Below are positions 1 through 64,000 of a stretch of DNA of 64,000 nucleotides, one piece after another. Numbering within the stretch: position 1 is the first letter of the stretch; every line of letters starts with the position of its first letter. The stretch is from Algisphaera agarilytica. Its GTDB lineage: Bacteria; Planctomycetota; Phycisphaerae; Phycisphaerales; Phycisphaeraceae. The notes beneath the pieces were generated by a model. It searched no databases and was not told the origin of the DNA. It saw only the letters and a list, made by a program, of their open reading frames with translations. A program made the position numbers and the translations under genes. The stretch covers positions 2,734,836 to 2,798,835 of the forward strand of contig NZ_JACHGY010000001.1 of the NCBI RefSeq assembly GCF_014207595.1. Reading direction: 5' to 3'.

Positions 1-554
1 CAACTGATGGCTGGAGTATCGCGCATCACAGGAACCATGACTCGATTTGGCTGATTGTGCTTTTGTGGCTGTGGGGGAGTTGTCTTTGGTGTCTTGTGTG
101 CAAGCAGCGTTGGAATCGCACGATATGGGTTCCATGGGGGCTTATGGTTTTGTATATCGTTGCCATGACCGCCCACCGATCCGTTGGCAAGATTGGTGAC
201 TTGGTTATTTTGGAATCAGGTTACGACTTGTATTATCTGGCTGCGGCCTCGCAGATGATCGCATGGTGTTTCACCTTGGCGTTTGTATTAATAGTGTTGC
301 GTGGCGGTCGGATGAGTCGGGCTGGGTCAACGCTGGCAGGCATACAGGTTCGATGCCCACGATGTGAAGCAGAACAACTCATTACATCGCCCGAAGCACG
401 TTGCAAGAAATGCCGGATGATCCTGCGCGTCGCGGCAATCGAGCCGCGTTGTCCGCACTGCGATTACATCTTGCATTCGCCGACGACGCCCGAGTGTCCG
501 GAGTGTGGGGAGCGGCTGCCCGATGTGGAAATCGTCCAGCCACAAGAGTCGTAG
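1..554 (+). CDS. 5'-truncated membrane protein with C-terminal zinc ribbons
   Basis: The frame is open to the window edge, so the true start lies upstream; a GTG at 57 is only an internal alternative. The visible N-terminal part holds about three hydrophobic membrane segments. The C-terminal third carries two ribbon-like pairs: CPRC...CKKC and CPHC...CPEC, the second followed by GERLP. Such cytoplasmic ribbons on small membrane proteins recur in this window (at 11243 and 32343) and are common in Phycisphaerae. Base composition is less GC-rich than its neighbours. No specific function can be assigned; metal or nucleic-acid binding by the ribbons is only a family-level inference. Confidence 0.7.
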   Translation, partial: TDGWSIAHHRNHDSIWLIVLLWLWGSCLWCLVCKQRWNRTIWVPWGLMVLYIVAMTAHRSVGKIGDLVILESGYDLYYLAAASQMIAWCFTLAFVLIVLRGGRMSRAGSTLAGIQVRCPRCEAEQLITSPEARCKKCRMILRVAAIEPRCPHCDYILHSPTTPECPECGERLPDVEIVQPQES

Positions 555-621
555 GGTGGGCACCGCTCACCGGCTTTGAACGTGGCAGCCATGTCGCAAT
601 GGTGGGCGATGCCCACCCTAC
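551..621. repeat. GTAG-type inverted repeat (hairpin)
   Basis: Two 21-nt arms starting GTAGGGTGGGCA and ending TGCCCACCCTAC pair at 18 of 21 positions across a 29-nt loop. It fills the gap between the truncated gene and the AsmA-like gene. The GTAG foot matches the boundary tetranucleotide known for REP elements mobilised by RAYT transposases. Confidence 0.75.
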
Positions 622-639
622 GCGGACGGATCGTGCGGA

Positions 640-645
640 TACAAT
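640..645 (+). promoter_or_regulatory. Candidate -10 element TACAAT, leaderless start
   Basis: TACAAT lies exactly 6 nt before the GTG start at 652, so transcription would begin at or next to the start codon. No good -35 is visible; the -35 position falls at the end of the upstream hairpin. See the finding on leaderless starts. Confidence 0.45.
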
Positions 646-651
646 CTCTCC

Positions 652-3600
652 GTGTCGATCAGACCCCAGGACATCCCGGACGAGGAAGAGATGGACGCCG
701 TGCGTGAGGCGGCCAGCGGTCGGCCGCGACGGGGCGGGGTGCGGCGGGTGGTGCGTTGGGCGGTGCGGCTTAGCGTCGGCGGGGTGTTGCTGATCGCGCT
801 GGTTGTGGCCTTCCTGCCCACGCTCATCAGCACCGGGGCGGGCACGGCTCGGATCGTCGACACGATCAACCAGCAGATCCCCGGGCACGTCGAGATCGAC
901 GACATGAAACTCGCCTGGCTCAAGGGCCAGTCGCTGCAGGGGGTGCGGCTCTACGACCCGGCGGGGGATGTGGTCGGCTCGATCGACGAGGTGCGTCTCG
1001 AAGACGTCGGCCTGATCGCCCTGGCGCGGGGCACACGCGACCTGGGCATCATCGCCATCGAAGGCGGGGCGGTCAGCCTGGTCGAAGACGAAGACGGCAG
1101 CACCAACCTCGACCGTGCGCTGGGCACTTCGATCTTTGCCAAACCCGAGCGCCAGCCGATGCCGCCTGCAGGGCCCGCGCCGCCGAGCGAGTCCGACACC
1201 GAACCGGCCGACAAGCCCGAAGTCCGGACCGAGCCCGCGCCGCGCTCCGAGCCCAAGCCCGACACGAAAGACAACGGCCCGGTCCTGCCGGCCGACCTGC
1301 GGCTGGCTTTTGCGATGCGGGACATCAAGTTGCATGTCGTCGGCCCGACGCTGCCGGATGTGTTGATTGAAGTCCCCGAAGCGACCCTGACCGCCGACAC
1401 CCCCGCGAGCCTGGGCTTCACGCTCGACGCCACCCTCGCCCAGGGCAAAGAAAACGGCCAGGTCAAGATCGCGGGCACCGCCAAGGACTTGTTCGACGCC
1501 GCGGGGGAGTGGTCGCTGTACGACGCGGAGTTCGATGTCGAGGGGTTGGTGCAAAGCGTGCCGATGTCGGCGATCGACCGCATCGCGTCGGAGGGCGAGC
1601 CGTTCCTCCAGACCGTCATCGGCCCGATGCTCGATGCGAACATCTCCATGCAGGGGCCGACCGATGCGCTCGACGCGTTGGTCACGGTCACCAGCGAAAA
1701 CCTCAACGTCCGGCAGGGCTTGATCGCCAGCGCCCAGCGCATCAACGCATCGGACGAATCGTATTCGACCTGGGTGTTCACCCCCGAGACGTGGAAGATG
1801 CTCACCGGCGGAGGCGAGCAAGACGAGCCCGGCCCGGAATTGGTCGAGCCGTTTGTGTTGTCGTTCGGTTTGCGTGGGTTGGATGCGCCGCGGAAGGGGC
1901 AAAGCCTTGATCTGGATGCGACGCAGTTCCTGGCGTCGGTGTCGCTTGAGAACGGCCAGTCCGTGCGGCTGGCGGTGCCCGAGCAGGGCGAGATCACCGT
2001 GCAGAACTTTACCGCGGCGCTCGGCAGCGAGTCGGCGGCGACCGGCGTCTCGTTCACCCTGGACGCCGATGTCGATGCCTACGGCAACGCCGGTGAACTG
2101 TCGGGCGTGGTGGATGTGCGTCGCGGCGAAGCGGGCTGGAACGAGTTGGAGATCGAATCGGTGCTGCGGACGCTGCCGATGGCGGTGGTCGATGCCTTGG
2201 CGGGGCAGGGCAAGCGTCTGACCACCACCTTCGGACCGACGGTCGGCATGAACCTGCTGGCCAAGGCGGATGGCGCGGGCGGATACGCCCTGACGGCGGG
2301 GTTCGATCCCGGGGCCGGTTCGCCGGGCGTGTCGCGGCTGAGCGGAACGATGACGGGGCGTTACTCGGCCGATGGCGCAATCGCGCTCAAGACCGACACG
2401 CCGATCCGGCTGACGATGTCGCCCGAAGCGTTTGATCAGTGGATGCAGCCCGTCGCGGCGGCGGCGGACATGGGCGAGTCGGTGGGGCTGAGCCTGCCCG
2501 AGGCGGCGGACGTCGAGGCGGACCTGGATATCAAGTTTGCGTTGGCCGACGGCCCGGGCCTGCGGTTCGACCCCGAGCGGACGCGGGCGGTGGCGGTGAT
2601 CGACCTGCCCGAGACGCAGCTGGTCGACGAGTGGTACCACCGCAGCTTCCCGCTACGCAACGGCACGATCCGCATCGACGCCCCCGATCTCCGCCAACCC
2701 ATCACCGCGAAGATCGGCTTCGAGACCGACACGCCTACTGGCGAGACCGGCACGCTGACCGCCGACGCCCGCCTCACCGGCGTGATGCTCGACGACGGCT
2801 ATATCCAGGTCGAGCGTGGCAAGCTTGAATGCGAGATTGAGCTGAACCGCGTGCCCACCGTCGTGTTCGATGCGCTCAGCCGGCAGCAGGGCTACGCCGT
2901 CGCGGCGTTCGGCGAAACGGTGTCGACCAACATCGACCTCAGCGACTGGAGCTTCGGCAGCGGCGGGCGGATCGAGTTTGAACTAAACAGTGCGAATAAT
3001 TCGTTGGCGTCGTTTTCGGGTGAAGACAAAGAAGATTACTTTGTGCCCGATGCGCCGATGACGATGTTCCTCAACCAGACGCCGGAGTTGTCGAACAAGA
3101 TCCTGCGTTTCTTGAATCCGGTGCTGCTGCCTGCGGTGGTGTCGGCGACGGTACCCATGGCGGTGACGATCGATGACGACACGTTACGGTTGCCGACTCG
3201 CGGGTTCGATATCTCGAAACTTGATGCCGATATTACGGCGCAGATGGGAACACTGTCTATCGTTCCAAACGTTTCGCCGGTCGATAAGATTTTGCCGCAA
3301 CTTCAAGCGCTTGGGGTGATTGAGAAAGCATCGATTTACGAGGCGCGTGTCTCGCCGATCACCATCCGAATCCGAAACGGGGTGATCATTTACGAAGAGT
3401 TGTCGTTCAAAATCGACGACGTCGAGCTCATGTTCGGCGGGACGATCAGCCTGGTGGACCAGACGGTGGACATGGGCATGACCCTCGGCGGTCGGGAGAT
3501 CGACCGCGACCCGCTGCTCAAACGGCTCGTCGGCGAGGGGATCCAGATTGGCGGCACGGTGAAGCAGCCGCAGGTCAACCTCACGTCGGTGCTCAACGCG

Positions 3601-3831
3601 TTCTCGCAGGAACGCCTGCCCCAGACTCTCGGCGGGATACTGGAAGGCGTGCTCAAGAAAGAGCTCGGCCGCGATGAGCCCGAGGCCCCGCCGGTGAAGC
3701 CCGTTGAAGACGGGGGTGCTCAAGAGGTGCCCGCGACCGAAGAACCCGAGCCGGAAGAATCGCTAGAGGAAGCCATCGGCGGGTTGCTGGGCGACTTCCT
3801 TCGACGCGAGCTCGAGAAGGCGCAGGAATAG
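652..3831 (+). CDS. AsmA-like membrane-anchored protein
   Basis: A 1059-residue protein with a short basic cytoplasmic N-terminus, one transmembrane helix at about residues 34-56, then a long periplasmic region rich in beta-strand patterns. Its N-terminal periplasmic part resembles AsmA/YhdP/TamB-type proteins (a helix, then repeats of the kind 'IDDMKLAWLKGQSLQGVRL'). A Pro/Glu-rich linker lies near residues 165-210, and the C-terminal tail is acidic. AsmA-like proteins are bridge-like lipid carriers between inner and outer membrane, so a role in envelope lipid homeostasis is inferred. The GTG start is chosen because it begins the positively charged N-terminus and has a -10-like box 6 nt upstream. 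Around positions 2985-3390 the base composition drops noticeably. Confidence 0.75.
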   Translation: MSIRPQDIPDEEEMDAVREAASGRPRRGGVRRVVRWAVRLSVGGVLLIALVVAFLPTLISTGAGTARIVDTINQQIPGHVEIDDMKLAWLKGQSLQGVRLYDPAGDVVGSIDEVRLEDVGLIALARGTRDLGIIAIEGGAVSLVEDEDGSTNLDRALGTSIFAKPERQPMPPAGPAPPSESDTEPADKPEVRTEPAPRSEPKPDTKDNGPVLPADLRLAFAMRDIKLHVVGPTLPDVLIEVPEATLTADTPASLGFTLDATLAQGKENGQVKIAGTAKDLFDAAGEWSLYDAEFDVEGLVQSVPMSAIDRIASEGEPFLQTVIGPMLDANISMQGPTDALDALVTVTSENLNVRQGLIASAQRINASDESYSTWVFTPETWKMLTGGGEQDEPGPELVEPFVLSFGLRGLDAPRKGQSLDLDATQFLASVSLENGQSVRLAVPEQGEITVQNFTAALGSESAATGVSFTLDADVDAYGNAGELSGVVDVRRGEAGWNELEIESVLRTLPMAVVDALAGQGKRLTTTFGPTVGMNLLAKADGAGGYALTAGFDPGAGSPGVSRLSGTMTGRYSADGAIALKTDTPIRLTMSPEAFDQWMQPVAAAADMGESVGLSLPEAADVEADLDIKFALADGPGLRFDPERTRAVAVIDLPETQLVDEWYHRSFPLRNGTIRIDAPDLRQPITAKIGFETDTPTGETGTLTADARLTGVMLDDGYIQVERGKLECEIELNRVPTVVFDALSRQQGYAVAAFGETVSTNIDLSDWSFGSGGRIEFELNSANNSLASFSGEDKEDYFVPDAPMTMFLNQTPELSNKILRFLNPVLLPAVVSATVPMAVTIDDDTLRLPTRGFDISKLDADITAQMGTLSIVPNVSPVDKILPQLQALGVIEKASIYEARVSPITIRIRNGVIIYEELSFKIDDVELMFGGTISLVDQTVDMGMTLGGREIDRDPLLKRLVGEGIQIGGTVKQPQVNLTSVLNAFSQERLPQTLGGILEGVLKKELGRDEPEAPPVKPVEDGGAQEVPATEEPEPEESLEEAIGGLLGDFLRRELEKAQE

Positions 3832-3889
3832 CGACGCAGCGCATTCGCGTGATTCACAGTGGACCGCATCTCTCGTGGGAGGCTAGCCG

Positions 3890-4912
3890 ATGCAGCAGGT
3901 GGTAGTCGAACGGTTTGGCGGGGTGGAAGAATTGCAATGGCGTGAGGTGCCCACGCCGACGCCGGGCGCGGGGCAGGTGTTGGTGCGGCTGACCTCGATC
4001 GGGATGAACCACGCGGACCTGATGGGCCGTCGTGGTGAGTACAAGCTGTCGACCGGCGACCCGCCGTACACGCCCGGGCTCGAGGGCGGGGGTGTGATCG
4101 AAGCGGTGGGGGAGGGCGGCGATGCGTCGCGCGTCGGTCAGCGCGTGTGCCTTGCGCCGGATGCGGTACGTTTGTCGAAGGGCCGACCTGGGACGTACAG
4201 CAGCCACTACGTTTGCGACGACGACGAAGCGTTGGCTGCGCCGGACGAGTTGCCCGACGACCAACTCGGCGCGGTCTGGCTGCCGTACCTCACGGCGTGG
4301 GGCGCGTTGGTGTGGAAGGCGAAGATCACGCCCGGCCAGACCGTCGTCTGCCCTGCGGCCAGCAGCAGCACCGCGCTCGCCGCCGCGCAGATCGCTAGGC
4401 ACCACGGCTGCACGACCCTCGGCCTGACCACCAGCCCCGACAAAGTCGCCTCGCTCGAATCGGCTTACGACCACGTCGTCGTCACCCACGAACACCAAGA
4501 CGGCGAGCGGGTCATGCGCCCGTGGCACCGCGACATGAAACAGCTCACCGACAGCAGGGGCGTGGACGTGTTTTTCGACCCCGTCGCGGCGGGGGCGTAC
4601 CTCAACACCGAGATCCGCTGCCTCGCTCAGCACGGCTGCGTCGTCGTGTACGGCCTGCTCGGCTCGCCCGGTACGGTGGACGTCACCCCGCTCATCCGCA
4701 AGCACGCCTCGATCGTGAGCTACGTCAACGATGAGGTGTTTTCGGCTGGCCGTGACGAGATGATGCGCGGCGTCGAGCACCTGTTCGAGGGGTTCGCCTC
4801 AGGGGCCTACCGCCAAACCTTGGCGGCACGTTTCGCCCTGGCCGACGTCCGCGAGGCCAACGAAGCCATGCAACGCGGAGCCCACGTGGGCAAGATGGTG
4901 CTGATCCCCTGA
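3890..4912 (+). CDS. Zinc-independent MDR oxidoreductase (quinone oxidoreductase-like)
   Basis: 340 residues with the medium-chain dehydrogenase/reductase layout: an N-terminal GroES-like domain (GMNHADLMGRRGEY, PGLEGGGVIEAVGEG) and a Rossmann domain. The catalytic-zinc ligands of alcohol dehydrogenases are not evident, which places it with NADPH:quinone oxidoreductase-like enzymes. The usual glycine-rich nucleotide motif is atypical: the region reads PAASSSTALAAAQIA. The start has a strong ribosome site, GGGAGG, 7-8 nt before ATG. It is probably a cytosolic NAD(P)H-dependent reductase; the substrate is unknown. Confidence 0.8.
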   Translation: MQQVVVERFGGVEELQWREVPTPTPGAGQVLVRLTSIGMNHADLMGRRGEYKLSTGDPPYTPGLEGGGVIEAVGEGGDASRVGQRVCLAPDAVRLSKGRPGTYSSHYVCDDDEALAAPDELPDDQLGAVWLPYLTAWGALVWKAKITPGQTVVCPAASSSTALAAAQIARHHGCTTLGLTTSPDKVASLESAYDHVVVTHEHQDGERVMRPWHRDMKQLTDSRGVDVFFDPVAAGAYLNTEIRCLAQHGCVVVYGLLGSPGTVDVTPLIRKHASIVSYVNDEVFSAGRDEMMRGVEHLFEGFASGAYRQTLAARFALADVREANEAMQRGAHVGKMVLIP

Positions 4913-4928
4913 CAACTCGAGAAGCCCG

Positions 4929-5000
4929 GCTAAGCCGCAAGCGGCCTACACTACGCTGCCTTCAATTATCCGTAATCCGCAATCTGAAATCCGAAATCCA
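4929..5000. repeat. GCTAAGCCGCAAGC half-palindrome and heptamer-type repeat
   Basis: Positions 4929-4942 read GCTAAGCCGCAAGC, identical to the right arm of the hairpin at 6253-6266. They are followed at 4964-5000 by degenerate repeats of the type (AATCCGN), the same unit found at 9713-9740 and 9804-9850. Confidence 0.6.
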
Positions 5001-5008
5001 AGACCCCC

Positions 5009-6217
5009 ATGCAGTACCGACGATTTGGCCGAACCGAACTCCAGATGCCCGTGATCTCCACCGGCGGCATGCGCTACCAGGATGGCTGGAAAGACAAGCC
5101 GCTCTCCGAGGTTGACCCCGAGGTCCACAAGAACATGGAGGCCACGATCGCCCGGTCGATCGAGGTCGGCATCAACCACATCGAGACCGCCCGCGGCTAC
5201 GGCTGTAGCGAACGCCAGCTCGGCGTGATCCTGCCCAAGTTCCCGCGTGAAGAACTCATCGTGCAGACCAAGGTCGGCCCCAACGCCGACTCGGATCAGT
5301 TCCGCGCCGATGTGCTCGACTCGCTCGAACGTTTGCAACTCGACTATGTCGACCTGCTCGGCATCCACGGCCTGAACAACACCGAAACCACCCATTGGGC
5401 GGTGCGCGAAGGCGGCTGCCTCGCCGTGGCCAAGGAACTGCAGAAGCAGGGCAAGGTCCGCCACATCGGCTTCTCGACCCACGGCGGGTGCGACGAGATC
5501 ATCGAAGCCATCCGCGGCGGCGACGCCCACGGCGGGTTCGACTACATGAACGTCCACTACTACTACATCTACCAACGCAACTGGCGGGCGATCCAGGAAG
5601 CCCACCAGCGCGACATGGGTGTGTTCATCATCAGCCCCAGCGACAAGGGCGGCAAGCTCTACGCCCCGTCCGACAAGTTCGCCGCGTTGTGCGATCCGCT
5701 GCACCCGATCGAGTTCAACGACCTGTGGTGTCTGCGCCACCCCGAGATCCACACGCTGAGCCTCGGCGCGGCCAAACCCAGCGACTACGACCTGCACCTC
5801 AGCGCAATCGAGAAGATCGATCAGACCGATGAGCTGGTTCCGCCGATCGAAGCGAAACTCGAAGCCGCGATGCGCGACATCGCCGGCGTGAACCACCCCG
5901 AGGCGATGAGCTGGACCGGCGTGCCCGAGCACCACGACGCTCCCGGCGGCCACAACCTGCCGATCATCCTCTGGCTGTACAACCTCGCCCGGGGTTGGGA
6001 CATGGACGAGTACGCCCGTGGCCGGATGAACCTCATGGGCAACGCCAAGCACTGGTTCCCCGGCCAGAAGGTCGCGGAGCTGGCGGACATCAGCGATGCG
6101 CAGCTGCGCGAAGCGGTGCAGGCTTCGCCGTTTGCCGAGCAGATTCCCGAATTGTTGCGAGCGGGGGTGGAACGTTTGGGGGGTGAGGAAGTGAAACGGC
6201 AGAGCGCGGGTGGGTAA
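5009..6217 (+). CDS. Aldo/keto reductase family protein
   Basis: 402 residues, a TIM-barrel aldo/keto reductase. Visible landmarks are the N-terminal RRFGRTELQMPVISTGG, the active-site stretch IETARGYG (Tyr64), Lys88 in QTKVG, a His in LLGIHGLNN and GFSTHG. The position usually held by the catalytic-tetrad Asp is Glu59 here. A C-terminal helical extension of about 100 residues, with NLMGNAKHWFPG, resembles that of AKR-ferredoxin-like proteins but lacks their cysteine cluster. Cytosolic NADPH-dependent carbonyl reduction is the family role; substrate unknown. No Shine-Dalgarno is obvious. Confidence 0.85.
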   Translation: MQYRRFGRTELQMPVISTGGMRYQDGWKDKPLSEVDPEVHKNMEATIARSIEVGINHIETARGYGCSERQLGVILPKFPREELIVQTKVGPNADSDQFRADVLDSLERLQLDYVDLLGIHGLNNTETTHWAVREGGCLAVAKELQKQGKVRHIGFSTHGGCDEIIEAIRGGDAHGGFDYMNVHYYYIYQRNWRAIQEAHQRDMGVFIISPSDKGGKLYAPSDKFAALCDPLHPIEFNDLWCLRHPEIHTLSLGAAKPSDYDLHLSAIEKIDQTDELVPPIEAKLEAAMRDIAGVNHPEAMSWTGVPEHHDAPGGHNLPIILWLYNLARGWDMDEYARGRMNLMGNAKHWFPGQKVAELADISDAQLREAVQASPFAEQIPELLRAGVERLGGEEVKRQSAGG

Positions 6218-6230
6218 CGTGTTGTTCGCC

Positions 6231-6266
6231 GCTTGCGGCTTAGCGCTCGACAGCTAAGCCGCAAGC
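6231..6266. terminator. Palindrome between convergent genes (REP-like or terminator)
   Basis: A perfect 14-bp inverted repeat, GCTTGCGGCTTAGC / GCTAAGCCGCAAGC, with an 8-nt loop. It lies between the converging ends of the aldo/keto reductase and apgM. There is no T-run, so it is more likely a repeat element that may also stop or stabilise both transcripts. It shares GCGGCTTAGC with the hairpin at 22619-22664. Confidence 0.6.
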
Positions 6267-6282
6267 AGCGAATGAGGATAGA

Positions 6283-7503
6283 TCAACCCAACCCACTCTT
6301 CAGGAAATACTCCATCAATTCGTGGCCGTGGTCGATGTGGAGGTCGCTGGCGCCGGCGTTTTCTTCGCTGAAGGTGCGTTGCAGGACGCTGTGGACTTTG
6401 TGGCCGGCCATGAGGAAGGGCACGGGTGTGGGGTCGTGCTTGCGGGTGTTGACCAGGGTGTAGTGGTCGGGCAGCAGGAGGATGCGCCACGGCTCGCCGG
6501 TCTCGGCTTCGCGGGCTTCGAGGGCTTGGTGGATGGGGCCGATGACGTGTTCGTCGATCGACGCGACGGAGGCGACCTTGGTTGCGGGGTCGGCGGCGTG
6601 GCCCGCCTCGTCGGGGGCTTCGACGTGGGCGCAGACGATGTCGTAGTCGTCGAGCGCTTTGATCGCGTATTCGCCGGTCGCGGCGTAGTCGTTGTCGTGG
6701 TACGAGGTTTGGCCCGGCACGTCGAGGCGGTCCCAGTCGATAAAGGCGCTGATGCCCGCGAGCAGGTCGACGGCCGTGATCATCGCGCCCTTCAAGCCGA
6801 AGCGCGACTCGAACGACGGCATCGTCGGCCGCTGGCCCTGGCCCCACGGCCAGAAGTGCGTCGCGGGGAGTTCGCCCATCTCGGCGCGGGTCAGGTTGAT
6901 CTCGTGTTCGGCGAGGAAGACCTCACTCTCGGCGATGAGTTGTTGCAGCAGCTTGGCGTGTTCCCCGCCAACGGGCAGGTGCTTGCGGATCGGCTCGCCG
7001 GGCACGTCGTGCGGCGGGGTCGTTTCGAGCTCGCCCCAATCGCGCTGGCCCGAGCGGTCGATCATGATGTTGCGGTAGCTCACGCCGGGGTAGAGCGCCA
7101 CGCCGTCGAGGTCTAGGCGCGGGGCGAACTCGGTCAGCAGCCGCTTGCTCTCGGTCGAGGAGATGTGACCCGCCGAGTGATCTTGCATCTTGCCGTCGAT
7201 CACCGTGACCAGGTTCACGCGGAAGATCCAATCCGATTCGCCCATCTCGATGCCCAGCGCCGCGGCTTCGAGGGGGGCCCGGCCTTTGTGGTACTTGCGG
7301 GGGTCGTAGCCCAGCAGCGACATGGTGCAGACATCGCTGCCGCAGGGCATCCCCTCGGGCGTGGTCACCGCGGTGCCCTGCCGGCCGCTCATCGCGAGCT
7401 TGTTGAGGTTGGGCGTGTCGGCGGCTTCGAAGGGCGTCTGGTCGCCCAGTTCAGCGAGGCGTTCGTCGGCGGCACCGTCGGGGATGATGAGGACGTATTT
7501 CAT
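6283..7503 (-). CDS. apgM: Cofactor-independent phosphoglycerate mutase (archaeal type)
   Basis: 406 residues, the usual length of ApgM. It interconverts 3-phosphoglycerate and 2-phosphoglycerate in glycolysis without 2,3-bisphosphoglycerate. Alkaline-phosphatase-fold landmarks are present: IIPDGAAD at the N-terminus, the segment GMPCGSDVCTMSLLGYDP containing the probable nucleophilic serine, HVEAPDEAGHAAD in the middle and LLPDHYT near the C-terminus as metal ligands. It stands alone between repeat-rich intergenic stretches. The ATG start is the first methionine and begins directly with the conserved strand KYVLIIPDG. Confidence 0.92.
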   Translation of the reverse strand: MKYVLIIPDGAADERLAELGDQTPFEAADTPNLNKLAMSGRQGTAVTTPEGMPCGSDVCTMSLLGYDPRKYHKGRAPLEAAALGIEMGESDWIFRVNLVTVIDGKMQDHSAGHISSTESKRLLTEFAPRLDLDGVALYPGVSYRNIMIDRSGQRDWGELETTPPHDVPGEPIRKHLPVGGEHAKLLQQLIAESEVFLAEHEINLTRAEMGELPATHFWPWGQGQRPTMPSFESRFGLKGAMITAVDLLAGISAFIDWDRLDVPGQTSYHDNDYAATGEYAIKALDDYDIVCAHVEAPDEAGHAADPATKVASVASIDEHVIGPIHQALEAREAETGEPWRILLLPDHYTLVNTRKHDPTPVPFLMAGHKVHSVLQRTFSEENAGASDLHIDHGHELMEYFLKSGLG

Positions 7504-7509
7504 GGAGTA

Positions 7510-7633
7510 GGCGCTAGGGGTTAGGCGCTAGGCGTTAGGAGAGACTTTCTCACCATTGGCCCAGGCCAAGGCTTTCGGTTTATCGCGCACCAGAGTAGCG
7601 AAACCTAGCGCCGAGCGCCTAACTCCTAACGCC
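7510..7633. repeat. TAGGCGCTAGG-type repeats forming a long inverted repeat
   Basis: Two 30-nt arms (7510-7539 and 7604-7633) are inverted copies with 26 of 30 matches. Each is built from degenerate GGCGCTAGG / GGCGTTAGG units. The element fills the gap between apgM and the MCE gene. A single related unit occurs near 33664. Confidence 0.7.
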
Positions 7634-7683
7634 ACCCCACGCCGCTCGCCCAAGCCCCTAAGCCCCCAACACCCAAGCCCCCA

Positions 7684-8649
7684 TCAAAGACTGACCGGCA
7701 CCCCCTCCGCCTTCCACTTCTCGATCAACAGCTTGAGCTCGTCCGCGGCGGTGCCGATGCGTTTGGCGGCGTCTTCGAGGCTGTTGTAGAGGGCGGGGTC
7801 CTGCATCACCTTGCCGAACGAACCTTCTTCAGAGTTCGCGGTTTCGACCAGCTTGTTGACCTGCTCGATCATGCCCGAGACGTCGTCGGCCAAAGCGACG
7901 TAGCGCTTTTCAAGACTGGCCATCGCTCCGGCGATATCTTCGCTGGCCTGGCGGGCGTTGCTGGCGGTCGCGGTCACGTCGTCGCGGAGCTGCGGGTCGT
8001 TGACCAGCGAATCGATCCCCGCGAGGACTTCGCGGAACTCGGCCAGGCGTTTGTCGACCCGGGCGATGACTGTCGTGACGTTGCCCGGGGCTTCGCCCGC
8101 TTCCACGGCGGCGAGGTCTTGCGGGTCGAGCAGGCCGTTGAGTTTTTCGCCGACGTTGCGCCACTCGGCACTCAGCCGGTCGAAGCTGTCGGCCACGCGG
8201 GTGAGTTCGCCGAAGATGCCCGCCAATGCACCGAGGCTGCCGGGGACCACGGCGCTGCCGTCTTTCTTGAGGAAGGCCTTGGGCGTGCCGTTCTGCGAGT
8301 TGGTGACGAAGCGGATGGTGGGGCTGCCGCCGAGGAGGGGTTTTTCGATGATGGCCCGGGCGGAGACGGGGACGAGCGTGTCGTCTTCGGTGATGCGGAC
8401 CGCGACGGTGACGCCGGTGCCCAGGGGCTGTTTGAAGTCGACGGTTTCGACGGCACCGATGTCGATGCCCGAGAGCTCGACGCGGCTGCCGGGGTTGAGG
8501 CCCAGGGCGTCGTCGAGTTCGATGTTGACGATGTATCCGCCCTTCATGAGGGAGGGGACGTAGCCGAAGACCAGCAGCAGGAACATCAGGCCGATGAGGG
8601 CGACGGCGGTGGTGAGGCCGACGATGATGTTGCGGTTGCGTTCGTTCAT
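7684..8649 (-). CDS. MlaD-family (MCE domain) lipid-transport protein
   Basis: 321 residues. One N-terminal transmembrane helix (about residues 9-30) is followed by an MCE domain: the segment from YIVNIELDDALGLNPGS through VELSGIDIGAVETVDF is typical. A long helical, probably coiled-coil C-terminal part follows. MCE proteins form periplasmic rings or tubes that carry phospholipids between inner and outer membrane as the substrate-binding part of Mla-type ABC systems. The gene lies 30 nt downstream of the MlaF-like ATPase on the same strand, so the two form an operon. The permease MlaE is not adjacent. Confidence 0.87.
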   Translation of the reverse strand: MNERNRNIIVGLTTAVALIGLMFLLLVFGYVPSLMKGGYIVNIELDDALGLNPGSRVELSGIDIGAVETVDFKQPLGTGVTVAVRITEDDTLVPVSARAIIEKPLLGGSPTIRFVTNSQNGTPKAFLKKDGSAVVPGSLGALAGIFGELTRVADSFDRLSAEWRNVGEKLNGLLDPQDLAAVEAGEAPGNVTTVIARVDKRLAEFREVLAGIDSLVNDPQLRDDVTATASNARQASEDIAGAMASLEKRYVALADDVSGMIEQVNKLVETANSEEGSFGKVMQDPALYNSLEDAAKRIGTAADELKLLIEKWKAEGVPVSL

Positions 8650-8679
8650 GGGAAGGCTCGCGGGTGGCGGGGCGGTGGG

Positions 8680-9681
8680 TTAGTCCTCGTGGAAGACCGA
8701 CGGGGTGTCGTCGTCGGTGTCTTCGCTGTCCAGTTCGGTAGGGTCGGGTCCGGTCGGCTCGGCCTGCAAATCGGCGACGGGCGGGGGCGGCGCTTGGGTT
8801 TGCGGGCTGGCTGAGGGTTCGTCACGGTCGGTCTTGCGTCGGCGGGGGGCGGGCGTGTTGATCGCCTCGCCGGCCGATTCGATGTTCGGGGCTTGGCCTT
8901 CTTCGAAGCCCATGCGGATCAGTTCGATGTCTTGCTGGTCGGCCTGGCCACGAATGAACCGCTGCACCAGCTCGCTCTTGCTGTTGCGGAAGGTGCAGGG
9001 GTCGGAGTCGGCGGCGACCTGGCCGTCGTAGAGCAGGACCATGCGGTCGGCGATCTTGTTGGCCGAGTTCATGTCGTGGGTCACGACGATGCTGGTCATG
9101 CCGAGCTGTTTGGTGAGCGCGAGGATGAGCTCGTTGATGACGTCCGAGCGGATGGGGTCGAGGCCGGTGGTGGGCTCGTCGTAGAGCATGACCTCCGGCT
9201 CAAGGGCGATGGCCCGGGCGAGGGCGGCGCGTTTGCGTTGCCCGCCGGACATGTCGTTGGGCATCTTGTCCTGGGTCTTGCCCAGGCCGACCATCTTGAG
9301 CAGGCGGTCGACTTTGTCGGCCCGCTGGCGTCGGTTGAGGTTGGTGTGTTCGACCAGGGGGAACTCGACGTTCTCGCCGACGGTCATCGAGTCGAACATC
9401 GCGCCCATCTGGAAGAGGAAGCCGATGCGTTTGCGCAGCGGCACGAGCTCACGTTCTTTGAGTTGGTCGACGCGTTGGTCGTGGAAGTAGACCTCGCCGG
9501 CGTCGGGCTGGAGCAGGCCGACGATGTGCTTGAGGGTCACGCTCTTGCCGGTGCCCGAGGGCCCGAGCAGGACGGTGGTTTCGTGGGGGCGGAAGTCGAG
9601 GTCCAGGCCGTTGAGCACGGTCAGCGGGCCGAAGCGTTTGTGGACGCCACGCATGCGGATGATGGGCTCGGCCTCGGACAT
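8680..9681 (-). CDS. MlaF-like ABC transporter ATP-binding protein
   Basis: 333 residues from the chosen start. An ABC ATPase with Walker A GPSGTGKS, signature MSGGQRKRAALARA, Walker B VMLYDEPTTGLDP and the H-loop VVTHDM, closest to the MlaF/Ttg2A type. It would power lipid transport with the MCE protein just downstream. An acidic C-terminal tail of about 80 residues is unusual. The open frame runs upstream to 9840 through repeat DNA, so a start at 9681, just before EPIIRMRGVHKRFG, is preferred; ATG at 9714 is the alternative. Confidence 0.87.
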   Translation of the reverse strand: MSEAEPIIRMRGVHKRFGPLTVLNGLDLDFRPHETTVLLGPSGTGKSVTLKHIVGLLQPDAGEVYFHDQRVDQLKERELVPLRKRIGFLFQMGAMFDSMTVGENVEFPLVEHTNLNRRQRADKVDRLLKMVGLGKTQDKMPNDMSGGQRKRAALARAIALEPEVMLYDEPTTGLDPIRSDVINELILALTKQLGMTSIVVTHDMNSANKIADRMVLLYDGQVAADSDPCTFRNSKSELVQRFIRGQADQQDIELIRMGFEEGQAPNIESAGEAINTPAPRRRKTDRDEPSASPQTQAPPPPVADLQAEPTGPDPTELDSEDTDDDTPSVFHED

Positions 9682-9712
9682 GGCCGCCTGCGACTCGGCG
9701 CAGTCGTTATCC

Positions 9713-9740
9713 ATTTCGGATTTCGGATTTCGGATTTCGG
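9713..9740. repeat. Four tandem ATTTCGG heptamers
   Basis: ATTTCGG is repeated exactly four times. It lies just upstream of the MlaF-like start and would be translated if an upstream start were used, which argues against that start. Confidence 0.85.
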
Positions 9741-9803
9741 CATCCATATCCATGACGATCCGATCGTGACTGCTTGGACTCATTCCTTGACCGAGGCTGT
9801 CCC

Positions 9804-9850
9804 TTCCGAAATCCCCATTCCGCAATCCGACATCATCCATCCGAAATCGG
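9804..9850. repeat. Degenerate CCGAAATC/CCGCAATC repeats
   Basis: Short degenerate units related to the heptamer at 9713-9740 but in the opposite orientation, so the two blocks form a loose inverted pair between the ATPase and the aminotransferase gene. Confidence 0.55.
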
Positions 9851-9851
9851 A

Positions 9852-10964
9852 TCAGTCGCCGGCGAAGAAGTCCCGCACCGCGCCGACGACCTCGTCCTGT
9901 TCTTCACGGGTCATCTCAGGGAACATCGGCAGGGCGAGCAGTTCTTGTGAAGCTTTCTCGGCGATCGGCAGGCTGCCGGGGCCGTAGTCCAGGTCGGCGA
10001 AACACGCCAAACGGTGCACCGGCTTGGGGTAATAGACCCGGTTGCCGATCCCCATTGCGTCCAGGTGCATCCGCAGCGGCTCGCGGCCCTCGCCCCGGAC
10101 GCGGATGACGTATTGGTTGAACACGTGCTCCCGCGACTCGGCCTCGAACGGCGTGGTCAACGCCAGCGGCTCGAGCAGCTTGTGGTAACGCTTGGCCATC
10201 TCGCGACGCTTGGCGGTCCACTCTTCGAGGTGGGGCAGCTTCACCGACAGCAGCTTGGCCTGCAGGCCGTCGAGACGGAACGCGCCGCCGAGCTGCGAGA
10301 CGACAAAGCCCGGCTCGATGCCGTGGACGCGCAGGGTCTTGAGCCGTGCGGCCAGGTCGTCGTCGTTGGTGAGCACGGCCCCGGCGTCGCCGAGGGCGGC
10401 GAGGTTCTTGGTGGGGTAGAAGCTCATGGTGGCGACATCGCCGATGCCGCCGACTGGCTTGCCGTTGTACTTGGCGCCGATGGCCATGTCGGTGTCTTCG
10501 ATGACCTTGAGGCCGTGCTCGGCGGCGAGGCTGTTGATCGCGTCCATCTCGGCGGGCAGGCCGAAGAGGTGGGTGGGCAGGATGGCCTTGGTCTTGGCGG
10601 TGATCCGCCCCGGCAGGTGGTCGACGTCGAGGTTGTAGGTGCGGGGGTCGATGTCGGCGAAGACCGGCGTCGCGCCGACCCGGGCGATCGACTCGGCGAT
10701 GTGCAGGTAGGCCAGCGGGGTGGTGATGACTTCGTCGCCTTCGCCGATGCCCAGGGCGAGCAACGCGAGGATGATCGCGTCGTTGCCGCTGCTGACGCCG
10801 ATGGCGTGCTTCACGCCGCAGTACCCGGCGATCTCTTTTTCAAACTCACGGACGTACGGCCCGAGGATCAACTGACCCGACGCGGCGACTTCGATAAACG
10901 CCTCACGCAGTTGAGGCATCATGGCCTGGTGCTGACGGGTCAGGTCGGTCAGGGGAACGGGCAT
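9852..10964 (-). CDS. DegT/DnrJ/EryC1/StrS-family sugar aminotransferase
   Basis: 370 residues, a fold-type I PLP enzyme. Landmarks are GVSSGNDAIILAL (PLP phosphate contact), HLFGLPAEMDAI, IEDTDMAIGA and the PLP lysine in SFYPTKNLAALGDAGA. Such enzymes transaminate nucleotide-linked keto-sugars for surface glycans. It lies about 11.5 kb from the nearest glycan gene here and 170 nt upstream of the ABC gene, so it may act in the exopolysaccharide pathway from a distance (inference). The Asp replaces the more common Cys-Ala pair in ED(C/A)A, a known variant. Confidence 0.9.
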   Translation of the reverse strand: MPVPLTDLTRQHQAMMPQLREAFIEVAASGQLILGPYVREFEKEIAGYCGVKHAIGVSSGNDAIILALLALGIGEGDEVITTPLAYLHIAESIARVGATPVFADIDPRTYNLDVDHLPGRITAKTKAILPTHLFGLPAEMDAINSLAAEHGLKVIEDTDMAIGAKYNGKPVGGIGDVATMSFYPTKNLAALGDAGAVLTNDDDLAARLKTLRVHGIEPGFVVSQLGGAFRLDGLQAKLLSVKLPHLEEWTAKRREMAKRYHKLLEPLALTTPFEAESREHVFNQYVIRVRGEGREPLRMHLDAMGIGNRVYYPKPVHRLACFADLDYGPGSLPIAEKASQELLALPMFPEMTREEQDEVVGAVRDFFAGD

Positions 10965-11093
10965 GTGGGCTTTCTCGGGGCAGGCGATGTGGGCGGCGAT
11001 CCGTCCGTGGACCGCGGGCTTTCATGCGTAAGGATAATGCGGAACCGCAGCGGGAGAAAGTGAGCGGGGTGATGCCGGGGCGTATCTTCTTTT

Positions 11094-11158
11094 GCAGGTC
11101 AGGCCTGCCTGCCTGACACGACACGCAAGGAACTCGGCGTCAGGCAAGCATGGCTGAC
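11094..11158. repeat. GTAGGTCAGG-family hairpin, degraded copy
   Basis: The left arm (GCAGGTCAGG...GCCTGCCTGAC) and right arm (GTCAGGCAAGCATGGCTGAC) flank a 21-nt loop. It is a partly decayed relative of the element at 33690-33758, with G changed at the GTAG foot. Confidence 0.7.
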
Positions 11159-11169
11159 CGACAGAGTCC

Positions 11170-11198
11170 TTGACAAAACCGACCGTCCCCGCGACGCT
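11170..11198 (+). promoter_or_regulatory. Candidate promoter TTGACA-17-GACGCT
   Basis: A consensus -35 box TTGACA at 11170-11175 is followed after 17 nt by a weak -10, GACGCT. It would give a leader of about 40 nt to the ATG at 11243. Confidence 0.35.
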
Positions 11199-11242
11199 TG
11201 CGTTGTTCATTTCCTGTTCGTTTGTCCGCCGGGATTGCATCG

Positions 11243-12328
11243 ATGAGTGACGAGAGGTTTGATTGCCCCAATTGCGGGAAGGCCTACCGCTGGCAGACCA
11301 AGATCGCCGGCAAGAAGGTGAAGTGTGCCTGCGGCCAGAAGTTCCGTGTACCCATGATGCCGGGCGGCGATGCCGAGCCCGAGGGGCCGCTGGTGGGCGC
11401 GGGGGATTCCCCTGTCATCGAAGTGGTCGAATCCAGTCCCACCGAAAAGCCCAAGCCCCAGGCCCCCGAGCCCAACCCGTACGAACTCGACCTGCCTGGC
11501 GACGAGCCCCACGGCGAGACGGCACCGATCTCCGCGCGTTCGTCGGAGGGCGCGGCGGCCAAGGGCGGCAAGTGCCCGTCGTGTAACACGCAGCTGCGTC
11601 CCGGCGCGGTGATCTGCATGAACTGCGGCTTCAACCTGGCCGAGGGCGCGAAGGTGCAGACGGTGGTGGAGTCTGCTCCCGCCGAAGACCAAACCCCCGC
11701 CGCGGGCCGGGGCAGCGACGCAACGGTGGGTGGTGTCGCCGCGGCGGTCGGCGAAGAACGCGTGATCGCACGCACACGGTTGCAGGAAGACCTCGCGGCC
11801 GACATGGAGAAGCGTCACCACTTCCAGGAGAAGACCCTGCCGCTGATCTTCCTGGGCATCGGGGCGGTGTTGTTGTTGCTCAACGCATTTGTGCTGACGC
11901 CGATGCTTGGGGATGTGCTGAGTTTGCCCATGAGCGTGGGGGAATCGGTCGGGGCATTGATCGTTTATGTGATCTTGTTCGCGATCCAGCTGCCGTGTCT
12001 GTTCATCGGCATCCTCGTGATCTCCAAGCTCTTTGGCTCGGCGTTCGGTGAGCTGTTTAGCGCCTTGAAGAAACTCGCGGCCCTCGCGCTGCTGGCCGGG
12101 CAGTTCGATGTCATGGTCGATCTGGGCTTCGACATCATGCTCGGCGGACTGGGGTTCCTGGCCTTCTGGCTGAAGATGGCCTTGTCCTTCGGCGTGTTCT
12201 GGGGGTTGTCCAAGCAGATGTTCGATGAACTCGAACCCACCGAAACGATCGTCCTGTGGATCGCGATGCTGTTCCTGCCAGGCTTCATCCTGCTTGGCGT
12301 GCTGTTCCTGCTTGGGGCGTCGCTGTAG
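11243..12328 (+). CDS. Zinc-ribbon membrane protein, function unknown
   Basis: 361 residues from ATG 11243, the methionine directly before the first ribbon. That N-terminal ribbon has CPNCGKAY and KVKCACGQKF. A Pro/Glu-rich linker follows, then a second ribbon (CPSC...CMNCGFN), a charged stretch and about four to five transmembrane helices in the C-terminal 150 residues. The order ribbon-linker-ribbon-membrane domain is a common planctomycete arrangement of unknown function. The C-terminal tail is hydrophobic to the end. No enzyme motif is visible. Confidence 0.8.
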   Translation: MSDERFDCPNCGKAYRWQTKIAGKKVKCACGQKFRVPMMPGGDAEPEGPLVGAGDSPVIEVVESSPTEKPKPQAPEPNPYELDLPGDEPHGETAPISARSSEGAAAKGGKCPSCNTQLRPGAVICMNCGFNLAEGAKVQTVVESAPAEDQTPAAGRGSDATVGGVAAAVGEERVIARTRLQEDLAADMEKRHHFQEKTLPLIFLGIGAVLLLLNAFVLTPMLGDVLSLPMSVGESVGALIVYVILFAIQLPCLFIGILVISKLFGSAFGELFSALKKLAALALLAGQFDVMVDLGFDIMLGGLGFLAFWLKMALSFGVFWGLSKQMFDELEPTETIVLWIAMLFLPGFILLGVLFLLGASL

Positions 12329-12351
12329 GCCGTATTCGGAACGGCTGTGAT

Positions 12352-12419
12352 GTAGGTCAGGTCTTCGACCTGACACAAAGCACAGAGGCTCTGCATGTCA
12401 GGTCGAAGACCTGACCTAC
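12352..12419. repeat. GTAGGTCAGG-family hairpin, perfect copy
   Basis: Two perfectly complementary 24-nt arms begin GTAGGTCAGG and end CCTGACCTAC, around a 20-nt loop. It sits between the ends of the convergent ribbon-protein gene and hflX and may also act as a transcription barrier. Confidence 0.85.
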
Positions 12420-12428
12420 GGATAGGGC

Positions 12429-13766
<1,338 letters not shown>

Positions 13767-13773
13767 TCCGACC

Positions 13774-13779
13774 AGTGTA
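13774..13779 (-). promoter_or_regulatory. Candidate -10 TACACT for hflX (leaderless)
   Basis: On the minus strand TACACT ends 7 nt before the hflX ATG. The same spacing is seen at several other gene starts in the window. No clear -35. Confidence 0.4.
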
Positions 13780-13791
13780 GCGTTGCCGCCC

Positions 13792-13925
13792 GCTTTAGCC
13801 CCGAGTCATTCAGACCCGGGGTGCCGCGGGCAACGGTTTATGGAGATTCTGGAGGTTTTCGCGGGCCGGTATGTGATGACGTGAACCATATTGCGGCCGC
13901 CCCGGGTCAAAGACCCGGGCTAAAG
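13792..13925. repeat. Imperfect long inverted repeat (CTTTAGCCC...GGGCTAAAG)
   Basis: Arms at 13792-13826 and 13892-13925 share CTTTAGCCC at the tips and a GACCCGGG-rich core. It lies between hflX and the HNH gene, and its outer edge touches the HNH stop region. Confidence 0.55.
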
Positions 13926-13926
13926 G

Positions 13927-14247
13927 TCAGCGGCGGGAGGTTGGCCGACGTGTGGTCACCCGGCGGTCCACCGGCTGCTTGGCGACCCAGCGGGCGAACT
14001 TGGCGATCTCGGGGTGGCCACGCAGGGCCTCGAGCGTGTGGTACGCCTCGGCTAATTCCTGCTCGGACAGGTGGTGGTGCACGGTGGCATGGCACGGCCG
14101 GCAGATCATGGCCACGTAGGTGTTCAGATTGATCCTGGGGTGCATCCGCTTGGTCCGCGGCTTGTTGTGCCGGGCCCGGGGCACCAGGTGGTGCCGGGTC
14201 AGTTCCAGGCCCGATCGGCCGCAGAGTTCGCAATTGGGTTCGGGCAT
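13927..14247 (-). CDS. HNH-type nuclease domain protein
   Basis: 106 residues from ATG 14247. An HNH/McrA-like zinc-binding core is visible: CELCGRSGLELTRHHLVPR, then an Asn-rich middle and MICRPCHATVHHHL, so both CxxC pairs, the catalytic HH and the final H are present. The length is that of a stand-alone HNH domain. There is no associated methyltransferase, intron or phage gene, so its target is unknown; a role in DNA processing or restriction is only inferred. The start was chosen because a -10-like TATTCT stands 6 nt upstream and because the frame upstream runs into repeat DNA. Confidence 0.75.
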   Translation of the reverse strand: MPEPNCELCGRSGLELTRHHLVPRARHNKPRTKRMHPRINLNTYVAMICRPCHATVHHHLSEQELAEAYHTLEALRGHPEIAKFARWVAKQPVDRRVTTRRPTSRR

Positions 14248-14253
14248 CCACGG

Positions 14254-14259
14254 AGAATA
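14254..14259 (-). promoter_or_regulatory. Candidate -10 TATTCT for the HNH gene (leaderless)
   Basis: TATTCT on the minus strand ends exactly 6 nt before the ATG at 14247, the same spacing seen at five other starts. Confidence 0.45.
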
Positions 14260-14268
14260 TGGGATTCG

Positions 14269-14358
14269 GCCGCAGATTTCGCCGATTACGCCGATTGGGT
14301 TTCGGGCCAACCCGGCGGTTTGCCTTAAAATCGGTCCCTCATCGGCGAAATCTGCGGC
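14269..14358. repeat. Perfect 18-bp inverted repeat upstream of rpmB
   Basis: GCCGCAGATTTCGCCGAT (14269-14286) and its exact complement (14341-14358) are separated by 54 nt. It lies between the divergent HNH and rpmB promoters and could form a long-looped stem or be a pair of sites for one protein. Confidence 0.8.
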
Positions 14359-14378
14359 AAAAAACCAGGTTTTTCAAC

Positions 14379-14407
14379 TTGCAGGCCGCCGCGTTTCCCG
14401 CTATTTT
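14379..14407 (+). promoter_or_regulatory. Promoter of rpmB: TTGCAG-17-TATTTT
   Basis: The -35 TTGCAG and -10 TATTTT are separated by exactly 17 bp. The predicted start, near 14414, gives a 60-nt leader containing the palindrome CCCGGCCGGG and AAGG about 9 nt before ATG. Confidence 0.6.
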
Positions 14408-14473
14408 ATGTGGCTCGGCCCAACCCGGCCGGGCTTCACCCACGCTTTCCCCTGCTGCAGCAAGGTTATCGTT

Positions 14474-14749
14474 ATGCCACGAGTTTGCGAATTTACCGGC
14501 CGTCGGACTGGAACCGGCTTCACCTACACCCTCCGCGGTAAGAAAAAATACCTCGGCGGCGTCGGTACCAAGATCACCGGCAAGACCAAGCGCAAGTTCA
14601 AGCCCAACCTCCAGAACGTCAACTGCGTGATGGAAGACGGCAGCGTCCGCAAGGTCAAGGCCTCGGCCAAGGCCATCCGCATGGGTCTCGTGGTCAAGCC
14701 GCTGAAGCGGAAATACGCCTACAAGCCTGAAGAAGCCGCCGCGGAGTAA
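14474..14749 (+). CDS. rpmB: 50S ribosomal protein L28
   Basis: 91 residues starting MPRVCEFTGRRTGTGF. The L28 family signature is clear, with the RGKKKYLGGVG region in place of the usual HANN motif, then KRKFKPNLQNV. A C-terminal Glu/Ala tail extends past the usual 70-80 residue core. It is a structural protein of the large ribosomal subunit. The first of the expected zinc cysteines is present (CEFTG), but the full four-Cys set is not. The gene has its own promoter and is followed by a 410-nt gap before dnaG. Confidence 0.9.
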   Translation: MPRVCEFTGRRTGTGFTYTLRGKKKYLGGVGTKITGKTKRKFKPNLQNVNCVMEDGSVRKVKASAKAIRMGLVVKPLKRKYAYKPEEAAAE

Positions 14750-15159
14750 TCCCCGGCTAAACCCTCCCGCCTTTCTTTTTTTGCGGGTGGTTTCGGGCCT
14801 TCGCCCGGAGGACGGCCTCGGCGGATCGGTGCAGGGATGCAGCCTTTTTTGCCTGGGGTTGACCCATTTATGGGGCTTTGCCCAAACTCGGTTGACTTTG
14901 CCGGTTTGGAGCGAAAAACTTAGTACAGATTGAGAGAGTTTCAGATTCGGCACCTTGGGTCACGGCCGACCCGCCGAATCACGCCACGCTGGCATCCCCT
15001 GCGGATCCCGAGCCACGGACGACGCCGCCGACCGCACCCGGCAGCCCCGCTTGAGCATCGACCCGCAACCTTGGTGAGTTCGACACGGTTCACGACAAAC
15101 CGTCCCGATCAATTCCGCTGTCCCGAACCCCTCACCGGGCGACGGCAGATGGGTGCTGT
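14750..15159. other. 410-nt gap between rpmB and dnaG
   Basis: No gene is seen. Directly after rpmB, a stem of CCCGC (14766-14770) with GCGGG (14783-14787) encloses a T-rich loop, and a perfect CGGGC-CTTC-GCCCG hairpin follows at 14794-14807; together they probably mark the end of the rpmB transcript. TTGACT at 14892 is a possible -35, but no convincing -10 follows. The last 200 nt are GC-rich and featureless. Confidence 0.5.
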
Positions 15160-17169
15160 ATGAGCTTCCGAGATAACGGCGACAAAGAGAAAGTGCAAGA
15201 GGCAACGGACATCGTCCGCCTCATCGGCGAGCACCTGCCCCTGCGGCCCAAGGGCAAGGAGTTTGTCGGCGTCTGCCCGTTCCACAACGACACCAACCCG
15301 TCCATGAACGTGGTGCCCCAGAAGCAGATCTACCACTGCTTTTCCTGCGGCGCGGGCGGGGACGCGTTCTCGTTCGTGATGAACTACCACAAGATGGACT
15401 TCGTCGAGGCGCTCAAGTTCCTGGCCAACCGGGCCGGCATCGAGCTCACCCCGTGGAAGCCCGGCGGGCAGGGCGGCGACGAACAGGGCCCCAGCGAACG
15501 CAAACGCATCGCCGCGGCCAACGCCCAGGCGGTCGATTTCTTTAAGTTATTACTTAATCATTCCGAGTACGGCCGCGAGGCCCGAGCCTACCTCGAACGC
15601 CGCGGCGTGACCCCTGAAATGGTCGAAACCTTCGGCCTGGGCTACGCCCCCGACCGCTGGGACGGCCTGGTCACCATGGTCCGCGAAAAAGGCTGGGATA
15701 AACAAGCCTTCGAACTCGCTCAGCTCATCCGCCCGCGCAAGACCGGGGACGGCGACTTCGATTTCCTGCGTCGCCGCCTGGTTTTCCCGATTTTCGACGG
15801 CATCGGGCGCCCGATCGCGTTCGGCGGCCGGAAGCTGCGTGACGAGGATGATCCCAAGTATCTGAACTCGCCCGAGACCCCGCTGTTCAACAAATCCGCG
15901 ACGCTCTACGGCCTCCACGCCGCGAAAAAACCGATTATCGACAGCAAAACCGCCGTGATCGTCGAGGGCTACACCGACGTGATCGCCTGCCACCAGGCCG
16001 GGGCGAACAACGCCGTGGCTGCGCTGGGCACGGCCCTCACCCCGCAGCACGTCCGCGAACTCCGCCGGTACTGCGAGCAGGTCGTTTTGGTCATGGACGG
16101 CGACGCGGCGGGGCAGAAGGCTGCCGACCGCGCGATCGAGGTGTTCCTCACCGGCGATTTGGACGTAAGCATCGCGGTGCTCCCCGGCGGGCAGGACCCG
16201 GACGAGCTGCTCAAAGCAGGGGGGCTCGACGCCTGGTCGCAAGTGCTTGCTGAGGCGGAAGATGCGCTGGGATTCGCGTTCAATCGGATGCAAGCCAGCC
16301 TAGAATCTTCTGAGACCACCACGGGCAAACAGCGGGTCATCGAAGGCTTCATGACCAAGCTGATCGACCTGGGCGTGGCCCGGATGGGCGACCTGCGGCG
16401 GGCGTTTGTGGTGCGTCGTTTGGCCGAGATGCTGCACATGAGCGAGTCGGCGGTGGATTCGCTGCTGGCGGCCCGATCGCCGCGATCTTCTCGGGCAGTG
16501 GAGTCTTACGACCAACCGGCCGATATTGACGGGCCTGACGCTACTGATATGGCCCAATATGCGTATGAAAATGAGGTTCAGAATGGGCTTGCGTCGAGCC
16601 ATTCTGGGCATAGACTTCACGCTGTAGGCATTGCGGAAAGGCGGCTCATAGCAGCCCTGGTGAGACATAACAGCCTGTTTAGTGCCACCCTCAGCGACGG
16701 CTCGGCCATCGACGAGGCGATCTCACCGGCCGAACTCGCCGTGCCCGACCACCGCGCGTTGTACCAGCGGGTGTTTGACGGCCTGGCCGAGGGGCGACCC
16801 GTGACGCTGCACAGCCTCTGCGGCGACCTCGCGGTGGACGGCCAGCACGAACTGACCCAGCTCGCCACGACCGCCGACCGCGAACTGGACGAGGCCCTGC
16901 CCGAACCCGACCCGGACCAAGACGACTTCAACGACCTCGAACCCGTGAAAGAATTGTTGCTGGACGCGGCCGTGGCCGTGATCCGACACCGCCGTGAAAC
17001 CCACACCCAGCAGCTGCGTCAAAAACTGACGCAAGACAACAACGCTCCCCCCGGAGATGCCCCCGGCAACGCCCCGGCGGACGACTCGAACCGGCAAGCC
17101 GAACTGCTCCGCCAATACGTCGAGTCCCGCAAAGCCAACCCGTCGCCCGGCCGCATCGCCCGACTCTGA
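15160..17169 (+). CDS. dnaG: DNA primase
   Basis: 669 residues. It makes RNA primers for replication. The CHC2 zinc finger is intact (Cys39, His42, Cys60, Cys63). The catalytic domain follows, with the TOPRIM glutamate Glu269 in VEGYTD and the acidic pair Asp313/Asp315 in DGDAAG. The C-terminal helicase-binding part is Pro/Asp-rich and divergent, as usual. Between about 16495 and 16690 the DNA is markedly less GC-rich than the rest of the gene, in the linker before the C-terminal domain. dnaG directly precedes rpoD by 133 nt, recalling the macromolecular-synthesis operon. Confidence 0.95.
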   Translation: MSFRDNGDKEKVQEATDIVRLIGEHLPLRPKGKEFVGVCPFHNDTNPSMNVVPQKQIYHCFSCGAGGDAFSFVMNYHKMDFVEALKFLANRAGIELTPWKPGGQGGDEQGPSERKRIAAANAQAVDFFKLLLNHSEYGREARAYLERRGVTPEMVETFGLGYAPDRWDGLVTMVREKGWDKQAFELAQLIRPRKTGDGDFDFLRRRLVFPIFDGIGRPIAFGGRKLRDEDDPKYLNSPETPLFNKSATLYGLHAAKKPIIDSKTAVIVEGYTDVIACHQAGANNAVAALGTALTPQHVRELRRYCEQVVLVMDGDAAGQKAADRAIEVFLTGDLDVSIAVLPGGQDPDELLKAGGLDAWSQVLAEAEDALGFAFNRMQASLESSETTTGKQRVIEGFMTKLIDLGVARMGDLRRAFVVRRLAEMLHMSESAVDSLLAARSPRSSRAVESYDQPADIDGPDATDMAQYAYENEVQNGLASSHSGHRLHAVGIAERRLIAALVRHNSLFSATLSDGSAIDEAISPAELAVPDHRALYQRVFDGLAEGRPVTLHSLCGDLAVDGQHELTQLATTADRELDEALPEPDPDQDDFNDLEPVKELLLDAAVAVIRHRRETHTQQLRQKLTQDNNAPPGDAPGNAPADDSNRQAELLRQYVESRKANPSPGRIARL

Positions 17170-17175
17170 CCCCGA

Positions 17176-17208
17176 GTGGTCTGCCCGCCAACCGCCAGAC
17201 CAGACCAC
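17176..17208. repeat. Hairpin GTGGTCTG/CAGACCAC in the dnaG-rpoD gap
   Basis: A perfect 8-bp stem with a 17-nt loop, followed by further CCAGACC copies. No T-run follows, so termination is doubtful; it could tune read-through from dnaG into rpoD. Confidence 0.4.
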
Positions 17209-17302
17209 CAAAACCAGACCAGCTTTAGACCACAACCTGACCAAACCCACCGCACCTTTCCCCGCAATCACCGTCTTTGTTTAAAGAGAGACCCTGCCCT
17301 TG

Positions 17303-19150
17303 ATGCTTGACCCCCTGAATCCCGCCGTCCTCGAACTGATCGCCGCTGGCCAAAAGCACGGCGTCATCAGCTTTGATCAGCTCAACGCGCTGCTCCCGGA
17401 CAACTACGTCGACCCCGACAAGCTCGACGAGCTGTTGGTGCTGTTCGAACGGCTCGAGATCACCCTCGTGGACCCCAAGCACATCCCCGCCGCTGCGATG
17501 CCGAGCAACGTGGTCGCCGCCGCGACCGCGATCGGTGAGACCCCCGAGCCGCCCAAGTCCAAGGCTGCGCAAGAAGCCGAGGAAGCCAAAGCCGCCGAGC
17601 AAGCCAAGGCCGAGACCGAAGTGGTCGAAGGCGAGGAAAGTGAAGAAAGCGAAGAAGGCGAAGGCGACGATGAAGACGCCGAAGGCGAAGAGCTGCTCAC
17701 CCAGGAGCAGGCCAAGGCCGAGATCGCCAAGGCCCTGTCGGAGTCCGGCCACAAGCGGATCGACGACCCCGTCCGCATGTACCTCACCCAGATGGGCGAG
17801 ATCAGCCTGCTGACCCGCGACGAAGAAATCCGTCTGGCCAAGAAGATCGAGACCTGCCGGTACCTGTTCCGCCGCCTCGTGCTGCAGAACGACTACTCGG
17901 TCAAGACCTGCGTCGAGACGCTGGAAATGGTCCACGAAGGCGACCTGCCGTTCGACCGGACCATGAAGATCAGCACCGCTGAGGAAGACGCCAAGGGCAA
18001 GATCGCCGCGCGGATTCCGAACAACCTCAAAACCATCAAGCGGATGCTCGACCTCAACCGTGCCGACTGGGACGCCCTCGAAGCGCCCGGCCGGATGAGC
18101 AAGACCGAAACCAACGCGATCCACGACCGCCTGGCCACCCGCCGCCGCAAGATGACCACGCTCATCGAAGAGCTGAGCCTGCGGACGAGCAAGGTCCAGC
18201 CGATGCTCAAGAAGCTGCGTTCGATCGTCAAGAAGATGACCGACCTGCAGAAGACCCTGGCCAAGGCCGAGGAGTACCCCGACCGCTACGACCCCGAAGA
18301 CGTGATGGTCATGCGGGAAGAGATCTCGGGTCTGCGTAGCCTCGTGCTCTGCGAGCCGGAAGAACTCAAGCAGATGGTCACCGACGTCACCACCGTCTTC
18401 GACGAATACGAAGAAGCCAAGCGTGACCTGTCGGGCGGCAACCTGCGTCTGGTCGTCTCGATCGCCAAGAAGTATCGCAACCGCGGCCTGTCGTTCCTCG
18501 ACATCATTCAGGAAGGCAACACCGGCCTGATGCGTGCGGTCGACAAGTACGAGTACAAGCGGGGCTACAAGTTCTCGACCTACGCTACGTGGTGGATCCG
18601 TCAGGCCATCACCCGCGCGATCGCCGACCACGCCCGCACCATCCGTATCCCGGTGCACATGATCGAGACGATGAGCAAGCTGCGCAACATCGCCAAGAAC
18701 CTGCTGCAGGACTTGGGTCGCGAGCCCACCATCGAAGAGATCGCCGAGGCCGCGAAGATGCCGGTCGTCGAAGCGCGTCGCGTCATGAAGATCAGCCGCC
18801 ACCCGATCAGCCTCGACCGCCCGGTGGGCGAATCGGAAGACTCCTACTTCGGCGACTTCATCGAAGACGAGTCGGCCAGCAACCCCTCGGAGTCCGCCAC
18901 CAGCGACATGCTCCGCAGCCGCATCGAGCAGGTCCTCAAGACCCTGACCTACCGCGAACGCGAGATCATCAAGCTCCGCTACGGCATCGGTGACGGCTAC
19001 ACCTACACCCTCGAAGAGGTCGGCCGCATCTTCAAGGTCACCCGCGAGCGTGTCCGCCAGGTCGAAGCCAAGGCCATCCGCAAGCTGCAACACCCCGTGC
19101 GCAGCCGTAAACTCGTCGGCTTCGTCGACGGCGACGGCGAGTTCGAATAA
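17303..19150 (+). CDS. rpoD: RNA polymerase primary sigma factor RpoD (sigma-70)
   Basis: 615 residues. It directs RNA polymerase to housekeeping promoters. Region 1.2 has [21 protein letters not shown]. Region 2 has [12 protein letters not shown] and the [18 protein letters not shown] core-binding/-10 recognition segment. Region 3 follows, and region 4 has the helix-turn-helix [17 protein letters not shown]. An Ala/Glu/Lys-rich acidic low-complexity stretch at about residues 80-135 separates region 1.1 from 1.2. A TTG three nt upstream is possible, but ATG 17303 fits better with AAAGAGAG ahead. A strong terminator follows. Confidence 0.96.
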
Positions 19151-19204
19151 GCCCCGCCCCCGGAAGGCGTCACGCCACGCCCGGGTCTCAATGAAATCCC
19201 ACCC

Positions 19205-19238
19205 AAGCCCACGGCCCACCGCCGTGGGCTTTTTCTTT
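19205..19238 (+). terminator. Rho-independent terminator of rpoD
   Basis: An 11-bp stem AAGCCCACGGC / GCCGTGGGCTT with loop CCACC, followed by TTTTCTTT. An identical hairpin occurs at 20543-20569. Confidence 0.9.
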
Positions 19239-19248
19239 GGGTCCTAAC

Positions 19249-19276
19249 TTGAAACCAACCGATCGGTCGGTAGGAT
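19249..19276 (+). promoter_or_regulatory. tetR promoter with overlapping TetR-type operator
   Basis: The -35 TTGAAA (19249-19254) and -10 TAGGAT (19271-19276) are 16 bp apart. The spacer is almost entirely filled by an 18-bp near-palindrome (19254-19271) centred on ACCGATCGGT, a typical TetR-family operator. Binding there would block RNA polymerase, suggesting autorepression. The -10 ends 6 nt before the ATG, so the transcript is probably leaderless. Confidence 0.65.
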
Positions 19277-19282
19277 ACGCGT

Positions 19283-19837
19283 ATGCGAGAAAAAGTCCTC
19301 GATGCGGCGGAGCAGATGGTGCAGGAGCGCGGCCTCTCGGCCGTGAGCTTCCAGCAGCTGGCCGATGCGGTGGGCTTGAGTAAACCCAGCGTCTTCCACC
19401 ACTTTCCGAACAAACAGGCCCTGGCCAAGGCTCTGGTCGATCGGTGTCAGAGCAAATACGGCGTTGAGTACGGCCGGGTCATTGATGCCGACCTGCCCGC
19501 CCCCGACAAGCTCTGGGGCATCGTTGACATCTTCGAGCAAGGCCTCCGCGACGATCGCCTCTGCCTGCTCGGCTCGCTGAGCCAAAGCCTCTCGAGCCTG
19601 AACGAAGCGGTCTCGGAAGACCTGCGTCTGTCCGTGTCCCGCTCCATCGAGCGATACGCCACCGTGTTTGAGCAGGGCGTTGAGGAAGGCACGCTCCGCA
19701 TCCACGCCAGCCCGGCCGACACCGCCGCGGCGTTCCTCGCGTTGCTCGAAGGGCTGCAAGTCTTGGCCCGCGCTAAACGTGACCACGCGATGTTCCGCAA
19801 CGCCGCCGGGGCTTTTGTGCAAGCCATGCTGGTGTGA
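19283..19837 (+). CDS. TetR/AcrR-family transcriptional regulator
   Basis: 184 residues. The N-terminal helix-turn-helix is classical (VSFQQLADAVGLSKPSVFHHFPNKQALA), followed by a helical ligand domain of usual length. It probably represses itself through the palindrome in its own promoter and may control the two MdaB-like genes that follow in the same direction 61 nt downstream. No second copy of the operator is seen before those genes, so co-transcription from the tetR promoter is the simplest control. The inducer is unknown; quinones or electrophiles would fit the neighbours. Confidence 0.88.
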   Translation: MREKVLDAAEQMVQERGLSAVSFQQLADAVGLSKPSVFHHFPNKQALAKALVDRCQSKYGVEYGRVIDADLPAPDKLWGIVDIFEQGLRDDRLCLLGSLSQSLSSLNEAVSEDLRLSVSRSIERYATVFEQGVEEGTLRIHASPADTAAAFLALLEGLQVLARAKRDHAMFRNAAGAFVQAMLV

Positions 19838-19898
19838 GACGAGTTGATTTTCCGCGGCGGTCTGCCGTCGCCTTGATCCGATACCCAAGAGAAGAACC

Positions 19899-20495
19899 AT
19901 GAAGAACGTTTTTGTCATCAACGCCCACGAAGAGTACGAATTTTCCAAGGGCACCCTCAACCAAACCATGACCGACATCGCCGTCGATCACCTCAAGGCC
20001 TCGGGCTACGAGACGAAGGTCACCACGATGAAAGACGCGTGGGAGATCGACGCCGAGATCGAGAAGCACCAATGGGCGGATGCGGTGTTGTTGCAGTCGC
20101 CGGTGAACTGGATGGGCGTGCCGTGGAGTTTCAAGAAGTACATGGACATGGTGTACTCCTTCGGCATGGACGGCCGGCTCTGCGCGGGCGATGGGCGAAC
20201 CCGCCAGGACCCAAGCAAGCAGTACGGCAGCGGCGGCACGCTCAACGGCAAGAAGTACATGATGTCGCTCACCCTCAACGCCCCGAGCGAATCCTTCGGC
20301 GATCCGGATCAGTTCTTCTTCGAAGGCAAAACCATCGACGACCTGTTCTGGCCCATGCACCTGAACTTCCGCTTCTTCGGCATGGAGCCGCTGCCCACGT
20401 TCTCCGCCCACGACGTGATGAAAAACCCCGACGTCGAAACCGATCTGGCAAAATACCGCGAGCACCTCGCCGCTTCGTTCCCGACACAGGGCTGA
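19899..20495 (+). CDS. MdaB-like NAD(P)H quinone reductase, copy 1
   Basis: 198 residues, a flavodoxin-fold protein of the MdaB/NQO-like (Flavodoxin_2) family. It starts [17 protein letters not shown], with the FMN/FAD-contact segments [18 protein letters not shown] and [13 protein letters not shown]. Family members reduce quinones by two electrons in the cytosol and protect against oxidants. It is about 82% identical by eye to the next gene, a tandem duplicate. AGAGAAGAA precedes the ATG as a ribosome site. Confidence 0.88.
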
Positions 20496-20542
20496 CGCCT
20501 TATTTGAACCGAATCAGTTCGGTGACTACTGCCAACACGACC

Positions 20543-20569
20543 AAGCCCACGGCCCACCGCCGTGGGCTT
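20543..20569 (+). terminator. Hairpin identical to the rpoD terminator
   Basis: The stem AAGCCCACGGC / GCCGTGGGCTT with loop CCACC is identical over 27 nt to the one at 19205, but only TTATTGTT follows. It would uncouple the two mdaB-like copies partly. Confidence 0.7.
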
Positions 20570-20655
20570 ATTGTTCGGGCTAAGCTAGTGGCGAATACAT
20601 CGAATCCCCAGCGCGGCACTGCCGTCGCATTGATCCTCTCGCCGAGAAACACCGC

Positions 20656-21252
20656 ATGAAGAACGTCCTGGTCATCAACGCCCACGAAGAGTTTGAGTTT
20701 TCCAAGGGCGGGCTCAACCGCACCATGACCGACATCGCCGTCGAGCACCTGCAGCAGTCGGGCTATGAAACCCAAGTCACGACGATGAAGGACGACTGGG
20801 CGATCGACGCCGAGATCGAGAAGCACATCTGGGCGGACGCGGTGGTTTTGCAGTCGCCGGTGAACTGGATGGGGGTGCCGTGGAGTTTCAAGAAGTACAT
20901 GGACCTGGTGTACACGTACGGCGGCGACGGGCGTCTCTACACCGGCGACGGCCGAACCCGCCAAGACCCGAGCAAGCAGTACGGCAGCGGCGGCACGCTC
21001 AACGGCAAGAAGTACATGATCTCTCTGACGTTCAACGCCCCGCGTGAGTCCTTCGGCGACCCGAATCAGGTCTTCTTTGAAGGTAAAACGGCCGACGATC
21101 TGTTTTGGCCGATGCACCTGACCTTCCGTTTCATGGCCATGGAACCGCTGCCGACCTTCGTGGCGTACGACGTGATGAAGAACCCCGATATCGAGGCCGA
21201 CTTGGCCAAGTACCGCGAACACCTGGCGGAAGTGTTTCCGAAACAAGCCTAA
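20656..21252 (+). CDS. MdaB-like NAD(P)H quinone reductase, copy 2
   Basis: 198 residues, a paralogue of the preceding gene with the same landmarks ([44 protein letters not shown]). Differences cluster in the substrate-facing region around residues 85-98 ([12 protein letters not shown] against YTYGGDGRLYTG), so the copies may have different substrates. About 30 nt upstream of both copies share CTGCCGTCGC-TTGATCC, so the duplication included the leader. An internal terminator-like hairpin separates the copies. Confidence 0.88.
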   Translation: MKNVLVINAHEEFEFSKGGLNRTMTDIAVEHLQQSGYETQVTTMKDDWAIDAEIEKHIWADAVVLQSPVNWMGVPWSFKKYMDLVYTYGGDGRLYTGDGRTRQDPSKQYGSGGTLNGKKYMISLTFNAPRESFGDPNQVFFEGKTADDLFWPMHLTFRFMAMEPLPTFVAYDVMKNPDIEADLAKYREHLAEVFPKQA

Positions 21253-21259
21253 TCACGGG

Positions 21260-21424
21260 CTAGAAGAACAGCGTCAGGAAGATCACTACGAAGATAACGA
21301 ACACCAGATCAAACGCGCTCCCGCTTGCCTCGGCGGCGCGTCGGTAGTCGTCGGGGTGGGCCGAGCTCATCAACGAAAGCGAGTGCTCGTCCGGCATGAA
21401 CTGGCTGATCTTCTGCGGCCTCAT
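21260..21424 (-). CDS. Small single-span membrane protein (54 residues)
   Basis: MRPQKISQF...SAFDLVFVIFVVIFLTLFF: a polar 36-residue N-terminal part followed by an 18-residue hydrophobic segment at the very C-terminus, as in tail-anchored proteins. A strong ribosome site, CCGGAGG, lies 9 nt before the ATG at 21424, supporting real translation. It is 95 nt downstream of the GT2 gene on the same strand and may be part of that unit. A second in-frame ATG at 21397 is possible. No family is recognised. Confidence 0.6.
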   Translation of the reverse strand: MRPQKISQFMPDEHSLSLMSSAHPDDYRRAAEASGSAFDLVFVIFVVIFLTLFF

Positions 21425-21519
21425 CGGTGCGTGCCTCCGGAGCAGGTGACACACTATTGTGAGATGGGGTGGGGTCGCAGGGATGACGACTTCGTGTTGA
21501 GCTTTCGCGAACGCGGCGA

Positions 21520-22482
21520 TTACGCGGCGTGGCGCTGGTCGTCTTTGTTGCTCTGCGAAGTAGCGTCGCTGCCGATGTTCTGGAGGAGCTTGCGGCGGTA
21601 GTCGCTGCTGGCGAGCCACCACGGGCGTTTGAGCAGTTGGGCCCACAGGACGCGGCGCTGGTTGTCCTCGTGGATCTCCATCTCGGCGGCGGCGTAGATG
21701 CGGCGGGTTTCGTCGCAGGTGCGCCACAGCAGGTAGCGGTGGGTCGGCGAGAGGTGGGTCGAGTAGCGCTCGGCGGCGTCGATAAATTCCGGGCCACACG
21801 ACAGGGCGTGCGTCGCGGTCAGGCTCTGCTCGTGGTCACGCACGGCGGTAATGGCGGCGCGGGCGACGGCGGGCTTGAGGTTCGCGGCGTACAGGCGGGC
21901 GTGCATCTCGTGGGCGTAGGCGAGTTTGAACTGGCTGTCGAAACCGCCCATCGCTTTGAGCAGGTCGGTGCGGTAGAACACGGCGCTGCCGGGCATCGGG
22001 CCCGAGTCCTGCATGAGGAAGGCGGACAAGGTGCGCGGCGGGTCGGCGGGGAGGTCGCCCAGGTGCTCGTCGAGTTCGTCGACGCGCACGGCTTGGCCGA
22101 TCATCCAGTCGCCGCCGGAGGTGGGGCCGTGCAGGTCGGTGTTTTCGACTTCGCCCATGGTGCGGGCGACTTCGTGCAGGGCGTAGGGGAGGTAGGCGTC
22201 GTCGGCGTCGAGGATTCCGACGATCTGGCCGGTCGCCCAGGTGAGTGCGGTGTTGACGGCTTCGGCGGGGCCCGAGTCCCAGGCGCTCTGCCAGTGATCG
22301 ATGTCTTTTTCGTAGGTGCGGATGATCTCGACGCTCTGGTCGGAGGAGCCGCCGTCCATGACGATCAGTTCGAGGTTCTCGTAGCCCTGGTCGAGGACGG
22401 AGCAGATGGCGCGTTCGAGGTAGAGGTCCTGATCCAGGTTGGGGATGATGACGGTGATGCGGGGGAGTTTGGACTGGCTCAT
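21520..22482 (-). CDS. Family 2 glycosyltransferase
   Basis: 320 residues. A GT-A fold domain at the N-terminus shows TVIIPNLDQDLYLERAICSVLDQGY, VMDGGSSDQS and the metal-binding ILDADDAYLP, all GT2 features. The C-terminal 100 residues are helical and specific. It transfers a sugar from a nucleotide donor at the cytosolic membrane face, probably for the exopolysaccharide made by the loci nearby. CGGAG lies about 11 nt before the ATG. Acceptor and sugar cannot be told. Confidence 0.88.
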   Translation of the reverse strand: MSQSKLPRITVIIPNLDQDLYLERAICSVLDQGYENLELIVMDGGSSDQSVEIIRTYEKDIDHWQSAWDSGPAEAVNTALTWATGQIVGILDADDAYLPYALHEVARTMGEVENTDLHGPTSGGDWMIGQAVRVDELDEHLGDLPADPPRTLSAFLMQDSGPMPGSAVFYRTDLLKAMGGFDSQFKLAYAHEMHARLYAANLKPAVARAAITAVRDHEQSLTATHALSCGPEFIDAAERYSTHLSPTHRYLLWRTCDETRRIYAAAEMEIHEDNQRRVLWAQLLKRPWWLASSDYRRKLLQNIGSDATSQSNKDDQRHAA

Positions 22483-22592
22483 CGCGGCGGGGCTCCGGTT
22501 CTGCGGGAGGGCGTCGGGCTACGCAAAGGGCATAACCGTTACATGCCGTATCGTCGCGCCAGCCGGTCGGCTTAACCGGGAGCGGCCGGGAA

Positions 22593-22664
22593 GGTTTTCG
22601 GACAAGCGCAAACGAAAACCGCCCGCGGCTTAGCGGTTATTCTCGGACGCTAAGCCGCGGGCGG
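22593..22664. repeat. Nested hairpins including a perfect 17-bp stem
   Basis: CCGCCCGCGGCTTAGCG (22619-22635) and its exact complement (22648-22664) enclose a 12-nt loop. Just upstream, GGTTTTCG (22593-22600) pairs with CGAAAACC (22613-22620). The stem shares GCGGCTTAGC with the palindrome at 6231-6266. Confidence 0.8.
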
Positions 22665-22692
22665 CTGGGTTTCGATTTGTTGACGGGTCAGA

Positions 22693-24531
22693 TCAGATCG
22701 GCCGACCACTCGTGGCGAGGTTTTTCAGGCGTTCGTCCTGAACGCTGGCGGCGAAGTCTTTGGCTTCGTCGCCGCTGATGGAGCCGGGGGCGGGGCTCTC
22801 GCCTTCGGGTGCCGAGGCGAGCGCGGGGTGGATGGCGTCCTTGAGCGAGATGTCGCCCGAGCCCATGACCGGTCCAGCCGCGGCGGGCTGCGGCTCGGCG
22901 GCGGGGCGGAGCGATTCTTCGGTGGCCAGAGGCGAGCCGGTGCGGGTGCCTTCGAGCTCGTCGATCTTCTTGGCCTTGCGGACCTTGGCCTTCTTAGGCT
23001 TTTTCACCCGCAGCGGGCCGGGCGCGAGGATCGCGGTGATCATCAGTGCTTGCAGCCCGATGAGCGGCAGCCGCAGGGTCTCGCTCGGGCCCGTGGTGGC
23101 GAGTACGAGGTAGAAGCCCATCACCATGGTCAACAGCAAGAGGCCCGACCAGCGGCGACGCCACAGCATCAGCATGGCACCCACCGCCATGGCGGCGACC
23201 ATGGCCGCGTTGAGCGCGACCCAGGCGTTGGTGATCCATTCGGTGGCGACGTCCTGCGAACCGGACGAGGCGACGTCTTCACCCAGCAGCTGAGCGCCTT
23301 GGCCGCGAGGCGTGTATTCCAGGCCGAGCCGGGCGTATGCGGTGTCGAGCGAGTGGTCGAGTGCAAACTTCGGCGCGGTGGCTTGGATCGCACGGCCCAG
23401 GTTGCCCGCGAGGTCACCGGTGAGTTGCTCCCGGCTGAATTGATCCAGCAGAGCAAAGGTGTCGGTCTCGGCGTTCTCCGGCATCGCGGCGAAATCCTTG
23501 AACTCCTCCATGGACTGCTGCACGCTGTCACGGTTGTAGGGCCCGGCGACGGGGTTGTCGGCCGCGGCCATCGTGCCGAACACGCGGTCCATCATCGGCT
23601 GAGCGGAAACGTACGGGCCCATGCCCAGGTCGACGTTGCGTTTCATCCAAGCGCCAACGGGCAACGCGGTGCCGACCAGCAGCAGCACGGCCAGCGCGAC
23701 GGTTTTGAGCCGACGCTCGGTGACGATCATCCAGGTGGCCAGCAGCGGCGAGAGCCAGGCGAGCATGGGCGAGAACAGTGCCGCGCCGCCGATCGCGATG
23801 CCGCCGCCCAGGGCGCTGCGGAAGCCGCGTTGCTCGGCGTGGGCCACGCCGAACAGCCCAAGAAACACCAGCAACACCACGACGGTGTCGGCCGCGAGGG
23901 TCGAGGGGGCGAAGATCAACGCGGGGTGCAGCGCCACGATGGCCGCGCCGATCGCCGAGGGCATCTTCCGGCCGATCACGCCCAGCCCGACGCGGTACAC
24001 GACGGGCACACACAATGCGCCGAGGACGCACTGGAAGACGAGCAGCCAGATCATCGGCAGGCCGGTGAGTTTCATCAGCCACAGCATCGCGGGGTAGCCG
24101 GGCGCTTCGTAGAACTCGGGGTGGAGGGTGGTGCCTTCGAGGGTGGTCAGTTCGCCACGCTCGGCACGCATCGCCTCGAGCTCCGAGGAGAGGGTATAGG
24201 CGGGCTGCGATTCGATGCCGAAGGCCTGATCGGAGGCGAGGTTCTCGGCCAACACGGTTTCGTGCGGCGTGTGGTCGGTGTAGGCGTTTTCGATCCCGAA
24301 CATCGGGCCCATGAGGACCACGAGGATGCGCAGGACGAGCGCGATGCCGAAGATCAGGGCGATGTAGAGCGCGTACGACTCTTGATCGTCGGAGGGCATG
24401 TTGGAGCTGCGCAGCTGAGCGGGTTGGTTACCGCTGCTGTCCTGGCCGGCCCATTGGACCCCGGGGACCCCGTGGGTCAGGTCGGGGCTGGCGTCGGTTT
24501 CGTCGAGATAGCTGGGGGGTCGTAGGGCCAC
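22693..24531 (-). CDS. GT39/ArnT-like membrane glycosyltransferase
   Basis: About 612 residues with some ten transmembrane helices after a soluble N-terminus of about 55 residues, and a cytosolic Lys/Pro/Ala-rich tail. The layout resembles polyprenyl-phosphate-sugar transferases of the GT39/GT83 (PMT/ArnT) type, including an acidic residue in the first extracytoplasmic loop (FGIENAYTDHTPHE) and YEAPGYPAMLWLMKL. Such enzymes use lipid-linked sugar donors on the periplasmic side. The GTG start at 24531 has CTGGAG 6 nt upstream; an ATG at 24603 lacks a ribosome site and an ATG at 24399 is a shorter alternative. Confidence 0.7.
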   Translation of the reverse strand: MALRPPSYLDETDASPDLTHGVPGVQWAGQDSSGNQPAQLRSSNMPSDDQESYALYIALIFGIALVLRILVVLMGPMFGIENAYTDHTPHETVLAENLASDQAFGIESQPAYTLSSELEAMRAERGELTTLEGTTLHPEFYEAPGYPAMLWLMKLTGLPMIWLLVFQCVLGALCVPVVYRVGLGVIGRKMPSAIGAAIVALHPALIFAPSTLAADTVVVLLVFLGLFGVAHAEQRGFRSALGGGIAIGGAALFSPMLAWLSPLLATWMIVTERRLKTVALAVLLLVGTALPVGAWMKRNVDLGMGPYVSAQPMMDRVFGTMAAADNPVAGPYNRDSVQQSMEEFKDFAAMPENAETDTFALLDQFSREQLTGDLAGNLGRAIQATAPKFALDHSLDTAYARLGLEYTPRGQGAQLLGEDVASSGSQDVATEWITNAWVALNAAMVAAMAVGAMLMLWRRRWSGLLLLTMVMGFYLVLATTGPSETLRLPLIGLQALMITAILAPGPLRVKKPKKAKVRKAKKIDELEGTRTGSPLATEESLRPAAEPQPAAAGPVMGSGDISLKDAIHPALASAPEGESPAPGSISGDEAKDFAASVQDERLKNLATSGRPI

Positions 24532-24883
24532 GGTGTACTCCAGGGTGAGCGGGCGCAGGGCGCAACGGGATCGGCGGGGCGTGTAACCCCATGCGGACCC
24601 CATCGACGGGCGCGGGAAGTCACTTGATCGCGGCGGGGTGTGAGTTGCGGCGAAAAGGGAGGGGTGAAGGAAGTGGAGCGGTCGGAGGGGGCTTGCGGGT
24701 TATGCGGGTGAGGTTTAGTTGGCCGCTATTCGTTGCGAGCCATTTAACCCCTCCCCGCTTGGGGTGGTGGCCTGCGAAGCGGGTCGGAGGGGGAACTCGC
24801 CATTAACCTGTGGCAGAGGACTTCCATTCCCCCTCAGCCGCCTTCGGCGACCGCTCCCCCGAGGGTGGAGCGGTTGGTGGAAT
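24532..24883. other. 352-nt gap holding repeat copy 1
   Basis: No gene is seen. The left half, upstream of the GT39-like gene, is featureless; the right half is occupied by the first copy of a 78-bp direct repeat (24774-24851) with flanking palindromic arms. Confidence 0.5.
24774..24851. repeat. 78-bp intergenic repeat, copy 1
   Basis: It matches 26147-26224 at 75 of 78 positions in direct orientation. It contains GGAGGGGGAACTCGCC facing ATTCCCCCTCAGCC, so it can fold into a hairpin, and the tip pairs GCCGCCTTCGGCG. Confidence 0.85.
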
Positions 24884-26044
24884 TCAAAGCGATGCCTCGG
24901 CGGCGTAGCGGTGCATCTCGAGGGTAGCGAGGAGGGGGGCGAGCGAGGATTCGGCTCCCTGGTTCTGGTTGGGGCCGTCGGCGTTGAGGCCGTCTTTGCC
25001 GCCGCCGGTTTCGGGGTCGAGCATGAGGATGCCCAGGTCGTTTTTGCCGGTGAACCAGTCGTAGCAGAGGCGGGCGCTGGCTTCCCAGTGGGTGGGGGTG
25101 GTGAAGGTGGGATCCGGGGCTTTGTCGCCCCCCGGAAGGGGCTCCGCAGCCCTCGGCTTGGGTGTCGATTGGGTGGCGCGGGCGGCGGTGAGGCAGGCGT
25201 CGACCAGGGCGTAGGCTTCGAGGGGTTGTTGGTCGAAGGGGGCGCGGGGCTTGCCGCGCTGGAGCCAGCCCTGGTTGCCGATGATCGAGAGGTGGGGCGT
25301 GCCGTCGTCGCCGGTGGCGAGTTGTTGGTCGAGCAGCCAACGCAGCGAGGTGAGGCCCGCGGCGGTCATGTCCTCACGCTGCAGACGCTTCCCGGCAATG
25401 AGCAGCGCGTGCGGCAGCTTGGCGTTGTCGTAGGTCGCTTCGTCTTCCCACCACGGCCAGTCGTCCTCGGCGTGGGCGGTGTAGGCGTCGAAAAGTTTCA
25501 CAGCGTATTGCTCGAACGTTGCGGCACAACCCGCGTCGTCGGGCACGGCGTCAAGGTACGCATCGATCCCCAGCAACGAAAACGCCCACGAGCGGATGAA
25601 GTTCAGACCGTCCAGCGCGGGTAACGCCTTGGCGAACAGGTCGCGGCCCAGCCCGCGGATGGATTCGGTCGGGCCGAGCTTGGCGGTGAGGCCCATCGCC
25701 CAGATATTGCGTCCCTGGCTGTCGTGGCTGCCCGAGTCTTCGAGCCAGCTGCGGTCAAAGGCCATGAAGTTGCGGAACTGCTTGGTGTCGGCGTTGTAGG
25801 CGTAGGCGATGAAGTTGAGGTAGGTGTGCAGCGGCGTGGCGGATTCGTCGAGGCCGTGCAGGTCGGCGTAGAGCAGCCCGGCGATGAGTGCGCGGGCGTT
25901 GTCGTCGATGCAGTAGCCGTGGTTGGCGTCGGGCGTGGCGAACACGGCGTGTTGATAAATCCCCGTGTCGTCGGTCAGACGCTGGAGGTGGCGGAGATCG
26001 ATGTCGGGCAGGGGAAGCAGCGGCGAGTCGGCGGGTAGAGGCAA
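24884..26044 (-). CDS. Six-hairpin glycosidase-like protein of glycan loci
   Basis: 386 residues. LRHLQRLTDDTGIYQHAVF and HGYCIDDNARALI recall a family of alpha/alpha-toroid proteins often fused to or encoded beside GT4 glycosyltransferases. Repeated helix pairs with Trp/Asp-rich loops (EDDWPWWEDEATYDNAKLPHAL) fit a carbohydrate-binding or hydrolytic barrel; the activity is unproven. The frame extends upstream to 26176 through the repeat, giving an unlikely Pro/Ser-rich N-terminus. A TTG at 26044 with GGAG 7 nt upstream is therefore taken as the start. No signal peptide is seen, so it is probably cytosolic. Confidence 0.7.
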   Translation of the reverse strand: MPLPADSPLLPLPDIDLRHLQRLTDDTGIYQHAVFATPDANHGYCIDDNARALIAGLLYADLHGLDESATPLHTYLNFIAYAYNADTKQFRNFMAFDRSWLEDSGSHDSQGRNIWAMGLTAKLGPTESIRGLGRDLFAKALPALDGLNFIRSWAFSLLGIDAYLDAVPDDAGCAATFEQYAVKLFDAYTAHAEDDWPWWEDEATYDNAKLPHALLIAGKRLQREDMTAAGLTSLRWLLDQQLATGDDGTPHLSIIGNQGWLQRGKPRAPFDQQPLEAYALVDACLTAARATQSTPKPRAAEPLPGGDKAPDPTFTTPTHWEASARLCYDWFTGKNDLGILMLDPETGGGKDGLNADGPNQNQGAESSLAPLLATLEMHRYAAEASL

Positions 26045-26146
26045 GACGGGGCTCCGTCGGGGGAACGCGTTACAGGCGCGATACCCGATGTTACCCGATG
26101 GCGAAGGCGAGATGCTTGGCCCCTCCCCCGTCGGGGGAGGTGGCCC

Positions 26147-26224
26147 GCGAAGCGGGTCGGAGGGGGAACTCGCCATTAACCTCTGGCAGAGGACTCACAT
26201 TCCCCCTCAGCCGCCTTCGGCGAC
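26147..26224. repeat. 78-bp intergenic repeat, copy 2
   Basis: This is the second copy, with CCCTCCCCCG-type palindromic flanks better preserved than in copy 1. The two copies flank the six-hairpin gene in the same orientation. Confidence 0.85.
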
Positions 26225-26259
26225 GGCTCGCCCGACGGGGGAGCGGGTGACGTCCATCA

Positions 26260-27396
26260 TCAATCCACGGGGAACGGGTAGTACGGCTCCTGGCCGTGGG
26301 GCACGGGGGGGACGGTCATGTCGGCGACCTCGGGGAAGCGGTCGGTGGACAGCCGGGCGTCGCCGAAGGCGTTGTTCTGTTGGGTGACCTTGGTGAAGCC
26401 GTCCCCGTTCCAGTAGGGGTTGGACTGGCCCTTGGCGTTGAGCCAATTGACGCGGTTGTCGGCGACGAGGACGTCTCCGGCCGGTGCGTTGGCGTACTGG
26501 TTCCAGGTGTAGAGGCCGACGTTGGCGACGTTGGAGCGGTCGCCGACGATGGTGTTGCCCAGGACCTGGATGTCGCCGCCGCCTGCGACGCCGATGCCGA
26601 CCTGGCCGGGGTTGACCAGGGTGTTGTTGGCGCAGACCTGATGCTGTCCGCCGCCGTCACCGAGCATGATGCCCGAGCCGGAATCGGATTTGTCCTGGCT
26701 GCCGACGTTGGGGTCGCCGGTGAGGTGGTTGAACTCTACGCGGATGGGCGACTCGGGGGTGCCGACGGACTGGAAGAGGTTGATCATGTCCTCGGGGTTG
26801 GACTGGCCGTGGCGGTTGACGGCGATGTTGCCCATGATGAGGTTGCCCTCGCCGGTGACCTTGTCGAACTGGACCAACTGGCCGCGGGGCATCGGGCCCT
26901 TAACGTCAAAACACAGGTTGCCCACGACCTGGACCGCGGTGCTCTTGTGGGCGTAGACGCCCGAGGCGACGTTTTCGATGCGGTTGCCCTGGATGACCAC
27001 GTCGTGGCAATCGTCGAGGCTAACCGCGTTGTTCGGGCTGTTGTGGATGTGGGAGTTGTAGATACGCAGGTTCTCGACGCCCGAGGCCCGGATCGAGCGG
27101 AGGTCGCAGGAGATGATCGTGATGTTTTGGCAGTTTTCGAGGATGACCGAGACGTCGTCCTCGATCTTCAGCGAACGGATGGTGATGTCGCTGCGGTTGC
27201 GGAGTACGATGGCCTCATTGTCCGCGGGCACCTGCCAGCGCACGATCTGCCCCGCAGGCTGGAGGGCCTGGATCGCGTCGTTCACCGCGGGCTGTTCCTG
27301 GGCCGAGCTGACGGGGGTCAGCCCCAGCGTGCAAGCCCCGCAGGCAAGGACGATGGCCAAACGAAGTGCTCGGTTTGGGCGGCGTGGTGATGTCAT
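26260..27396 (-). CDS. Secreted right-handed beta-helix protein
   Basis: 378 residues from ATG 27396, which begins a good signal peptide (basic start, hydrophobic core LRLAIVLACGACTLGL, cleavage near SSAQEQ). The mature part is built of repeats of the type ITIISCDLRS / VVIQGNRIEN / VQVVGNLCFD, each with an Asn ladder typical of parallel beta-helix (pectate-lyase-like, PbH1) proteins. Family members include polysaccharide lyases, epimerases and adhesins. Catalytic residues cannot be assigned. Its place among glycan genes suggests action on the exported polysaccharide outside the inner membrane. Confidence 0.78.
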   Translation of the reverse strand: MTSPRRPNRALRLAIVLACGACTLGLTPVSSAQEQPAVNDAIQALQPAGQIVRWQVPADNEAIVLRNRSDITIRSLKIEDDVSVILENCQNITIISCDLRSIRASGVENLRIYNSHIHNSPNNAVSLDDCHDVVIQGNRIENVASGVYAHKSTAVQVVGNLCFDVKGPMPRGQLVQFDKVTGEGNLIMGNIAVNRHGQSNPEDMINLFQSVGTPESPIRVEFNHLTGDPNVGSQDKSDSGSGIMLGDGGGQHQVCANNTLVNPGQVGIGVAGGGDIQVLGNTIVGDRSNVANVGLYTWNQYANAPAGDVLVADNRVNWLNAKGQSNPYWNGDGFTKVTQQNNAFGDARLSTDRFPEVADMTVPPVPHGQEPYYPFPVD

Positions 27397-27592
27397 TTGG
27401 GCGGACCTGGGTAGTTTGGGGAACGTCAATGCCCGGTGGGGCCGTACATTGGGTTGAATTGTCCGTTTGTTCGGGCCGGGCCGCAAAAAAAATTTGACTA
27501 AATTCTTCCCAAACGGCATCAGGGATTGCCTGTGTAAGGTTTGGGGGCAGAATTAAGAGCTGGACCGTCAAGGCATTCCACAGAAGGGAATT

Positions 27593-29392
27593 GTGCCAGA
27601 CTCGACTTCTACCATTACGCCATCACCGCCACCTCCGCGTTGGCAGCCGGGGCAATCTGCCCGAGAGAAGCAGACGTCAGAATATGCGCGCGTGGCCGAG
27701 TCCGCGCCTGACGCGGTCGCCGATCGCGTCAGCAAGCCCGCGGTAACGAGCCGGGTGTGGTGGATGCTGGGCGGGATCACGCTGGTGGCTGCGGCGTTGA
27801 GGGCGTATCAGCTGGATCACGGCGGGCTCTGGTACGACGAACTAATCATGGCCCGCATCACGGCCGGCTCGTGGGCGGCGCTCGCCTCGGAGATCTGGCT
27901 GGGTCGGCCGCCGATCTACCCGGTGCTGGGCAAGATCTGGGCCGATGTGTTTGGCACGAGTGACATTGCGCTGCGCAGCTTGTCTGCGACGTTGGGTGTG
28001 TTATGTGTGCCGCTGCTATTTCTTGTCACCCGTCGACTGTTCGATGCCCGGGTCGGCTTGGTCGCCGCGGCGTTCATGGCGGTGTCGCCTTACCAGGTCT
28101 ACTACGCTCAGGAACACCGCTACTACGCTTTGTTCTTGTTGTTCTGCCTGCTGTCGGTTTGGCTGCTGCTGCGTGTGTTGGGCGTGGGGGACCGGGAGCA
28201 GGTGAAGACGCAGGTGTCGCCGGGCCGTGAGGATCAGGCCAGCCTGTGGACGTGGGCGGGCTACGTGTTGGCCAGCGCGATGGCGTTTTATGTCCACACG
28301 TTCACGTTGTTCCTTTTGTCGTCCATCGGCGTCGCCGTGCTGGTGATGTACGGCTGTGGCTCGGTGGCGAAACCGCGGATGCGTCGATTCCTGGCCAGCC
28401 AGGTCGCGATCATGGGGCTGATCCTGCCCTGGGGCCTGCTGAAAATGGGCCTGTTCCAAAAGGCCGCGGAGACCGGTGCCGCTCAGGGCGAGGCGTTGGC
28501 GATGCCCTGGATTTCGTCGCCGCCTTGGTGGGCACCGATCCGGTCGGTGGGCAACTTCCTGTTCCTGGGGATGAAATATCTGAGTCTGACCTGGGTGATC
28601 GTGGGATTGATGGCCCTGGCTGTCGGCATCGTGTGGGTCGGACCGCGCCACGGCGGGATGCGCCGCTGGTTCAGCGAACTCAAGCAATCGATCCGCGACG
28701 GCCTGGGTGTTCGCCAGGGCGCGTGGTGGATCGCGGTCATGTGGACCTTCGGGCCGTTGGCGTTGGTGTTCACACTCTCTTACACGGTTCGCCCGATCTA
28801 CAACGACCGCTACCTGATGGCGTCCACGGCGGGGTTGTACATCCTGCTGGCCGCGGTGATCGTAATGCTCCGACGCGTCGTTCCGGTGTGGGCGACGGCG
28901 GGCATGATCCTGCTGGGCATGGCCGGCTCATTGATGACGTACTACGCCCACCCTCAGAAGGGGGCTTGGGCCGAGGCCGCGGCGTGGCTGGACGAACAAC
29001 TCGTTGAGGGCGAGGGCCTGGCCTTCAGCTCCGAACGCGACACCGGCCGGGAAAATGCCCAGGTCCAAGACAATTGGCTCTGGTACGCCCAGAACGGTAC
29101 GGATCGGCCACAGATTCAAGTCCATGCCCGGGGTGAGATCGACCAGCTGGTCTCTGATTTGAAATCCGTGTCTTCCGCCGAGGCGGGCGTCTGGCTGGTG
29201 ATGTGGCGCGACCCCGTGAACCCTGTTGGGCTGGCCGATCGTTTCGCCGACGGCCCGATCGAGGGGCTGGCTTTGGAACACACCCAGAAGTTTTTCGACC
29301 TGACCCTCATGCGTTTTACCTGGGCGGACCCCGAGGGGGCCCCCTTCGATCAGGGAGAACCCGAGTCAGCGTTGGAGGGCAACGAGGGGTAA
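27593..29392 (+). CDS. GT39/ArnT-like membrane glycosyltransferase (second)
   Basis: 599 residues. A cytosolic Pro/Ser-rich N-terminus of about 50 residues precedes ten to twelve membrane helices and a C-terminal soluble periplasmic domain of about 130 residues. The first extracytoplasmic loop has GLWYDELIMARI followed by RPPIYPVLGKIW, the classic acidic-loop pattern of GT39/GT83 enzymes, and SPYQVYYAQEHRYYAL is also typical. It should move a sugar from a polyprenyl-phosphate donor to a glycan or protein in the periplasm. The GTG start has GAAGGGA 4-5 nt upstream. It is divergent from the beta-helix gene. Confidence 0.82.
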   Translation: MPDSTSTITPSPPPPRWQPGQSAREKQTSEYARVAESAPDAVADRVSKPAVTSRVWWMLGGITLVAAALRAYQLDHGGLWYDELIMARITAGSWAALASEIWLGRPPIYPVLGKIWADVFGTSDIALRSLSATLGVLCVPLLFLVTRRLFDARVGLVAAAFMAVSPYQVYYAQEHRYYALFLLFCLLSVWLLLRVLGVGDREQVKTQVSPGREDQASLWTWAGYVLASAMAFYVHTFTLFLLSSIGVAVLVMYGCGSVAKPRMRRFLASQVAIMGLILPWGLLKMGLFQKAAETGAAQGEALAMPWISSPPWWAPIRSVGNFLFLGMKYLSLTWVIVGLMALAVGIVWVGPRHGGMRRWFSELKQSIRDGLGVRQGAWWIAVMWTFGPLALVFTLSYTVRPIYNDRYLMASTAGLYILLAAVIVMLRRVVPVWATAGMILLGMAGSLMTYYAHPQKGAWAEAAAWLDEQLVEGEGLAFSSERDTGRENAQVQDNWLWYAQNGTDRPQIQVHARGEIDQLVSDLKSVSSAEAGVWLVMWRDPVNPVGLADRFADGPIEGLALEHTQKFFDLTLMRFTWADPEGAPFDQGEPESALEGNEG

Positions 29393-29655
29393 TTCCCCGT
29401 TAAAGCTAAGATAATGAGACTTTTCGTTTGACCCGGCGCATCCGTCGATTACAGTTGGATGACCCAAGGAGGGACGTTCCGGCGGGGCCTTACGGATATC
29501 GGGGGCGGACCAGAGGTCTGCGCAGATTTTGTCGCTCGTGTTGTTGGTTTGTTCCACGCGATGTACCCGCGTGGGTGGGGTTGGGTGCCATAGATACCCG
29601 CCATCGATAAAGGGGAACCCGGGTCGCCCGTTGGGGTCCGAGAGAGAAAGTAGCC

Positions 29656-32178
29656 ATGAACCAGTCCAATCTTCCGGCCACCCAGAACTACGCTGCGGCG
29701 GCGTCCAAGCCCGCTTCGCCGGAGATCGTCCAGGCCGAGCCCGCGTTGACGCTGTTCGAGATCCTGCTGCGCAACAAGTTCAAGATGATCGCCTGCGTCG
29801 TGGTGGCGTTGGGGCTGGGCGTGTTCTATCAGCTCACCACCGACAAGATCTTCCAGAGTACCGCTGAGATCTTCATCAAGCCCACCAAGGACGGCCAACA
29901 CACCTCGCCCCTGGCGCTCGGTGGCCTCTCGGTCGGCCAGCCGTCCACCCACGCACGCCTGCTGGAATCCATGCCGGTGCTGCTCGAAACCTTGAAAGAC
30001 CCCGCGGTCGCGGAGTCGCCGACGATGGCGGAGATCGAAGGCGAAGGCCCGCAGCTGCGTCACCTCAAGAAGAAGCTCTCGGTGGGCTTCTCCAAGGAAT
30101 CCGAAGTCGTCACCGTCTCGTTCATGAGTAAGGTGCCCGAAGACACCAAGACCGTTCTCGATGCAGTGTTGGCCGCTTATCTCGCGGAGCTGGACATCGA
30201 CGTCGCAGACGCCACGGGTGAAGCCGACTCCGACGGCCCGCGTGGCATCATGGATGAAGAGATGCTGGCGTCTCGGCTGATGAAGCTGTCAGAAGAACTG
30301 ACCGCCGCCGAGGTCGCGCTCGAGGCGGCGGAGATCCGCGTCGACGAAGCGCAGCAGGCCCAAGGCGATCTGCCGACCCTTGCGTCGCTCCTCGCCGAAG
30401 CCGGGCTCAACGCCCAGGTGCACGGCCTGGCCGAGATCGCCTACCTCAAGGCCGAGCTCGCCCGCCTGGATCAACAACTCGAAGGCATGCCCGCGGGCTG
30501 GGGACCGGAGCACAAAGTCCGCGCCCCGGTTCAGCGTCAGGCCGATGCGCTTCGTCTGGAGATCGCCAACCTGACCCGGAACGCACAATCGACCATGGTC
30601 GCCCTGCTCGCATCCAGCCAGAAGAGCGCCACCGAACGCGTCTCCGAGCTCAACTCCCGCATCGCGACGCAGCAGGACCAGGCCCAATCGATCGCCTCGA
30701 TGCCGGTGGACGTCTACCAGTGGCCGTATGTCCCCACCAAGAAGATCGCTCCCCGCGGCATCAAGAGCATGGGCATCGCCCTGTTCCTGGGCGTGTTTGC
30801 CGGGCTTCTCCTGACGCTGTGGACCGAGATGAAGAAGCCCGCCGCCGCGGGTGGGGCGGTTATGCAAGCCGCTCAGAACCTGCCCGTCGAGGTCCGCGAT
30901 ACCACCGCCTTCACGCCCAACGGCAACGCCACGCTCGCCCTGCCTTCGCTGATGAAGGGCGAGGACATCACCGCGGGTTCGTCCGAGACCGAGCAGGCGC
31001 CGTTGCTGGGTACGGTCCCCGAGGTCCCCGCCAGCAGCCGATTGACTTCGCCGAATTTCGACAAGACCGCCTCGTCGATCCACCAGATCCGTGCGGTGCT
31101 CCAGATCCAAGCCGGGTCCGACGACATGAAGGCCTACGCGTTCACCAGCCCCCGTCGTGGGGCGGGCAAGACGAGCGTGGCCATCGGTGTCGCGTCCTCG
31201 CTGGCGATGTCCGGCACGAGGACGCTGGTGGTCGACTGCGACCTGGCCGGCCGTATCTCCCGCGGCCAAACCGGCAAGCCCGTCGGGCAGGACAAACCCA
31301 ACGGCCACAGCAGCGACAAGTCGGCGTTCAACGACCGCTTCGGGCCGATCGACGAAGACGGCTCGTCCGCGGAGAACCCGTCGCTGGACAACATCGTCAT
31401 CGAGCAGGGCTACCTCTCCGAAGACGACACCCAGGAACTAGCCACCAACACCACCGGCCAGGTCGGCATCGCCGCCGTCCTCGACGGCGCACCGCTGCAG
31501 GACGCCGTGGTCCAGGCCACCGTGTCCGGGCTCTGGCTGCTGCCCGCGGTCCACGCCCAGACCCGCCACATCGGCAAGATGTCCGACGCCTTCATCCGCG
31601 ACGTCATCGAACAGGCCAAGGACCACTACGACCTGGTGATCTTCGACACCGGCCCCGTGCCCGGCAGCGTCGAAGCGTTGCTCGTGACCAGCCAGGCCAA
31701 CGGCGTCATCCTCGTCGTCCCGCAGGGCGAGTCGCGTCAGGCCCTGGACCGCACGATGTCCTACCTCAAAGTCGTCGGGGCCAACGTTACCGGCACGGTC
31801 TTCAACCGCGTCGCCGAGGCCAAGCCCCCGCAGCCCAGCGAACCCGCGCACTCCAGCGTGGGCGGTGCCGCCGCCGCGGCCGCCGCCGCCGGATCGATCC
31901 ACCGCAACGGCGAGCCGGTCAACGACGAGATGCTGGTCGAGCTCGAGAAAGAGCAGGCCGCCACCGACGACGACGGCGAATACCTGGCCGGCGACGCCCC
32001 GCTCGGCTCGGGCATCCTCGCCGCCGCGGTCTTCTCCGACGCCGAGTCGGAATACGAGAGCAAGAACTGGAAGCTCGAAGAAACCAGCGGCGAATTCAGC
32101 GGCTCGGTCGAAGAGCTCTTCGGCAAAGTCAACGGCGAAACCAACGACGCTACCCCCGACACCAACGGCCACGCCTGA
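29656..32178 (+). CDS. Wzz-type chain-length regulator fused to BY-kinase-like domain
   Basis: 840 residues. Wzz/GumC-like region: first membrane helix at about residues 43-62, periplasmic coiled coils around residues 210-330, second helix near residue 375 (GIALFLGVFAGLLLTLW). A cytosolic P-loop domain follows, with Walker A RRGAGKTS (Lys505), Walker A' VVDCDLAGR (Asp527, Asp529) and Walker B LVIFDTG (Asp664). This is the layout of polysaccharide co-polymerase tyrosine autokinases, which set chain length with Wzy and Wzx. Two oddities: an insertion of about 60 acidic, Ser-rich residues follows Walker A', and the C-terminus lacks the usual Tyr cluster, with only one Tyr near the end. The tail contains an Ala run. 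Confidence 0.88.
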   Translation: MNQSNLPATQNYAAAASKPASPEIVQAEPALTLFEILLRNKFKMIACVVVALGLGVFYQLTTDKIFQSTAEIFIKPTKDGQHTSPLALGGLSVGQPSTHARLLESMPVLLETLKDPAVAESPTMAEIEGEGPQLRHLKKKLSVGFSKESEVVTVSFMSKVPEDTKTVLDAVLAAYLAELDIDVADATGEADSDGPRGIMDEEMLASRLMKLSEELTAAEVALEAAEIRVDEAQQAQGDLPTLASLLAEAGLNAQVHGLAEIAYLKAELARLDQQLEGMPAGWGPEHKVRAPVQRQADALRLEIANLTRNAQSTMVALLASSQKSATERVSELNSRIATQQDQAQSIASMPVDVYQWPYVPTKKIAPRGIKSMGIALFLGVFAGLLLTLWTEMKKPAAAGGAVMQAAQNLPVEVRDTTAFTPNGNATLALPSLMKGEDITAGSSETEQAPLLGTVPEVPASSRLTSPNFDKTASSIHQIRAVLQIQAGSDDMKAYAFTSPRRGAGKTSVAIGVASSLAMSGTRTLVVDCDLAGRISRGQTGKPVGQDKPNGHSSDKSAFNDRFGPIDEDGSSAENPSLDNIVIEQGYLSEDDTQELATNTTGQVGIAAVLDGAPLQDAVVQATVSGLWLLPAVHAQTRHIGKMSDAFIRDVIEQAKDHYDLVIFDTGPVPGSVEALLVTSQANGVILVVPQGESRQALDRTMSYLKVVGANVTGTVFNRVAEAKPPQPSEPAHSSVGGAAAAAAAAGSIHRNGEPVNDEMLVELEKEQAATDDDGEYLAGDAPLGSGILAAAVFSDAESEYESKNWKLEETSGEFSGSVEELFGKVNGETNDATPDTNGHA

Positions 32179-32221
32179 GCCAGTCGGGCGGACACCGCCC
32201 ACCGTCCTTCCCCTGATCACT

Positions 32222-32256
32222 AAGCCCACGCATGAATAAACGTGCGTGGGCTTTGT
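32222..32256 (+). terminator. Terminator-like hairpin after the Wzz/kinase gene
   Basis: The stem AAGCCCACGCA / TGCGTGGGCTT has a 10-nt loop and is followed by TGTC after a short T-run. The first nine bases of the stem, AAGCCCACG, are the same as in the terminators at 19205 and 20543. Confidence 0.7.
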
Positions 32257-32342
32257 CACAACGACAACCCGCGTGATTCCCCACCGAGCCGCGAGCGTCA
32301 GCGACCGGCTGCTGCCGAATCACCATTAAAACCGTCTCTCGC

Positions 32343-33032
32343 TTACGCTTCGGGCTCTGAAGTATTCACCGCGTCCGTCGCTTCCCGCGACAACTCGTTG
32401 GCGAATGTGTCCTCTGCTCCACACTCCGGACAATGCTTGATTCCCGCCACCCGCGTTCCCCGCAGGTCGTAGCCGCACATATAGCAAGCTGTTGATTTTT
32501 TTACCCAGCTCAAATGGCGAGTTTGATGCAATCCCGCCCAGAGGAAGTACGGCCAAACTATGAAGCCTGGGAATATCCACCACCCCGGCCGGAAAGACCA
32601 ATATGTGATCCAACGCGGATAAGGTGGTCCAATCGACATCCAACCGTAATTAACCCGTAGCATGCTGCTATACAAGCCAAGGGCGGCATCGGGCAACCCA
32701 AAACACACCGCTGGGAATCCGGTCAGTCCTATCACCAGCCAAGATGATTTTATATTCCAATCACGGAAGAACCACGTCCATCCGCTGACCAATGCTGTGA
32801 AAACTAAGGTGAAACATATTCCGTAGCCAAGAAACAGCCAATTGGGACGGCTGGGATAGGGAGGATCGAAAGACCCTGCGAAATAGCAGCTAAGAATTGT
32901 TCCAAACCACAGTCCGATTAATAGCGTCCCTAACCTCAAAGACCAGGTAGGACGGTAAGTAGCCCACCACGCCATGGCCCTAGGCGACCATAGTAAACGC
33001 CACGCACTCGGCATATCCCCGGGGTCGGTCAT
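32343..33032 (-). CDS. Membrane protein with GYDLRG-type zinc ribbon
   Basis: 229 residues. About five membrane helices (for example LGTLLIGLWFGTILSCYFAG) are followed by a C-terminal cytosolic ribbon CYMCGYDLRG...CPECG. This CxxCGYDLRG...CPECG pattern is very common in Phycisphaerae membrane proteins of unknown role. The ATG overlaps the rsmD stop in ATGA, so translation is coupled. Base composition is distinctly less GC-rich than rsmD, suggesting a different history or weak codon selection. Confidence 0.8.
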   Translation of the reverse strand: MTDPGDMPSAWRLLWSPRAMAWWATYRPTWSLRLGTLLIGLWFGTILSCYFAGSFDPPYPSRPNWLFLGYGICFTLVFTALVSGWTWFFRDWNIKSSWLVIGLTGFPAVCFGLPDAALGLYSSMLRVNYGWMSIGPPYPRWITYWSFRPGWWIFPGFIVWPYFLWAGLHQTRHLSWVKKSTACYMCGYDLRGTRVAGIKHCPECGAEDTFANELSREATDAVNTSEPEA

Positions 33033-33628
33033 ACGTCTGCCTGTTCGGTCTCGTCTTCCACCAACGGCGACTGATAGAAGTGCAGCGTCATCTTGCCGTA
33101 GGTGATCGACGCGGGGCCGTCGTAGCCCGGGACCTCTATGGCCTCGACCTCGGCGGGGGTGCGGATGATCGCGGCGCCGCCTTCTTCGAGTTTGGGAAGG
33201 ATCGCTTCGAGGATGCCGTAGAAGGGGGCCATGTCGTTGGTGACGGCATACGGCGGGTCGAGGAAGGCGACGGTGACCGTGCGGTCCTCGATCGGGTAGC
33301 TCCACACCGGCGGGGTGGCGCTGCCGGCGACGACGCGGGCCTGCTCCGGGCCGATCTGGAAGTTGTCGAGGTTGCCCTCGAGCTTGTCGATGGCGTCGCG
33401 CGACTGGTCGACGAACGTGCAGTGCTCCGCCCCGCGGGACAGGGCTTCGAGGCCCATTGAGCCAGTGCCGCAGTAGATGTCCAGCACCCGGCCGTAGCCC
33501 AGCAGCCCCAGCGATTGCAGGCGGTTGAAGAGGTTTTCCTTGACCCGGTCGGTGATCGGGCGGGTGGTCAGGTCGTCTTCGGGGTTGATCAGGGGGCGTC
33601 CACGGTATTTGCCGGCGATGATGCGCAT
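33029..33628 (-). CDS. rsmD: 16S rRNA (guanine-966-N2) methyltransferase RsmD
   Basis: 199 residues. It begins MRIIAGKYRGRPL and has TRPITDRVKENLFN, the SAM-binding VLDIYCGTGSMGLEALSRGA and the catalytic DPPY in FLDPPYAV, all RsmD features. It methylates G966 of 16S rRNA in the 30S head. The start ATG has TAAACT 6 nt upstream and no ribosome site, so the mRNA may be leaderless. The downstream ribbon protein is translationally coupled. Confidence 0.93.
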   Translation of the reverse strand: MRIIAGKYRGRPLINPEDDLTTRPITDRVKENLFNRLQSLGLLGYGRVLDIYCGTGSMGLEALSRGAEHCTFVDQSRDAIDKLEGNLDNFQIGPEQARVVAGSATPPVWSYPIEDRTVTVAFLDPPYAVTNDMAPFYGILEAILPKLEEGGAAIIRTPAEVEAIEVPGYDGPASITYGKMTLHFYQSPLVEDETEQADV

Positions 33629-33634
33629 GGGGCC

Positions 33635-33640
33635 AGTTTA
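33635..33640 (-). promoter_or_regulatory. Candidate -10 TAAACT for rsmD (leaderless)
   Basis: TAAACT on the minus strand ends 6 nt before the rsmD ATG. The same hexamer with the same spacing precedes the RAYT-like gene at 38182. Confidence 0.4.
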
Positions 33641-33689
33641 CCGTTGCTTTGGGCCCGCCGTGAGGCGCTAGCTGTTGGCCTATAGCCCC

Positions 33690-33758
33690 GTAGGTCAGGC
33701 ATGCCTGCCTGACGCGGTTCGCTTAGGGATGGGTGTCAGGCAAGCATGCCTGACCTAC
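33690..33758. repeat. GTAGGTCAGG-family hairpin
   Basis: 24-nt arms (33690-33713 and 33735-33758) pair at 23 of 24 positions around a 21-nt loop. They begin GTAGGTCAGGCATGC and end CCTGACCTAC. It is the best-matched relative of the copy at 11094. Confidence 0.85.
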
Positions 33759-33794
33759 GTCATCAACGCCCAGCGCCACACGGCTCAACACTGC

Positions 33795-33800
33795 TATATT
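33795..33800 (+). promoter_or_regulatory. Candidate -10 TATATT for the methyltransferase (leaderless)
   Basis: TATATT ends exactly 6 nt before the ATG at 33807. Confidence 0.45.
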
Positions 33801-33806
33801 GCCCGC

Positions 33807-34658
33807 ATGGCTAAGCCCAAGAAAGACAAACCCAAGAAAACGAACAAGCCCACCCTAGCCGAGCAGGCCGACAAATACGTCTGCTATCAGAAGTCGGTGC
33901 AGGAGCCCGAGCACGAGATCGTGTTCTTCGACAAGGCGTACAAAGACGCCTTCGGCAGCAAGAAGGCGGTCCACCTGCGCGAAGACTTCTGCGGCACGTT
34001 CGCGGTGTGCTGCGAGTGGGTCAAGAGCTCGCCCAAACGCACCGCGCTGGGCATCGACCTCGACCCCGAGCCGTTGCAATGGGGCAAGGACAACAACCTC
34101 GCCAAGCTCAACGACGAGCAGCAGAAACGGTTACGGTTGATCGAGCAGGACGTCCGCCAACGTAACCGGCCTCAGGCCGACATCCTCGCGGCGCAGAACT
34201 TCTCGTTCTGGCTGTTCAAGAGCCGGGAGGCGGTGATCGAGTACTTCAAGGTTGCCCGCAGCAACCTCGCGACCCAGGGTCTGATGGTCATGGACATGAT
34301 GGGCGGCGGCGAGTGCCTCGAAGAAGACCACAAAGACGTCCGCACGATCGAGAAGGGCAAGAAGGGGTTCAAGTACATCTGGACCCAGGTCTCGCACAAC
34401 CCGATCAACCACGACGCGACCTTCACCATCAGCTTCAAGTTCAAAGACGGCAGCAAGCTCGACCCCGCGTTCACCTACGAGTGGCGGTTCTGGAGCATCC
34501 CCGAGGTCATGGAGATGCTCAGGGAAGCGGGCTTCAGCGAAAGCCACGTCTACTGGGAAGTCACCGACGAGCACGGCGAAGAGACCGGCGAATGGCACCG
34601 CGCCACCGAAGCTCCGAGCGACCCGAGCTGGGTGTGCTACATCGTGGCGGTCAAATGA
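33807..34658 (+). CDS. Class I SAM-dependent methyltransferase
   Basis: 283 residues from ATG 33807, which opens a Lys/Pro-rich N-terminus. The Rossmann part shows VHLREDFCGTFAVCCEW as a degenerate motif I and TALGIDLDPEPLQWG as motif II, followed by QNFSFWLFKSREAVIEYFKVARSNL. Family members act on small molecules or are uncharacterised; no substrate is evident. A frame open upstream to 33675 runs through the GTAG hairpin and is rejected as start. The gene is transcribed away from rsmD across that hairpin. Confidence 0.82.
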   Translation: MAKPKKDKPKKTNKPTLAEQADKYVCYQKSVQEPEHEIVFFDKAYKDAFGSKKAVHLREDFCGTFAVCCEWVKSSPKRTALGIDLDPEPLQWGKDNNLAKLNDEQQKRLRLIEQDVRQRNRPQADILAAQNFSFWLFKSREAVIEYFKVARSNLATQGLMVMDMMGGGECLEEDHKDVRTIEKGKKGFKYIWTQVSHNPINHDATFTISFKFKDGSKLDPAFTYEWRFWSIPEVMEMLREAGFSESHVYWEVTDEHGEETGEWHRATEAPSDPSWVCYIVAVK

Positions 34659-34678
34659 TGAGGGTCAAATGATGAGGG

Positions 34679-35806
34679 TCATGGATTAGGCTCAGCCCGA
34701 TCGAGCGGCGTTTTGAGCCTGGGTGAGACCGGCCGAGACGGGGCGTAACGCTCATCGTAGGCCGCGAACATCGCGTCGCGTTTCTCCGGCGAAAGTGGGA
34801 TGTTGTCAAAGAAATGCTCGCGGTGCTCTGCCGGGTTTTCTGAGGCGATAGAGATCAGGTGGTACAGACCCAGTCGCTCCACGGGCGATTGCCCATCGAT
34901 CTCCGGCAGCAAGCCGTGGAAGGACTCGGTGAGGTGCTCCCACGAGGCAAGACGGAAATCGATCGAACCGGGTTGTAAGCGCAGGTCGTGCTCGAAATCT
35001 CTGAGCGTACCCTCATGGAACTCAGACATGACGAGGTAGATGGCACCCAGGCGCGTCGCCTGGATTTCGTTGAGCGGCGGGTGGGGGTACTCGCCCCTGA
35101 AACGATCCGCCCGCCCCTCCTCGGCGTCGTAGCTGAGCCCTTTGACAAATGCCTCAGAACTGCCCGGGGCGAGCTGGTCCATCGCTTCGAGGCCGAGCAG
35201 ATCAACGGTATAAGCGCCGTTCGCGCTGGTCTGTACCGGGCCAACCCACAAGGGAGCTTCGGAGCTCACCTCCAAGGCATCGAAAAATCCGAGGGTCCAG
35301 ATGCCATTGATCGCGTTCGCGTCGTAGATGACGTTTTGGATCAACATGCGGTAGGGGGCCAGGGTGGTTTGCATGGCGTGGTTCTGCCCGGTTTCGGGGT
35401 GAACCGCGTAGGCACGGAGCTTCACGATCCATTCGTGATTGAATTCATGGATGCCCGATCTACTCAAGCCGCGGGTGACCGCGGGGTACAGCACGCGTTT
35501 CCGTGCTTCGACGTGGGCGAAGTCGGCCGCGTAACGCTGGATAAAGAAAACACCGACCCATTGTCCCAGGTCGTAAGACTCCACGATATACACGGCTCGT
35601 TCGGCGGTGGCGGCGAAATCAGGTTCGTGTACAACCGGGGGCTGGGGGAAGCTCACCTTGAAGCCCGCGGTGGTGCCGACGACGTCGTTGCCCTCGATTT
35701 GAGCCGGAAGCATTTTGTGGTTGGGGATCAGCTGTGACGCGACAGGAGCGGTTGTCCCCAGGCAGAAACTCAACACGATGAAGCAATACACACCGGAAAA
35801 ACGCAT
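34679..35806 (-). CDS. Secreted protein of unknown function
   Basis: 375 residues from ATG 35806, preceded by GGAG at 9 nt; an upstream ATG at 35821 is possible. A signal peptide is clear (MRFSGVYCFIVLSFCLGTTAPVAS). The mature region has no recognised domain. It shows alternating beta strands in the first half (YIVESYDLGQWVGVFFIQRY) and helices with acidic loops in the second. Single cysteines only, so no disulfide pattern. It is probably periplasmic. The gene is convergent with the methyltransferase. Confidence 0.7.
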   Translation of the reverse strand: MRFSGVYCFIVLSFCLGTTAPVASQLIPNHKMLPAQIEGNDVVGTTAGFKVSFPQPPVVHEPDFAATAERAVYIVESYDLGQWVGVFFIQRYAADFAHVEARKRVLYPAVTRGLSRSGIHEFNHEWIVKLRAYAVHPETGQNHAMQTTLAPYRMLIQNVIYDANAINGIWTLGFFDALEVSSEAPLWVGPVQTSANGAYTVDLLGLEAMDQLAPGSSEAFVKGLSYDAEEGRADRFRGEYPHPPLNEIQATRLGAIYLVMSEFHEGTLRDFEHDLRLQPGSIDFRLASWEHLTESFHGLLPEIDGQSPVERLGLYHLISIASENPAEHREHFFDNIPLSPEKRDAMFAAYDERYAPSRPVSPRLKTPLDRAEPNP

Positions 35807-35842
35807 GACGGAGAACTCCATGATTTGAGACGTGTTCCTTAG

Positions 35843-35848
35843 ATTGTA
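35843..35848 (-). promoter_or_regulatory. Candidate -10 TACAAT for the secreted protein gene
   Basis: TACAAT on the minus strand would start transcription near 35836, giving a leader of about 30 nt with GGAG before ATG 35806. No clear -35. Confidence 0.4.
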
Positions 35849-35892
35849 GCCGATGGACGTCCCCGCCTACAGGCGATACGCTGACCGGTTCC

Positions 35893-37173
35893 ATGCCCAA
35901 GATTCAATCCCCCAAAGGCACCCGCGACTTCTACCCCGCCGAGATGGCGTGGCACCAACATCTCATGGAGATGTGGCGGCGCGTCTCGATCCGCAACGGC
36001 TTCGAGCAGGTCGACGGCCCGATCTTCGAGACCCTGGACCTCTACAAGGTGAAGTCCGGCGAGGGCATCGTCAGTGAACTCTTCAGCTTCCGCCGCGAAA
36101 ACGGCAAGACCGACTTTGCGATCCGCCCGGAGTTCACGCCGACGCTGGCGCGGATGGTCGCGCAGCAGGCCAACAGTTTGCCCAAGCCGATCAAGTGGTT
36201 CTGCACGCCGAACTTTTGCCGGGCCGAGCGTCCGCAGCGGGGACGGCTGCGCGAGTTCTGGCAGTGGAACGTGGACCTCTTGGGCCTCGACTCGCCCGCG
36301 GCGGACGCGGAGGTGATCTTTACGCTCGTGGACTTCCTCGCGGAATGCGGCCTCACGAAAGAACAGGTCAAGGTCAAGATCAGCCACCGCGACGTGGTCA
36401 GCGAGATCCTGGGCAAGCTCGGCGTCCCGGCCGACAAGCGGGTGGATGCGTTCAACCTGCTCGACGCGCGGGACAAGATGTCGCCCGAGGACTTCACCGA
36501 AGCCGCGGGCAACCTCGGCATGGACCCGTCGAAGGTGCAGCGCTTCGAGGAAGTCTGCCGACGCAAGTACCCGGCGGGCGATTTGGATCACCTGGCCCGC
36601 AGCCTCGCCATGGACCAGGCTCCCGCGGATCTGGCAGCACTTGACGAACAACTCGCCGCGTTCGGCATCGCCGAATGGTGCGAGTATGACCTGGGCATCG
36701 TGCGCGGCCTGGCGTACTACACCGGCACCGTCTTCGAGGTCCACGAGACCACCGGCGTCGAGCGTGCCGTCGCGGGCGGCGGCCGATACGACAAGCTCAT
36801 CGAGCTCTTCGACGGCCCACCCACGCCCGCCATCGGCTTCGGCATGGGCGACGTCGTGCTCACCAATCTGCTGCACGACAAGGGCCTGATCCCCGATAAC
36901 GTCATGCCCCGGCCCGACGCGTTCGTCTTCGCCGCGTCGGACGACGCATCGGCCAAGGTGTCGGGCATCACCGCCCAACTCCGCCGGGCGGGTTTACACG
37001 CGCGGATGAGCTACAAGACCACCCGCAACGTCGGCAAGCTCCTAAAGGACGCCCAAAAAGCCCGCGCCCGCTTCGCGGTGATCGTGGGCGACGGGATCGA
37101 GCTGAAGAATCTGGAGACCGGGGAGCAGTCGGCGGTCGAGCTCGGCGAACTGACGCAACGTCTCGGCGGTTGA
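35893..37173 (+). CDS. hisS: Histidyl-tRNA synthetase
   Basis: 426 residues, a class II synthetase that charges tRNA-His. Motif 1 lies near KIQSPKGTRDFYP; motif 2 is CRAERPQRGRLREFWQWN; the histidine-binding GIVRGLAYYTGTVFEV and the GGGRYDKLIELF segment are present; motif 3 has AIGFGMGDV. A C-terminal anticodon-binding domain (about residues 330-426) follows, with LRRAGLHARMSYKTTRNVGK. Complete and uninterrupted. Confidence 0.95.
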   Translation: MPKIQSPKGTRDFYPAEMAWHQHLMEMWRRVSIRNGFEQVDGPIFETLDLYKVKSGEGIVSELFSFRRENGKTDFAIRPEFTPTLARMVAQQANSLPKPIKWFCTPNFCRAERPQRGRLREFWQWNVDLLGLDSPAADAEVIFTLVDFLAECGLTKEQVKVKISHRDVVSEILGKLGVPADKRVDAFNLLDARDKMSPEDFTEAAGNLGMDPSKVQRFEEVCRRKYPAGDLDHLARSLAMDQAPADLAALDEQLAAFGIAEWCEYDLGIVRGLAYYTGTVFEVHETTGVERAVAGGGRYDKLIELFDGPPTPAIGFGMGDVVLTNLLHDKGLIPDNVMPRPDAFVFAASDDASAKVSGITAQLRRAGLHARMSYKTTRNVGKLLKDAQKARARFAVIVGDGIELKNLETGEQSAVELGELTQRLGG

Positions 37174-37191
37174 TGAGTCACGCTCATGTTC

Positions 37192-37959
37192 TCATTCAAT
37201 TTCCGCGGACACATGTGAGCGGCGTCGCCCCCGAAGCCCGATCAGAATTCCGCCCGCCGAGATCAGCATCAGGCTGCCGGGTTCCGGGACGACTTGGCCG
37301 ACCACGCTGAACTCCAGCTCGCCGAAGTTGATGTCCGGGTCGCTGCTCGCTCGGTTCTGGGTGAGCCCGAAGATGTTGTAGCTTCCGGGGCCGACGACGG
37401 TGTCGAACATGAACGTGTCTTGGTTGCCCGCGAAAAGATTCGCGGGGTTGACGGTCAGGCCGAAGGCTTCGAAGAGGATGTCGTCGGTGTCGGTGAGCCC
37501 GTCGGTCTCCCATCGGCCGATGATCGAGACTTCGGTGGCTTGGTCGAGTTGTAGGGTGACATCGAACCGCGATTCGCCCTCGGCATCCCCGCCGGTCATC
37601 GACGATCGGCCCTGTGACGGGTCGTTCACCACGGCCGAGCTGCTGAGCAGGCCCCGGATCGCAAACCCGCCGGGGTCGATCTGGATCAGCGAGTTCTGCG
37701 CCGCCCGGCCGATCACGATGCCATCGCCGATGGCGGCGTTGAGGTCCTGATCGAGCATCTGATTGAAGTCGGCCCCGTCGGCGAGGGGTGATTCGGAGAT
37801 AAAGAAACCCGACCCGCCGCCGGTCTCGCTGATCGAGCCCGTGACCATAATTTCTCGGCTGTCGTTGGTGAGGGTGATTGCGGCGGAGGCCGAGGGAGCC
37901 GTAAGGTGGGGCAACACGGCTGCCACAGCGATCGGGAGGAGCTTTGAGGTGTGACGCAT
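37192..37959 (-). CDS. PEP-CTERM sorted secreted protein
   Basis: 255 residues. An N-terminal signal peptide (SKLLPIAVAAVLPHLTAPSASA) precedes a beta-rich mature domain and a C-terminal sorting signal: VPEPGSLMLI, a short hydrophobic stretch and the basic tail GLRGRRR. PEP-CTERM proteins are processed by exosortase, and their genes accompany exopolysaccharide loci, as here. AAGGA lies 8 nt before the ATG. Function unknown. It is convergent with hisS with only 18 nt between the stops. Confidence 0.87.
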   Translation of the reverse strand: MRHTSKLLPIAVAAVLPHLTAPSASAAITLTNDSREIMVTGSISETGGGSGFFISESPLADGADFNQMLDQDLNAAIGDGIVIGRAAQNSLIQIDPGGFAIRGLLSSSAVVNDPSQGRSSMTGGDAEGESRFDVTLQLDQATEVSIIGRWETDGLTDTDDILFEAFGLTVNPANLFAGNQDTFMFDTVVGPGSYNIFGLTQNRASSDPDINFGELEFSVVGQVVPEPGSLMLISAGGILIGLRGRRRSHVSAEIE

Positions 37960-38102
37960 GATTTGAATCCTTGTGGGGGTGTGGGTTCACTTTGGATTCG
38001 CCGTCACGGGCCGAACTCTGCGCCGGGGGTGGATTTTCGGTTTCACGCGGGGGGGCGGGTCGAAACTGGAGGGAGTGCCGTGGTGTACCATGGCCGCGCG
38101 AC

Positions 38103-38147
38103 AGCTTCGCAGCCGCGGGCTTTATGAAAGCCCGCCGATGCGGAGCT
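38103..38147. repeat. Palindrome upstream of the RAYT-like gene
   Basis: Two 21-nt arms (AGCTTCGCA...GCGGGCTTT and its inverse) pair at 18 of 21 positions around a 3-nt loop ATG. A single arm with 19 of 21 matches recurs at 38729-38749 at the other end of the gene. Confidence 0.8.
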
Positions 38148-38169
38148 TCGGTGGGGCTTCAAACCTTGA

Positions 38170-38175
38170 TAAACT
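38170..38175 (+). promoter_or_regulatory. Candidate -10 TAAACT for the RAYT-like gene (leaderless)
   Basis: TAAACT ends 6 nt before the ATG. The -35 position (TTCGGT, 17 bp away) falls in the edge of the upstream palindrome. Confidence 0.4.
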
Positions 38176-38181
38176 TGAAGC

Positions 38182-38772
38182 ATGCCACTTCCGGGTAAAG
38201 CATGGTTTCATGTCACAATCGGCACGTACGCCTCCTGGTTGCCGGGAGACACGCGTGGCTTCCGTACGCGCCATCACCGCATCCATTCGTCAGGCGATCA
38301 CCGCCATCCGCCGCCTCAGGAAGAACATGCGGGGCTGCGTCGACGACACGCGGATCGTCAGGCAACGGTTATCCCGTCACACCTTCGGGAAACGGTGGGG
38401 CGGACCTTTGTGGATCACCTGCGTCGATTGAATCACCGGCTGCTGGTCATTTCAGTCAGCGGGATGCATGCCCACTTGCTGGTGGAGTTGCCCAAAGCGT
38501 TCGGCACGGCAGACCACGAGATCGGGCGGTGCAAGCAGGCGGTGGCGTTGCGTGTACGCGGACAAATCGACCAGAAGCTGTGGGCGAAGGGTTGTGGGGT
38601 GAAGCCGATTAGGGACGCGGGCCATCAACGCAATACGTTGGCGTATATCGAGCGGCATGGTCATGAAGGGGCTTGGGTGTGGTCGTTTCGGGGTGCGGTG
38701 GATCAGGACGGGGGAGGGGCCGCGCCGGAGCTTCGCACCGGCGGGCTTTCGGTTGGTGAAGGAGGTGCTTGA
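38182..38772 (+). CDS. Y1/REP-associated (RAYT-like) transposase
   Basis: 196 residues of the Y1_Tnp (Transposase_17-like) family. The HUH metal-binding motif is HAH at residues 96-98 in SGMHAHLLVELP. An N-terminal segment FHVTIGTYASWLPGDTRGF is typical. The catalytic tyrosine is not obvious in the usual helix (IGRCKQAVALRVRG has none); Tyr155 in TLAYIERHG is the only candidate nearby, so activity is uncertain. Palindromes flank the gene, and the downstream arm encodes the protein's last residues (about 183-189). It ends 3 nt before the HYExAFE gene. Confidence 0.78.
   Translation: MPLPGKAWFHVTIGTYASWLPGDTRGFRTRHHRIHSSGDHRHPPPQEEHAGLRRRHADRQATVIPSHLRETVGRTFVDHLRRLNHRLLVISVSGMHAHLLVELPKAFGTADHEIGRCKQAVALRVRGQIDQKLWAKGCGVKPIRDAGHQRNTLAYIERHGHEGAWVWSFRGAVDQDGGGAAPELRTGGLSVGEGGA
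38729..38749. repeat. Palindrome half-copy at the end of the RAYT-like gene
   Basis: It matches the left arm at 38103-38123 at 19 of 21 positions, in the same orientation. It lies inside the coding end of the transposase gene. Confidence 0.75.
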
Positions 38773-38775
38773 GTT

Positions 38776-39294
38776 ATGGCTCAACGCCGATTCCACTACG
38801 AGCAGGCCTTCGAACACTACCTCCGGGCGAACGGGATCGCTTATGTCGCTGTGGACGAAGCCAAGCGCGCGTTGCACGGCAAGGACGGCATCGCGGGGGC
38901 GAAGAAGCTCAAGAGCTTCGACTTTGTGGTCTATTCCGAGTCGGATAGCAACCTGCTGATCGACGTGAAGGGACGCAAGCACTCGGGCAAGACCGGCAAG
39001 TCGCTACAGAACTGGGTGACACGCGATGACGTGTCGTGCATGAAGACGTGGTCGGGGATTTTTGGCGATGGATTCGAGCCCGCGTTCGCGTTTCTGTTTT
39101 GGTGCGATGCGCAGCCGCCCGATGCGCTATTCCTCGAGGTGTTTGAGTACAATGAGAAGTGGTATGCCGTGCTCGCGGTCCGGCTGAGCGATTATGAGAA
39201 GCACATGCGGGATCGCTCGGCCAAGTGGGACACGGTCAGCCTGCCCGCAGCGGCGTTCAATGAGGTGTCGGTCCAACTCAAGTCACTGCTGTAG
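38776..39294 (+). CDS. HYExAFE-family protein, nuclease-like
   Basis: 172 residues beginning MAQRRFHYEQAFEHYL, which holds the HYExAFE signature of a planctomycete protein family. FDFVVYSESDSNLLIDVKGRK has the D...DVKGRK arrangement of PD-(D/E)XK nuclease folds, so a Holliday-junction resolvase or restriction-like fold is inferred, not shown. AAGGAGG lies 10 nt before the ATG. It follows the RAYT-like gene by 3 nt, so the two may be co-transcribed. Confidence 0.72.
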   Translation: MAQRRFHYEQAFEHYLRANGIAYVAVDEAKRALHGKDGIAGAKKLKSFDFVVYSESDSNLLIDVKGRKHSGKTGKSLQNWVTRDDVSCMKTWSGIFGDGFEPAFAFLFWCDAQPPDALFLEVFEYNEKWYAVLAVRLSDYEKHMRDRSAKWDTVSLPAAAFNEVSVQLKSLL

Positions 39295-39299
39295 CCGTG

Positions 39300-40085
39300 C
39301 TATCCGCGTTGGCAGAGCTCGTTGTTGGTCAGCAGCTCGGCTTGATCGGCGGCGTCACGGATCTGGGCGAGCACCGATTCGAGCGTGTCCCACTGATCAA
39401 ACTCTTCGAGTTCCCAGCTGTGGCCCCAGAGGTGGAACACCCCGCCGTGGGTCAGGACGTGTTGGAGCAGGGCGCGGGCTTGCCGGGCCCAGTCTTGCCC
39501 GGCGGCGCGGCCGAGCTTGAGGTAGAGCAGCCCGTTGCTCAGCGCCCGGCGTTTGAGCAGGTTGCGGGCGATGCTCGAGGGCGACTGCGGCTGGGCCTGC
39601 AGCGTGGTGGGCATCTCGGTGAACGGGGCGTTGCCGCGCGGGCGCGGCGGGGCGGTGGACCACATCTCGACCGTGCGGTAGCTGGTGTAACCCGCCTCGC
39701 GGATCATCTCGACGTGCTGGGGTTTGAACCGGCCCTGGGGGAGGCAGAACATCGGGCAGTCGCGCCCGGTGGCGTCGGCGATGTACTTGCGTGAGTCGGC
39801 GATCTCGCTACGGGCGACGTCGTCAGGCACCGTGGTGACCACGGTGTGGTTCATCGTGTGGGCACCGACCTCAAAGCCGCGGTCGGCCAGTTGCCGGAGC
39901 TGATCCGCACTCAACACCGGCTTGCCGAGCAGGCGGTCGACGCGAGGGATGTAGAACGTCGCGGGGATGCGGTAGGTTTCGAGCAGGTCCGCTAGCCGCA
40001 GGTCTTCGAGGTGGCCGTCGTCCCAGCTCGTGGTGATGACGGCGCGTTTGGCGGAGGGGTTGGAGGCGGGCTCAACCCTCATCAT
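39300..40085 (-). CDS. Polysaccharide deacetylase (NodB-like)
   Basis: About 261 residues. A NodB homology domain with TTSWDDGH (metal Asp and catalytic Asp), the metal-binding GAHTMNH (H-x3-H) and a downstream CLPQGRF. Such enzymes remove N-acetyl groups from polysaccharides; none of the signals of an exported protein is present, so a cytosolic or loosely membrane-associated action is possible. It overlaps the end of the ligase/polymerase gene and is the last gene of the exopolysaccharide operon. GTG at 40094 is an alternative start. Confidence 0.85.
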   Translation of the reverse strand: MMRVEPASNPSAKRAVITTSWDDGHLEDLRLADLLETYRIPATFYIPRVDRLLGKPVLSADQLRQLADRGFEVGAHTMNHTVVTTVPDDVARSEIADSRKYIADATGRDCPMFCLPQGRFKPQHVEMIREAGYTSYRTVEMWSTAPPRPRGNAPFTEMPTTLQAQPQSPSSIARNLLKRRALSNGLLYLKLGRAAGQDWARQARALLQHVLTHGGVFHLWGHSWELEEFDQWDTLESVLAQIRDAADQAELLTNNELCQRG

Positions 40086-41475
40086 GGGCCTCACGCGGGG
40101 TGGCGTGCGGGACGTGCATGACCTCGGGGTGGTGGCGGAAGACCCAGACCGAGGCCACGCCTAACCCGGTGATCGCCCAGAACCACACGCCGCCCATCGG
40201 CCCTTCGAAGTACACATCCACCGACGCGTTGAACGTCAACGCGGTCCAGTACGCGACCAGCAGCACAAAGAACATCGCCCAGTTGTTCTCCCTTCGCTGG
40301 CGGGCCTGGAGGTAGGCGCTGAGCATCATCCAGCACCAGGCGATCATGATCCCGCACCAGATGACAAAGCCCGGGACGCCGGTTCTGGCCAACACGTTGA
40401 GGTGGCCGTTGTGCGGGCTGCGGAGTGATTCGGTGTCGAGCCAGACCTGGAACCCGTCGTCGTTGGCGAGGTTGACGCCGAAGCCCTTGCCGGTCCAGAA
40501 GTATTCGCCGAAGAAGGTGTAGTCGTAGATCTTGTCCCACCAGTCGAGCCGCCAGGTCTTGGTGTCGTCGAGGTCGCCCGCGGCGTCGCCGGTATCGACG
40601 ACGGTGACCACGTTGAGCAGGAGCTGCTGGGCGGAGAACTCGCGCTCGCGTCCGGGGACCTTGATGCTCAGGTCGCTGACCGCGGCGAGGGTGACGACGA
40701 TGGTCATGACCACGACCAAGCGTGTGGCCCAGGCGCTCTTGGGCCGCATGAGAAACGCGATGCCGTAGGCCAGCGCGAAGGCGACCAATCCGCCCCGGCT
40801 GATCGCCCCGGTCACGCCCAGCAGCAGGCACAACAGCCCCATCCACATCAGCGACTTGCCGCGGAAGAGCCCGAGGATCGACAACGCCGCGATCCCGCCC
40901 AGGTGCACCGGCATGTCGCCGGGCTTGAGCATGATGATGCCGACCTGCGAGGCCCAAGGCCAGCTCGGCATGTTGTCGCCCAGGACCTGGTCGGCCAGCC
41001 ACAGCGGCGGCATCGCCACGAGAAACACCTTGGCGAACACCTGGTACTTGCTCAGCAGCCAGGGCAGCAGCTTGGGCTGCGACATCACCACCGCCGCGGC
41101 CATCAACGCTGTGGTCATGTAGCCCAGCAGCATGAAGTCGCGGATCGCGTCGAGCTTCCATTGGCCGAGGTACGGCACCGTCCGCATCAGCCCCCAGCCC
41201 AGCAGCAACACGATCATGATCGAGATCGGCTGCGACAATGTCTCCCGCCAACGCGGCTGGATCAGGAAGGTCAACGCGCCCAAGGCCAGCGTGATCTCGG
41301 AGATAAACAGCGGGGGCAGGCCGATGTAGGCGAACCCCTTGCCGCCGATGGCCAGGCCCGAGAGCAGGATGCCGAACATGGCGAACCACCGCGCGCTCAG
41401 CCGCTGCGTGGTGGCTGGGGTCAGCACCGGCAGGGGACGCGTATTCGTGGTGGAGGTCGTGGACGGCATGGTCAT
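40072..41475 (-). CDS. O-antigen ligase/polymerase-type (Wzy-like) membrane protein
   Basis: 467 residues with ten to twelve membrane helices and a large periplasmic loop bearing the Wzy_C signature SPHNGHLNVLARTGVPGF. It polymerises repeat units of the exopolysaccharide (Wzy role) or ligates the chain; the locus, with flippase and Wzz, favours polymerisation. The ATG overlaps the stop of the flippase-GT2 gene in ATGA, so translation is coupled. A first helix begins after a 25-residue Thr/Pro-rich cytosolic tail. Confidence 0.85.
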   Translation of the reverse strand: MTMPSTTSTTNTRPLPVLTPATTQRLSARWFAMFGILLSGLAIGGKGFAYIGLPPLFISEITLALGALTFLIQPRWRETLSQPISIMIVLLLGWGLMRTVPYLGQWKLDAIRDFMLLGYMTTALMAAAVVMSQPKLLPWLLSKYQVFAKVFLVAMPPLWLADQVLGDNMPSWPWASQVGIIMLKPGDMPVHLGGIAALSILGLFRGKSLMWMGLLCLLLGVTGAISRGGLVAFALAYGIAFLMRPKSAWATRLVVVMTIVVTLAAVSDLSIKVPGREREFSAQQLLLNVVTVVDTGDAAGDLDDTKTWRLDWWDKIYDYTFFGEYFWTGKGFGVNLANDDGFQVWLDTESLRSPHNGHLNVLARTGVPGFVIWCGIMIAWCWMMLSAYLQARQRRENNWAMFFVLLVAYWTALTFNASVDVYFEGPMGGVWFWAITGLGVASVWVFRHHPEVMHVPHATPREAHDEG

Positions 41476-44018
41476 GAGACGCTGGGTTCGGCCTGGAGCT
41501 TGTTCGAGTCGGTCGAAGTCTGGGGGTCTTGGGCGCGGCGGGGTTTGAAATGGGTCAGCAGCAGCATCGTCTGGGCGATGCCCTTGGCTCGGCCCATGCC
41601 CTTGGCCCGGTCGAGCCAGGCGGCACGCCAGCCACGCGGGATGAACGGCAGCAGGCCGTACGTCGGCACCGCCATGAGTTTCTGGGCTCTCCCATACATA
41701 TCGTCGGTCAGCAGCACCTGCATCAGGCCAATGTACCGGCCCACCCAGCCTCGGCGTCGGCCCCGCAGCATCGACAGCTGGAACAATCGCTCTCGGTATT
41801 GCAGGTGGACCCGGGGGTCGAGCTGCGGCAGGTCCATGCCCAGACGCTTGAGCTGTTGGTTGGAGCCGGTGAGGGTGTTGTAGACCGAGCGCAACTGCTT
41901 CCGCATGCCAGCGCGGTCGGACGACCCGCTGCTCATGAGGTTGCCGCCGTGGATGCGGTAGCGGGCGAGCGGTCGGCGGATGACGTGGACCCGCGAGAGC
42001 AGCGGCCCGACAGTGAAGAGCAGGGTGTCGGCATTGCCGCGGTACAGCTTGGCGCTGAGCGGGAAGAAGTGCTGGGCGACCTCCATGTGGAACGCCAGGG
42101 CCGAAGTCGGCATGAAGCTCCACCGGCCACCGCGACGCAGCACTGTCGGGGCCAGCCATCCTTCTTCGAGTCGGCTCAGGAACGGGATGACCTGCAGCGG
42201 CTGGTTCGCCGTGTCGATTACCTGCAGCGGGTGTTGGATCATGCCGACGTTGGGCTTCTCTTCGAAGGTGTCGACGATCGTCTCCAGCTTGTCGGGCTCG
42301 AACATGTCGTCGGAGTCGAGCAGGCAGAGGATGTCGCCCCGGCAGCGCTCGAACGCGGTGTTCCACGCCCCGCCCTGGCCTTTGTTGTCCTGGCGGATCA
42401 GCGTGACCCGGGTGTCTTTGGCGACATAGCGTTGGATGACCTCGGCCGAGTCGTCGGTGGAGCCGTCGTCAACGACGATCAGTTCGAATCGGCCGTAGGT
42501 TTGTTCGAGCACGCTCCGGATCGCGTCGCCGACCATATGGCCGTAGTTGTGGTTGGCCATGATGACCGAGACCAACGGCTCCTGAGGCAGAGCGGGGAGC
42601 TCCAGGGGGCGGAGGTCGGTGCCCAGGTCTTCGGGGATCGGCGCGGCCGCTCGCAGGATGATGGACCCGCCCATCAGGCAGAGCGTCATCGCCTGAGCGA
42701 TGTAGCTGGCGAGGATCGCGAGGATCGCGCCGGTCAGCCCCCAGACCAGGATCATCGGCAGGCCCAGCACGATGAGCACCGCGGACGAAGCCACGGACGC
42801 GAGGAACAGCCGGTCGGGGCGTTCCGCGGCTTTGAGTTGGGTGTGGAGCACGGCGTCGAGGCCCGCGATCACCGGGATCAATCCGATCAGCCAGGTCAGC
42901 GGTGCGTAGTCGACGTATTTGCCCGAGTACAGCAACGAGATGATGGGCTCACCCAGCAGCCCCAGCACCGGCCAGAACAGCAGCGGCAGCCCCATGGTCA
43001 TCATCAGCATGATGCCCGAGATCTTGAAGAACCGCGGGGTGTGCTTGGCCCGCACCAGCATCGGCGTTACCAGCGTGGAGGCGGCCCAGCTGATCAGGAT
43101 CAACGGCACCGAGAAGTTCATCAGCGCCTTAAGCGCACCGCCGGTCTCGAGGTCGGGCGAGGTCTTGGCTGCGATGCCGAGGATGACCGGCACCGCGATG
43201 TAGGGCAGTTGCTCGGGGATGTAGCGGGTGAGCCCGGTGAGCGTCGCCCACTTGCCGTAGCGCCAGTGGTCGCGGGTCGCCGGGCCGTAGCCGCTGAAGC
43301 GGAACACCGAACGCAGGTTGGGCCGGAGGTAGAGCAGGAGGTAGATGTTCGCCGCGAGGCTGGCGCCGAACATGGTCATGATCGCGGTGACGATGCTCAG
43401 GCTCTCGAGCATGCGCAGACACAGCAGCGAACCCACTATCAACACGAGGTAGATGATCCCGGCGATGGCAGCGGGGCGGGGGTTGGATTCGATGTAGCAG
43501 GCGTTGCGCGTCATCCACGGCAAGAGCTGGCTGCACTGCGTGAACGCGAGCAGGCACATCGCCAAACCCAGCAGCTTCTCGCCGGTGAACCCGACGAGCA
43601 GGCCGATGCCGCCGAGGATGAGGCCGCCGATGATCGTGACCAGCAGGTGCCCGCCGATCAGCCGGCCGAAATAGTCGGGGAGGTTGTCGCGGTACTTCTT
43701 GGCCCCGAAGACCATCATGGGCTCGGTGAGCAGGGCGGTGGTGAACACGCCGATGACCAGGAAGCTGGCGTAGGCCGTGGTGAACGCGCCGAAGTCGCGT
43801 TCGGTGAGCCAGCCCGCCAGGCCGACGGTGATGAGGAAGTTGGCCCCGGCGAAGAGGCCCTGGTCGAGCATCGCCCAGATGCCGCGGGTGGCCCACTGCC
43901 GACCGCCGCGCACCGACTCGTCCGAGCCCGCGGCTTCGGGCGCGACCTCTGCCCCATGGGCGATCGCCGGGGACGGCGAGGAGTCAGATGGTTCCGGGGC
44001 GTCCGGCGTCAACGACAT
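41472..44018 (-). CDS. Wzx-type flippase fused to a family 2 glycosyltransferase
   Basis: 848 residues in one uninterrupted frame. Residues about 45-460 form a MATE/Wzx-like domain with about twelve to fourteen helices (starting ATRGIWAMLDQGLFAGANFLI). From about residue 480 follows a GT-A domain with VSVIMANHNYGHMVGDAI, VVDDGSTDDS and LCLLDSDDMFEP, then a helical tail. Wzx flips lipid-linked repeat units to the periplasm; the GT2 part adds a sugar on the cytosolic face, so the fusion could couple completion of the unit to its export. The next gene is translationally coupled. Confidence 0.9.
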   Translation of the reverse strand: MSLTPDAPEPSDSSPSPAIAHGAEVAPEAAGSDESVRGGRQWATRGIWAMLDQGLFAGANFLITVGLAGWLTERDFGAFTTAYASFLVIGVFTTALLTEPMMVFGAKKYRDNLPDYFGRLIGGHLLVTIIGGLILGGIGLLVGFTGEKLLGLAMCLLAFTQCSQLLPWMTRNACYIESNPRPAAIAGIIYLVLIVGSLLCLRMLESLSIVTAIMTMFGASLAANIYLLLYLRPNLRSVFRFSGYGPATRDHWRYGKWATLTGLTRYIPEQLPYIAVPVILGIAAKTSPDLETGGALKALMNFSVPLILISWAASTLVTPMLVRAKHTPRFFKISGIMLMMTMGLPLLFWPVLGLLGEPIISLLYSGKYVDYAPLTWLIGLIPVIAGLDAVLHTQLKAAERPDRLFLASVASSAVLIVLGLPMILVWGLTGAILAILASYIAQAMTLCLMGGSIILRAAAPIPEDLGTDLRPLELPALPQEPLVSVIMANHNYGHMVGDAIRSVLEQTYGRFELIVVDDGSTDDSAEVIQRYVAKDTRVTLIRQDNKGQGGAWNTAFERCRGDILCLLDSDDMFEPDKLETIVDTFEEKPNVGMIQHPLQVIDTANQPLQVIPFLSRLEEGWLAPTVLRRGGRWSFMPTSALAFHMEVAQHFFPLSAKLYRGNADTLLFTVGPLLSRVHVIRRPLARYRIHGGNLMSSGSSDRAGMRKQLRSVYNTLTGSNQQLKRLGMDLPQLDPRVHLQYRERLFQLSMLRGRRRGWVGRYIGLMQVLLTDDMYGRAQKLMAVPTYGLLPFIPRGWRAAWLDRAKGMGRAKGIAQTMLLLTHFKPRRAQDPQTSTDSNKLQAEPSVS

Positions 44019-44060
44019 GGTGAGTTCTTGACCTGGGCGGAGAAATGGTGAATCGCGGGA

Positions 44061-44873
44061 TCAGCGCCCCAGGATCCATCGGCGGGTGAACAGTGCCACG
44101 AACACGCTGTTGGTCACAAGGTAACGTTTCCAGAGCCGACCCGGTTCGCGCGTCAATCGATACAGCCACTCCAGCCCGCGCTTCTGCATCCAGGCCGGGG
44201 CCTGCTTGACCGCACCGGCGTGGAAGTCGAACGCCGCGCCGACGCACATCTGCACGCCCCGCAACGCGGCGCGGTGCTCGGCGGCGAAGATTTCCTGACG
44301 CGGACAGCCGATCCCCAGGAAGATCACCCCCGCGCCGCTGGCGTTGATGCGCTTGATCGCCTTGATGTCTTCCTCTTCGGTGAGCGGGCGGAAGGGCGGC
44401 GACTCGGCCCCGACGATCTTGAGCTCGGGCATCTTCTCGATCAGGTTGTGGCAAAGCGTTTCGAGGACTTCGGGGCGGCCGCCGTAGACGTAGATGCCCA
44501 CGCCCTCGGCGGCGCAGCGCTCGCAGGTCTTGAGCATGGTCGTGGGGCCGTAGACCCGCTCTTTGAGACCGGTTATGTGGAATTTGTTCAGGGCCCAGCG
44601 GATGGGCTGGCCGTCGCAGGCCACGATGTCGAAGTCGTTCATCCGGGCGCGGTGCTCGGGGTCTTGGACGGCGACGATCAGGCCGTGCACCGGCATGAAG
44701 TCGACGGTCGCACTGCGGCGGTCGTGGGCCCAGCCCATGATCTGATCGACGACGGGCTCGGGGCCCGCGGCGGTGACCTGCACGCCGAACAGGTCGCGTT
44801 TGGGCAGGTCGCCGGAGGGGGCCGCCACCGAGGTCAGGGCGTCGGCGGCTTGGGTGGGGGCTACGGTGGTCAT
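44061..44873 (-). CDS. WecG/TagA/CpsF-family glycosyltransferase
   Basis: 270 residues of the GT26 family: FMPVHGLIVAVQDPEHRARMNDFDIVACDG, GPTTMLKTCERC, YVYGGRPEV and IFLGIGCPRQEIFAAEHR are all characteristic. These enzymes add the second sugar (for example ManNAcA or ManNAc) to the lipid-linked primer at the inner membrane. It lies 40 nt upstream of the flippase-GT2 gene on the same strand. The C-terminal RLTREPGRLWKRYL helix is the usual membrane-association part. Confidence 0.92.
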   Translation of the reverse strand: MTTVAPTQAADALTSVAAPSGDLPKRDLFGVQVTAAGPEPVVDQIMGWAHDRRSATVDFMPVHGLIVAVQDPEHRARMNDFDIVACDGQPIRWALNKFHITGLKERVYGPTTMLKTCERCAAEGVGIYVYGGRPEVLETLCHNLIEKMPELKIVGAESPPFRPLTEEEDIKAIKRINASGAGVIFLGIGCPRQEIFAAEHRAALRGVQMCVGAAFDFHAGAVKQAPAWMQKRGLEWLYRLTREPGRLWKRYLVTNSVFVALFTRRWILGR

Positions 44874-45042
44874 GGATCAAAACCTGAGCGAACCGGTCAC
44901 AAACGGGTGGCCTCTGGGTGTAGTCGAACCGCCGTCCTCAGCGTCGCGGATCGCGGGGCCGAGCATGGCGGTAGCAGGCGTCCTAAGTTTGCCCCAAAAA
45001 CTCGTCTTGGGCTAACCCCAATTCACGAAAAGCACTGTTTTT

Positions 45043-46206
45043 TTAGCAGGCACCGCGTTGTTTGAGCACCGCCGGGACCGTGTGGAGCATGATCTTCAGG
45101 TCGTGCTGCGGGGTCCGCTTGCGCTTGTAGCGCAGGTCCATGCGGACCCAGTCGTTGAAGTTGACGGTGGAGCGTCCCCAGACCTGCCAGATGCAGGTGA
45201 GGCCGGGGGTGATGTCGAGCCGACGCTTCTGCCACGGCTCGCAGGCGTCGGACTCGTGCACGGGCAGCGGCCGCGGGCCCACGAGGGTCATGTCGCCCTT
45301 GAAGATGTTGACCAGCTGGGGCAGCTCGTCGAGGCTGGTCTTGCGGAGGAAGCCGCCGACGCGGGTGATGCGGGGGTCGGCCTTGATTTTGAAGGCCGGG
45401 CCGTCCTGCTCGTTGATCGCCAGCAGTTCGTTTCGCTTGGCCTCGGCGTCGTTGCACATGGTGCGGAACTTCCAGATGCCGAAGGGCTTGCCGCCCAGGC
45501 CCGAGCGTTTCTGCTTGAAGATGACCGGGCCGGGCGAGTCGACCTTGATCGCGATGCCGATGGCGATCATGGCGGGCCACAGCAGGAACAGGGCGGTTCC
45601 AGACACGGCCAGGTCCATGCCACGCTTCCAAACCGGCAGCCGACGCGCCATCAGCGGCCGCAGCTCGTGGGCCTCCGGGTCGGCCTGGAAGAAGCTCGAC
45701 GCCAACGCAGGCTCTGTCGACGGCATGGATGAGCCGTTTTTGATTTGCTTGGCCTTGGAGGCCTGATCGAAGCGGTGCCCGCCGTCGTGCTGGTCGCGGT
45801 CGGATGGATCGTCTTCGCGGGGCGGGTCGTATTGATAAATGGCAAACGACGTGCGGATACCACGCTCGCGGAGCTGCTGCTGGACGATCTCGGCAAAGCG
45901 TCGACCGCCCTGAACCGGGGTGTCGGGCAGCACGGCGAAGCCGGTCTTCTTATCGAACCAGCCAATCTCGTCGGTGATCCGACCACGCTTCTGCATCAGG
46001 TGCACGATCGCGGCGGCGTCTTTGCGCTGGCTCGATTTGCCGTCGTAGCCGAGCAGCACCATCGACAGAGGCCGACCCGAACGATCGGCGCGGGTGCGTT
46101 CGCGTTCGAGGATACGGTTGAGGTGCTGGGCCCTCACCTGCAGTTCGCCCCCTCCGGGCAAACTGCCATCCTTCTTCGCTTTAAACTTCTTACCCCACCG
46201 CAACAT
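45043..46206 (-). CDS. Undecaprenyl-phosphate sugar phosphotransferase with GGDEF-like domain
   Basis: 387 residues. N-terminal residues about 25-130 resemble a GGDEF domain core (LERERTRADRSGRPLSMVLLGYDG, DEIGWFDKKTGFAVLPDT, FAEIVQQQLRE), but the GGDEF signature is replaced, so it is not a working cyclase. A disordered linker follows, then one membrane hairpin (SGTALFLLWPAMIAIGIAIKVD) and the WbaP/WcaJ transferase domain (PVIFKQKRSGLGGKPFGIWKFRTM, KTSLDELPQLVNIFKGDMTLVGPRP, YKRKRTPQHDLKIM). It primes the repeat unit by linking a sugar-1-phosphate to undecaprenyl phosphate. The ATG has AGAGGA 8 nt upstream. Confidence 0.88.
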   Translation of the reverse strand: MLRWGKKFKAKKDGSLPGGGELQVRAQHLNRILERERTRADRSGRPLSMVLLGYDGKSSQRKDAAAIVHLMQKRGRITDEIGWFDKKTGFAVLPDTPVQGGRRFAEIVQQQLRERGIRTSFAIYQYDPPREDDPSDRDQHDGGHRFDQASKAKQIKNGSSMPSTEPALASSFFQADPEAHELRPLMARRLPVWKRGMDLAVSGTALFLLWPAMIAIGIAIKVDSPGPVIFKQKRSGLGGKPFGIWKFRTMCNDAEAKRNELLAINEQDGPAFKIKADPRITRVGGFLRKTSLDELPQLVNIFKGDMTLVGPRPLPVHESDACEPWQKRRLDITPGLTCIWQVWGRSTVNFNDWVRMDLRYKRKRTPQHDLKIMLHTVPAVLKQRGAC

Positions 46207-46549
46207 CAATCAAATCCTCTCGCCCAAATCTCGCCTCAGCATTGCATCGATATTCTTTCGGAGCTGCACCATGCAGCGGTCAATGCAGTTCTTCCTCGTA
46301 TCGCCGGTCTGCCCAGCGAACGAGTTCCCTCACTCTTGTTTTACTTACGATTGCTCTCTCTAACACTCCCGGCCCGGCATCCCCCGCCGGGTACACAACC
46401 TGTTGCAGGCTTCACCACCATAACAAAGGTGACATTAGATTCAATGGTGAAACTCCTGATATTTGTCTAGTCCATGCCACCTTATTGTTTAAATTGGGTT
46501 GTTTCGGTCTATTGGGTAAACCTCTTGCTGGAGCCATTGAATCCAGCCT
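46207..46549. other. 343-nt AT-richer gap upstream of the priming transferase
   Basis: No gene is seen. Base composition is lower in GC than both neighbours. GATTCAATGG (46438-46447) has an exact inverse at 46534-46543. This is a plausible 5' regulatory region for the priming transferase, but no promoter or riboswitch could be named. Confidence 0.4.
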
Positions 46550-47758
46550 TTAACGGGTTACTTGCCCGATTCTTTGAAACGCTTTGACTAACCGTTCCAC
46601 GATCTCGTCTACATCCTCATCCGTCATCAGCGGGTGTAGCGGCAGGGTGACTTCCCGGGCCGAGACGTCTTCGGTGATGGGCAACGAGACCTCGCCGACG
46701 ATGTTTCGGTAGTGGCTGAAGGTGTGCAGCGGCGGGTAGTGGTGCGTGGTCTGCACGCCCATCTCGGTCAGGGCTTCTCGCAGGGGCACCACGGCCGCGG
46801 CGTCGTCCAGCACCACAGGGAAGACGTGGTGGGCGCTGTCGTCCAGCCGATCCGCAAAGGGCAGGGTCAGGGGCAACGCGTCCTGCTCCGCCAGCTTTTG
46901 CCGGTAGCGGGCCACGCGTGCCTTGCGCTGGGCGTTGTTGGCGTCGAGCTTTCGCAGCTGGATCAGGCCCAGCGCCGCGGTGAGTTCGGTGCCGCGGTAG
47001 TTGAAGCCCAGTTGCACGACGTCGTAGCCGTGGGCCCGACCCGAGGCCTTGTCCCACGAGGTCTTGGTCATGCCGTGGGATCGGCCGAGGCGGACGAACT
47101 TGGCGACATCTTCGTCGCGGGTGACGACCATGCCGCCTTCGCCGGTGACCAGGTTCTTGTTGGCGAAGAAGCTGAAGCAGCCTGCGTGGCCGATCGTGCC
47201 GAGCTTCTGACCGCGGTAGGCCGAGCCCTCGGCACCGTGATAGCTGGCGCCGATGCCGTGGCAGGCGTCTTCGATGACCTTGATACCGTGCTTCTCGGCG
47301 AGCGGCATCAGGCGGTCCATGTCGACCGGGAATCCGGACATGTGCACCGCGACGACAGCCTTGGTCTTGGGGGTGATCTTGCGCTCGAGGTCGTCGACGT
47401 CGAGGTTCAGGTCGCCCGGCCCGTTGATCTCCACGAACACGGGCGTGGCCCCGCAATACAGGATCGCGTTGGCGCTGGCGACGAAGGTGTAGCTGGGCAC
47501 CAGGACCTCGTCGCCCGCTTCGACACCGACAGCGAGCAGGGCCAGGTGCAACGCCGCGGTGCAGTTGGCTACGCCCACAGCGTGCGGGGCTTCGGGCAGG
47601 CTGCCCTGCATATGTGACGAGAACGCGGCCTCGAAGTCGGCCGTGCGCGGGCCGACACTCAGCCACTTGCTGCGGACGACCTCGGCGACGGCCTGGGCTT
47701 CCTCTTCGCCGAGGTCGCAGTCGGAAACGAGATACTTCTTTTCGGGTTCGGTGGTCAT
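46550..47758 (-). CDS. DegT/DnrJ/EryC1/StrS-family sugar aminotransferase (second)
   Basis: 402 residues from ATG 47758. PLP-enzyme landmarks are GVANCTAALHLAL, PSYTFVASANAILYCGA, VIEDACHGIGASY and the PLP lysine in FSFFANKNLVTGEGG. It should aminate a nucleotide-linked 3- or 4-keto sugar, following the epimerase/dehydratase encoded just upstream. It differs enough from the copy at 9852 to have its own substrate. The gene is separated by 54 nt from the epimerase gene. Confidence 0.92.
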   Translation of the reverse strand: MTTEPEKKYLVSDCDLGEEEAQAVAEVVRSKWLSVGPRTADFEAAFSSHMQGSLPEAPHAVGVANCTAALHLALLAVGVEAGDEVLVPSYTFVASANAILYCGATPVFVEINGPGDLNLDVDDLERKITPKTKAVVAVHMSGFPVDMDRLMPLAEKHGIKVIEDACHGIGASYHGAEGSAYRGQKLGTIGHAGCFSFFANKNLVTGEGGMVVTRDEDVAKFVRLGRSHGMTKTSWDKASGRAHGYDVVQLGFNYRGTELTAALGLIQLRKLDANNAQRKARVARYRQKLAEQDALPLTLPFADRLDDSAHHVFPVVLDDAAAVVPLREALTEMGVQTTHHYPPLHTFSHYRNIVGEVSLPITEDVSAREVTLPLHPLMTDEDVDEIVERLVKAFQRIGQVTR

Positions 47759-47812
47759 GGCGGGTATCCGCGGTGGCCCCGGGTCATTGACCTGGGGCAA
47801 AAGTTGTGGGGA

Positions 47813-48775
47813 TCAGTTCTTGTACCGGCCGTCGGTCGGGTCGGGCCAGACGCCGTTTTGCAGGCAGTCGCGGACCTCGATGATGCCGGCGTCGATGTCC
47901 CAGTCGGGCTCGAAGCCGATCTTGTCTTTGACCTTGGCGAACTCCACGCGGTAACTGCGGGGGTCTTCGTTCTTGGTGACGAATTCGATCTCCGTGCCGG
48001 GCAGGTGCTTGGCCACGGATTCGCCCAGGGTCTGCTTCTGGGTGTTGTTGTGGTTGGCGCCGACGTTGAAGACTTCGCCGTCGACCGCTTCACGCGGGGC
48101 GGCGAGGACCATCCGCATGCACTTGGCGATGTCGTTGATGTGCACGAAAGGTCGCCAGAACTGCTCGCCGAAGATCACGACCTTGCCGTCCTTGTGCCCG
48201 GCGAGGGTGAAGTCGCTGACCAGCAGGTCGAAACGCATCCGCGCCGAGACGCCGAACGCGGTCGACAGACGCAGCACGGTGGGGATCAGCGTGTCGCTGG
48301 CGGCGGCGAGGGTGAGCTGTTCGGTCTCGACCTTGGTTTCGCTGTAGACGCTGATGGGGTTGAGGCGTCCGTCCTCGGCAACAGGCACGTCGGTGTCGGC
48401 GACGCCGTAGTTGCTGCAGGTCGAGGCGAAGATGAAGTGCTTGACGCCGTGCTTCTTGGCGGCGGCGAGCGCGTTTTCCGCGCCGCCCACGTTGGTCGCG
48501 CGGGTGTTGTCTGGGTCGCGGTTGCAGGCGGGCTCGCCGACGATCGACGCGAGCAGGATCACCGCGTTGTGCCCGGCGGTGGCGGCGTCGACTTCCTCGG
48601 CGTTGCGGATATCGCCCTTGACCAACTTGAAGTCGGGTCGACCCAGCCAGGGCATCATCGACTCGGCGCCGAACATCATCATGTCGAAGCAGGTGACCTC
48701 GTGCCCGTGGTTAAGCATCTCACGGACCACAGCCGAGCCGACATAGCCCGCGCCACCAAGAACCAAAACTTTCAT
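47813..48775 (-). CDS. NAD-dependent epimerase/dehydratase
   Basis: 320 residues, an extended short-chain dehydrogenase. The NAD motif is VLGGAGYVGS, the catalytic pair is in YSETK (Tyr and Lys), and FASTCSNYG carries the third-residue serine region. It converts a nucleotide sugar, as UDP-glucose 4-epimerase-like or dTDP-sugar dehydratase-like enzymes do; the segment MRFDLLVSDF and NVGANHNNTQKQTL are usual in this group. CTGGAG precedes the ATG. It supplies a modified sugar for the locus. Confidence 0.9.
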   Translation of the reverse strand: MKVLVLGGAGYVGSAVVREMLNHGHEVTCFDMMMFGAESMMPWLGRPDFKLVKGDIRNAEEVDAATAGHNAVILLASIVGEPACNRDPDNTRATNVGGAENALAAAKKHGVKHFIFASTCSNYGVADTDVPVAEDGRLNPISVYSETKVETEQLTLAAASDTLIPTVLRLSTAFGVSARMRFDLLVSDFTLAGHKDGKVVIFGEQFWRPFVHINDIAKCMRMVLAAPREAVDGEVFNVGANHNNTQKQTLGESVAKHLPGTEIEFVTKNEDPRSYRVEFAKVKDKIGFEPDWDIDAGIIEVRDCLQNGVWPDPTDGRYKN

Positions 48776-48855
48776 CGATCAATACTCCAGGAAATTACGG
48801 CGCATCGGTGAGACGCCGTGCAAATTCAAAAAACGGTTAGGGAAAAGATTCAGGA

Positions 48856-49614
48856 TTACTTCACCAGGCCACGGGCCTCGGCGGATTGCTCTTGGGGCAC
48901 GGGCTGTTCTTCGGGCAGGAACTCGTGACGCAGCTCTTCAAACCGCTGGATGGCGCGGCCGTAGTCATCGGGGCGGCCGATGTCGAGCCATTCGTGATCC
49001 GACAGATAAACCTTCACGGTGCCCTGTCCGCTGACCAGGTTGTTGACGATGGTCGGCAGGTCCATGTAGTCATCCGCCTCGAAGGTTTCGAGCACGCTGC
49101 GGTTGAAGACGTAGACACCCATCGAGACGTCGTAGGGCAGGACGGGCTTCTCGCGGTAGCCGGTGACTTCGAGGCGGCCGTCGAACTCGATCACGCCCAG
49201 GTCGATCTTGGTGTTGGCCCGGTAGCAGGCGATGGTGAGGTCGGCGTTGGAACGCTGGTGCTGCTGGAAGAGCTGGTCGTACTTGAGCGTGGTCAGGACG
49301 TCGCCGTTCATCACGAGGAAACGCTCGGGCAGGTCGTCGATCAGCTTGAGCGGGCCGACGGTTCCCAGCGGCTTTTCTTCGCGGGAGTAATCGATGGTGA
49401 TGCCCCACTTCGAGCCGTCGCCGAAGTAGGCCATGAGCAGCTCGGCGAGGTGGCCCACGGCGAGGGTGACGTGGGTGAAGCCGCTGGCCTTGAGCTGGCG
49501 GATCACGATCTCGAGGATGGGCATATCGCCCACGGGCACGAGCGGCTTGGGGAAGCTGATGGTGTAGGGCTCAAGTCGTCGGCCTTTGCCGCCGGCCAGG
49601 ATGATGGCTCGCAT
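48856..49614 (-). CDS. Sugar-phosphate nucleotidyltransferase
   Basis: 252 residues of the GT-A-like nucleotidyltransferase family: AIILAGGKGRRLEPYT (nucleotide loop), FPKPLVPVGDMPILE, MNGDVLTT and VTGYREKP are typical of RfbA/GlmU-N/HddC-type enzymes. It makes an NDP-sugar (possibly GDP-heptose- or glucose-type) for the pathway. The C-terminal left-handed helix domain is absent, so it is a stand-alone pyrophosphorylase. GAGAAAG precedes the ATG at 49614. Confidence 0.9.
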   Translation of the reverse strand: MRAIILAGGKGRRLEPYTISFPKPLVPVGDMPILEIVIRQLKASGFTHVTLAVGHLAELLMAYFGDGSKWGITIDYSREEKPLGTVGPLKLIDDLPERFLVMNGDVLTTLKYDQLFQQHQRSNADLTIACYRANTKIDLGVIEFDGRLEVTGYREKPVLPYDVSMGVYVFNRSVLETFEADDYMDLPTIVNNLVSGQGTVKVYLSDHEWLDIGRPDDYGRAIQRFEELRHEFLPEEQPVPQEQSAEARGLVK

Positions 49615-49665
49615 GGATCTTTCTCGCTCTTGAGGGGGTGTGATACGTAGGTGATGGAAACGGGT

Positions 49666-50889
49666 TTAAACGACGGCTTGGGTTTGCCCCGATGCTGCGG
49701 TTTTAGCTTGGTGTTGCGGCGACTGTTTGAATTGCTCGCTGGCCTTGCGGTAAATCGACATCATGGTTTGGTAGTTGGTCTCGGCGGTGTAGAACTGCTC
49801 GTACGATTCCCGGGCCCCTTGCCGGAGGCGTTGGACCTGCTCGGGATCGTCCATCAGTTCGCGGATCACGCGGGCCAGGTCGTCGGCGTCGCCGTAGTTC
49901 ACGTGACGCCCGTTGGCTCCGTCTTCGATGACACGGCCCATCGCGCCGATGTTCGACGCCACCACCGGCACGCCGTGGGCGAAGGCCTCGACGATCACGC
50001 GGGGGAAGCCTTCATAGTTCATGCTGGGCAGCACGAGGAACATCGCGTCGCCCAAGAGTTGGCCCAGTTGCGGAAAGCTGACCCAGTCGTAGTAGGTCAC
50101 CGCGTCGTGGCGGTCATTGAGTGATTCGATCTGGGCTTGGAGCGGCCCCTTACCGACCACACGCAACGGGACGTTAGGGAGTTGATCCCAAGCTTTGACG
50201 AGCACCTCGATGCCCTTCTCCGGCGAGAGCCGACCGAGGTACATCGCGTATCCCCCGTTGCCAGACCCCATGCCGGGGTCGGCGGCGAGGAAGTTGGGCT
50301 TGTAGTGGATGCGGTCGGCGGGGTAGCCGCCCTCGATCATCTTGTCGCGGGTGAAGGTCGAGCAGGCGATGTAGGCATCGATCTGGTTTTCGTAGGTGCC
50401 CATGGTGCCGTGGATCGTGAGCATCGCGGCGACGGCGGCGCTGGCGGAGCGGCTGTCGCGGTAGCAGCCGTGCTGGATCGCCGGCCACTTGACCTTCTTG
50501 TCCAGGCATTTCTCACAGATCTGGTTGTCGCGGAAGAACGTCGCCTTGGGGCAGAGCAGGCGGTAGTTGTGCAGGGTCTGCACGGCCGGCACGCCCTCGG
50601 CCCGGACCGCGTGGTACGACGAGGGCGACATCAGCGGCAGGGTGTTGTGGAAGTGGGCGATGTCGGGCTTTTCGCGTCGGCACAGCTCGCGGAGCTCGCG
50701 GGCCGACTTACGGCTCCAGATCGTTCCGGCGGCCAGACGCACACGCGAGAGGTCTTCGACCGCGTCGTTGTGCAGGGTGTACTGGACAACTTCGTGGCCT
50801 TGACTCTCAAGCAACTCGCGCTCGTCGTTAACGACGCTGTCTTCGCCGCCAGCGAGTTGATACAGATTATGGCATTGCAGAATCTTCAT
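49666..50889 (-). CDS. Family 4 glycosyltransferase
   Basis: 407 residues from ATG 50889, with AGGTGGGG 4-5 nt upstream. A GT-B fold: the N-terminal domain has KILQCHNLYQLAGGEDSVVNDE, and the C-terminal donor domain has YLGRLSPEKGIEVLVKAWDQLP, MFLVLPSMNYEGFPRVIVEAFAHG with the conserved E-x7-E, and VPVVAS. The segment with CEKCLDKKVKWPAIQHGCYRDS has three cysteines and is common in this GT4 subgroup. It is the first gene of the minus-strand exopolysaccharide operon and transfers a sugar at the cytosolic side. Confidence 0.93.
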   Translation of the reverse strand: MKILQCHNLYQLAGGEDSVVNDERELLESQGHEVVQYTLHNDAVEDLSRVRLAAGTIWSRKSARELRELCRREKPDIAHFHNTLPLMSPSSYHAVRAEGVPAVQTLHNYRLLCPKATFFRDNQICEKCLDKKVKWPAIQHGCYRDSRSASAAVAAMLTIHGTMGTYENQIDAYIACSTFTRDKMIEGGYPADRIHYKPNFLAADPGMGSGNGGYAMYLGRLSPEKGIEVLVKAWDQLPNVPLRVVGKGPLQAQIESLNDRHDAVTYYDWVSFPQLGQLLGDAMFLVLPSMNYEGFPRVIVEAFAHGVPVVASNIGAMGRVIEDGANGRHVNYGDADDLARVIRELMDDPEQVQRLRQGARESYEQFYTAETNYQTMMSIYRKASEQFKQSPQHQAKTAASGQTQAVV

Positions 50890-51193
50890 TTTCCCCACCT
50901 GCCCGGCACCGACTCCGGTGGCTCGGGCCTGGACACCCTCTGGGCTATCCATCTGTATGTCCCGCGTTGTGGACAGACTAACTCCCTGCTCCGCTCGTTT
51001 TAGAGCGAATCCGTGCTTATGACTTTAATAACGCGGACTCATCCACCCGGAACGCGTTACAGGATGGCCGATGAGGCGGACTGAGCCGTACCTCAAAGGT
51101 AAGCGAAGCATACACCGGTAAGGGGCATACGCAACAACAAACCTAAAAAATAAGTTGCCTTAACTACCTGTTTTAGCAAAACCTTAAGGTGAG
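50890..51193 (-). promoter_or_regulatory. 304-nt regulatory gap upstream of the exopolysaccharide operon
   Basis: No gene is seen. On the minus strand a candidate promoter TTGCGT-16-TATGCT occupies 51107-51134 and would start transcription near 51100, giving a leader of about 210 nt before the GT4 start. Just upstream, CCTTAACT (51158-51165) and its inverse (51192-51199) plus TTATTTTTT resemble a terminator for the YwaF-like gene. Confidence 0.35.
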
Positions 51194-51199
51194 TTAAGG
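51143..51199 (-). terminator. Probable terminator of the YwaF-like gene
   Basis: The 8-bp stem AGTTAAGG / CCTTAACT encloses the palindrome ACCTTAAGGT and is followed on the minus strand by CAACTTATTTTTTAGG. It begins at the stop codon itself. Confidence 0.45.
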
Positions 51200-51958
51200 G
51201 GAAACGCTAGGGGTTTTTGTCGTTTCGTTCAACATTTGTTTGCGACTCAACTTGCTGACGAGCGCCCAAGGCAGCCAGGCGTGGAGCATCATCGCCGCGC
51301 CCAGGATCTCGATCGCCAGCAACCGCATCGGCCAGGCGGGCAGAACATCCAGCGGGGTTTTACGTCCGACCGCCACGTCGCCCAGGTAGCCGTAGTTCCA
51401 GCCGGGGTGGGCCAGGTTCAGCGGGACGACGATCGCCACATACGCCAGCGACACCACGCAGGCCCAGCCCCAATCCTTGAGGGTGGGGCGGTAGCCGCAG
51501 ACCGCGACGTCGTAGACCGCGAACAGGATCACCCCGCCGTGGTTGATCCAGAACAGCCAGAACACCACCGACTCCGGGCCCTTCCACAGCGTAGGGGTGA
51601 TGATCCCCCAGACCGCCAGACCCATCGCCCAGAAGTACACCGTCGTGCGGAGCAATCGGGCCTGGGTCAGCAGAGCGAGCGGGCCAAGCAGTCCTGCCAG
51701 GTCACAGATATGCAGCGGCCAGCTGTGAGCGGGTTTCCAATCGAAGGCAAACGCATAGACCATTTGAACCAGCCAAAAGAACAGGCCGGCCCAGGCCACA
51801 GCGCGTGTGACGCGGGTCGCGTCGCCCCGGCGTTTGGCCCGCAGCCCCAAACGGATCACGCCAAAGATCACCACCGCGCACACCGCGACCGTCGCCGCGT
51901 GCATCGGCGTAAACATCGCGAAGTTTTGGGCGAGTGTTGAACTCAAGCGGCGAGGCAC
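51194..51958 (-). CDS. TIGR02206-type (YwaF-like) integral membrane protein
   Basis: About 254 residues with seven membrane helices. PLHICDL near the third helix and NYGYL in the last third are the family landmarks. The family is of unknown function. GTG at 51958 is the furthest start; ATG at 51916 is the alternative and sits right before the conserved FTPMH. It is separated by 51 nt from the oxidoreductase upstream on the same strand, so the two may be co-transcribed. Confidence 0.8.
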   Translation of the reverse strand: MPRRLSSTLAQNFAMFTPMHAATVAVCAVVIFGVIRLGLRAKRRGDATRVTRAVAWAGLFFWLVQMVYAFAFDWKPAHSWPLHICDLAGLLGPLALLTQARLLRTTVYFWAMGLAVWGIITPTLWKGPESVVFWLFWINHGGVILFAVYDVAVCGYRPTLKDWGWACVVSLAYVAIVVPLNLAHPGWNYGYLGDVAVGRKTPLDVLPAWPMRLLAIEILGAAMMLHAWLPWALVSKLSRKQMLNETTKTPSVSP

Positions 51959-52009
51959 CTTAAACGGGACAGACGTGATTCATCGGGCATGGTTAAACGT
52001 GCCACGAGA

Positions 52010-53104
52010 TCACCCCTTGATCAAGACTTCTTTGCCACCTTTGTCTGCCGAGGCGTAGATCGCATCGAGCATCTGCTGGACCATCAGGCCGTGCTCGGCC
52101 GGGGCGAGCGACGGGGTGCCCTTGGTGATGTGGTCGACGAAGTTGCGGAGTTTCAGCCCGAAGTAGCCCGCGAATCCGCCTTCCTTCTCGGGGAGCCACG
52201 CAGGAGTGAGGTTCATCATGTGGCCGTTCTGGTCGGTGAAGACTTCCGAGGAGTCCCACTTCGCCCCGCCCTTGGTGCCCATGATCTGGAAGTCCATCTT
52301 GCCGCGGTGCTCGTGGTGGGCGGCGAAAGAGGATTCGAGGTGGATCACTGCGCCATTCTCGAAGCGGATGTGTCCCACCGCCAGGTCTTCCACGGTGTAG
52401 GTCTTGTGGTCCCAGCCGGCCCACGCCGAGGCGATCTTGTTCGAGGGCTTGTTGCCCAGGTACGTGTCGGTCATGCCCACGGCGGCGACGGGCTTGGGGC
52501 TGCCCATCGTGAAGTGGCACATCTCCAGCACGTGCACGCCGATGTCGATCAGCGGGCCGCCGCCCTGCAGCTCCTTTCGGCCGAACACGCCCCAGTTGGG
52601 GATGCCCCGGCGGCGCAGGGCCTGCACCCGGGCGAAACGGATGTCGCCAAACACCCCGTCGTCGCGCAGCCGGGTGAGGAACTCGGTCTTGGGGTCGAAG
52701 CGGTACTGGAACCCGATGACGAGTTTTTTCTTCGCCGCCTTGGCCGCGGCAATCATCCGCTTGCACTCGGCGGCGGTCATGCCCATCGGTTTTTCAACGA
52801 TGACGTGGGCCCCGGCCTTGCTGGACGCTATGGCGTTGGGCGCGTGAAGGCCGTTCGGCGTGCAGATATTCACCGCGTCGGGCTGAACGGCCTTCAACAT
52901 CTTCTTGAAGTCGGTGAACAGCGCATCGCCCGGGATGTCGTATTCCTCGCTGCGGGCCTCGAGCGTCTTCTTGCTGACGTCGGCGAGCGCAACGACTTGG
53001 ACATTATCGAATTTCTGCAACGCATCGAGGTGCGCCTTGGCGATTCCGCCCGCGCCGATGAACGCCATGCGGATTTTTTTGGGGGTAGCGGAAGAGCGAG
53101 CCAT
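52010..53104 (-). CDS. Gfo/Idh/MocA-family oxidoreductase
   Basis: 364 residues from ATG 53104, with AGGA 9 nt upstream. The Rossmann domain begins RMAFIGAGGIAKAHLDAL, and VIVEKPMGMTAAECKRM includes the family motif EKP with the catalytic Lys. C-terminal sheet domain: GVHVLEMCHF has the His-containing active-site segment. It oxidises or reduces a sugar or inositol-type substrate with NAD(P). It stands outside the main glycan locus and may serve sugar breakdown or surface-sugar synthesis. It is divergent from the vWA operon. Confidence 0.9.
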   Translation of the reverse strand: MARSSATPKKIRMAFIGAGGIAKAHLDALQKFDNVQVVALADVSKKTLEARSEEYDIPGDALFTDFKKMLKAVQPDAVNICTPNGLHAPNAIASSKAGAHVIVEKPMGMTAAECKRMIAAAKAAKKKLVIGFQYRFDPKTEFLTRLRDDGVFGDIRFARVQALRRRGIPNWGVFGRKELQGGGPLIDIGVHVLEMCHFTMGSPKPVAAVGMTDTYLGNKPSNKIASAWAGWDHKTYTVEDLAVGHIRFENGAVIHLESSFAAHHEHRGKMDFQIMGTKGGAKWDSSEVFTDQNGHMMNLTPAWLPEKEGGFAGYFGLKLRNFVDHITKGTPSLAPAEHGLMVQQMLDAIYASADKGGKEVLIKG

Positions 53105-53190
53105 GGGTGTAATCCTGAGTAGATCGGAAGAGCAGACAAAGCAGCCGCGAATTATCGGGACGTTGTCTGAACACCGCAAATCTCTTGTCG

Positions 53191-53216
53191 GTGGATCGAC
53201 CACATGGCCGATCCAC
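53191..53216. repeat. Inverted repeat in the oxidoreductase-vWA divergent gap
   Basis: GTGGATCG (53191-53198) and CGATCCAC (53209-53216) are perfect inverses 10 nt apart. They could be an operator between the two divergent transcription units. Confidence 0.45.
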
Positions 53217-53279
53217 ATCGAAGGCGATTTCGTGTTCGCCAATGGCTCGTCGCTCATCTCGCTCGGAATAAGACTCACC

Positions 53280-54320
53280 ATGACCCAGACCCGCACCTCC
53301 TCGACCTCGGGCGCTTCGACTTCCTCCGAACCTGCAAACGCAAGTCCGCCGAACGCCACGTCGCGTTCGTGGATGATCGGAGCGCACGTGTTGTTGCTGG
53401 TGCTGGCTTCGGTGGTGGCCTGGGCGACGATGGGACGTGACCCGGGCAACGCCGCCGACGCGTCGGTCGCCACGGCGTTGCCGCACGAGCTGATCGAGTC
53501 GTCCGCATCGGAGCAAGGGGCCGAACTTCAAACGCCGCACACGGTGGCGACTTTGTCTCCCGCCAAACTCGATCAACCGAGCTTTACGCAAGTCGAAGAA
53601 CCCGAGGTTGCGCAGCCCAAGGTTTCGCAGCCCGCGGTGGAGGTGAAAACAGCCCAACCCGCCGAGTCGTTCAAGCCCATGGTGGCGTTGCCCCAGCCCG
53701 ATGCCGTGTATCCCCCCGTGATGCCCACCGATCCGAAAGACGATCCCTACTACGAGATCGGCGGCCTCTACGGCACGCCCGGCGCGACCCGTGTCGTCTA
53801 CCTCATCGACGCGTCGGGCTCGCTCATCGATACCTTCCCCTTCATCCTTGAAGAACTGCAGCGTTCGATCCATCAGCTCCAGCCCGAGCAGTCGTTCGCA
53901 GTCATGTTCTTCGCGGGCAGCAAGGTCACTGAGGCCCCGCCGTACGGCATGAAGCGGGCGACCACCCGCGCGGTGCAGCACACCAGCCAATGGATCGACC
54001 CCGGCTCGGGACGCATCATCGCTTCGGGTCGGCCGAATGCCGACGCCGCGATCCGGCGAGCCCTGGCTTATCAACCCGATGCCATCATCCTGCTCAGCGA
54101 CGGCCTGACCGGCGGCGGCGACAAGGCCCTGGCCACCCGTGCCCGCCTGCTCTCGCTGATCGAAACGGCCAACACCCGCGACGTGGTCTTTCACACCCTC
54201 CAGGTCCGCCGCCCCGACCCGCTCTCCACCCCGACCCGGCTAGGCACGTTGGAACTCATCGCGATGCAGTCCGGCGGCGTCCACCGTTACCTCGGCGAAG
54301 AAGACCTCCTGCCCGAGTGA
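53280..54320 (+). CDS. TonB-like anchored vWA protein, intact MIDAS
   Basis: 346 residues. A cytosolic Ser/Thr-rich N-terminus is followed by one membrane helix at about residues 32-50, then a Pro/Val/Glu-rich periplasmic linker of about 100 residues, then a von Willebrand factor A domain. The metal-ion-dependent adhesion site is intact: DASGS (Asp177, Ser179, Ser181) and the distal SDG (Asp274). The shape (N-in helix, stiff linker, C-terminal domain) is that of TonB, with a vWA in place of the TonB domain. It heads an operon with ExbB and two ExbD genes. The ATG lacks a ribosome site. Confidence 0.8.
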   Translation: MTQTRTSSTSGASTSSEPANASPPNATSRSWMIGAHVLLLVLASVVAWATMGRDPGNAADASVATALPHELIESSASEQGAELQTPHTVATLSPAKLDQPSFTQVEEPEVAQPKVSQPAVEVKTAQPAESFKPMVALPQPDAVYPPVMPTDPKDDPYYEIGGLYGTPGATRVVYLIDASGSLIDTFPFILEELQRSIHQLQPEQSFAVMFFAGSKVTEAPPYGMKRATTRAVQHTSQWIDPGSGRIIASGRPNADAAIRRALAYQPDAIILLSDGLTGGGDKALATRARLLSLIETANTRDVVFHTLQVRRPDPLSTPTRLGTLELIAMQSGGVHRYLGEEDLLPE

Positions 54321-54434
54321 GCCCCAGTCGGGGAGCCACACTCGCCGTTCCGGATGGCACATCGGTTAAGATGAGACTTTGCGGTGTCCGTACGCCGCGA
54401 ACTGATCTGCATCCGATCGTGGGAACGCGTCTCT

Positions 54435-55712
54435 ATGTTCTGGTTGGGTTTTGCTGAAAACTCGCCCCCCTCCGGGGAGGACCCGCCGGACGTCGGACCG
54501 AGCAAGTCGCTGTTCACCGATGCGGATGACGACGAGTTGCTGGACGCCTCGGACCTGGACGCGATCGACGAATCGATGCAGCGGGCCGGCGGAGTGAAGC
54601 CCGGGGCTCCAGCAGAAGATTACGAACCGGATGAAACTCCGCTCGACGAGCCGGAGGAAGACGACGCCATCGATCCCGCCGCCGCGGACGCTTCGATTGC
54701 TTTTGTCGAGGCGCACGGCGTCGACGGCCCGCCCCCGGCTGAGGACGAACCCGACAGCCCGATGGTCTGGTTGGTCCCCTGGGTGATCTCGCTCCTGGCC
54801 CACGCGGGCCTGGTGATCGTGGCGATCTTCGTGGTGTGGTCGGTGCAGAAGGTTCTCGATGACGAGCAGGTCGTGGTCCCGCTGGTCACGCTCAGCGACA
54901 CACCCGGCACCCCGCTGGAAGTCGAGGTGGTGCAACGCGTCGAGACGCAGACGCCCACCGTCGCCGCGCCGCCCACGCCCGAGCCGACGCCGCTGGAACT
55001 GGACCTCGAGCTGGACCTGGAACTGCCCGGCCTGGGCGAGCCCGCCGCGGCCTCGGCCCCGTCGTTCGAGCTGAGCCTGAACGACGCCGCCGAGTTCGAC
55101 ACCAACTTCTTCGGCAGCGGCGGCAACGCGAAGAACATCGTCTTCGTTGTCGAGGCCGATGGTTCGATCATCAGTGACTATCCGCAGATTGTGAGCGAAC
55201 TAGCGATCTCTCTCAGAGATATGAGCGAGAAGCAACGGTTTAGTGTGGTCGTTTTTGATGGGGACGGAACCAAAGAAGTGCCGCCCAGGGGGCTGAAGCG
55301 TGCAACCGCTGATGCAAAAGGCCAAACCATTAGCTGGCTGCGCGATACTAGCAATGTCAGAACCAGAGGGTCGGGGGATGTAACTGACGCGTTGAAGCGA
55401 GCGTTTAGAGTTAAGCCTGACTTGATCTTCTTGCTATCTCAAAATCTTTACAATCCGGGTCGTGGTGAGTTTGAAATCCAGCGTGATCTAATTATCGATG
55501 CAGTAACGAAAAATAGCCGTGGCATTGTTATCAATACCATTGAGTTCAACGATTTAGATCGTTTGGCATTTAAGAAAGATGGTAAAGGGGAATTTGTGAC
55601 AGATGATGATGGTAATCGGATCAAGGTCCGAAAGACCCTTATGGAAGAGATCGCCCACATGACCGGTGGCGAATACCTTGCGGTGACCACCAATGTGCTA
55701 CCCGATGAATAA
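54435..55712 (+). CDS. TonB-like anchored vWA protein, degenerate MIDAS
   Basis: About 425 residues from ATG 54435 (GTG at 54384 is the alternative). An acidic cytosolic tail of about 95 residues precedes one membrane helix (VWLVPWVISLLAHAGLVIVAIFVVW), a Pro/Glu/Leu-rich periplasmic linker and a vWA domain. That domain is recognisably related to the previous one, sharing PP-x-G-x-KRAT. Here the metal site is lost: DASGS became EADGS (Glu240) and the distal SDG became SQN. The first half is GC-rich, but the segment at about 55180-55690 is far less so. It is probably a structural partner of the previous protein. Confidence 0.75.
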   Translation: MFWLGFAENSPPSGEDPPDVGPSKSLFTDADDDELLDASDLDAIDESMQRAGGVKPGAPAEDYEPDETPLDEPEEDDAIDPAAADASIAFVEAHGVDGPPPAEDEPDSPMVWLVPWVISLLAHAGLVIVAIFVVWSVQKVLDDEQVVVPLVTLSDTPGTPLEVEVVQRVETQTPTVAAPPTPEPTPLELDLELDLELPGLGEPAAASAPSFELSLNDAAEFDTNFFGSGGNAKNIVFVVEADGSIISDYPQIVSELAISLRDMSEKQRFSVVVFDGDGTKEVPPRGLKRATADAKGQTISWLRDTSNVRTRGSGDVTDALKRAFRVKPDLIFLLSQNLYNPGRGEFEIQRDLIIDAVTKNSRGIVINTIEFNDLDRLAFKKDGKGEFVTDDDGNRIKVRKTLMEEIAHMTGGEYLAVTTNVLPDE

Positions 55713-55728
55713 TCGAATAGGAAAACCG

Positions 55729-56499
55729 ATGTCGATGCATCCCATGATTAAAACCGTTATGCCCGCCACCGCACTCGCGGTGTTGACGTTGGCCGTGAGC
55801 CCCGCTCGGGCGCAGGACGACCCCGCCCCCGCTGCTGAAGGCGGCGCGAGCTTCTTCCAGGCGTTCTTCTGGTCGGACGATCTGCTGGGCCTGGCGATCA
55901 TTTGGCTGCTCATCATCGCGTCGTTCATCAGCCTCGGGCTGACGCTGGTGTTTGTGATGCGGTATCGCCGGGTGAACCTGCTGCCCGACGACACGCAGTC
56001 GGGCATCGAGAAGTTTCTCTCGGCCAAGCAGTACCGCGAAGCGATCGCCTTTGCGAACAACGACCCGAGCTACCTCGGCCGGATCACGGCTTCGGCGCTC
56101 AACGAGGCGGGCAACGGCTACGCCGCCATGGAACGCGCCCTGGAAGAGTCCGGCGACGCCGAGGCGACCCGCATCCTCCGGCCCATCGAGATCCTCAACG
56201 TCATGGGCAACATCGCCCCCATGCTCGGGCTGTTCGGCACGGTCTACGGCATGATCGTGGCCTTCCAGACGCTCGTGGATGCGGGCGGCGGGGCGGACCC
56301 GGTCGAGCTTGCCGCGGGTATCTCCACCGCGCTGGTCACGACGTTTTGGGGTTTGGTGGTGGCGATCCCCGCGTTGGCGTCGTACGCAGTGGTGCGGAAC
56401 AAGATCGATGCGATCACGGCCGAGGGTTTGGTGCAGGCCGAGCAGTTGATCAAGCCCTTCCGCCCGTCGCGGAAGAAGCGTTCTTCTTCGGATAAATGA
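55729..56499 (+). CDS. ExbB/TolQ/MotA-family proton-channel protein
   Basis: 256 residues from ATG 55729 (AGGA 8 nt upstream). An N-terminal signal-like helix ends ARAQDD, a short periplasmic loop follows, then helix 1 (LAIIWLLIIASFISLGLTLVF), a cytosolic domain and the characteristic MotA_ExbB segment NVMGNIAPMLGLFGTVYGMIVAFQTL with the final helix LVTTFWGLVVAIPALASY. With ExbD it forms an inner-membrane proton-driven motor. The N-terminal signal-type extension occurs in a subgroup of ExbB proteins. Confidence 0.9.
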   Translation: MSMHPMIKTVMPATALAVLTLAVSPARAQDDPAPAAEGGASFFQAFFWSDDLLGLAIIWLLIIASFISLGLTLVFVMRYRRVNLLPDDTQSGIEKFLSAKQYREAIAFANNDPSYLGRITASALNEAGNGYAAMERALEESGDAEATRILRPIEILNVMGNIAPMLGLFGTVYGMIVAFQTLVDAGGGADPVELAAGISTALVTTFWGLVVAIPALASYAVVRNKIDAITAEGLVQAEQLIKPFRPSRKKRSSSDK

Positions 56500-56506
56500 A
56501 TTGTTC

Positions 56507-56570
56507 GTTTAGCCTGCGATCGCAGATCGCCGTTCTCCCCGGCACGCGGGTCTGCGATCCGCCGCTAAAC
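56507..56570. repeat. Imperfect palindrome between exbB and exbD1
   Basis: GTTTAGC...GATCGCAGA pairs with TCTGCGATC...GCTAAAC across a 20-nt centre. It sits inside the operon and may tune the exbB to exbD ratio. Confidence 0.6.
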
Positions 56571-56596
56571 CAAGTGTTCGTATCGGAAACACCAGC

Positions 56597-57085
56597 ATGT
56601 CGAAAGTGGTCCAACGCGGCGCAGTTGCCCCGAGCATGAACATCACGCCGTTGATCGACGTGGTGTTTCTGTTGATCATTTTTTTCATGCTCGTGAACAA
56701 CATCGTCTCGGAAGAAACCGTCGACATGGTGTTGCCCGAGCTCGAAGACCCGCAGACGCGCGAGTTGGGTGATGTGGATCGGATCGTGATCAACGTGGCG
56801 CCCGAGCCGTTCACCCGTCAGGGCCGGGCCGAGTTCCCGTTGAGCCACACCGGGACCGCGAGCTACATCAAGATCGGCACGGGCTCGAACTCCCGCTTCG
56901 AGATCACTGACATCCCCGGGATCACCGAGAAGCTCAAGCAGGTCAAGGCCCAGCGGCCGGAGGTCGAAGCGCTGCTGCGGGCCGACGGGGCGATCTACTA
57001 CGACGTGATGGAGCCGGTGATGGATGCGCTCAGCACCGCCGGGATCGAGACCGTGAACCTGGTGGCCTACATGCCCAGCGACTGA
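56597..57085 (+). CDS. ExbD/TolR-family protein, copy 1
   Basis: 162 residues. A short cytosolic N-terminus, then the family's membrane helix with its essential aspartate, MNITPLIDVVFLLIIFFML, followed by a periplasmic domain of about 120 residues ending DALSTAGIETVNLVAY. It forms the rotating or proton-conducting core of the ExbB/ExbD motor. It lies 4 nt upstream of a second exbD. Confidence 0.9.
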   Translation: MSKVVQRGAVAPSMNITPLIDVVFLLIIFFMLVNNIVSEETVDMVLPELEDPQTRELGDVDRIVINVAPEPFTRQGRAEFPLSHTGTASYIKIGTGSNSRFEITDIPGITEKLKQVKAQRPEVEALLRADGAIYYDVMEPVMDALSTAGIETVNLVAYMPSD

Positions 57086-57089
57086 ATCG

Positions 57090-57638
57090 ATGGCTGACCC
57101 GCACCCCGTCCAACCCGACAGCCCCCACGAGGCGACCGTGCACCACCGCTCGACGCGGCAGCGCCGCGGGCGACGCCCCGCGATGGTCGGCGAGCTCAAC
57201 CTCACGTCGATGATCGACGTCATCTTCCAACTGCTGATCTTCTTCGTTGTGACCGCCAACTTCATGATCGACGAGGGTGTGCTCAGTGCGAAGCTGCCGC
57301 AGGGGGCCGGCTCGCCCACGGCGTCGGATGAATTGCCCCGGGAGAAGATCACCATCCGCCTGATGTCGGACCCCAGCGACGATGCGCTGGTGAGCATCGA
57401 ACGCGGCCCGGTGGGCAGCCCGATACGCTACGCCAGTTTCGGCGAACTCGCGGCGGACCTCGACCGTCTGAGATATGACCCCGACGGATCGCGCCTCGAC
57501 GGGATCTACGAGCCCGACAACCCGGTGTTGATCGAGCCCCAAGGCACGGTGCGTTGGCAGCACGTGGTCAACGCGTTCAACGCCGCGATCTCGGCCAAGT
57601 ACACCAATGTGAGTTTTGCACGGTCGAATCAGCCGTGA
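57090..57638 (+). CDS. ExbD/TolR-family protein, copy 2
   Basis: 182 residues. A longer His/Arg-rich cytosolic N-terminus, then GELNLTSMIDVIFQLLIFFVV with the aspartate of the family, and a larger periplasmic part. The two ExbD copies share little beyond the helix, so they are likely to form a hetero-oligomer with the ExbB pentamer rather than be redundant. It is 38 nt from the TPR gene. Confidence 0.9.
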   Translation: MADPHPVQPDSPHEATVHHRSTRQRRGRRPAMVGELNLTSMIDVIFQLLIFFVVTANFMIDEGVLSAKLPQGAGSPTASDELPREKITIRLMSDPSDDALVSIERGPVGSPIRYASFGELAADLDRLRYDPDGSRLDGIYEPDNPVLIEPQGTVRWQHVVNAFNAAISAKYTNVSFARSNQP

Positions 57639-57676
57639 GTGCGCAACGCACCCCCAAGAGCCGGAGGACTGGCCGA

Positions 57677-60397
57677 ATGAAAGCATGGATGACACGACGC
57701 GGGGCCGCGATGCTTTGCGGGCTTCTTTTGGTGCTGGCGAGCCCCGGTGCTTATGCCCAAGCAGGTCCGTCTCTGGCGGACCCGGCCGTGCAGAAGTTCC
57801 TGACCTACCTCGAAAGCACCGGCGAATTCGACGGCACCGCCTCAACCGTTCTCAAGCAGATCGACACGCTCCGTGCAGCGGCCCGCGACTCCAAACTTTC
57901 TGGGCAGGAACGGCTGACCCAGTTCAACGAAGCACGCAAACTCCTGCGCGGGCTCATCGACAACCCCGAGATGGAGAAGCACCCGCTGCGTCCGGTCTGG
58001 CGGACCGAGCTCGCGGAGATGTTGCTGGTGACCCACCTCCAGGGGTTCCGCCGATCCGCGCCCGGCTTTGTGGAGTTCGGCGTGCCGACCGCCAACCAAC
58101 GCAAAGCCTTTGAACAGGATGTGCCCATCGCGTTGGCGATGCTGATCCAGGCCAGCCAGGAGTTCCGTGATCTTGAAGCGCGTCTTGATCGTGATACCGC
58201 GCTGCGTGAGCAGATCGAAACCTCGCTGTTGAACTCACTGGTTTTCGATCAGTACCGCGACCAGAAAAACGCGTGGTTTGCGGCGAACGCGGCCTATTTT
58301 GCGACGCTGCTGGGGGACGAGCATTCGTTCTTCCTGGGCGGAAATATGACGGCCGACAAGAAACGGGCGGAGATGCGTGGCGTGGCGATGTCGATGCTCC
58401 GGCCGTTTCTCGACGGCGACATCGGCGGCGACGCATTGCAGGCCCGTGCCCAGTCGCTGGCCGGGCGTGTCTTGCTGAGTGGGGGCGAGGCGGACCGGGC
58501 CGAGGCGGAATACCTCGCCCCGGCAGTGGCGAATCCGGCGTGGAATTCCGACCGTTTGGCGGCCTCGATCGCGCGGGCCAGCGCCATCGAACAGCAGGGC
58601 AAGCCCGACGTGGCGGAGGTCCGGTTGGCCGAGTTGTCCAAACGCTCGGCGGTCCGCGAACGGCTCGACGATCGACTCCTGGTCGCCGACGCCTTGCACC
58701 TGCTTCGGCTCCGCAAAGCGGAACAAGCGCAGGACGCTGAGCGGGACGCGTTGATCACGCAGGCGTACGCCGCCTATTTCGAGTTGCTGAATGACCCGGC
58801 CCTGGGCAACGGTGCGTCGGCGCTGCGGAACCTCATCTACGATCGCTGGGCGTCGTCGATCCCCGCGGAGGCCGATGCGCAGACGATTCAGTCGTTGCCC
58901 GGCGCGGTGCGTGTGGCGGTGGCTGATATTTCACGCCGAAGAGGTCTGCTGTGGTTGCAGCGCGGCGAGGAAGAGGCGGGGCGGACATCGCTGCAACGCG
59001 CGATCGATTTCGCACAGACCGTGGACGACCGGGACGCCGTGGGTGACGAGGTCTGGGCCGACGGCCGTTACAACCTGGCCTACGCCACCTACGCGCTGAA
59101 CCCCAAGAAGCTGAGCAGTCTTCTGTCGGCGGCAGAGGTTTCGACATCGGTGGCCGAGCAGACGCCGACCCTGCCGGTGGCGACCGACGCGATCGATCTG
59201 GCGACCCGGCTGCTCGAATCGTTGCACCGCAATTACGCCGACCAGCCCGGCGTGACGCCGGCGTTCGAGCGGGCGATGGGCGTGCTCTACGACTCGGGCC
59301 ACTTCGACACCACCAAGCCCGCCGACGATCGACTGGTGTACTACGCCTACGCGATGTTCCAGTCGCGGGGCGACTACGAACAAGCGGCCGAGCTTTACAA
59401 CCAGCAGCTGCGGACCCACCCGAACTACCTCCAAGCCCAGGCCCAGCGGGTTTCGGCGTTGACGCAGTGGTACGAGCAGACCCGAGAAGGCTCCAAGCGC
59501 AACCGAATCGAGTCGGACCTGCTCGATGCGGCCCGTCGGGTGTCGGCGCAGGCCCGGCCGGTGCTGGCTGATCCGGCGCAGTCGGCTAAGGCGGACGGCG
59601 CCGCGCGTACACTGGCTAACGCCAAGCTGGCCGAGGCGCAGGTGCTCGCGACACGCGGCGATCTCGACGGAGCACTCGAAAGCATCGCCGGTTTTGAATC
59701 GGAGTTTGCCGACCGCCCCGGACTGGCTCAGCTCGGGCTGGAGCGGCGCATCTTGCTGCTGGTCGAGGCCGACCGTCTGGACCAGGCGCAGGAAGCGGCG
59801 GGGACGATGATGGGGCGGTACCCCGACGCCGCGGCGGGCGTGATCAACAACGTGCTCAACGACATGGAACGCCAGATCGAGCAGCTCGGCGACGAGTCGC
59901 CCGACTCGGCCAAGCTCGCCGAGGCGGCCGCGGCGATGGCGAAGCTGCTCGCGGACTGGGCGCAGGGCCAGGGATATGAGGCGAGGCAGATGCTGCCGTA
60001 TCGCTTGGTGGTGCTCAAGTCGTTGCGTATCGCGAACCGCCCGGACGAGGCGTTGGCTTATCTACGTGACACGAACCTCGAAGCCGAGTTCGGCAACAAC
60101 GTGGATGTGCTGTTCGAAAAAGCCCGTGCTCTGGTGAGCAAGGGCGACCCCGCTTCGCTGCGCGAGGCGACGCCCATCCTCAACCGCATCATCGGCGGGC
60201 TGACCGAGCCGTACCCCGACACCTACTGGCGGTCGTGGATCGCCCGGCTGGAGGTCAACCTCAAGCTCGGCGAGCGTGTCGCCGACGTCCCCCGACGCGT
60301 GCGCCAACTCGAACAGACCCACCCCGAGCTCGGGGGCGAGCCGTTCAAGAGCCAGCTCAAGGAACTGGCCATCGAGGCCCAGCGGCGGGGGCTGTAG
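57677..60397 (+). CDS. Secreted TPR-repeat protein of the vWA/ExbBD operon
   Basis: 906 residues from ATG 57677, with GGAGG 9 nt upstream. A GTG at 57635 overlapping the exbD stop is an alternative. A signal peptide (GAAMLCGLLLVLASPGAYA) leads an all-helical mature protein with pairs of helices of TPR type, for example YYAYAMFQSRGDYEQAAELYNQ and ALESIAGFESEFADRPGLAQLGLE. It would lie in the periplasm or at the outer membrane and scaffold the motor's partners. The stop codon falls in a hairpin GGGGCT/AGCCCC. It is the last gene of the operon. Confidence 0.82.
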   Translation: MKAWMTRRGAAMLCGLLLVLASPGAYAQAGPSLADPAVQKFLTYLESTGEFDGTASTVLKQIDTLRAAARDSKLSGQERLTQFNEARKLLRGLIDNPEMEKHPLRPVWRTELAEMLLVTHLQGFRRSAPGFVEFGVPTANQRKAFEQDVPIALAMLIQASQEFRDLEARLDRDTALREQIETSLLNSLVFDQYRDQKNAWFAANAAYFATLLGDEHSFFLGGNMTADKKRAEMRGVAMSMLRPFLDGDIGGDALQARAQSLAGRVLLSGGEADRAEAEYLAPAVANPAWNSDRLAASIARASAIEQQGKPDVAEVRLAELSKRSAVRERLDDRLLVADALHLLRLRKAEQAQDAERDALITQAYAAYFELLNDPALGNGASALRNLIYDRWASSIPAEADAQTIQSLPGAVRVAVADISRRRGLLWLQRGEEEAGRTSLQRAIDFAQTVDDRDAVGDEVWADGRYNLAYATYALNPKKLSSLLSAAEVSTSVAEQTPTLPVATDAIDLATRLLESLHRNYADQPGVTPAFERAMGVLYDSGHFDTTKPADDRLVYYAYAMFQSRGDYEQAAELYNQQLRTHPNYLQAQAQRVSALTQWYEQTREGSKRNRIESDLLDAARRVSAQARPVLADPAQSAKADGAARTLANAKLAEAQVLATRGDLDGALESIAGFESEFADRPGLAQLGLERRILLLVEADRLDQAQEAAGTMMGRYPDAAAGVINNVLNDMERQIEQLGDESPDSAKLAEAAAAMAKLLADWAQGQGYEARQMLPYRLVVLKSLRIANRPDEALAYLRDTNLEAEFGNNVDVLFEKARALVSKGDPASLREATPILNRIIGGLTEPYPDTYWRSWIARLEVNLKLGERVADVPRRVRQLEQTHPELGGEPFKSQLKELAIEAQRRGL

Positions 60398-60447
60398 CCC
60401 CGCTACCCCGGGAACCGCTGCGGGATTTCAAACCATTTCGGGGCGGA

Positions 60448-60475
60448 TTGAAGCCCGCCGCGACGCCGCTACACT
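60448..60475 (+). promoter_or_regulatory. Candidate promoter TTGAAG-16-TACACT
   Basis: The -35 TTGAAG (60448-60453) and -10 TACACT (60470-60475) would start transcription near 60482, 40 nt before the aldo/keto reductase start. Confidence 0.5.
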
Positions 60476-60521
60476 TCTGTACTTTTCGCATCCACCGCTC
60501 ACCCCAACCCAGCTTTTCGCT

Positions 60522-61589
60522 ATGCACACCCGCAACATCCCCGGCACCGACCTCAACGTCTCGCTCCTCGGCTTCGGCAACTTCACGTTCGGCGTGAACT
60601 GGTGGGGCGACTTCACCGACGACGAAGCGGTCGCCATCCAGAACCACGCCTTCGACCAGGGCGTGACCTTCTACGACACCGCCCCGGCCTACGGCAACTG
60701 GCGAGCCGAGTCGCTGATGAAGCCGACGCTTGAATACGCCGGCCGGGACAACATCGTCCTCTCCACCAAGTTCGGCTACGACCTGGTGACCGACCCCGGC
60801 GAAGAAGGCTCGCACCGCGAACGCAAGCAGAACTTCACCCCCGACAACCTCCGTCGGGAACTTGAGAACTCGCTCAAGATCATGGGCGTGGACTGCATCG
60901 ATCTGTATCAGGCCCACAACATCAAGCTCGAGCACTACAAGCCCGAGCTGTTCGAAGAGCTGAAGAAGTTCAAGGCCGAGGGCAAGATCAAGGAATGGGG
61001 CATCGCGCTAGGCCCGGCCATCGGTTGGCGTGAAGAAGGACACCTCGCATTCCTCGAACACAACGCCGCGGTGGTGCAGACCGTGGCGAACCTGTACGAG
61101 CAGGACCTCGGCCGTGAGTTCGGCGAGATCGCGGCGGCCAAGGGACGCGGCGGTGTGATCGCCCGTGTCCCGACCAACTCGGGCATGCTCGACGAGGAGT
61201 TCAAGGACGAGCACCACAAGTTCCCCGACCGCGACCACCGCAAATTCCGCGACCGCGCCTGGATGGTCTACGGCCTCAAGAAAAACGCCATCATCCGCGA
61301 AATCGCCGGCGACCTGGGCATGACCGTCACGCAGTTTGCCCTGCGTTGGCTCGCCCAGCAGCCCGCGATGGTCAGCATCGAGCCCAACATCCTCAGCACC
61401 GATGACGTGGACAAGTACGCCGTTTGCTGCGACGGCACCGAGCTGCCCGAGGATGTCTTGGCCAAGGTCGCCGAGCTCTACGCCGATGATTTCGGCCTGG
61501 GTGAGGAAGCCCACCCCTGCGACCACAAGAGCAGCACCGCCGAGGGCGGGGCGGTCCGCAGCCAATACGTCGCCCCGGCGCTGGCCTGA
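60522..61589 (+). CDS. Aldo/keto reductase (second)
   Basis: 355 residues from ATG 60522. Catalytic tetrad candidates are Asp52 and Tyr57 in FYDTAPAYG, Lys83 in STKFGYD and a His in LYQAHNI, so unlike the copy at 5009 it keeps the Asp. Cofactor segments in the second half (QFALRWLAQQP, VSIEPNI) are usual. It carries an extra acidic tail with two cysteines (CCDG, HPCDHK). NADPH-dependent carbonyl reduction is the family role; substrate unknown. Confidence 0.88.
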   Translation: MHTRNIPGTDLNVSLLGFGNFTFGVNWWGDFTDDEAVAIQNHAFDQGVTFYDTAPAYGNWRAESLMKPTLEYAGRDNIVLSTKFGYDLVTDPGEEGSHRERKQNFTPDNLRRELENSLKIMGVDCIDLYQAHNIKLEHYKPELFEELKKFKAEGKIKEWGIALGPAIGWREEGHLAFLEHNAAVVQTVANLYEQDLGREFGEIAAAKGRGGVIARVPTNSGMLDEEFKDEHHKFPDRDHRKFRDRAWMVYGLKKNAIIREIAGDLGMTVTQFALRWLAQQPAMVSIEPNILSTDDVDKYAVCCDGTELPEDVLAKVAELYADDFGLGEEAHPCDHKSSTAEGGAVRSQYVAPALA

Positions 61590-61963
61590 GGCCCGATCTC
61601 GGCTGACGAAGACGGGTAACGAAATTTTTTTGCATTGCCCCGCAATACCCATCCAATCCGTACGTTCGGCCTAAATGCCGAGCCACGGACGTGACCCCGC
61701 TTATTCACGTCGGCTTCGGTTGGGTTGAGTTTTGATGAGCCCTGAGGGGGCCCCGCTGACGCAACCGACATCCCGCCTCGCCGATTCGGGCCCAACATTA
61801 TTCGATTTGTTCCGCCTGGCCCGTCTCCCCGAATCTCTCTGAGCTGTCGCATGGCTGAGTCGCCGCCTCACCGCTCGGAGCGCAGTCACTCTCCGTCTGA
61901 CATCACGTGGCCATATCCGTTTGGTGTGGCATGTTTGGTGGTAGCCTTGAAAGGAGGCCTTGC
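61590..61963. other. 374-nt gap upstream of the haloperoxidase
   Basis: No gene is seen. GACGTGA (61688-61694) is mirrored by TCACGTC (61705-61711), and GATTCGGG (61783-61790) by CCCGAATC (61828-61835). These may be leader structures or binding sites. A strong ribosome site AAAGGAGG lies at the end before the next ATG. Confidence 0.4.
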
Positions 61964-63487
61964 ATGAAGTGTGTTGATGTTGCGTGGTTTAGAGCTCGTC
62001 GGGCAGATGGACGGCTGGACGAAGCGAAAGATAGGCAACGGTTCCGGAACACATGGCTTGTGCCGGGGATGACGGCGGCGTTGTTGGCCGCTCCCGCCAC
62101 GGTCACGGTCGGCCAGGATGTGGTTCTGGATTGGAACTCGCTGGCCAGCGGCGTGCTGGTCGATAACGAATCGCTGCAGAACCCCGGGATGGCCTCACGT
62201 TCGATGGCCATGATGAACCTGGCGATCTACGACAGCATGGCGATGACCGGCGGTTGGATGGACGCTACCGCGTTCTACAACTACAGCGGGATCGACGCCG
62301 GCTTGATTTCGGGTGCGTCCAGCGAAGCCGCCGCGGCCCAGGCCGCTTACACCGTGCTGAGCGGGATCTACGGCGATCAACAAACCACCCTCGACACGGG
62401 GCTGGCCACGACCCTCGCCGGCATCTCCGACGGCGCCGCCAAGACCTCGGGCGTCGCTCTCGGGACGCAGATCGGCCAGGCCATCCTCGCCAAGCGCTCC
62501 AACGACGGCTACGACACCAGCGTCCAATACACCCCGACCTACGAGATCGGCCACTGGCAGCCCGATCCGGTGAACCCCGACCAGGAAGCCTGGGGCCCGG
62601 CCTGGGGCGAGGTGGATACGTTCGCCCTGAACTCGGTCAACCCGTTCCTCCCCGACGCGATGCCCGCGCTGTCGAGCCAGGAATATGCCGACGCCTACAA
62701 CGAAGTGAAAGCCCTCGGCTCGGTCGACAGCGCAACCCGCACCGACGAGCAAACCGAGATCGGTGTGTTCTGGGCCTACGACCGCGTGGGCATGGGCACG
62801 CCGATGACGCTATTCAACGATGTGCTGCAGACCATCGCGGTGCAGGAAGGCAACACCACCGCAGAAAACGCTCAGCTGTTTGCCAAGGCGACCGTGGCGA
62901 TGGCCGACGCCGGCATCGTCGCGTGGAACTCAAAATTTGAGTACGACTTCTGGCGGCCGGTCACCGGCATCCGTGACGGCGACATCGACGGCAACGCGAT
63001 GACCGAAGGCGTGTCCGACTGGACGCCGCTGGGCGCGCCCGACGGCGAAAGCCTGACCGGCTTCACCCCGCCGTTCCCCACCTACCTCTCCGGCCACGCC
63101 ACCTTCGGCGGCGCACTCTTCGGGGCGCTCCAAGAGTTCTACGGCACCGACGACATCACCTTCAGTCTCACCTCGGCTGAGTTGGAGGCGTTGCTGGCGG
63201 ACCAAGAGCTCGCGGAGCTGTACGGCCTCGGCGATTTGGACGACGCGGAACGCACGTTCACCTCGCTCAGCGAAGCCATGGCCGAGAACGGCCGCAGCCG
63301 GGTCTACCTGGGCATCCACTGGAACTTCGACGACATCGAGGGCCAACTCACCGGCCAACAGATCGCCCAGGCGATGTTCGCCAACCCCTTCACCGCAGGC
63401 GCGGTCCCGGAACCCACCGCGGCGCTGGCCCTTTCGGCGTTGGGTCTGGTGCTTCACCTGCCCGCCCGGCGTCGCCGAACCCACTAA
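61964..63487 (+). CDS. Vanadium-dependent haloperoxidase-like protein with PEP-CTERM signal
   Basis: 507 residues from ATG 61964, preceded by AAAGGAGG at 6 nt. An N-terminal signal peptide (about residues 27-48) leads to a helical PAP2/vanadium haloperoxidase domain. The vanadate-binding set is complete: Lys324 and Arg331 in KFEYDFWRP, the SGH of PTYLSGHATFGGA with His378, then Arg446 and His452 in RVYLGIHW. The C-terminus carries a PEP-CTERM sorting signal (VPEPTAALAL...GLVLHLPARRRR). Haloperoxidases oxidise halide with H2O2. Being anchored at the surface by exosortase processing would place it against the exopolysaccharide. Confidence 0.85.
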   Translation: MKCVDVAWFRARRADGRLDEAKDRQRFRNTWLVPGMTAALLAAPATVTVGQDVVLDWNSLASGVLVDNESLQNPGMASRSMAMMNLAIYDSMAMTGGWMDATAFYNYSGIDAGLISGASSEAAAAQAAYTVLSGIYGDQQTTLDTGLATTLAGISDGAAKTSGVALGTQIGQAILAKRSNDGYDTSVQYTPTYEIGHWQPDPVNPDQEAWGPAWGEVDTFALNSVNPFLPDAMPALSSQEYADAYNEVKALGSVDSATRTDEQTEIGVFWAYDRVGMGTPMTLFNDVLQTIAVQEGNTTAENAQLFAKATVAMADAGIVAWNSKFEYDFWRPVTGIRDGDIDGNAMTEGVSDWTPLGAPDGESLTGFTPPFPTYLSGHATFGGALFGALQEFYGTDDITFSLTSAELEALLADQELAELYGLGDLDDAERTFTSLSEAMAENGRSRVYLGIHWNFDDIEGQLTGQQIAQAMFANPFTAGAVPEPTAALALSALGLVLHLPARRRRTH

Positions 63488-63514
63488 CCGCCAGTTCATT
63501 GCTACAAATCAGGG

Positions 63515-63545
63515 CGAACCCGCCATCGGTGGGTTCGTCCTTTTT
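63515..63545 (+). terminator. Terminator of the haloperoxidase gene
   Basis: The stem CGAACCC / GGGTTCG with inner CC/GG pairs is followed by TCCTTTTTCG. Confidence 0.75.
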
Positions 63546-63739
63546 CGTTGTCGCGTTTCCGGGAATCGGGCTGACGGTTTTCTTTCTAACTCATGGGGGG
63601 TTGTGTTATCTTCTGAAAATCAGTTGGGTCATCTCACTGGCTTACGGTGTCTAGGCCTTGGCGTAGCGTGGCTGTGTGATCGGGTTTTTCTTTTCCAGGC
63701 GTGTTGCATTCGTGACTGTTGCTTTCCGGAGTTTGAATC

Positions 63740-64000
63740 ATGATGGATTGGCGTGGTGTCGCTCTTTGTGGCTTTGGGTTGAGCGGTTTGCTGCTGGGTG
63801 GCGTTCCGGCCGTTGATGCCCAGGAACTCATCGGTGCCGAGGCGGCGTTGAAGCAGTGGCTGGAGCCGCAGGAAGAAGAGGCCACGCCCGAGCAAGAGCC
63901 GGCGGAGGACCCGCTGCGGGCGGACCTAAAGAAGTTCACCGAGGCGTGGCCGGCGATGTCGCCGGAAGACGCGGCGACGGGATGGATTGCGTTGTACGAC
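63740..64000 (+). CDS. 3'-truncated secreted protein
   Basis: The frame opens with ATGATG at 63740 and runs off the window after 87 codons. A CGGAG ribosome site lies about 9 nt upstream. It starts with a signal peptide (MMDWRGVALCGFGLSGLLLGGVPAVDAQ), followed by an acidic, helical segment with EEEATPEQEPAEDPLRADL. No domain can be named from the visible part. It is not an artefact of the window edge, since the start region is complete. Confidence 0.7.
   Translation, partial: MMDWRGVALCGFGLSGLLLGGVPAVDAQELIGAEAALKQWLEPQEEEATPEQEPAEDPLRADLKKFTEAWPAMSPEDAATGWIALYD

Follow-up and report, generated by a model that had tools for sequence, protein, structure and literature searches.

The TonB-ExbBD and TolQRA systems join an ExbB/ExbD motor to an arm made of a Ser/His helix, a flexible linker and a TonB or TolA end domain. 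In the AglRQS-Glt system of Myxococcus, one ExbB-like and two ExbD-like proteins come with TPR partners, and the arms end in domains other than vWA. The closest described machines are the vWA force transducers of PVC bacteria reported by Williams-Jones et al. in 2025 (PMC12204202), whose passages on the Tichowtungia family report TolQ, two TolR and one TPR gene as their neighbours and describe a helix bearing an SHLS motif, a Pro-rich linker of ~100 residues and a vWA end domain. A modelled contact between helix and motor in the same passages supports this independent proposal of vWA transducers. Word searches found neither 'vWA' nor 'von Willebrand' in a 2026 review that cites the paper (PMC12905483), and none of the genes described below is named in the main text of a study of Planctopirus essential genes (PMC10632474).

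We analysed a window of 64,000 nucleotides from Algisphaera agarilytica, which encodes a six-gene operon on the + strand at positions 53280-60397. An ORF check gave the order vWA1, vWA2, ExbB, ExbD, ExbD and secreted TPR protein, with intergenic distances of 63, -20, 97, 4 and 38 bases, which bears out the closely packed, same-strand operon proposed in a first-pass annotation. Pfam scored ExbB and both ExbD proteins well over the cut-off, in agreement with the one ExbB and two ExbD of that annotation: an ExbB/TolQ-like proton channel protein with a signal-like N-terminal stretch (55693..56499; MotA_ExbB 6.6e-30, and alignment) and two ExbD-like proteins (56597..57085, ExbD 4.1e-21; 57090..57638, ExbD 6.9e-17). 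vWA1 fell slightly under the VWA_3 cut-off (9.6e-6), vWA2 was barely detectable (0.036) and the TPR protein was weak. As vWA2 and the TPR protein are weak in Pfam, their identity was settled by models and, for vWA2, by PDB matches. Promoter-like sites numbered 0 and terminator-like sites 11 against 5.5 expected, and neither was used as evidence.

The first gene, vWA1 (53280..54320, +), encodes an N-terminal helix, a Pro-rich linker and a C-terminal domain for which the sub-cut-off Pfam match, together with class-wide relatives, predicts a vWA fold. Its transmembrane helix (residues 31-51; 53370..53432) contains His36 and lacks a Ser at -4, and DASGS at 53808..53822 provides its MIDAS motif. 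vWA2 (54384..55712, +), whose start is 54384 (GTG) or 54435 (ATG), has an acidic N-terminus, a W-x2-S-x3-H helix (transmembrane region at ~residues 130-153, 54771..54842, with Ser136 and His140) and a linker, with EADGS (55152..55166) where the MIDAS motif would lie. In an AlphaFold2 model of vWA2 built from 64 aligned sequences, a helix at residues 127-159 is followed by a disordered linker of low pLDDT and, from residue 239, by a core of alternating strands and helices, with block-mean pLDDT of 90-98 for residues 251-350 and 47-95 past them. Foldseek against the PDB returned vWA-titled matches (4fx5, 1shu, 1ao3 and 1oak) and BatB (3ibs, 2.4e-8); the rank 1 match was a chain from an entry whose title names a viral capsid. 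In this model, the C-terminal domain of vWA2 has a vWA fold.

We next consider the membrane helix across the vWA proteins of related loci (V proteins). Among the 101 motor-linked V proteins whose helix His could be identified, 91 have Ser four residues before it (-4) and 79 have Trp seven residues before it (-7). The helix His was itself picked as the best candidate within hydrophobic surroundings, which biases its count, so the weight rests on the Ser at -4 and on a control, in which S-x3-H occurred in 89/102 motor-linked V proteins versus 17 of 663 other hydrophobic segments, the latter being the best segments of unlabelled, uncurated ORFs from the loci. Only the Ser and His of the SHLS motif are kept: Leu was found at +7 in 16/101, and Ser at +11 was outside the six commonest residues. 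vWA2 has both kept residues and vWA1 the His alone. As a separate observation, Ala stands at -4 in a few single V proteins (L098, L101 and, via a doubtful His, L026). In V proteins the median linker length is 93 residues, and the Pro content is ~10%. With one transmembrane helix, a linker of ~90 residues and a vWA end, the vWA proteins resemble transducers of the TonB type; helix motif, linker and vWA fold agree with the first-pass idea of vWA-tipped ExbBD motor arms of TonB-like build.

To follow the operon beyond A. agarilytica, we searched with vWA1 class-wide (matches in 260/298 genomes) and with vWA2 family-wide (48/51 genomes), and fetched 100 regions, 80 via vWA1 and 20 via vWA2. V, ExbB and ExbD formed a same-strand group in 77 of these regions, and at least two ExbD and the TPR protein (T) were also present in 68, counts that are not unbiased frequencies since the regions were chosen by V matches. 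Twenty further regions from the class had V, ExbB and ExbD in 17, and at least two ExbD and T as well in 16. Co-location in 77/100 and 17/20 regions indicates that the operon grouping is not chance. Outside the class (19 regions from 15 phylum genomes, next to which the tally also counts L146, a locus of the class), V, ExbB and ExbD were together in 9 and T was also there in 5. The order V(-V)(-P)-ExbB-ExbD-ExbD-TPR, where P is a second secreted protein, was repeated across Phycisphaerae and elsewhere in Planctomycetota, so the gene order, whose conservation the first-pass annotation had left to be checked, is kept far beyond close relatives. In a scan of named genomes with an ExbB alignment, the best 80 loci, some with weak matches, included V-(P)-B-D-D-T in Phycisphaerae, Phycisphaerales, Pirellulaceae and Planctomycetales records, T-P-B-D-D-V in Verrucomicrobiaceae and Opitutaceae records (L203 and L201) and T-P-B-D-D, with V undetected within the stretch examined, in two Kiritimatiellae records (L183 and L193). 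In some genomes, V and T were also found together without nearby motor genes (L044 and L048-L050). The underlying alignments comprised 64 V proteins, out of 129 ORFs matched by the V1 model, 39 of 68 T proteins over the score limit plus the T of the window, 27 of 39 P proteins, and 38 of 82 ExbB proteins plus that of the window. As a clue to function, the neighbouring families were set aside: the recurring ones listed look, by eye, unrelated and lineage-bound.

Compared with the Tichowtungia family as presented in the corresponding passages of PMC12204202, the operon shares the Pro-rich linker, the vWA end, the TPR, TolQ-like and two TolR-like genes and, in vWA2, the Ser and His of the helix. 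It differs in order, as vWA lies downstream of TPR, TolQ and TolR in that family whereas V comes first and T last here, and in having two V genes, one of them without a MIDAS, and a motif reduced to Ser and His. Because it fits that family except that its genes are ordered differently, its motif is partial and V is doubled, we place the operon within this known kind; it is a variant of a machine in print since 2025, and the idea of the first-pass annotation, although sound, was already published. Our analysis adds P, the permuted order of Verrucomicrobiota type, a V match in 100/101 class genomes and a pair of oppositely diverged arms. Section 8 of PMC12204202 speaks of a single TPR gene and does not refer to P, which many genomes have and A. 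agarilytica does not.

We next turn to the metal sites, as the first-pass annotation had proposed that a MIDAS vWA clamps a partner. vWA1 has complete metal-site residues (D-x-S-x-S plus Asp) and Met where the helix motif Ser belongs. In vWA2 the MIDAS residues are lost, with E-x-D-x-S and Gln in place of the last Asp, and the motif table shows the same in a congener (L094). A full metal site was present in 80/102 motor-linked V proteins (excluding ORFs <200 aa and loci without ExbB), and at 18/79 motor loci no V protein had the complete set. The clamp thus fits vWA1, in which it may operate, but not vWA2 and not the 18 loci without a complete set. In a FastTree tree of 51 vWA domains, the first V genes of the window, L094, L020, L105 and L014 form a clade (support 0.998), and all five lack Ser at -4, with Met, Val, Ala, Ala and Ala, respectively. 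The second V genes of the same five loci all keep this Ser; of these genes, those of L014 and L105 have a complete metal site, that of L020 has a partly altered one, and those of the window and L094 have lost it, a pattern of small numbers from five genomes. Judged from sequence, the two transducers have diverged oppositely: vWA1 keeps a predicted metal site without the helix Ser, and vWA2 keeps the helix motif without the metal site.

The secreted partners were characterized in the same way. T (57677..60397, +; its start corrected to 57677) is large, begins with a signal-like stretch and was modelled as an all-helical, TPR-type superhelix (mean pLDDT 92.3), in line with the secreted TPR protein of the first-pass annotation. 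Foldseek matched T chiefly to eukaryotic TPR-type scaffolds, with a chain of the Campylobacter flagellar-motor periplasmic scaffold at rank 21. Many relatives carry P between their V and ExbB genes; the protein begins with a signal-like stretch and combines a small N-terminal domain with TPR repeats, the latter being what Pfam chiefly named. The V-ExbB gaps of 1-1.5 kb in many relatives had been considered as missed second vWA genes, a reading we rejected as most of them encode secreted P. The P model was built from 15 of the 18 ORFs in these gaps, as the remaining three were weak or in the wrong frame. P occurred at 42/79 motor loci and, at 1e-10, in 57/101 class genomes, and the congener G299 (locus L094) carries V-V-P. 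Full P was not found in the A. agarilytica genome (best 0.002, short stretches only), so the first-pass annotation could not have seen it. P may be an equal candidate with T for the partner gripped by the vWA heads. No complete MIDAS was found at 4/42 loci with P versus 14/37 without P (Fisher p 0.003), and among 18 two-V loci both sites were complete in 14/14 with P, while one site was incomplete in 4/4 without P (window, L020, L081 and L083). P as the MIDAS ligand is a lead only: 17 of the 18 loci that lack a complete site come from two families (f2 and f4), which makes descent a possible cause of the association, the change in L081 and L083 is merely Ser to Thr, and L094 has P alongside a site-less vWA2.

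A. agarilytica has five MotA/ExbB-family genes, one of which adjoins a MotB-like gene. A second cluster (L123, ~G000:C1:1026066-1032017) encodes ExbB-ExbD-TPR-vWA and resembles the operon in its motor, its TPR protein and its vWA protein with an S-x3-H helix, but one ExbD was found in it, and its vWA gene is last, longer and scores 61 bits to the V model of the window. In the class set of 101 genomes (G000-G100), a V match at 1e-20 was present in 100, although a match alone does not imply a motor alongside. TonB_C was detected in 47 of these genomes, A. agarilytica not among them, and a TonB-dependent receptor in 41, A. agarilytica having one sub-cut-off, stop-containing match. As neither vWA1 nor vWA2 matched a TonB or TolA end domain and the genome has no TonB_C, we set aside the reading as an ordinary TonB or Tol operon. 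The operon departs from TonB-ExbBD and TolQRA in this exchange of the end domain for a vWA head, and in its two ExbD and its TPR partners.

Overall, these data probably reflect a trans-envelope force transducer driven by the proton motive force, with vWA arms that dock on ExbB and heads that bind a periplasmic or outer-membrane partner. ExbB and the two unlike ExbD proteins would form the inner-membrane motor, on which the vWA proteins would dock via their TonB/TolA-like helix. The flexible linker would span the periplasm so that the vWA head could bind its partner, most likely the co-encoded T and also P where present. Two unlike arms would be kept, vWA1 with a metal site and a weakened motor motif and vWA2 metal-free with the motor motif, and these may pair. 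Against this reading stand the rarity of Leu at +7 and Ser at +11, the missing helix Ser of vWA1, the weak charge bias around the helix and the genomes in which V and T are together away from motor genes. Placing the vWA domains in the cytosol, so that the operon is no transducer, is highly improbable. Lys+Arg were higher on the N-side of the helix in 53, equal in 21 and lower in 27 of 101 V proteins, a bias too weak to count for much as topology evidence, and the vWA2 N-terminus is strongly acidic; both would suit cytosolic domains. Yet a TonB-like helix motif lies close to the N-terminus and is followed by a Pro-rich linker, and the operon also encodes ExbD periplasmic domains and secreted T, with P in relatives. 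Despite the weak charge evidence, there was no sign of the cytosolic topology that the first-pass annotation had named as fatal to its proposal.

A sharper form of the force-transducer explanation is a stand-in for Tol-Pal, which would hold the outer membrane and draw it in at division, with T and P as CpoB- or TolB-like parts. We regard this as possible but doubtful. It is favoured by the near-universal V matches in class genomes in which TolB_N was found in 0/101 (7/199 in the phylum) and TIGR02800 exceeded its cut-off in 0/101, and by TonB_C in fewer than half. Sub-cut-off TolB-like propellers in 78/101 genomes, including A. agarilytica, speak against it, as they make a diverged TolB possible, and so does the lipobox-like motif, which is absent from most T and P (present in the first 60 residues of 9/85 and 5/55, respectively, some frames being doubtful). 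As TolB was not found and V is nearly universal, outer-membrane maintenance may be the most interesting testable reading. The motor could otherwise move adhesins or polysaccharide at the surface, by analogy with AglRQS/Glt of Myxococcus, which its one ExbB, two ExbD and TPR partners partly resemble. Passages of PMC12204202 also suggest this comparison and describe vWA heads as often adhesive; nonetheless, such a surface machine seems unlikely, as the neighbour families listed include no gliding or glycan genes that recur alongside the operon and A. agarilytica is without known motility. An energiser of nutrient import that replaces TonB, with vWA heads able to open a channel in the outer membrane to large substrates, would suit the TonB-like arm in a genome without TonB_C. 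It is similarly improbable given the single sub-cut-off receptor match in A. agarilytica, the lack of a recurring channel gene among the same neighbour families and the presence of V in genomes that have TonB and receptors.

Returning to the force transducer, its generalization is more speculative: in Phycisphaerae, a vWA-tipped motor, rather than Tol-Pal or TonB, could be the standard engine delivering proton motive force to the outer membrane, two-armed in the lineage of the window with labour divided between a metal-binding, weakly coupled vWA1 and a coupled, metal-free vWA2. We think this unlikely as a whole. The planctomycete phylum is described in the relevant passage of PMC5147048 as lacking FtsZ. 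With TolB_N in none of the 101 class genomes, the operon bears on the means by which the planctomycete outer membrane is energised and drawn in, and as a near-universal motor operon in the class it opens this question to a direct test by deletion. P and T are the candidates put forward as first binding partners, and the paired arms, each lacking a feature that the other retains, provide a natural experiment on the roles of the parts of a force transducer.

At four of the loci compared with the window operon (L044, L048, L049 and L050), a gene for a vWA-tipped, transducer-like protein is grouped with that for the large secreted TPR protein, with no motor genes within the fetched stretch, and the MIDAS of the encoded vWA proteins is incomplete, with parts missing. 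Related genomes carry, at L227-L229, another transducer-like vWA gene together with genes for ExbB, two ExbD proteins and the TPR protein. Runs of four vWA genes, with no motor detected within the stretch, were found at L063 (7092-13019) and L089 (6767-10238).

The A. agarilytica genome itself holds a second motor cluster, ordered ExbB-ExbD-TPR-vWA, on the minus strand (locus L123, 3067-9018). Its vWA protein (∼610 aa) is clearly recognized by Pfam and carries an S-x3-H helix. A further vWA protein of this genome, an open frame of 761 aa (L092, 6392-8677), has a hydrophobic stretch mid-protein; S-x3-H was not found in it.

Three ExbD genes per operon, rather than two, are present at L087, L088, L111 and L113. 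The family consensus in the last ExbB helix, from the ExbB alignment, is GISTALVTT (window 56320-56370); at a position where the consensus has Thr, E. coli ExbB has Glu, as does the ExbB of L137, and others carry various residues.

The vWA-domain part of vWA2 (window 55160-55692) has a G+C content of 47.7% and contains the window's lowest-G+C 500-base stretches. Its third-position G+C is 50%, compared with 85% in the first part of the gene. The vWA2 gene of a congener (L094) has 65-67% G+C over most of its length and 56% close to its end. As the low-G+C part stops at the site of the absent second TPR-repeat protein gene, it is possibly imported DNA or a deletion scar.
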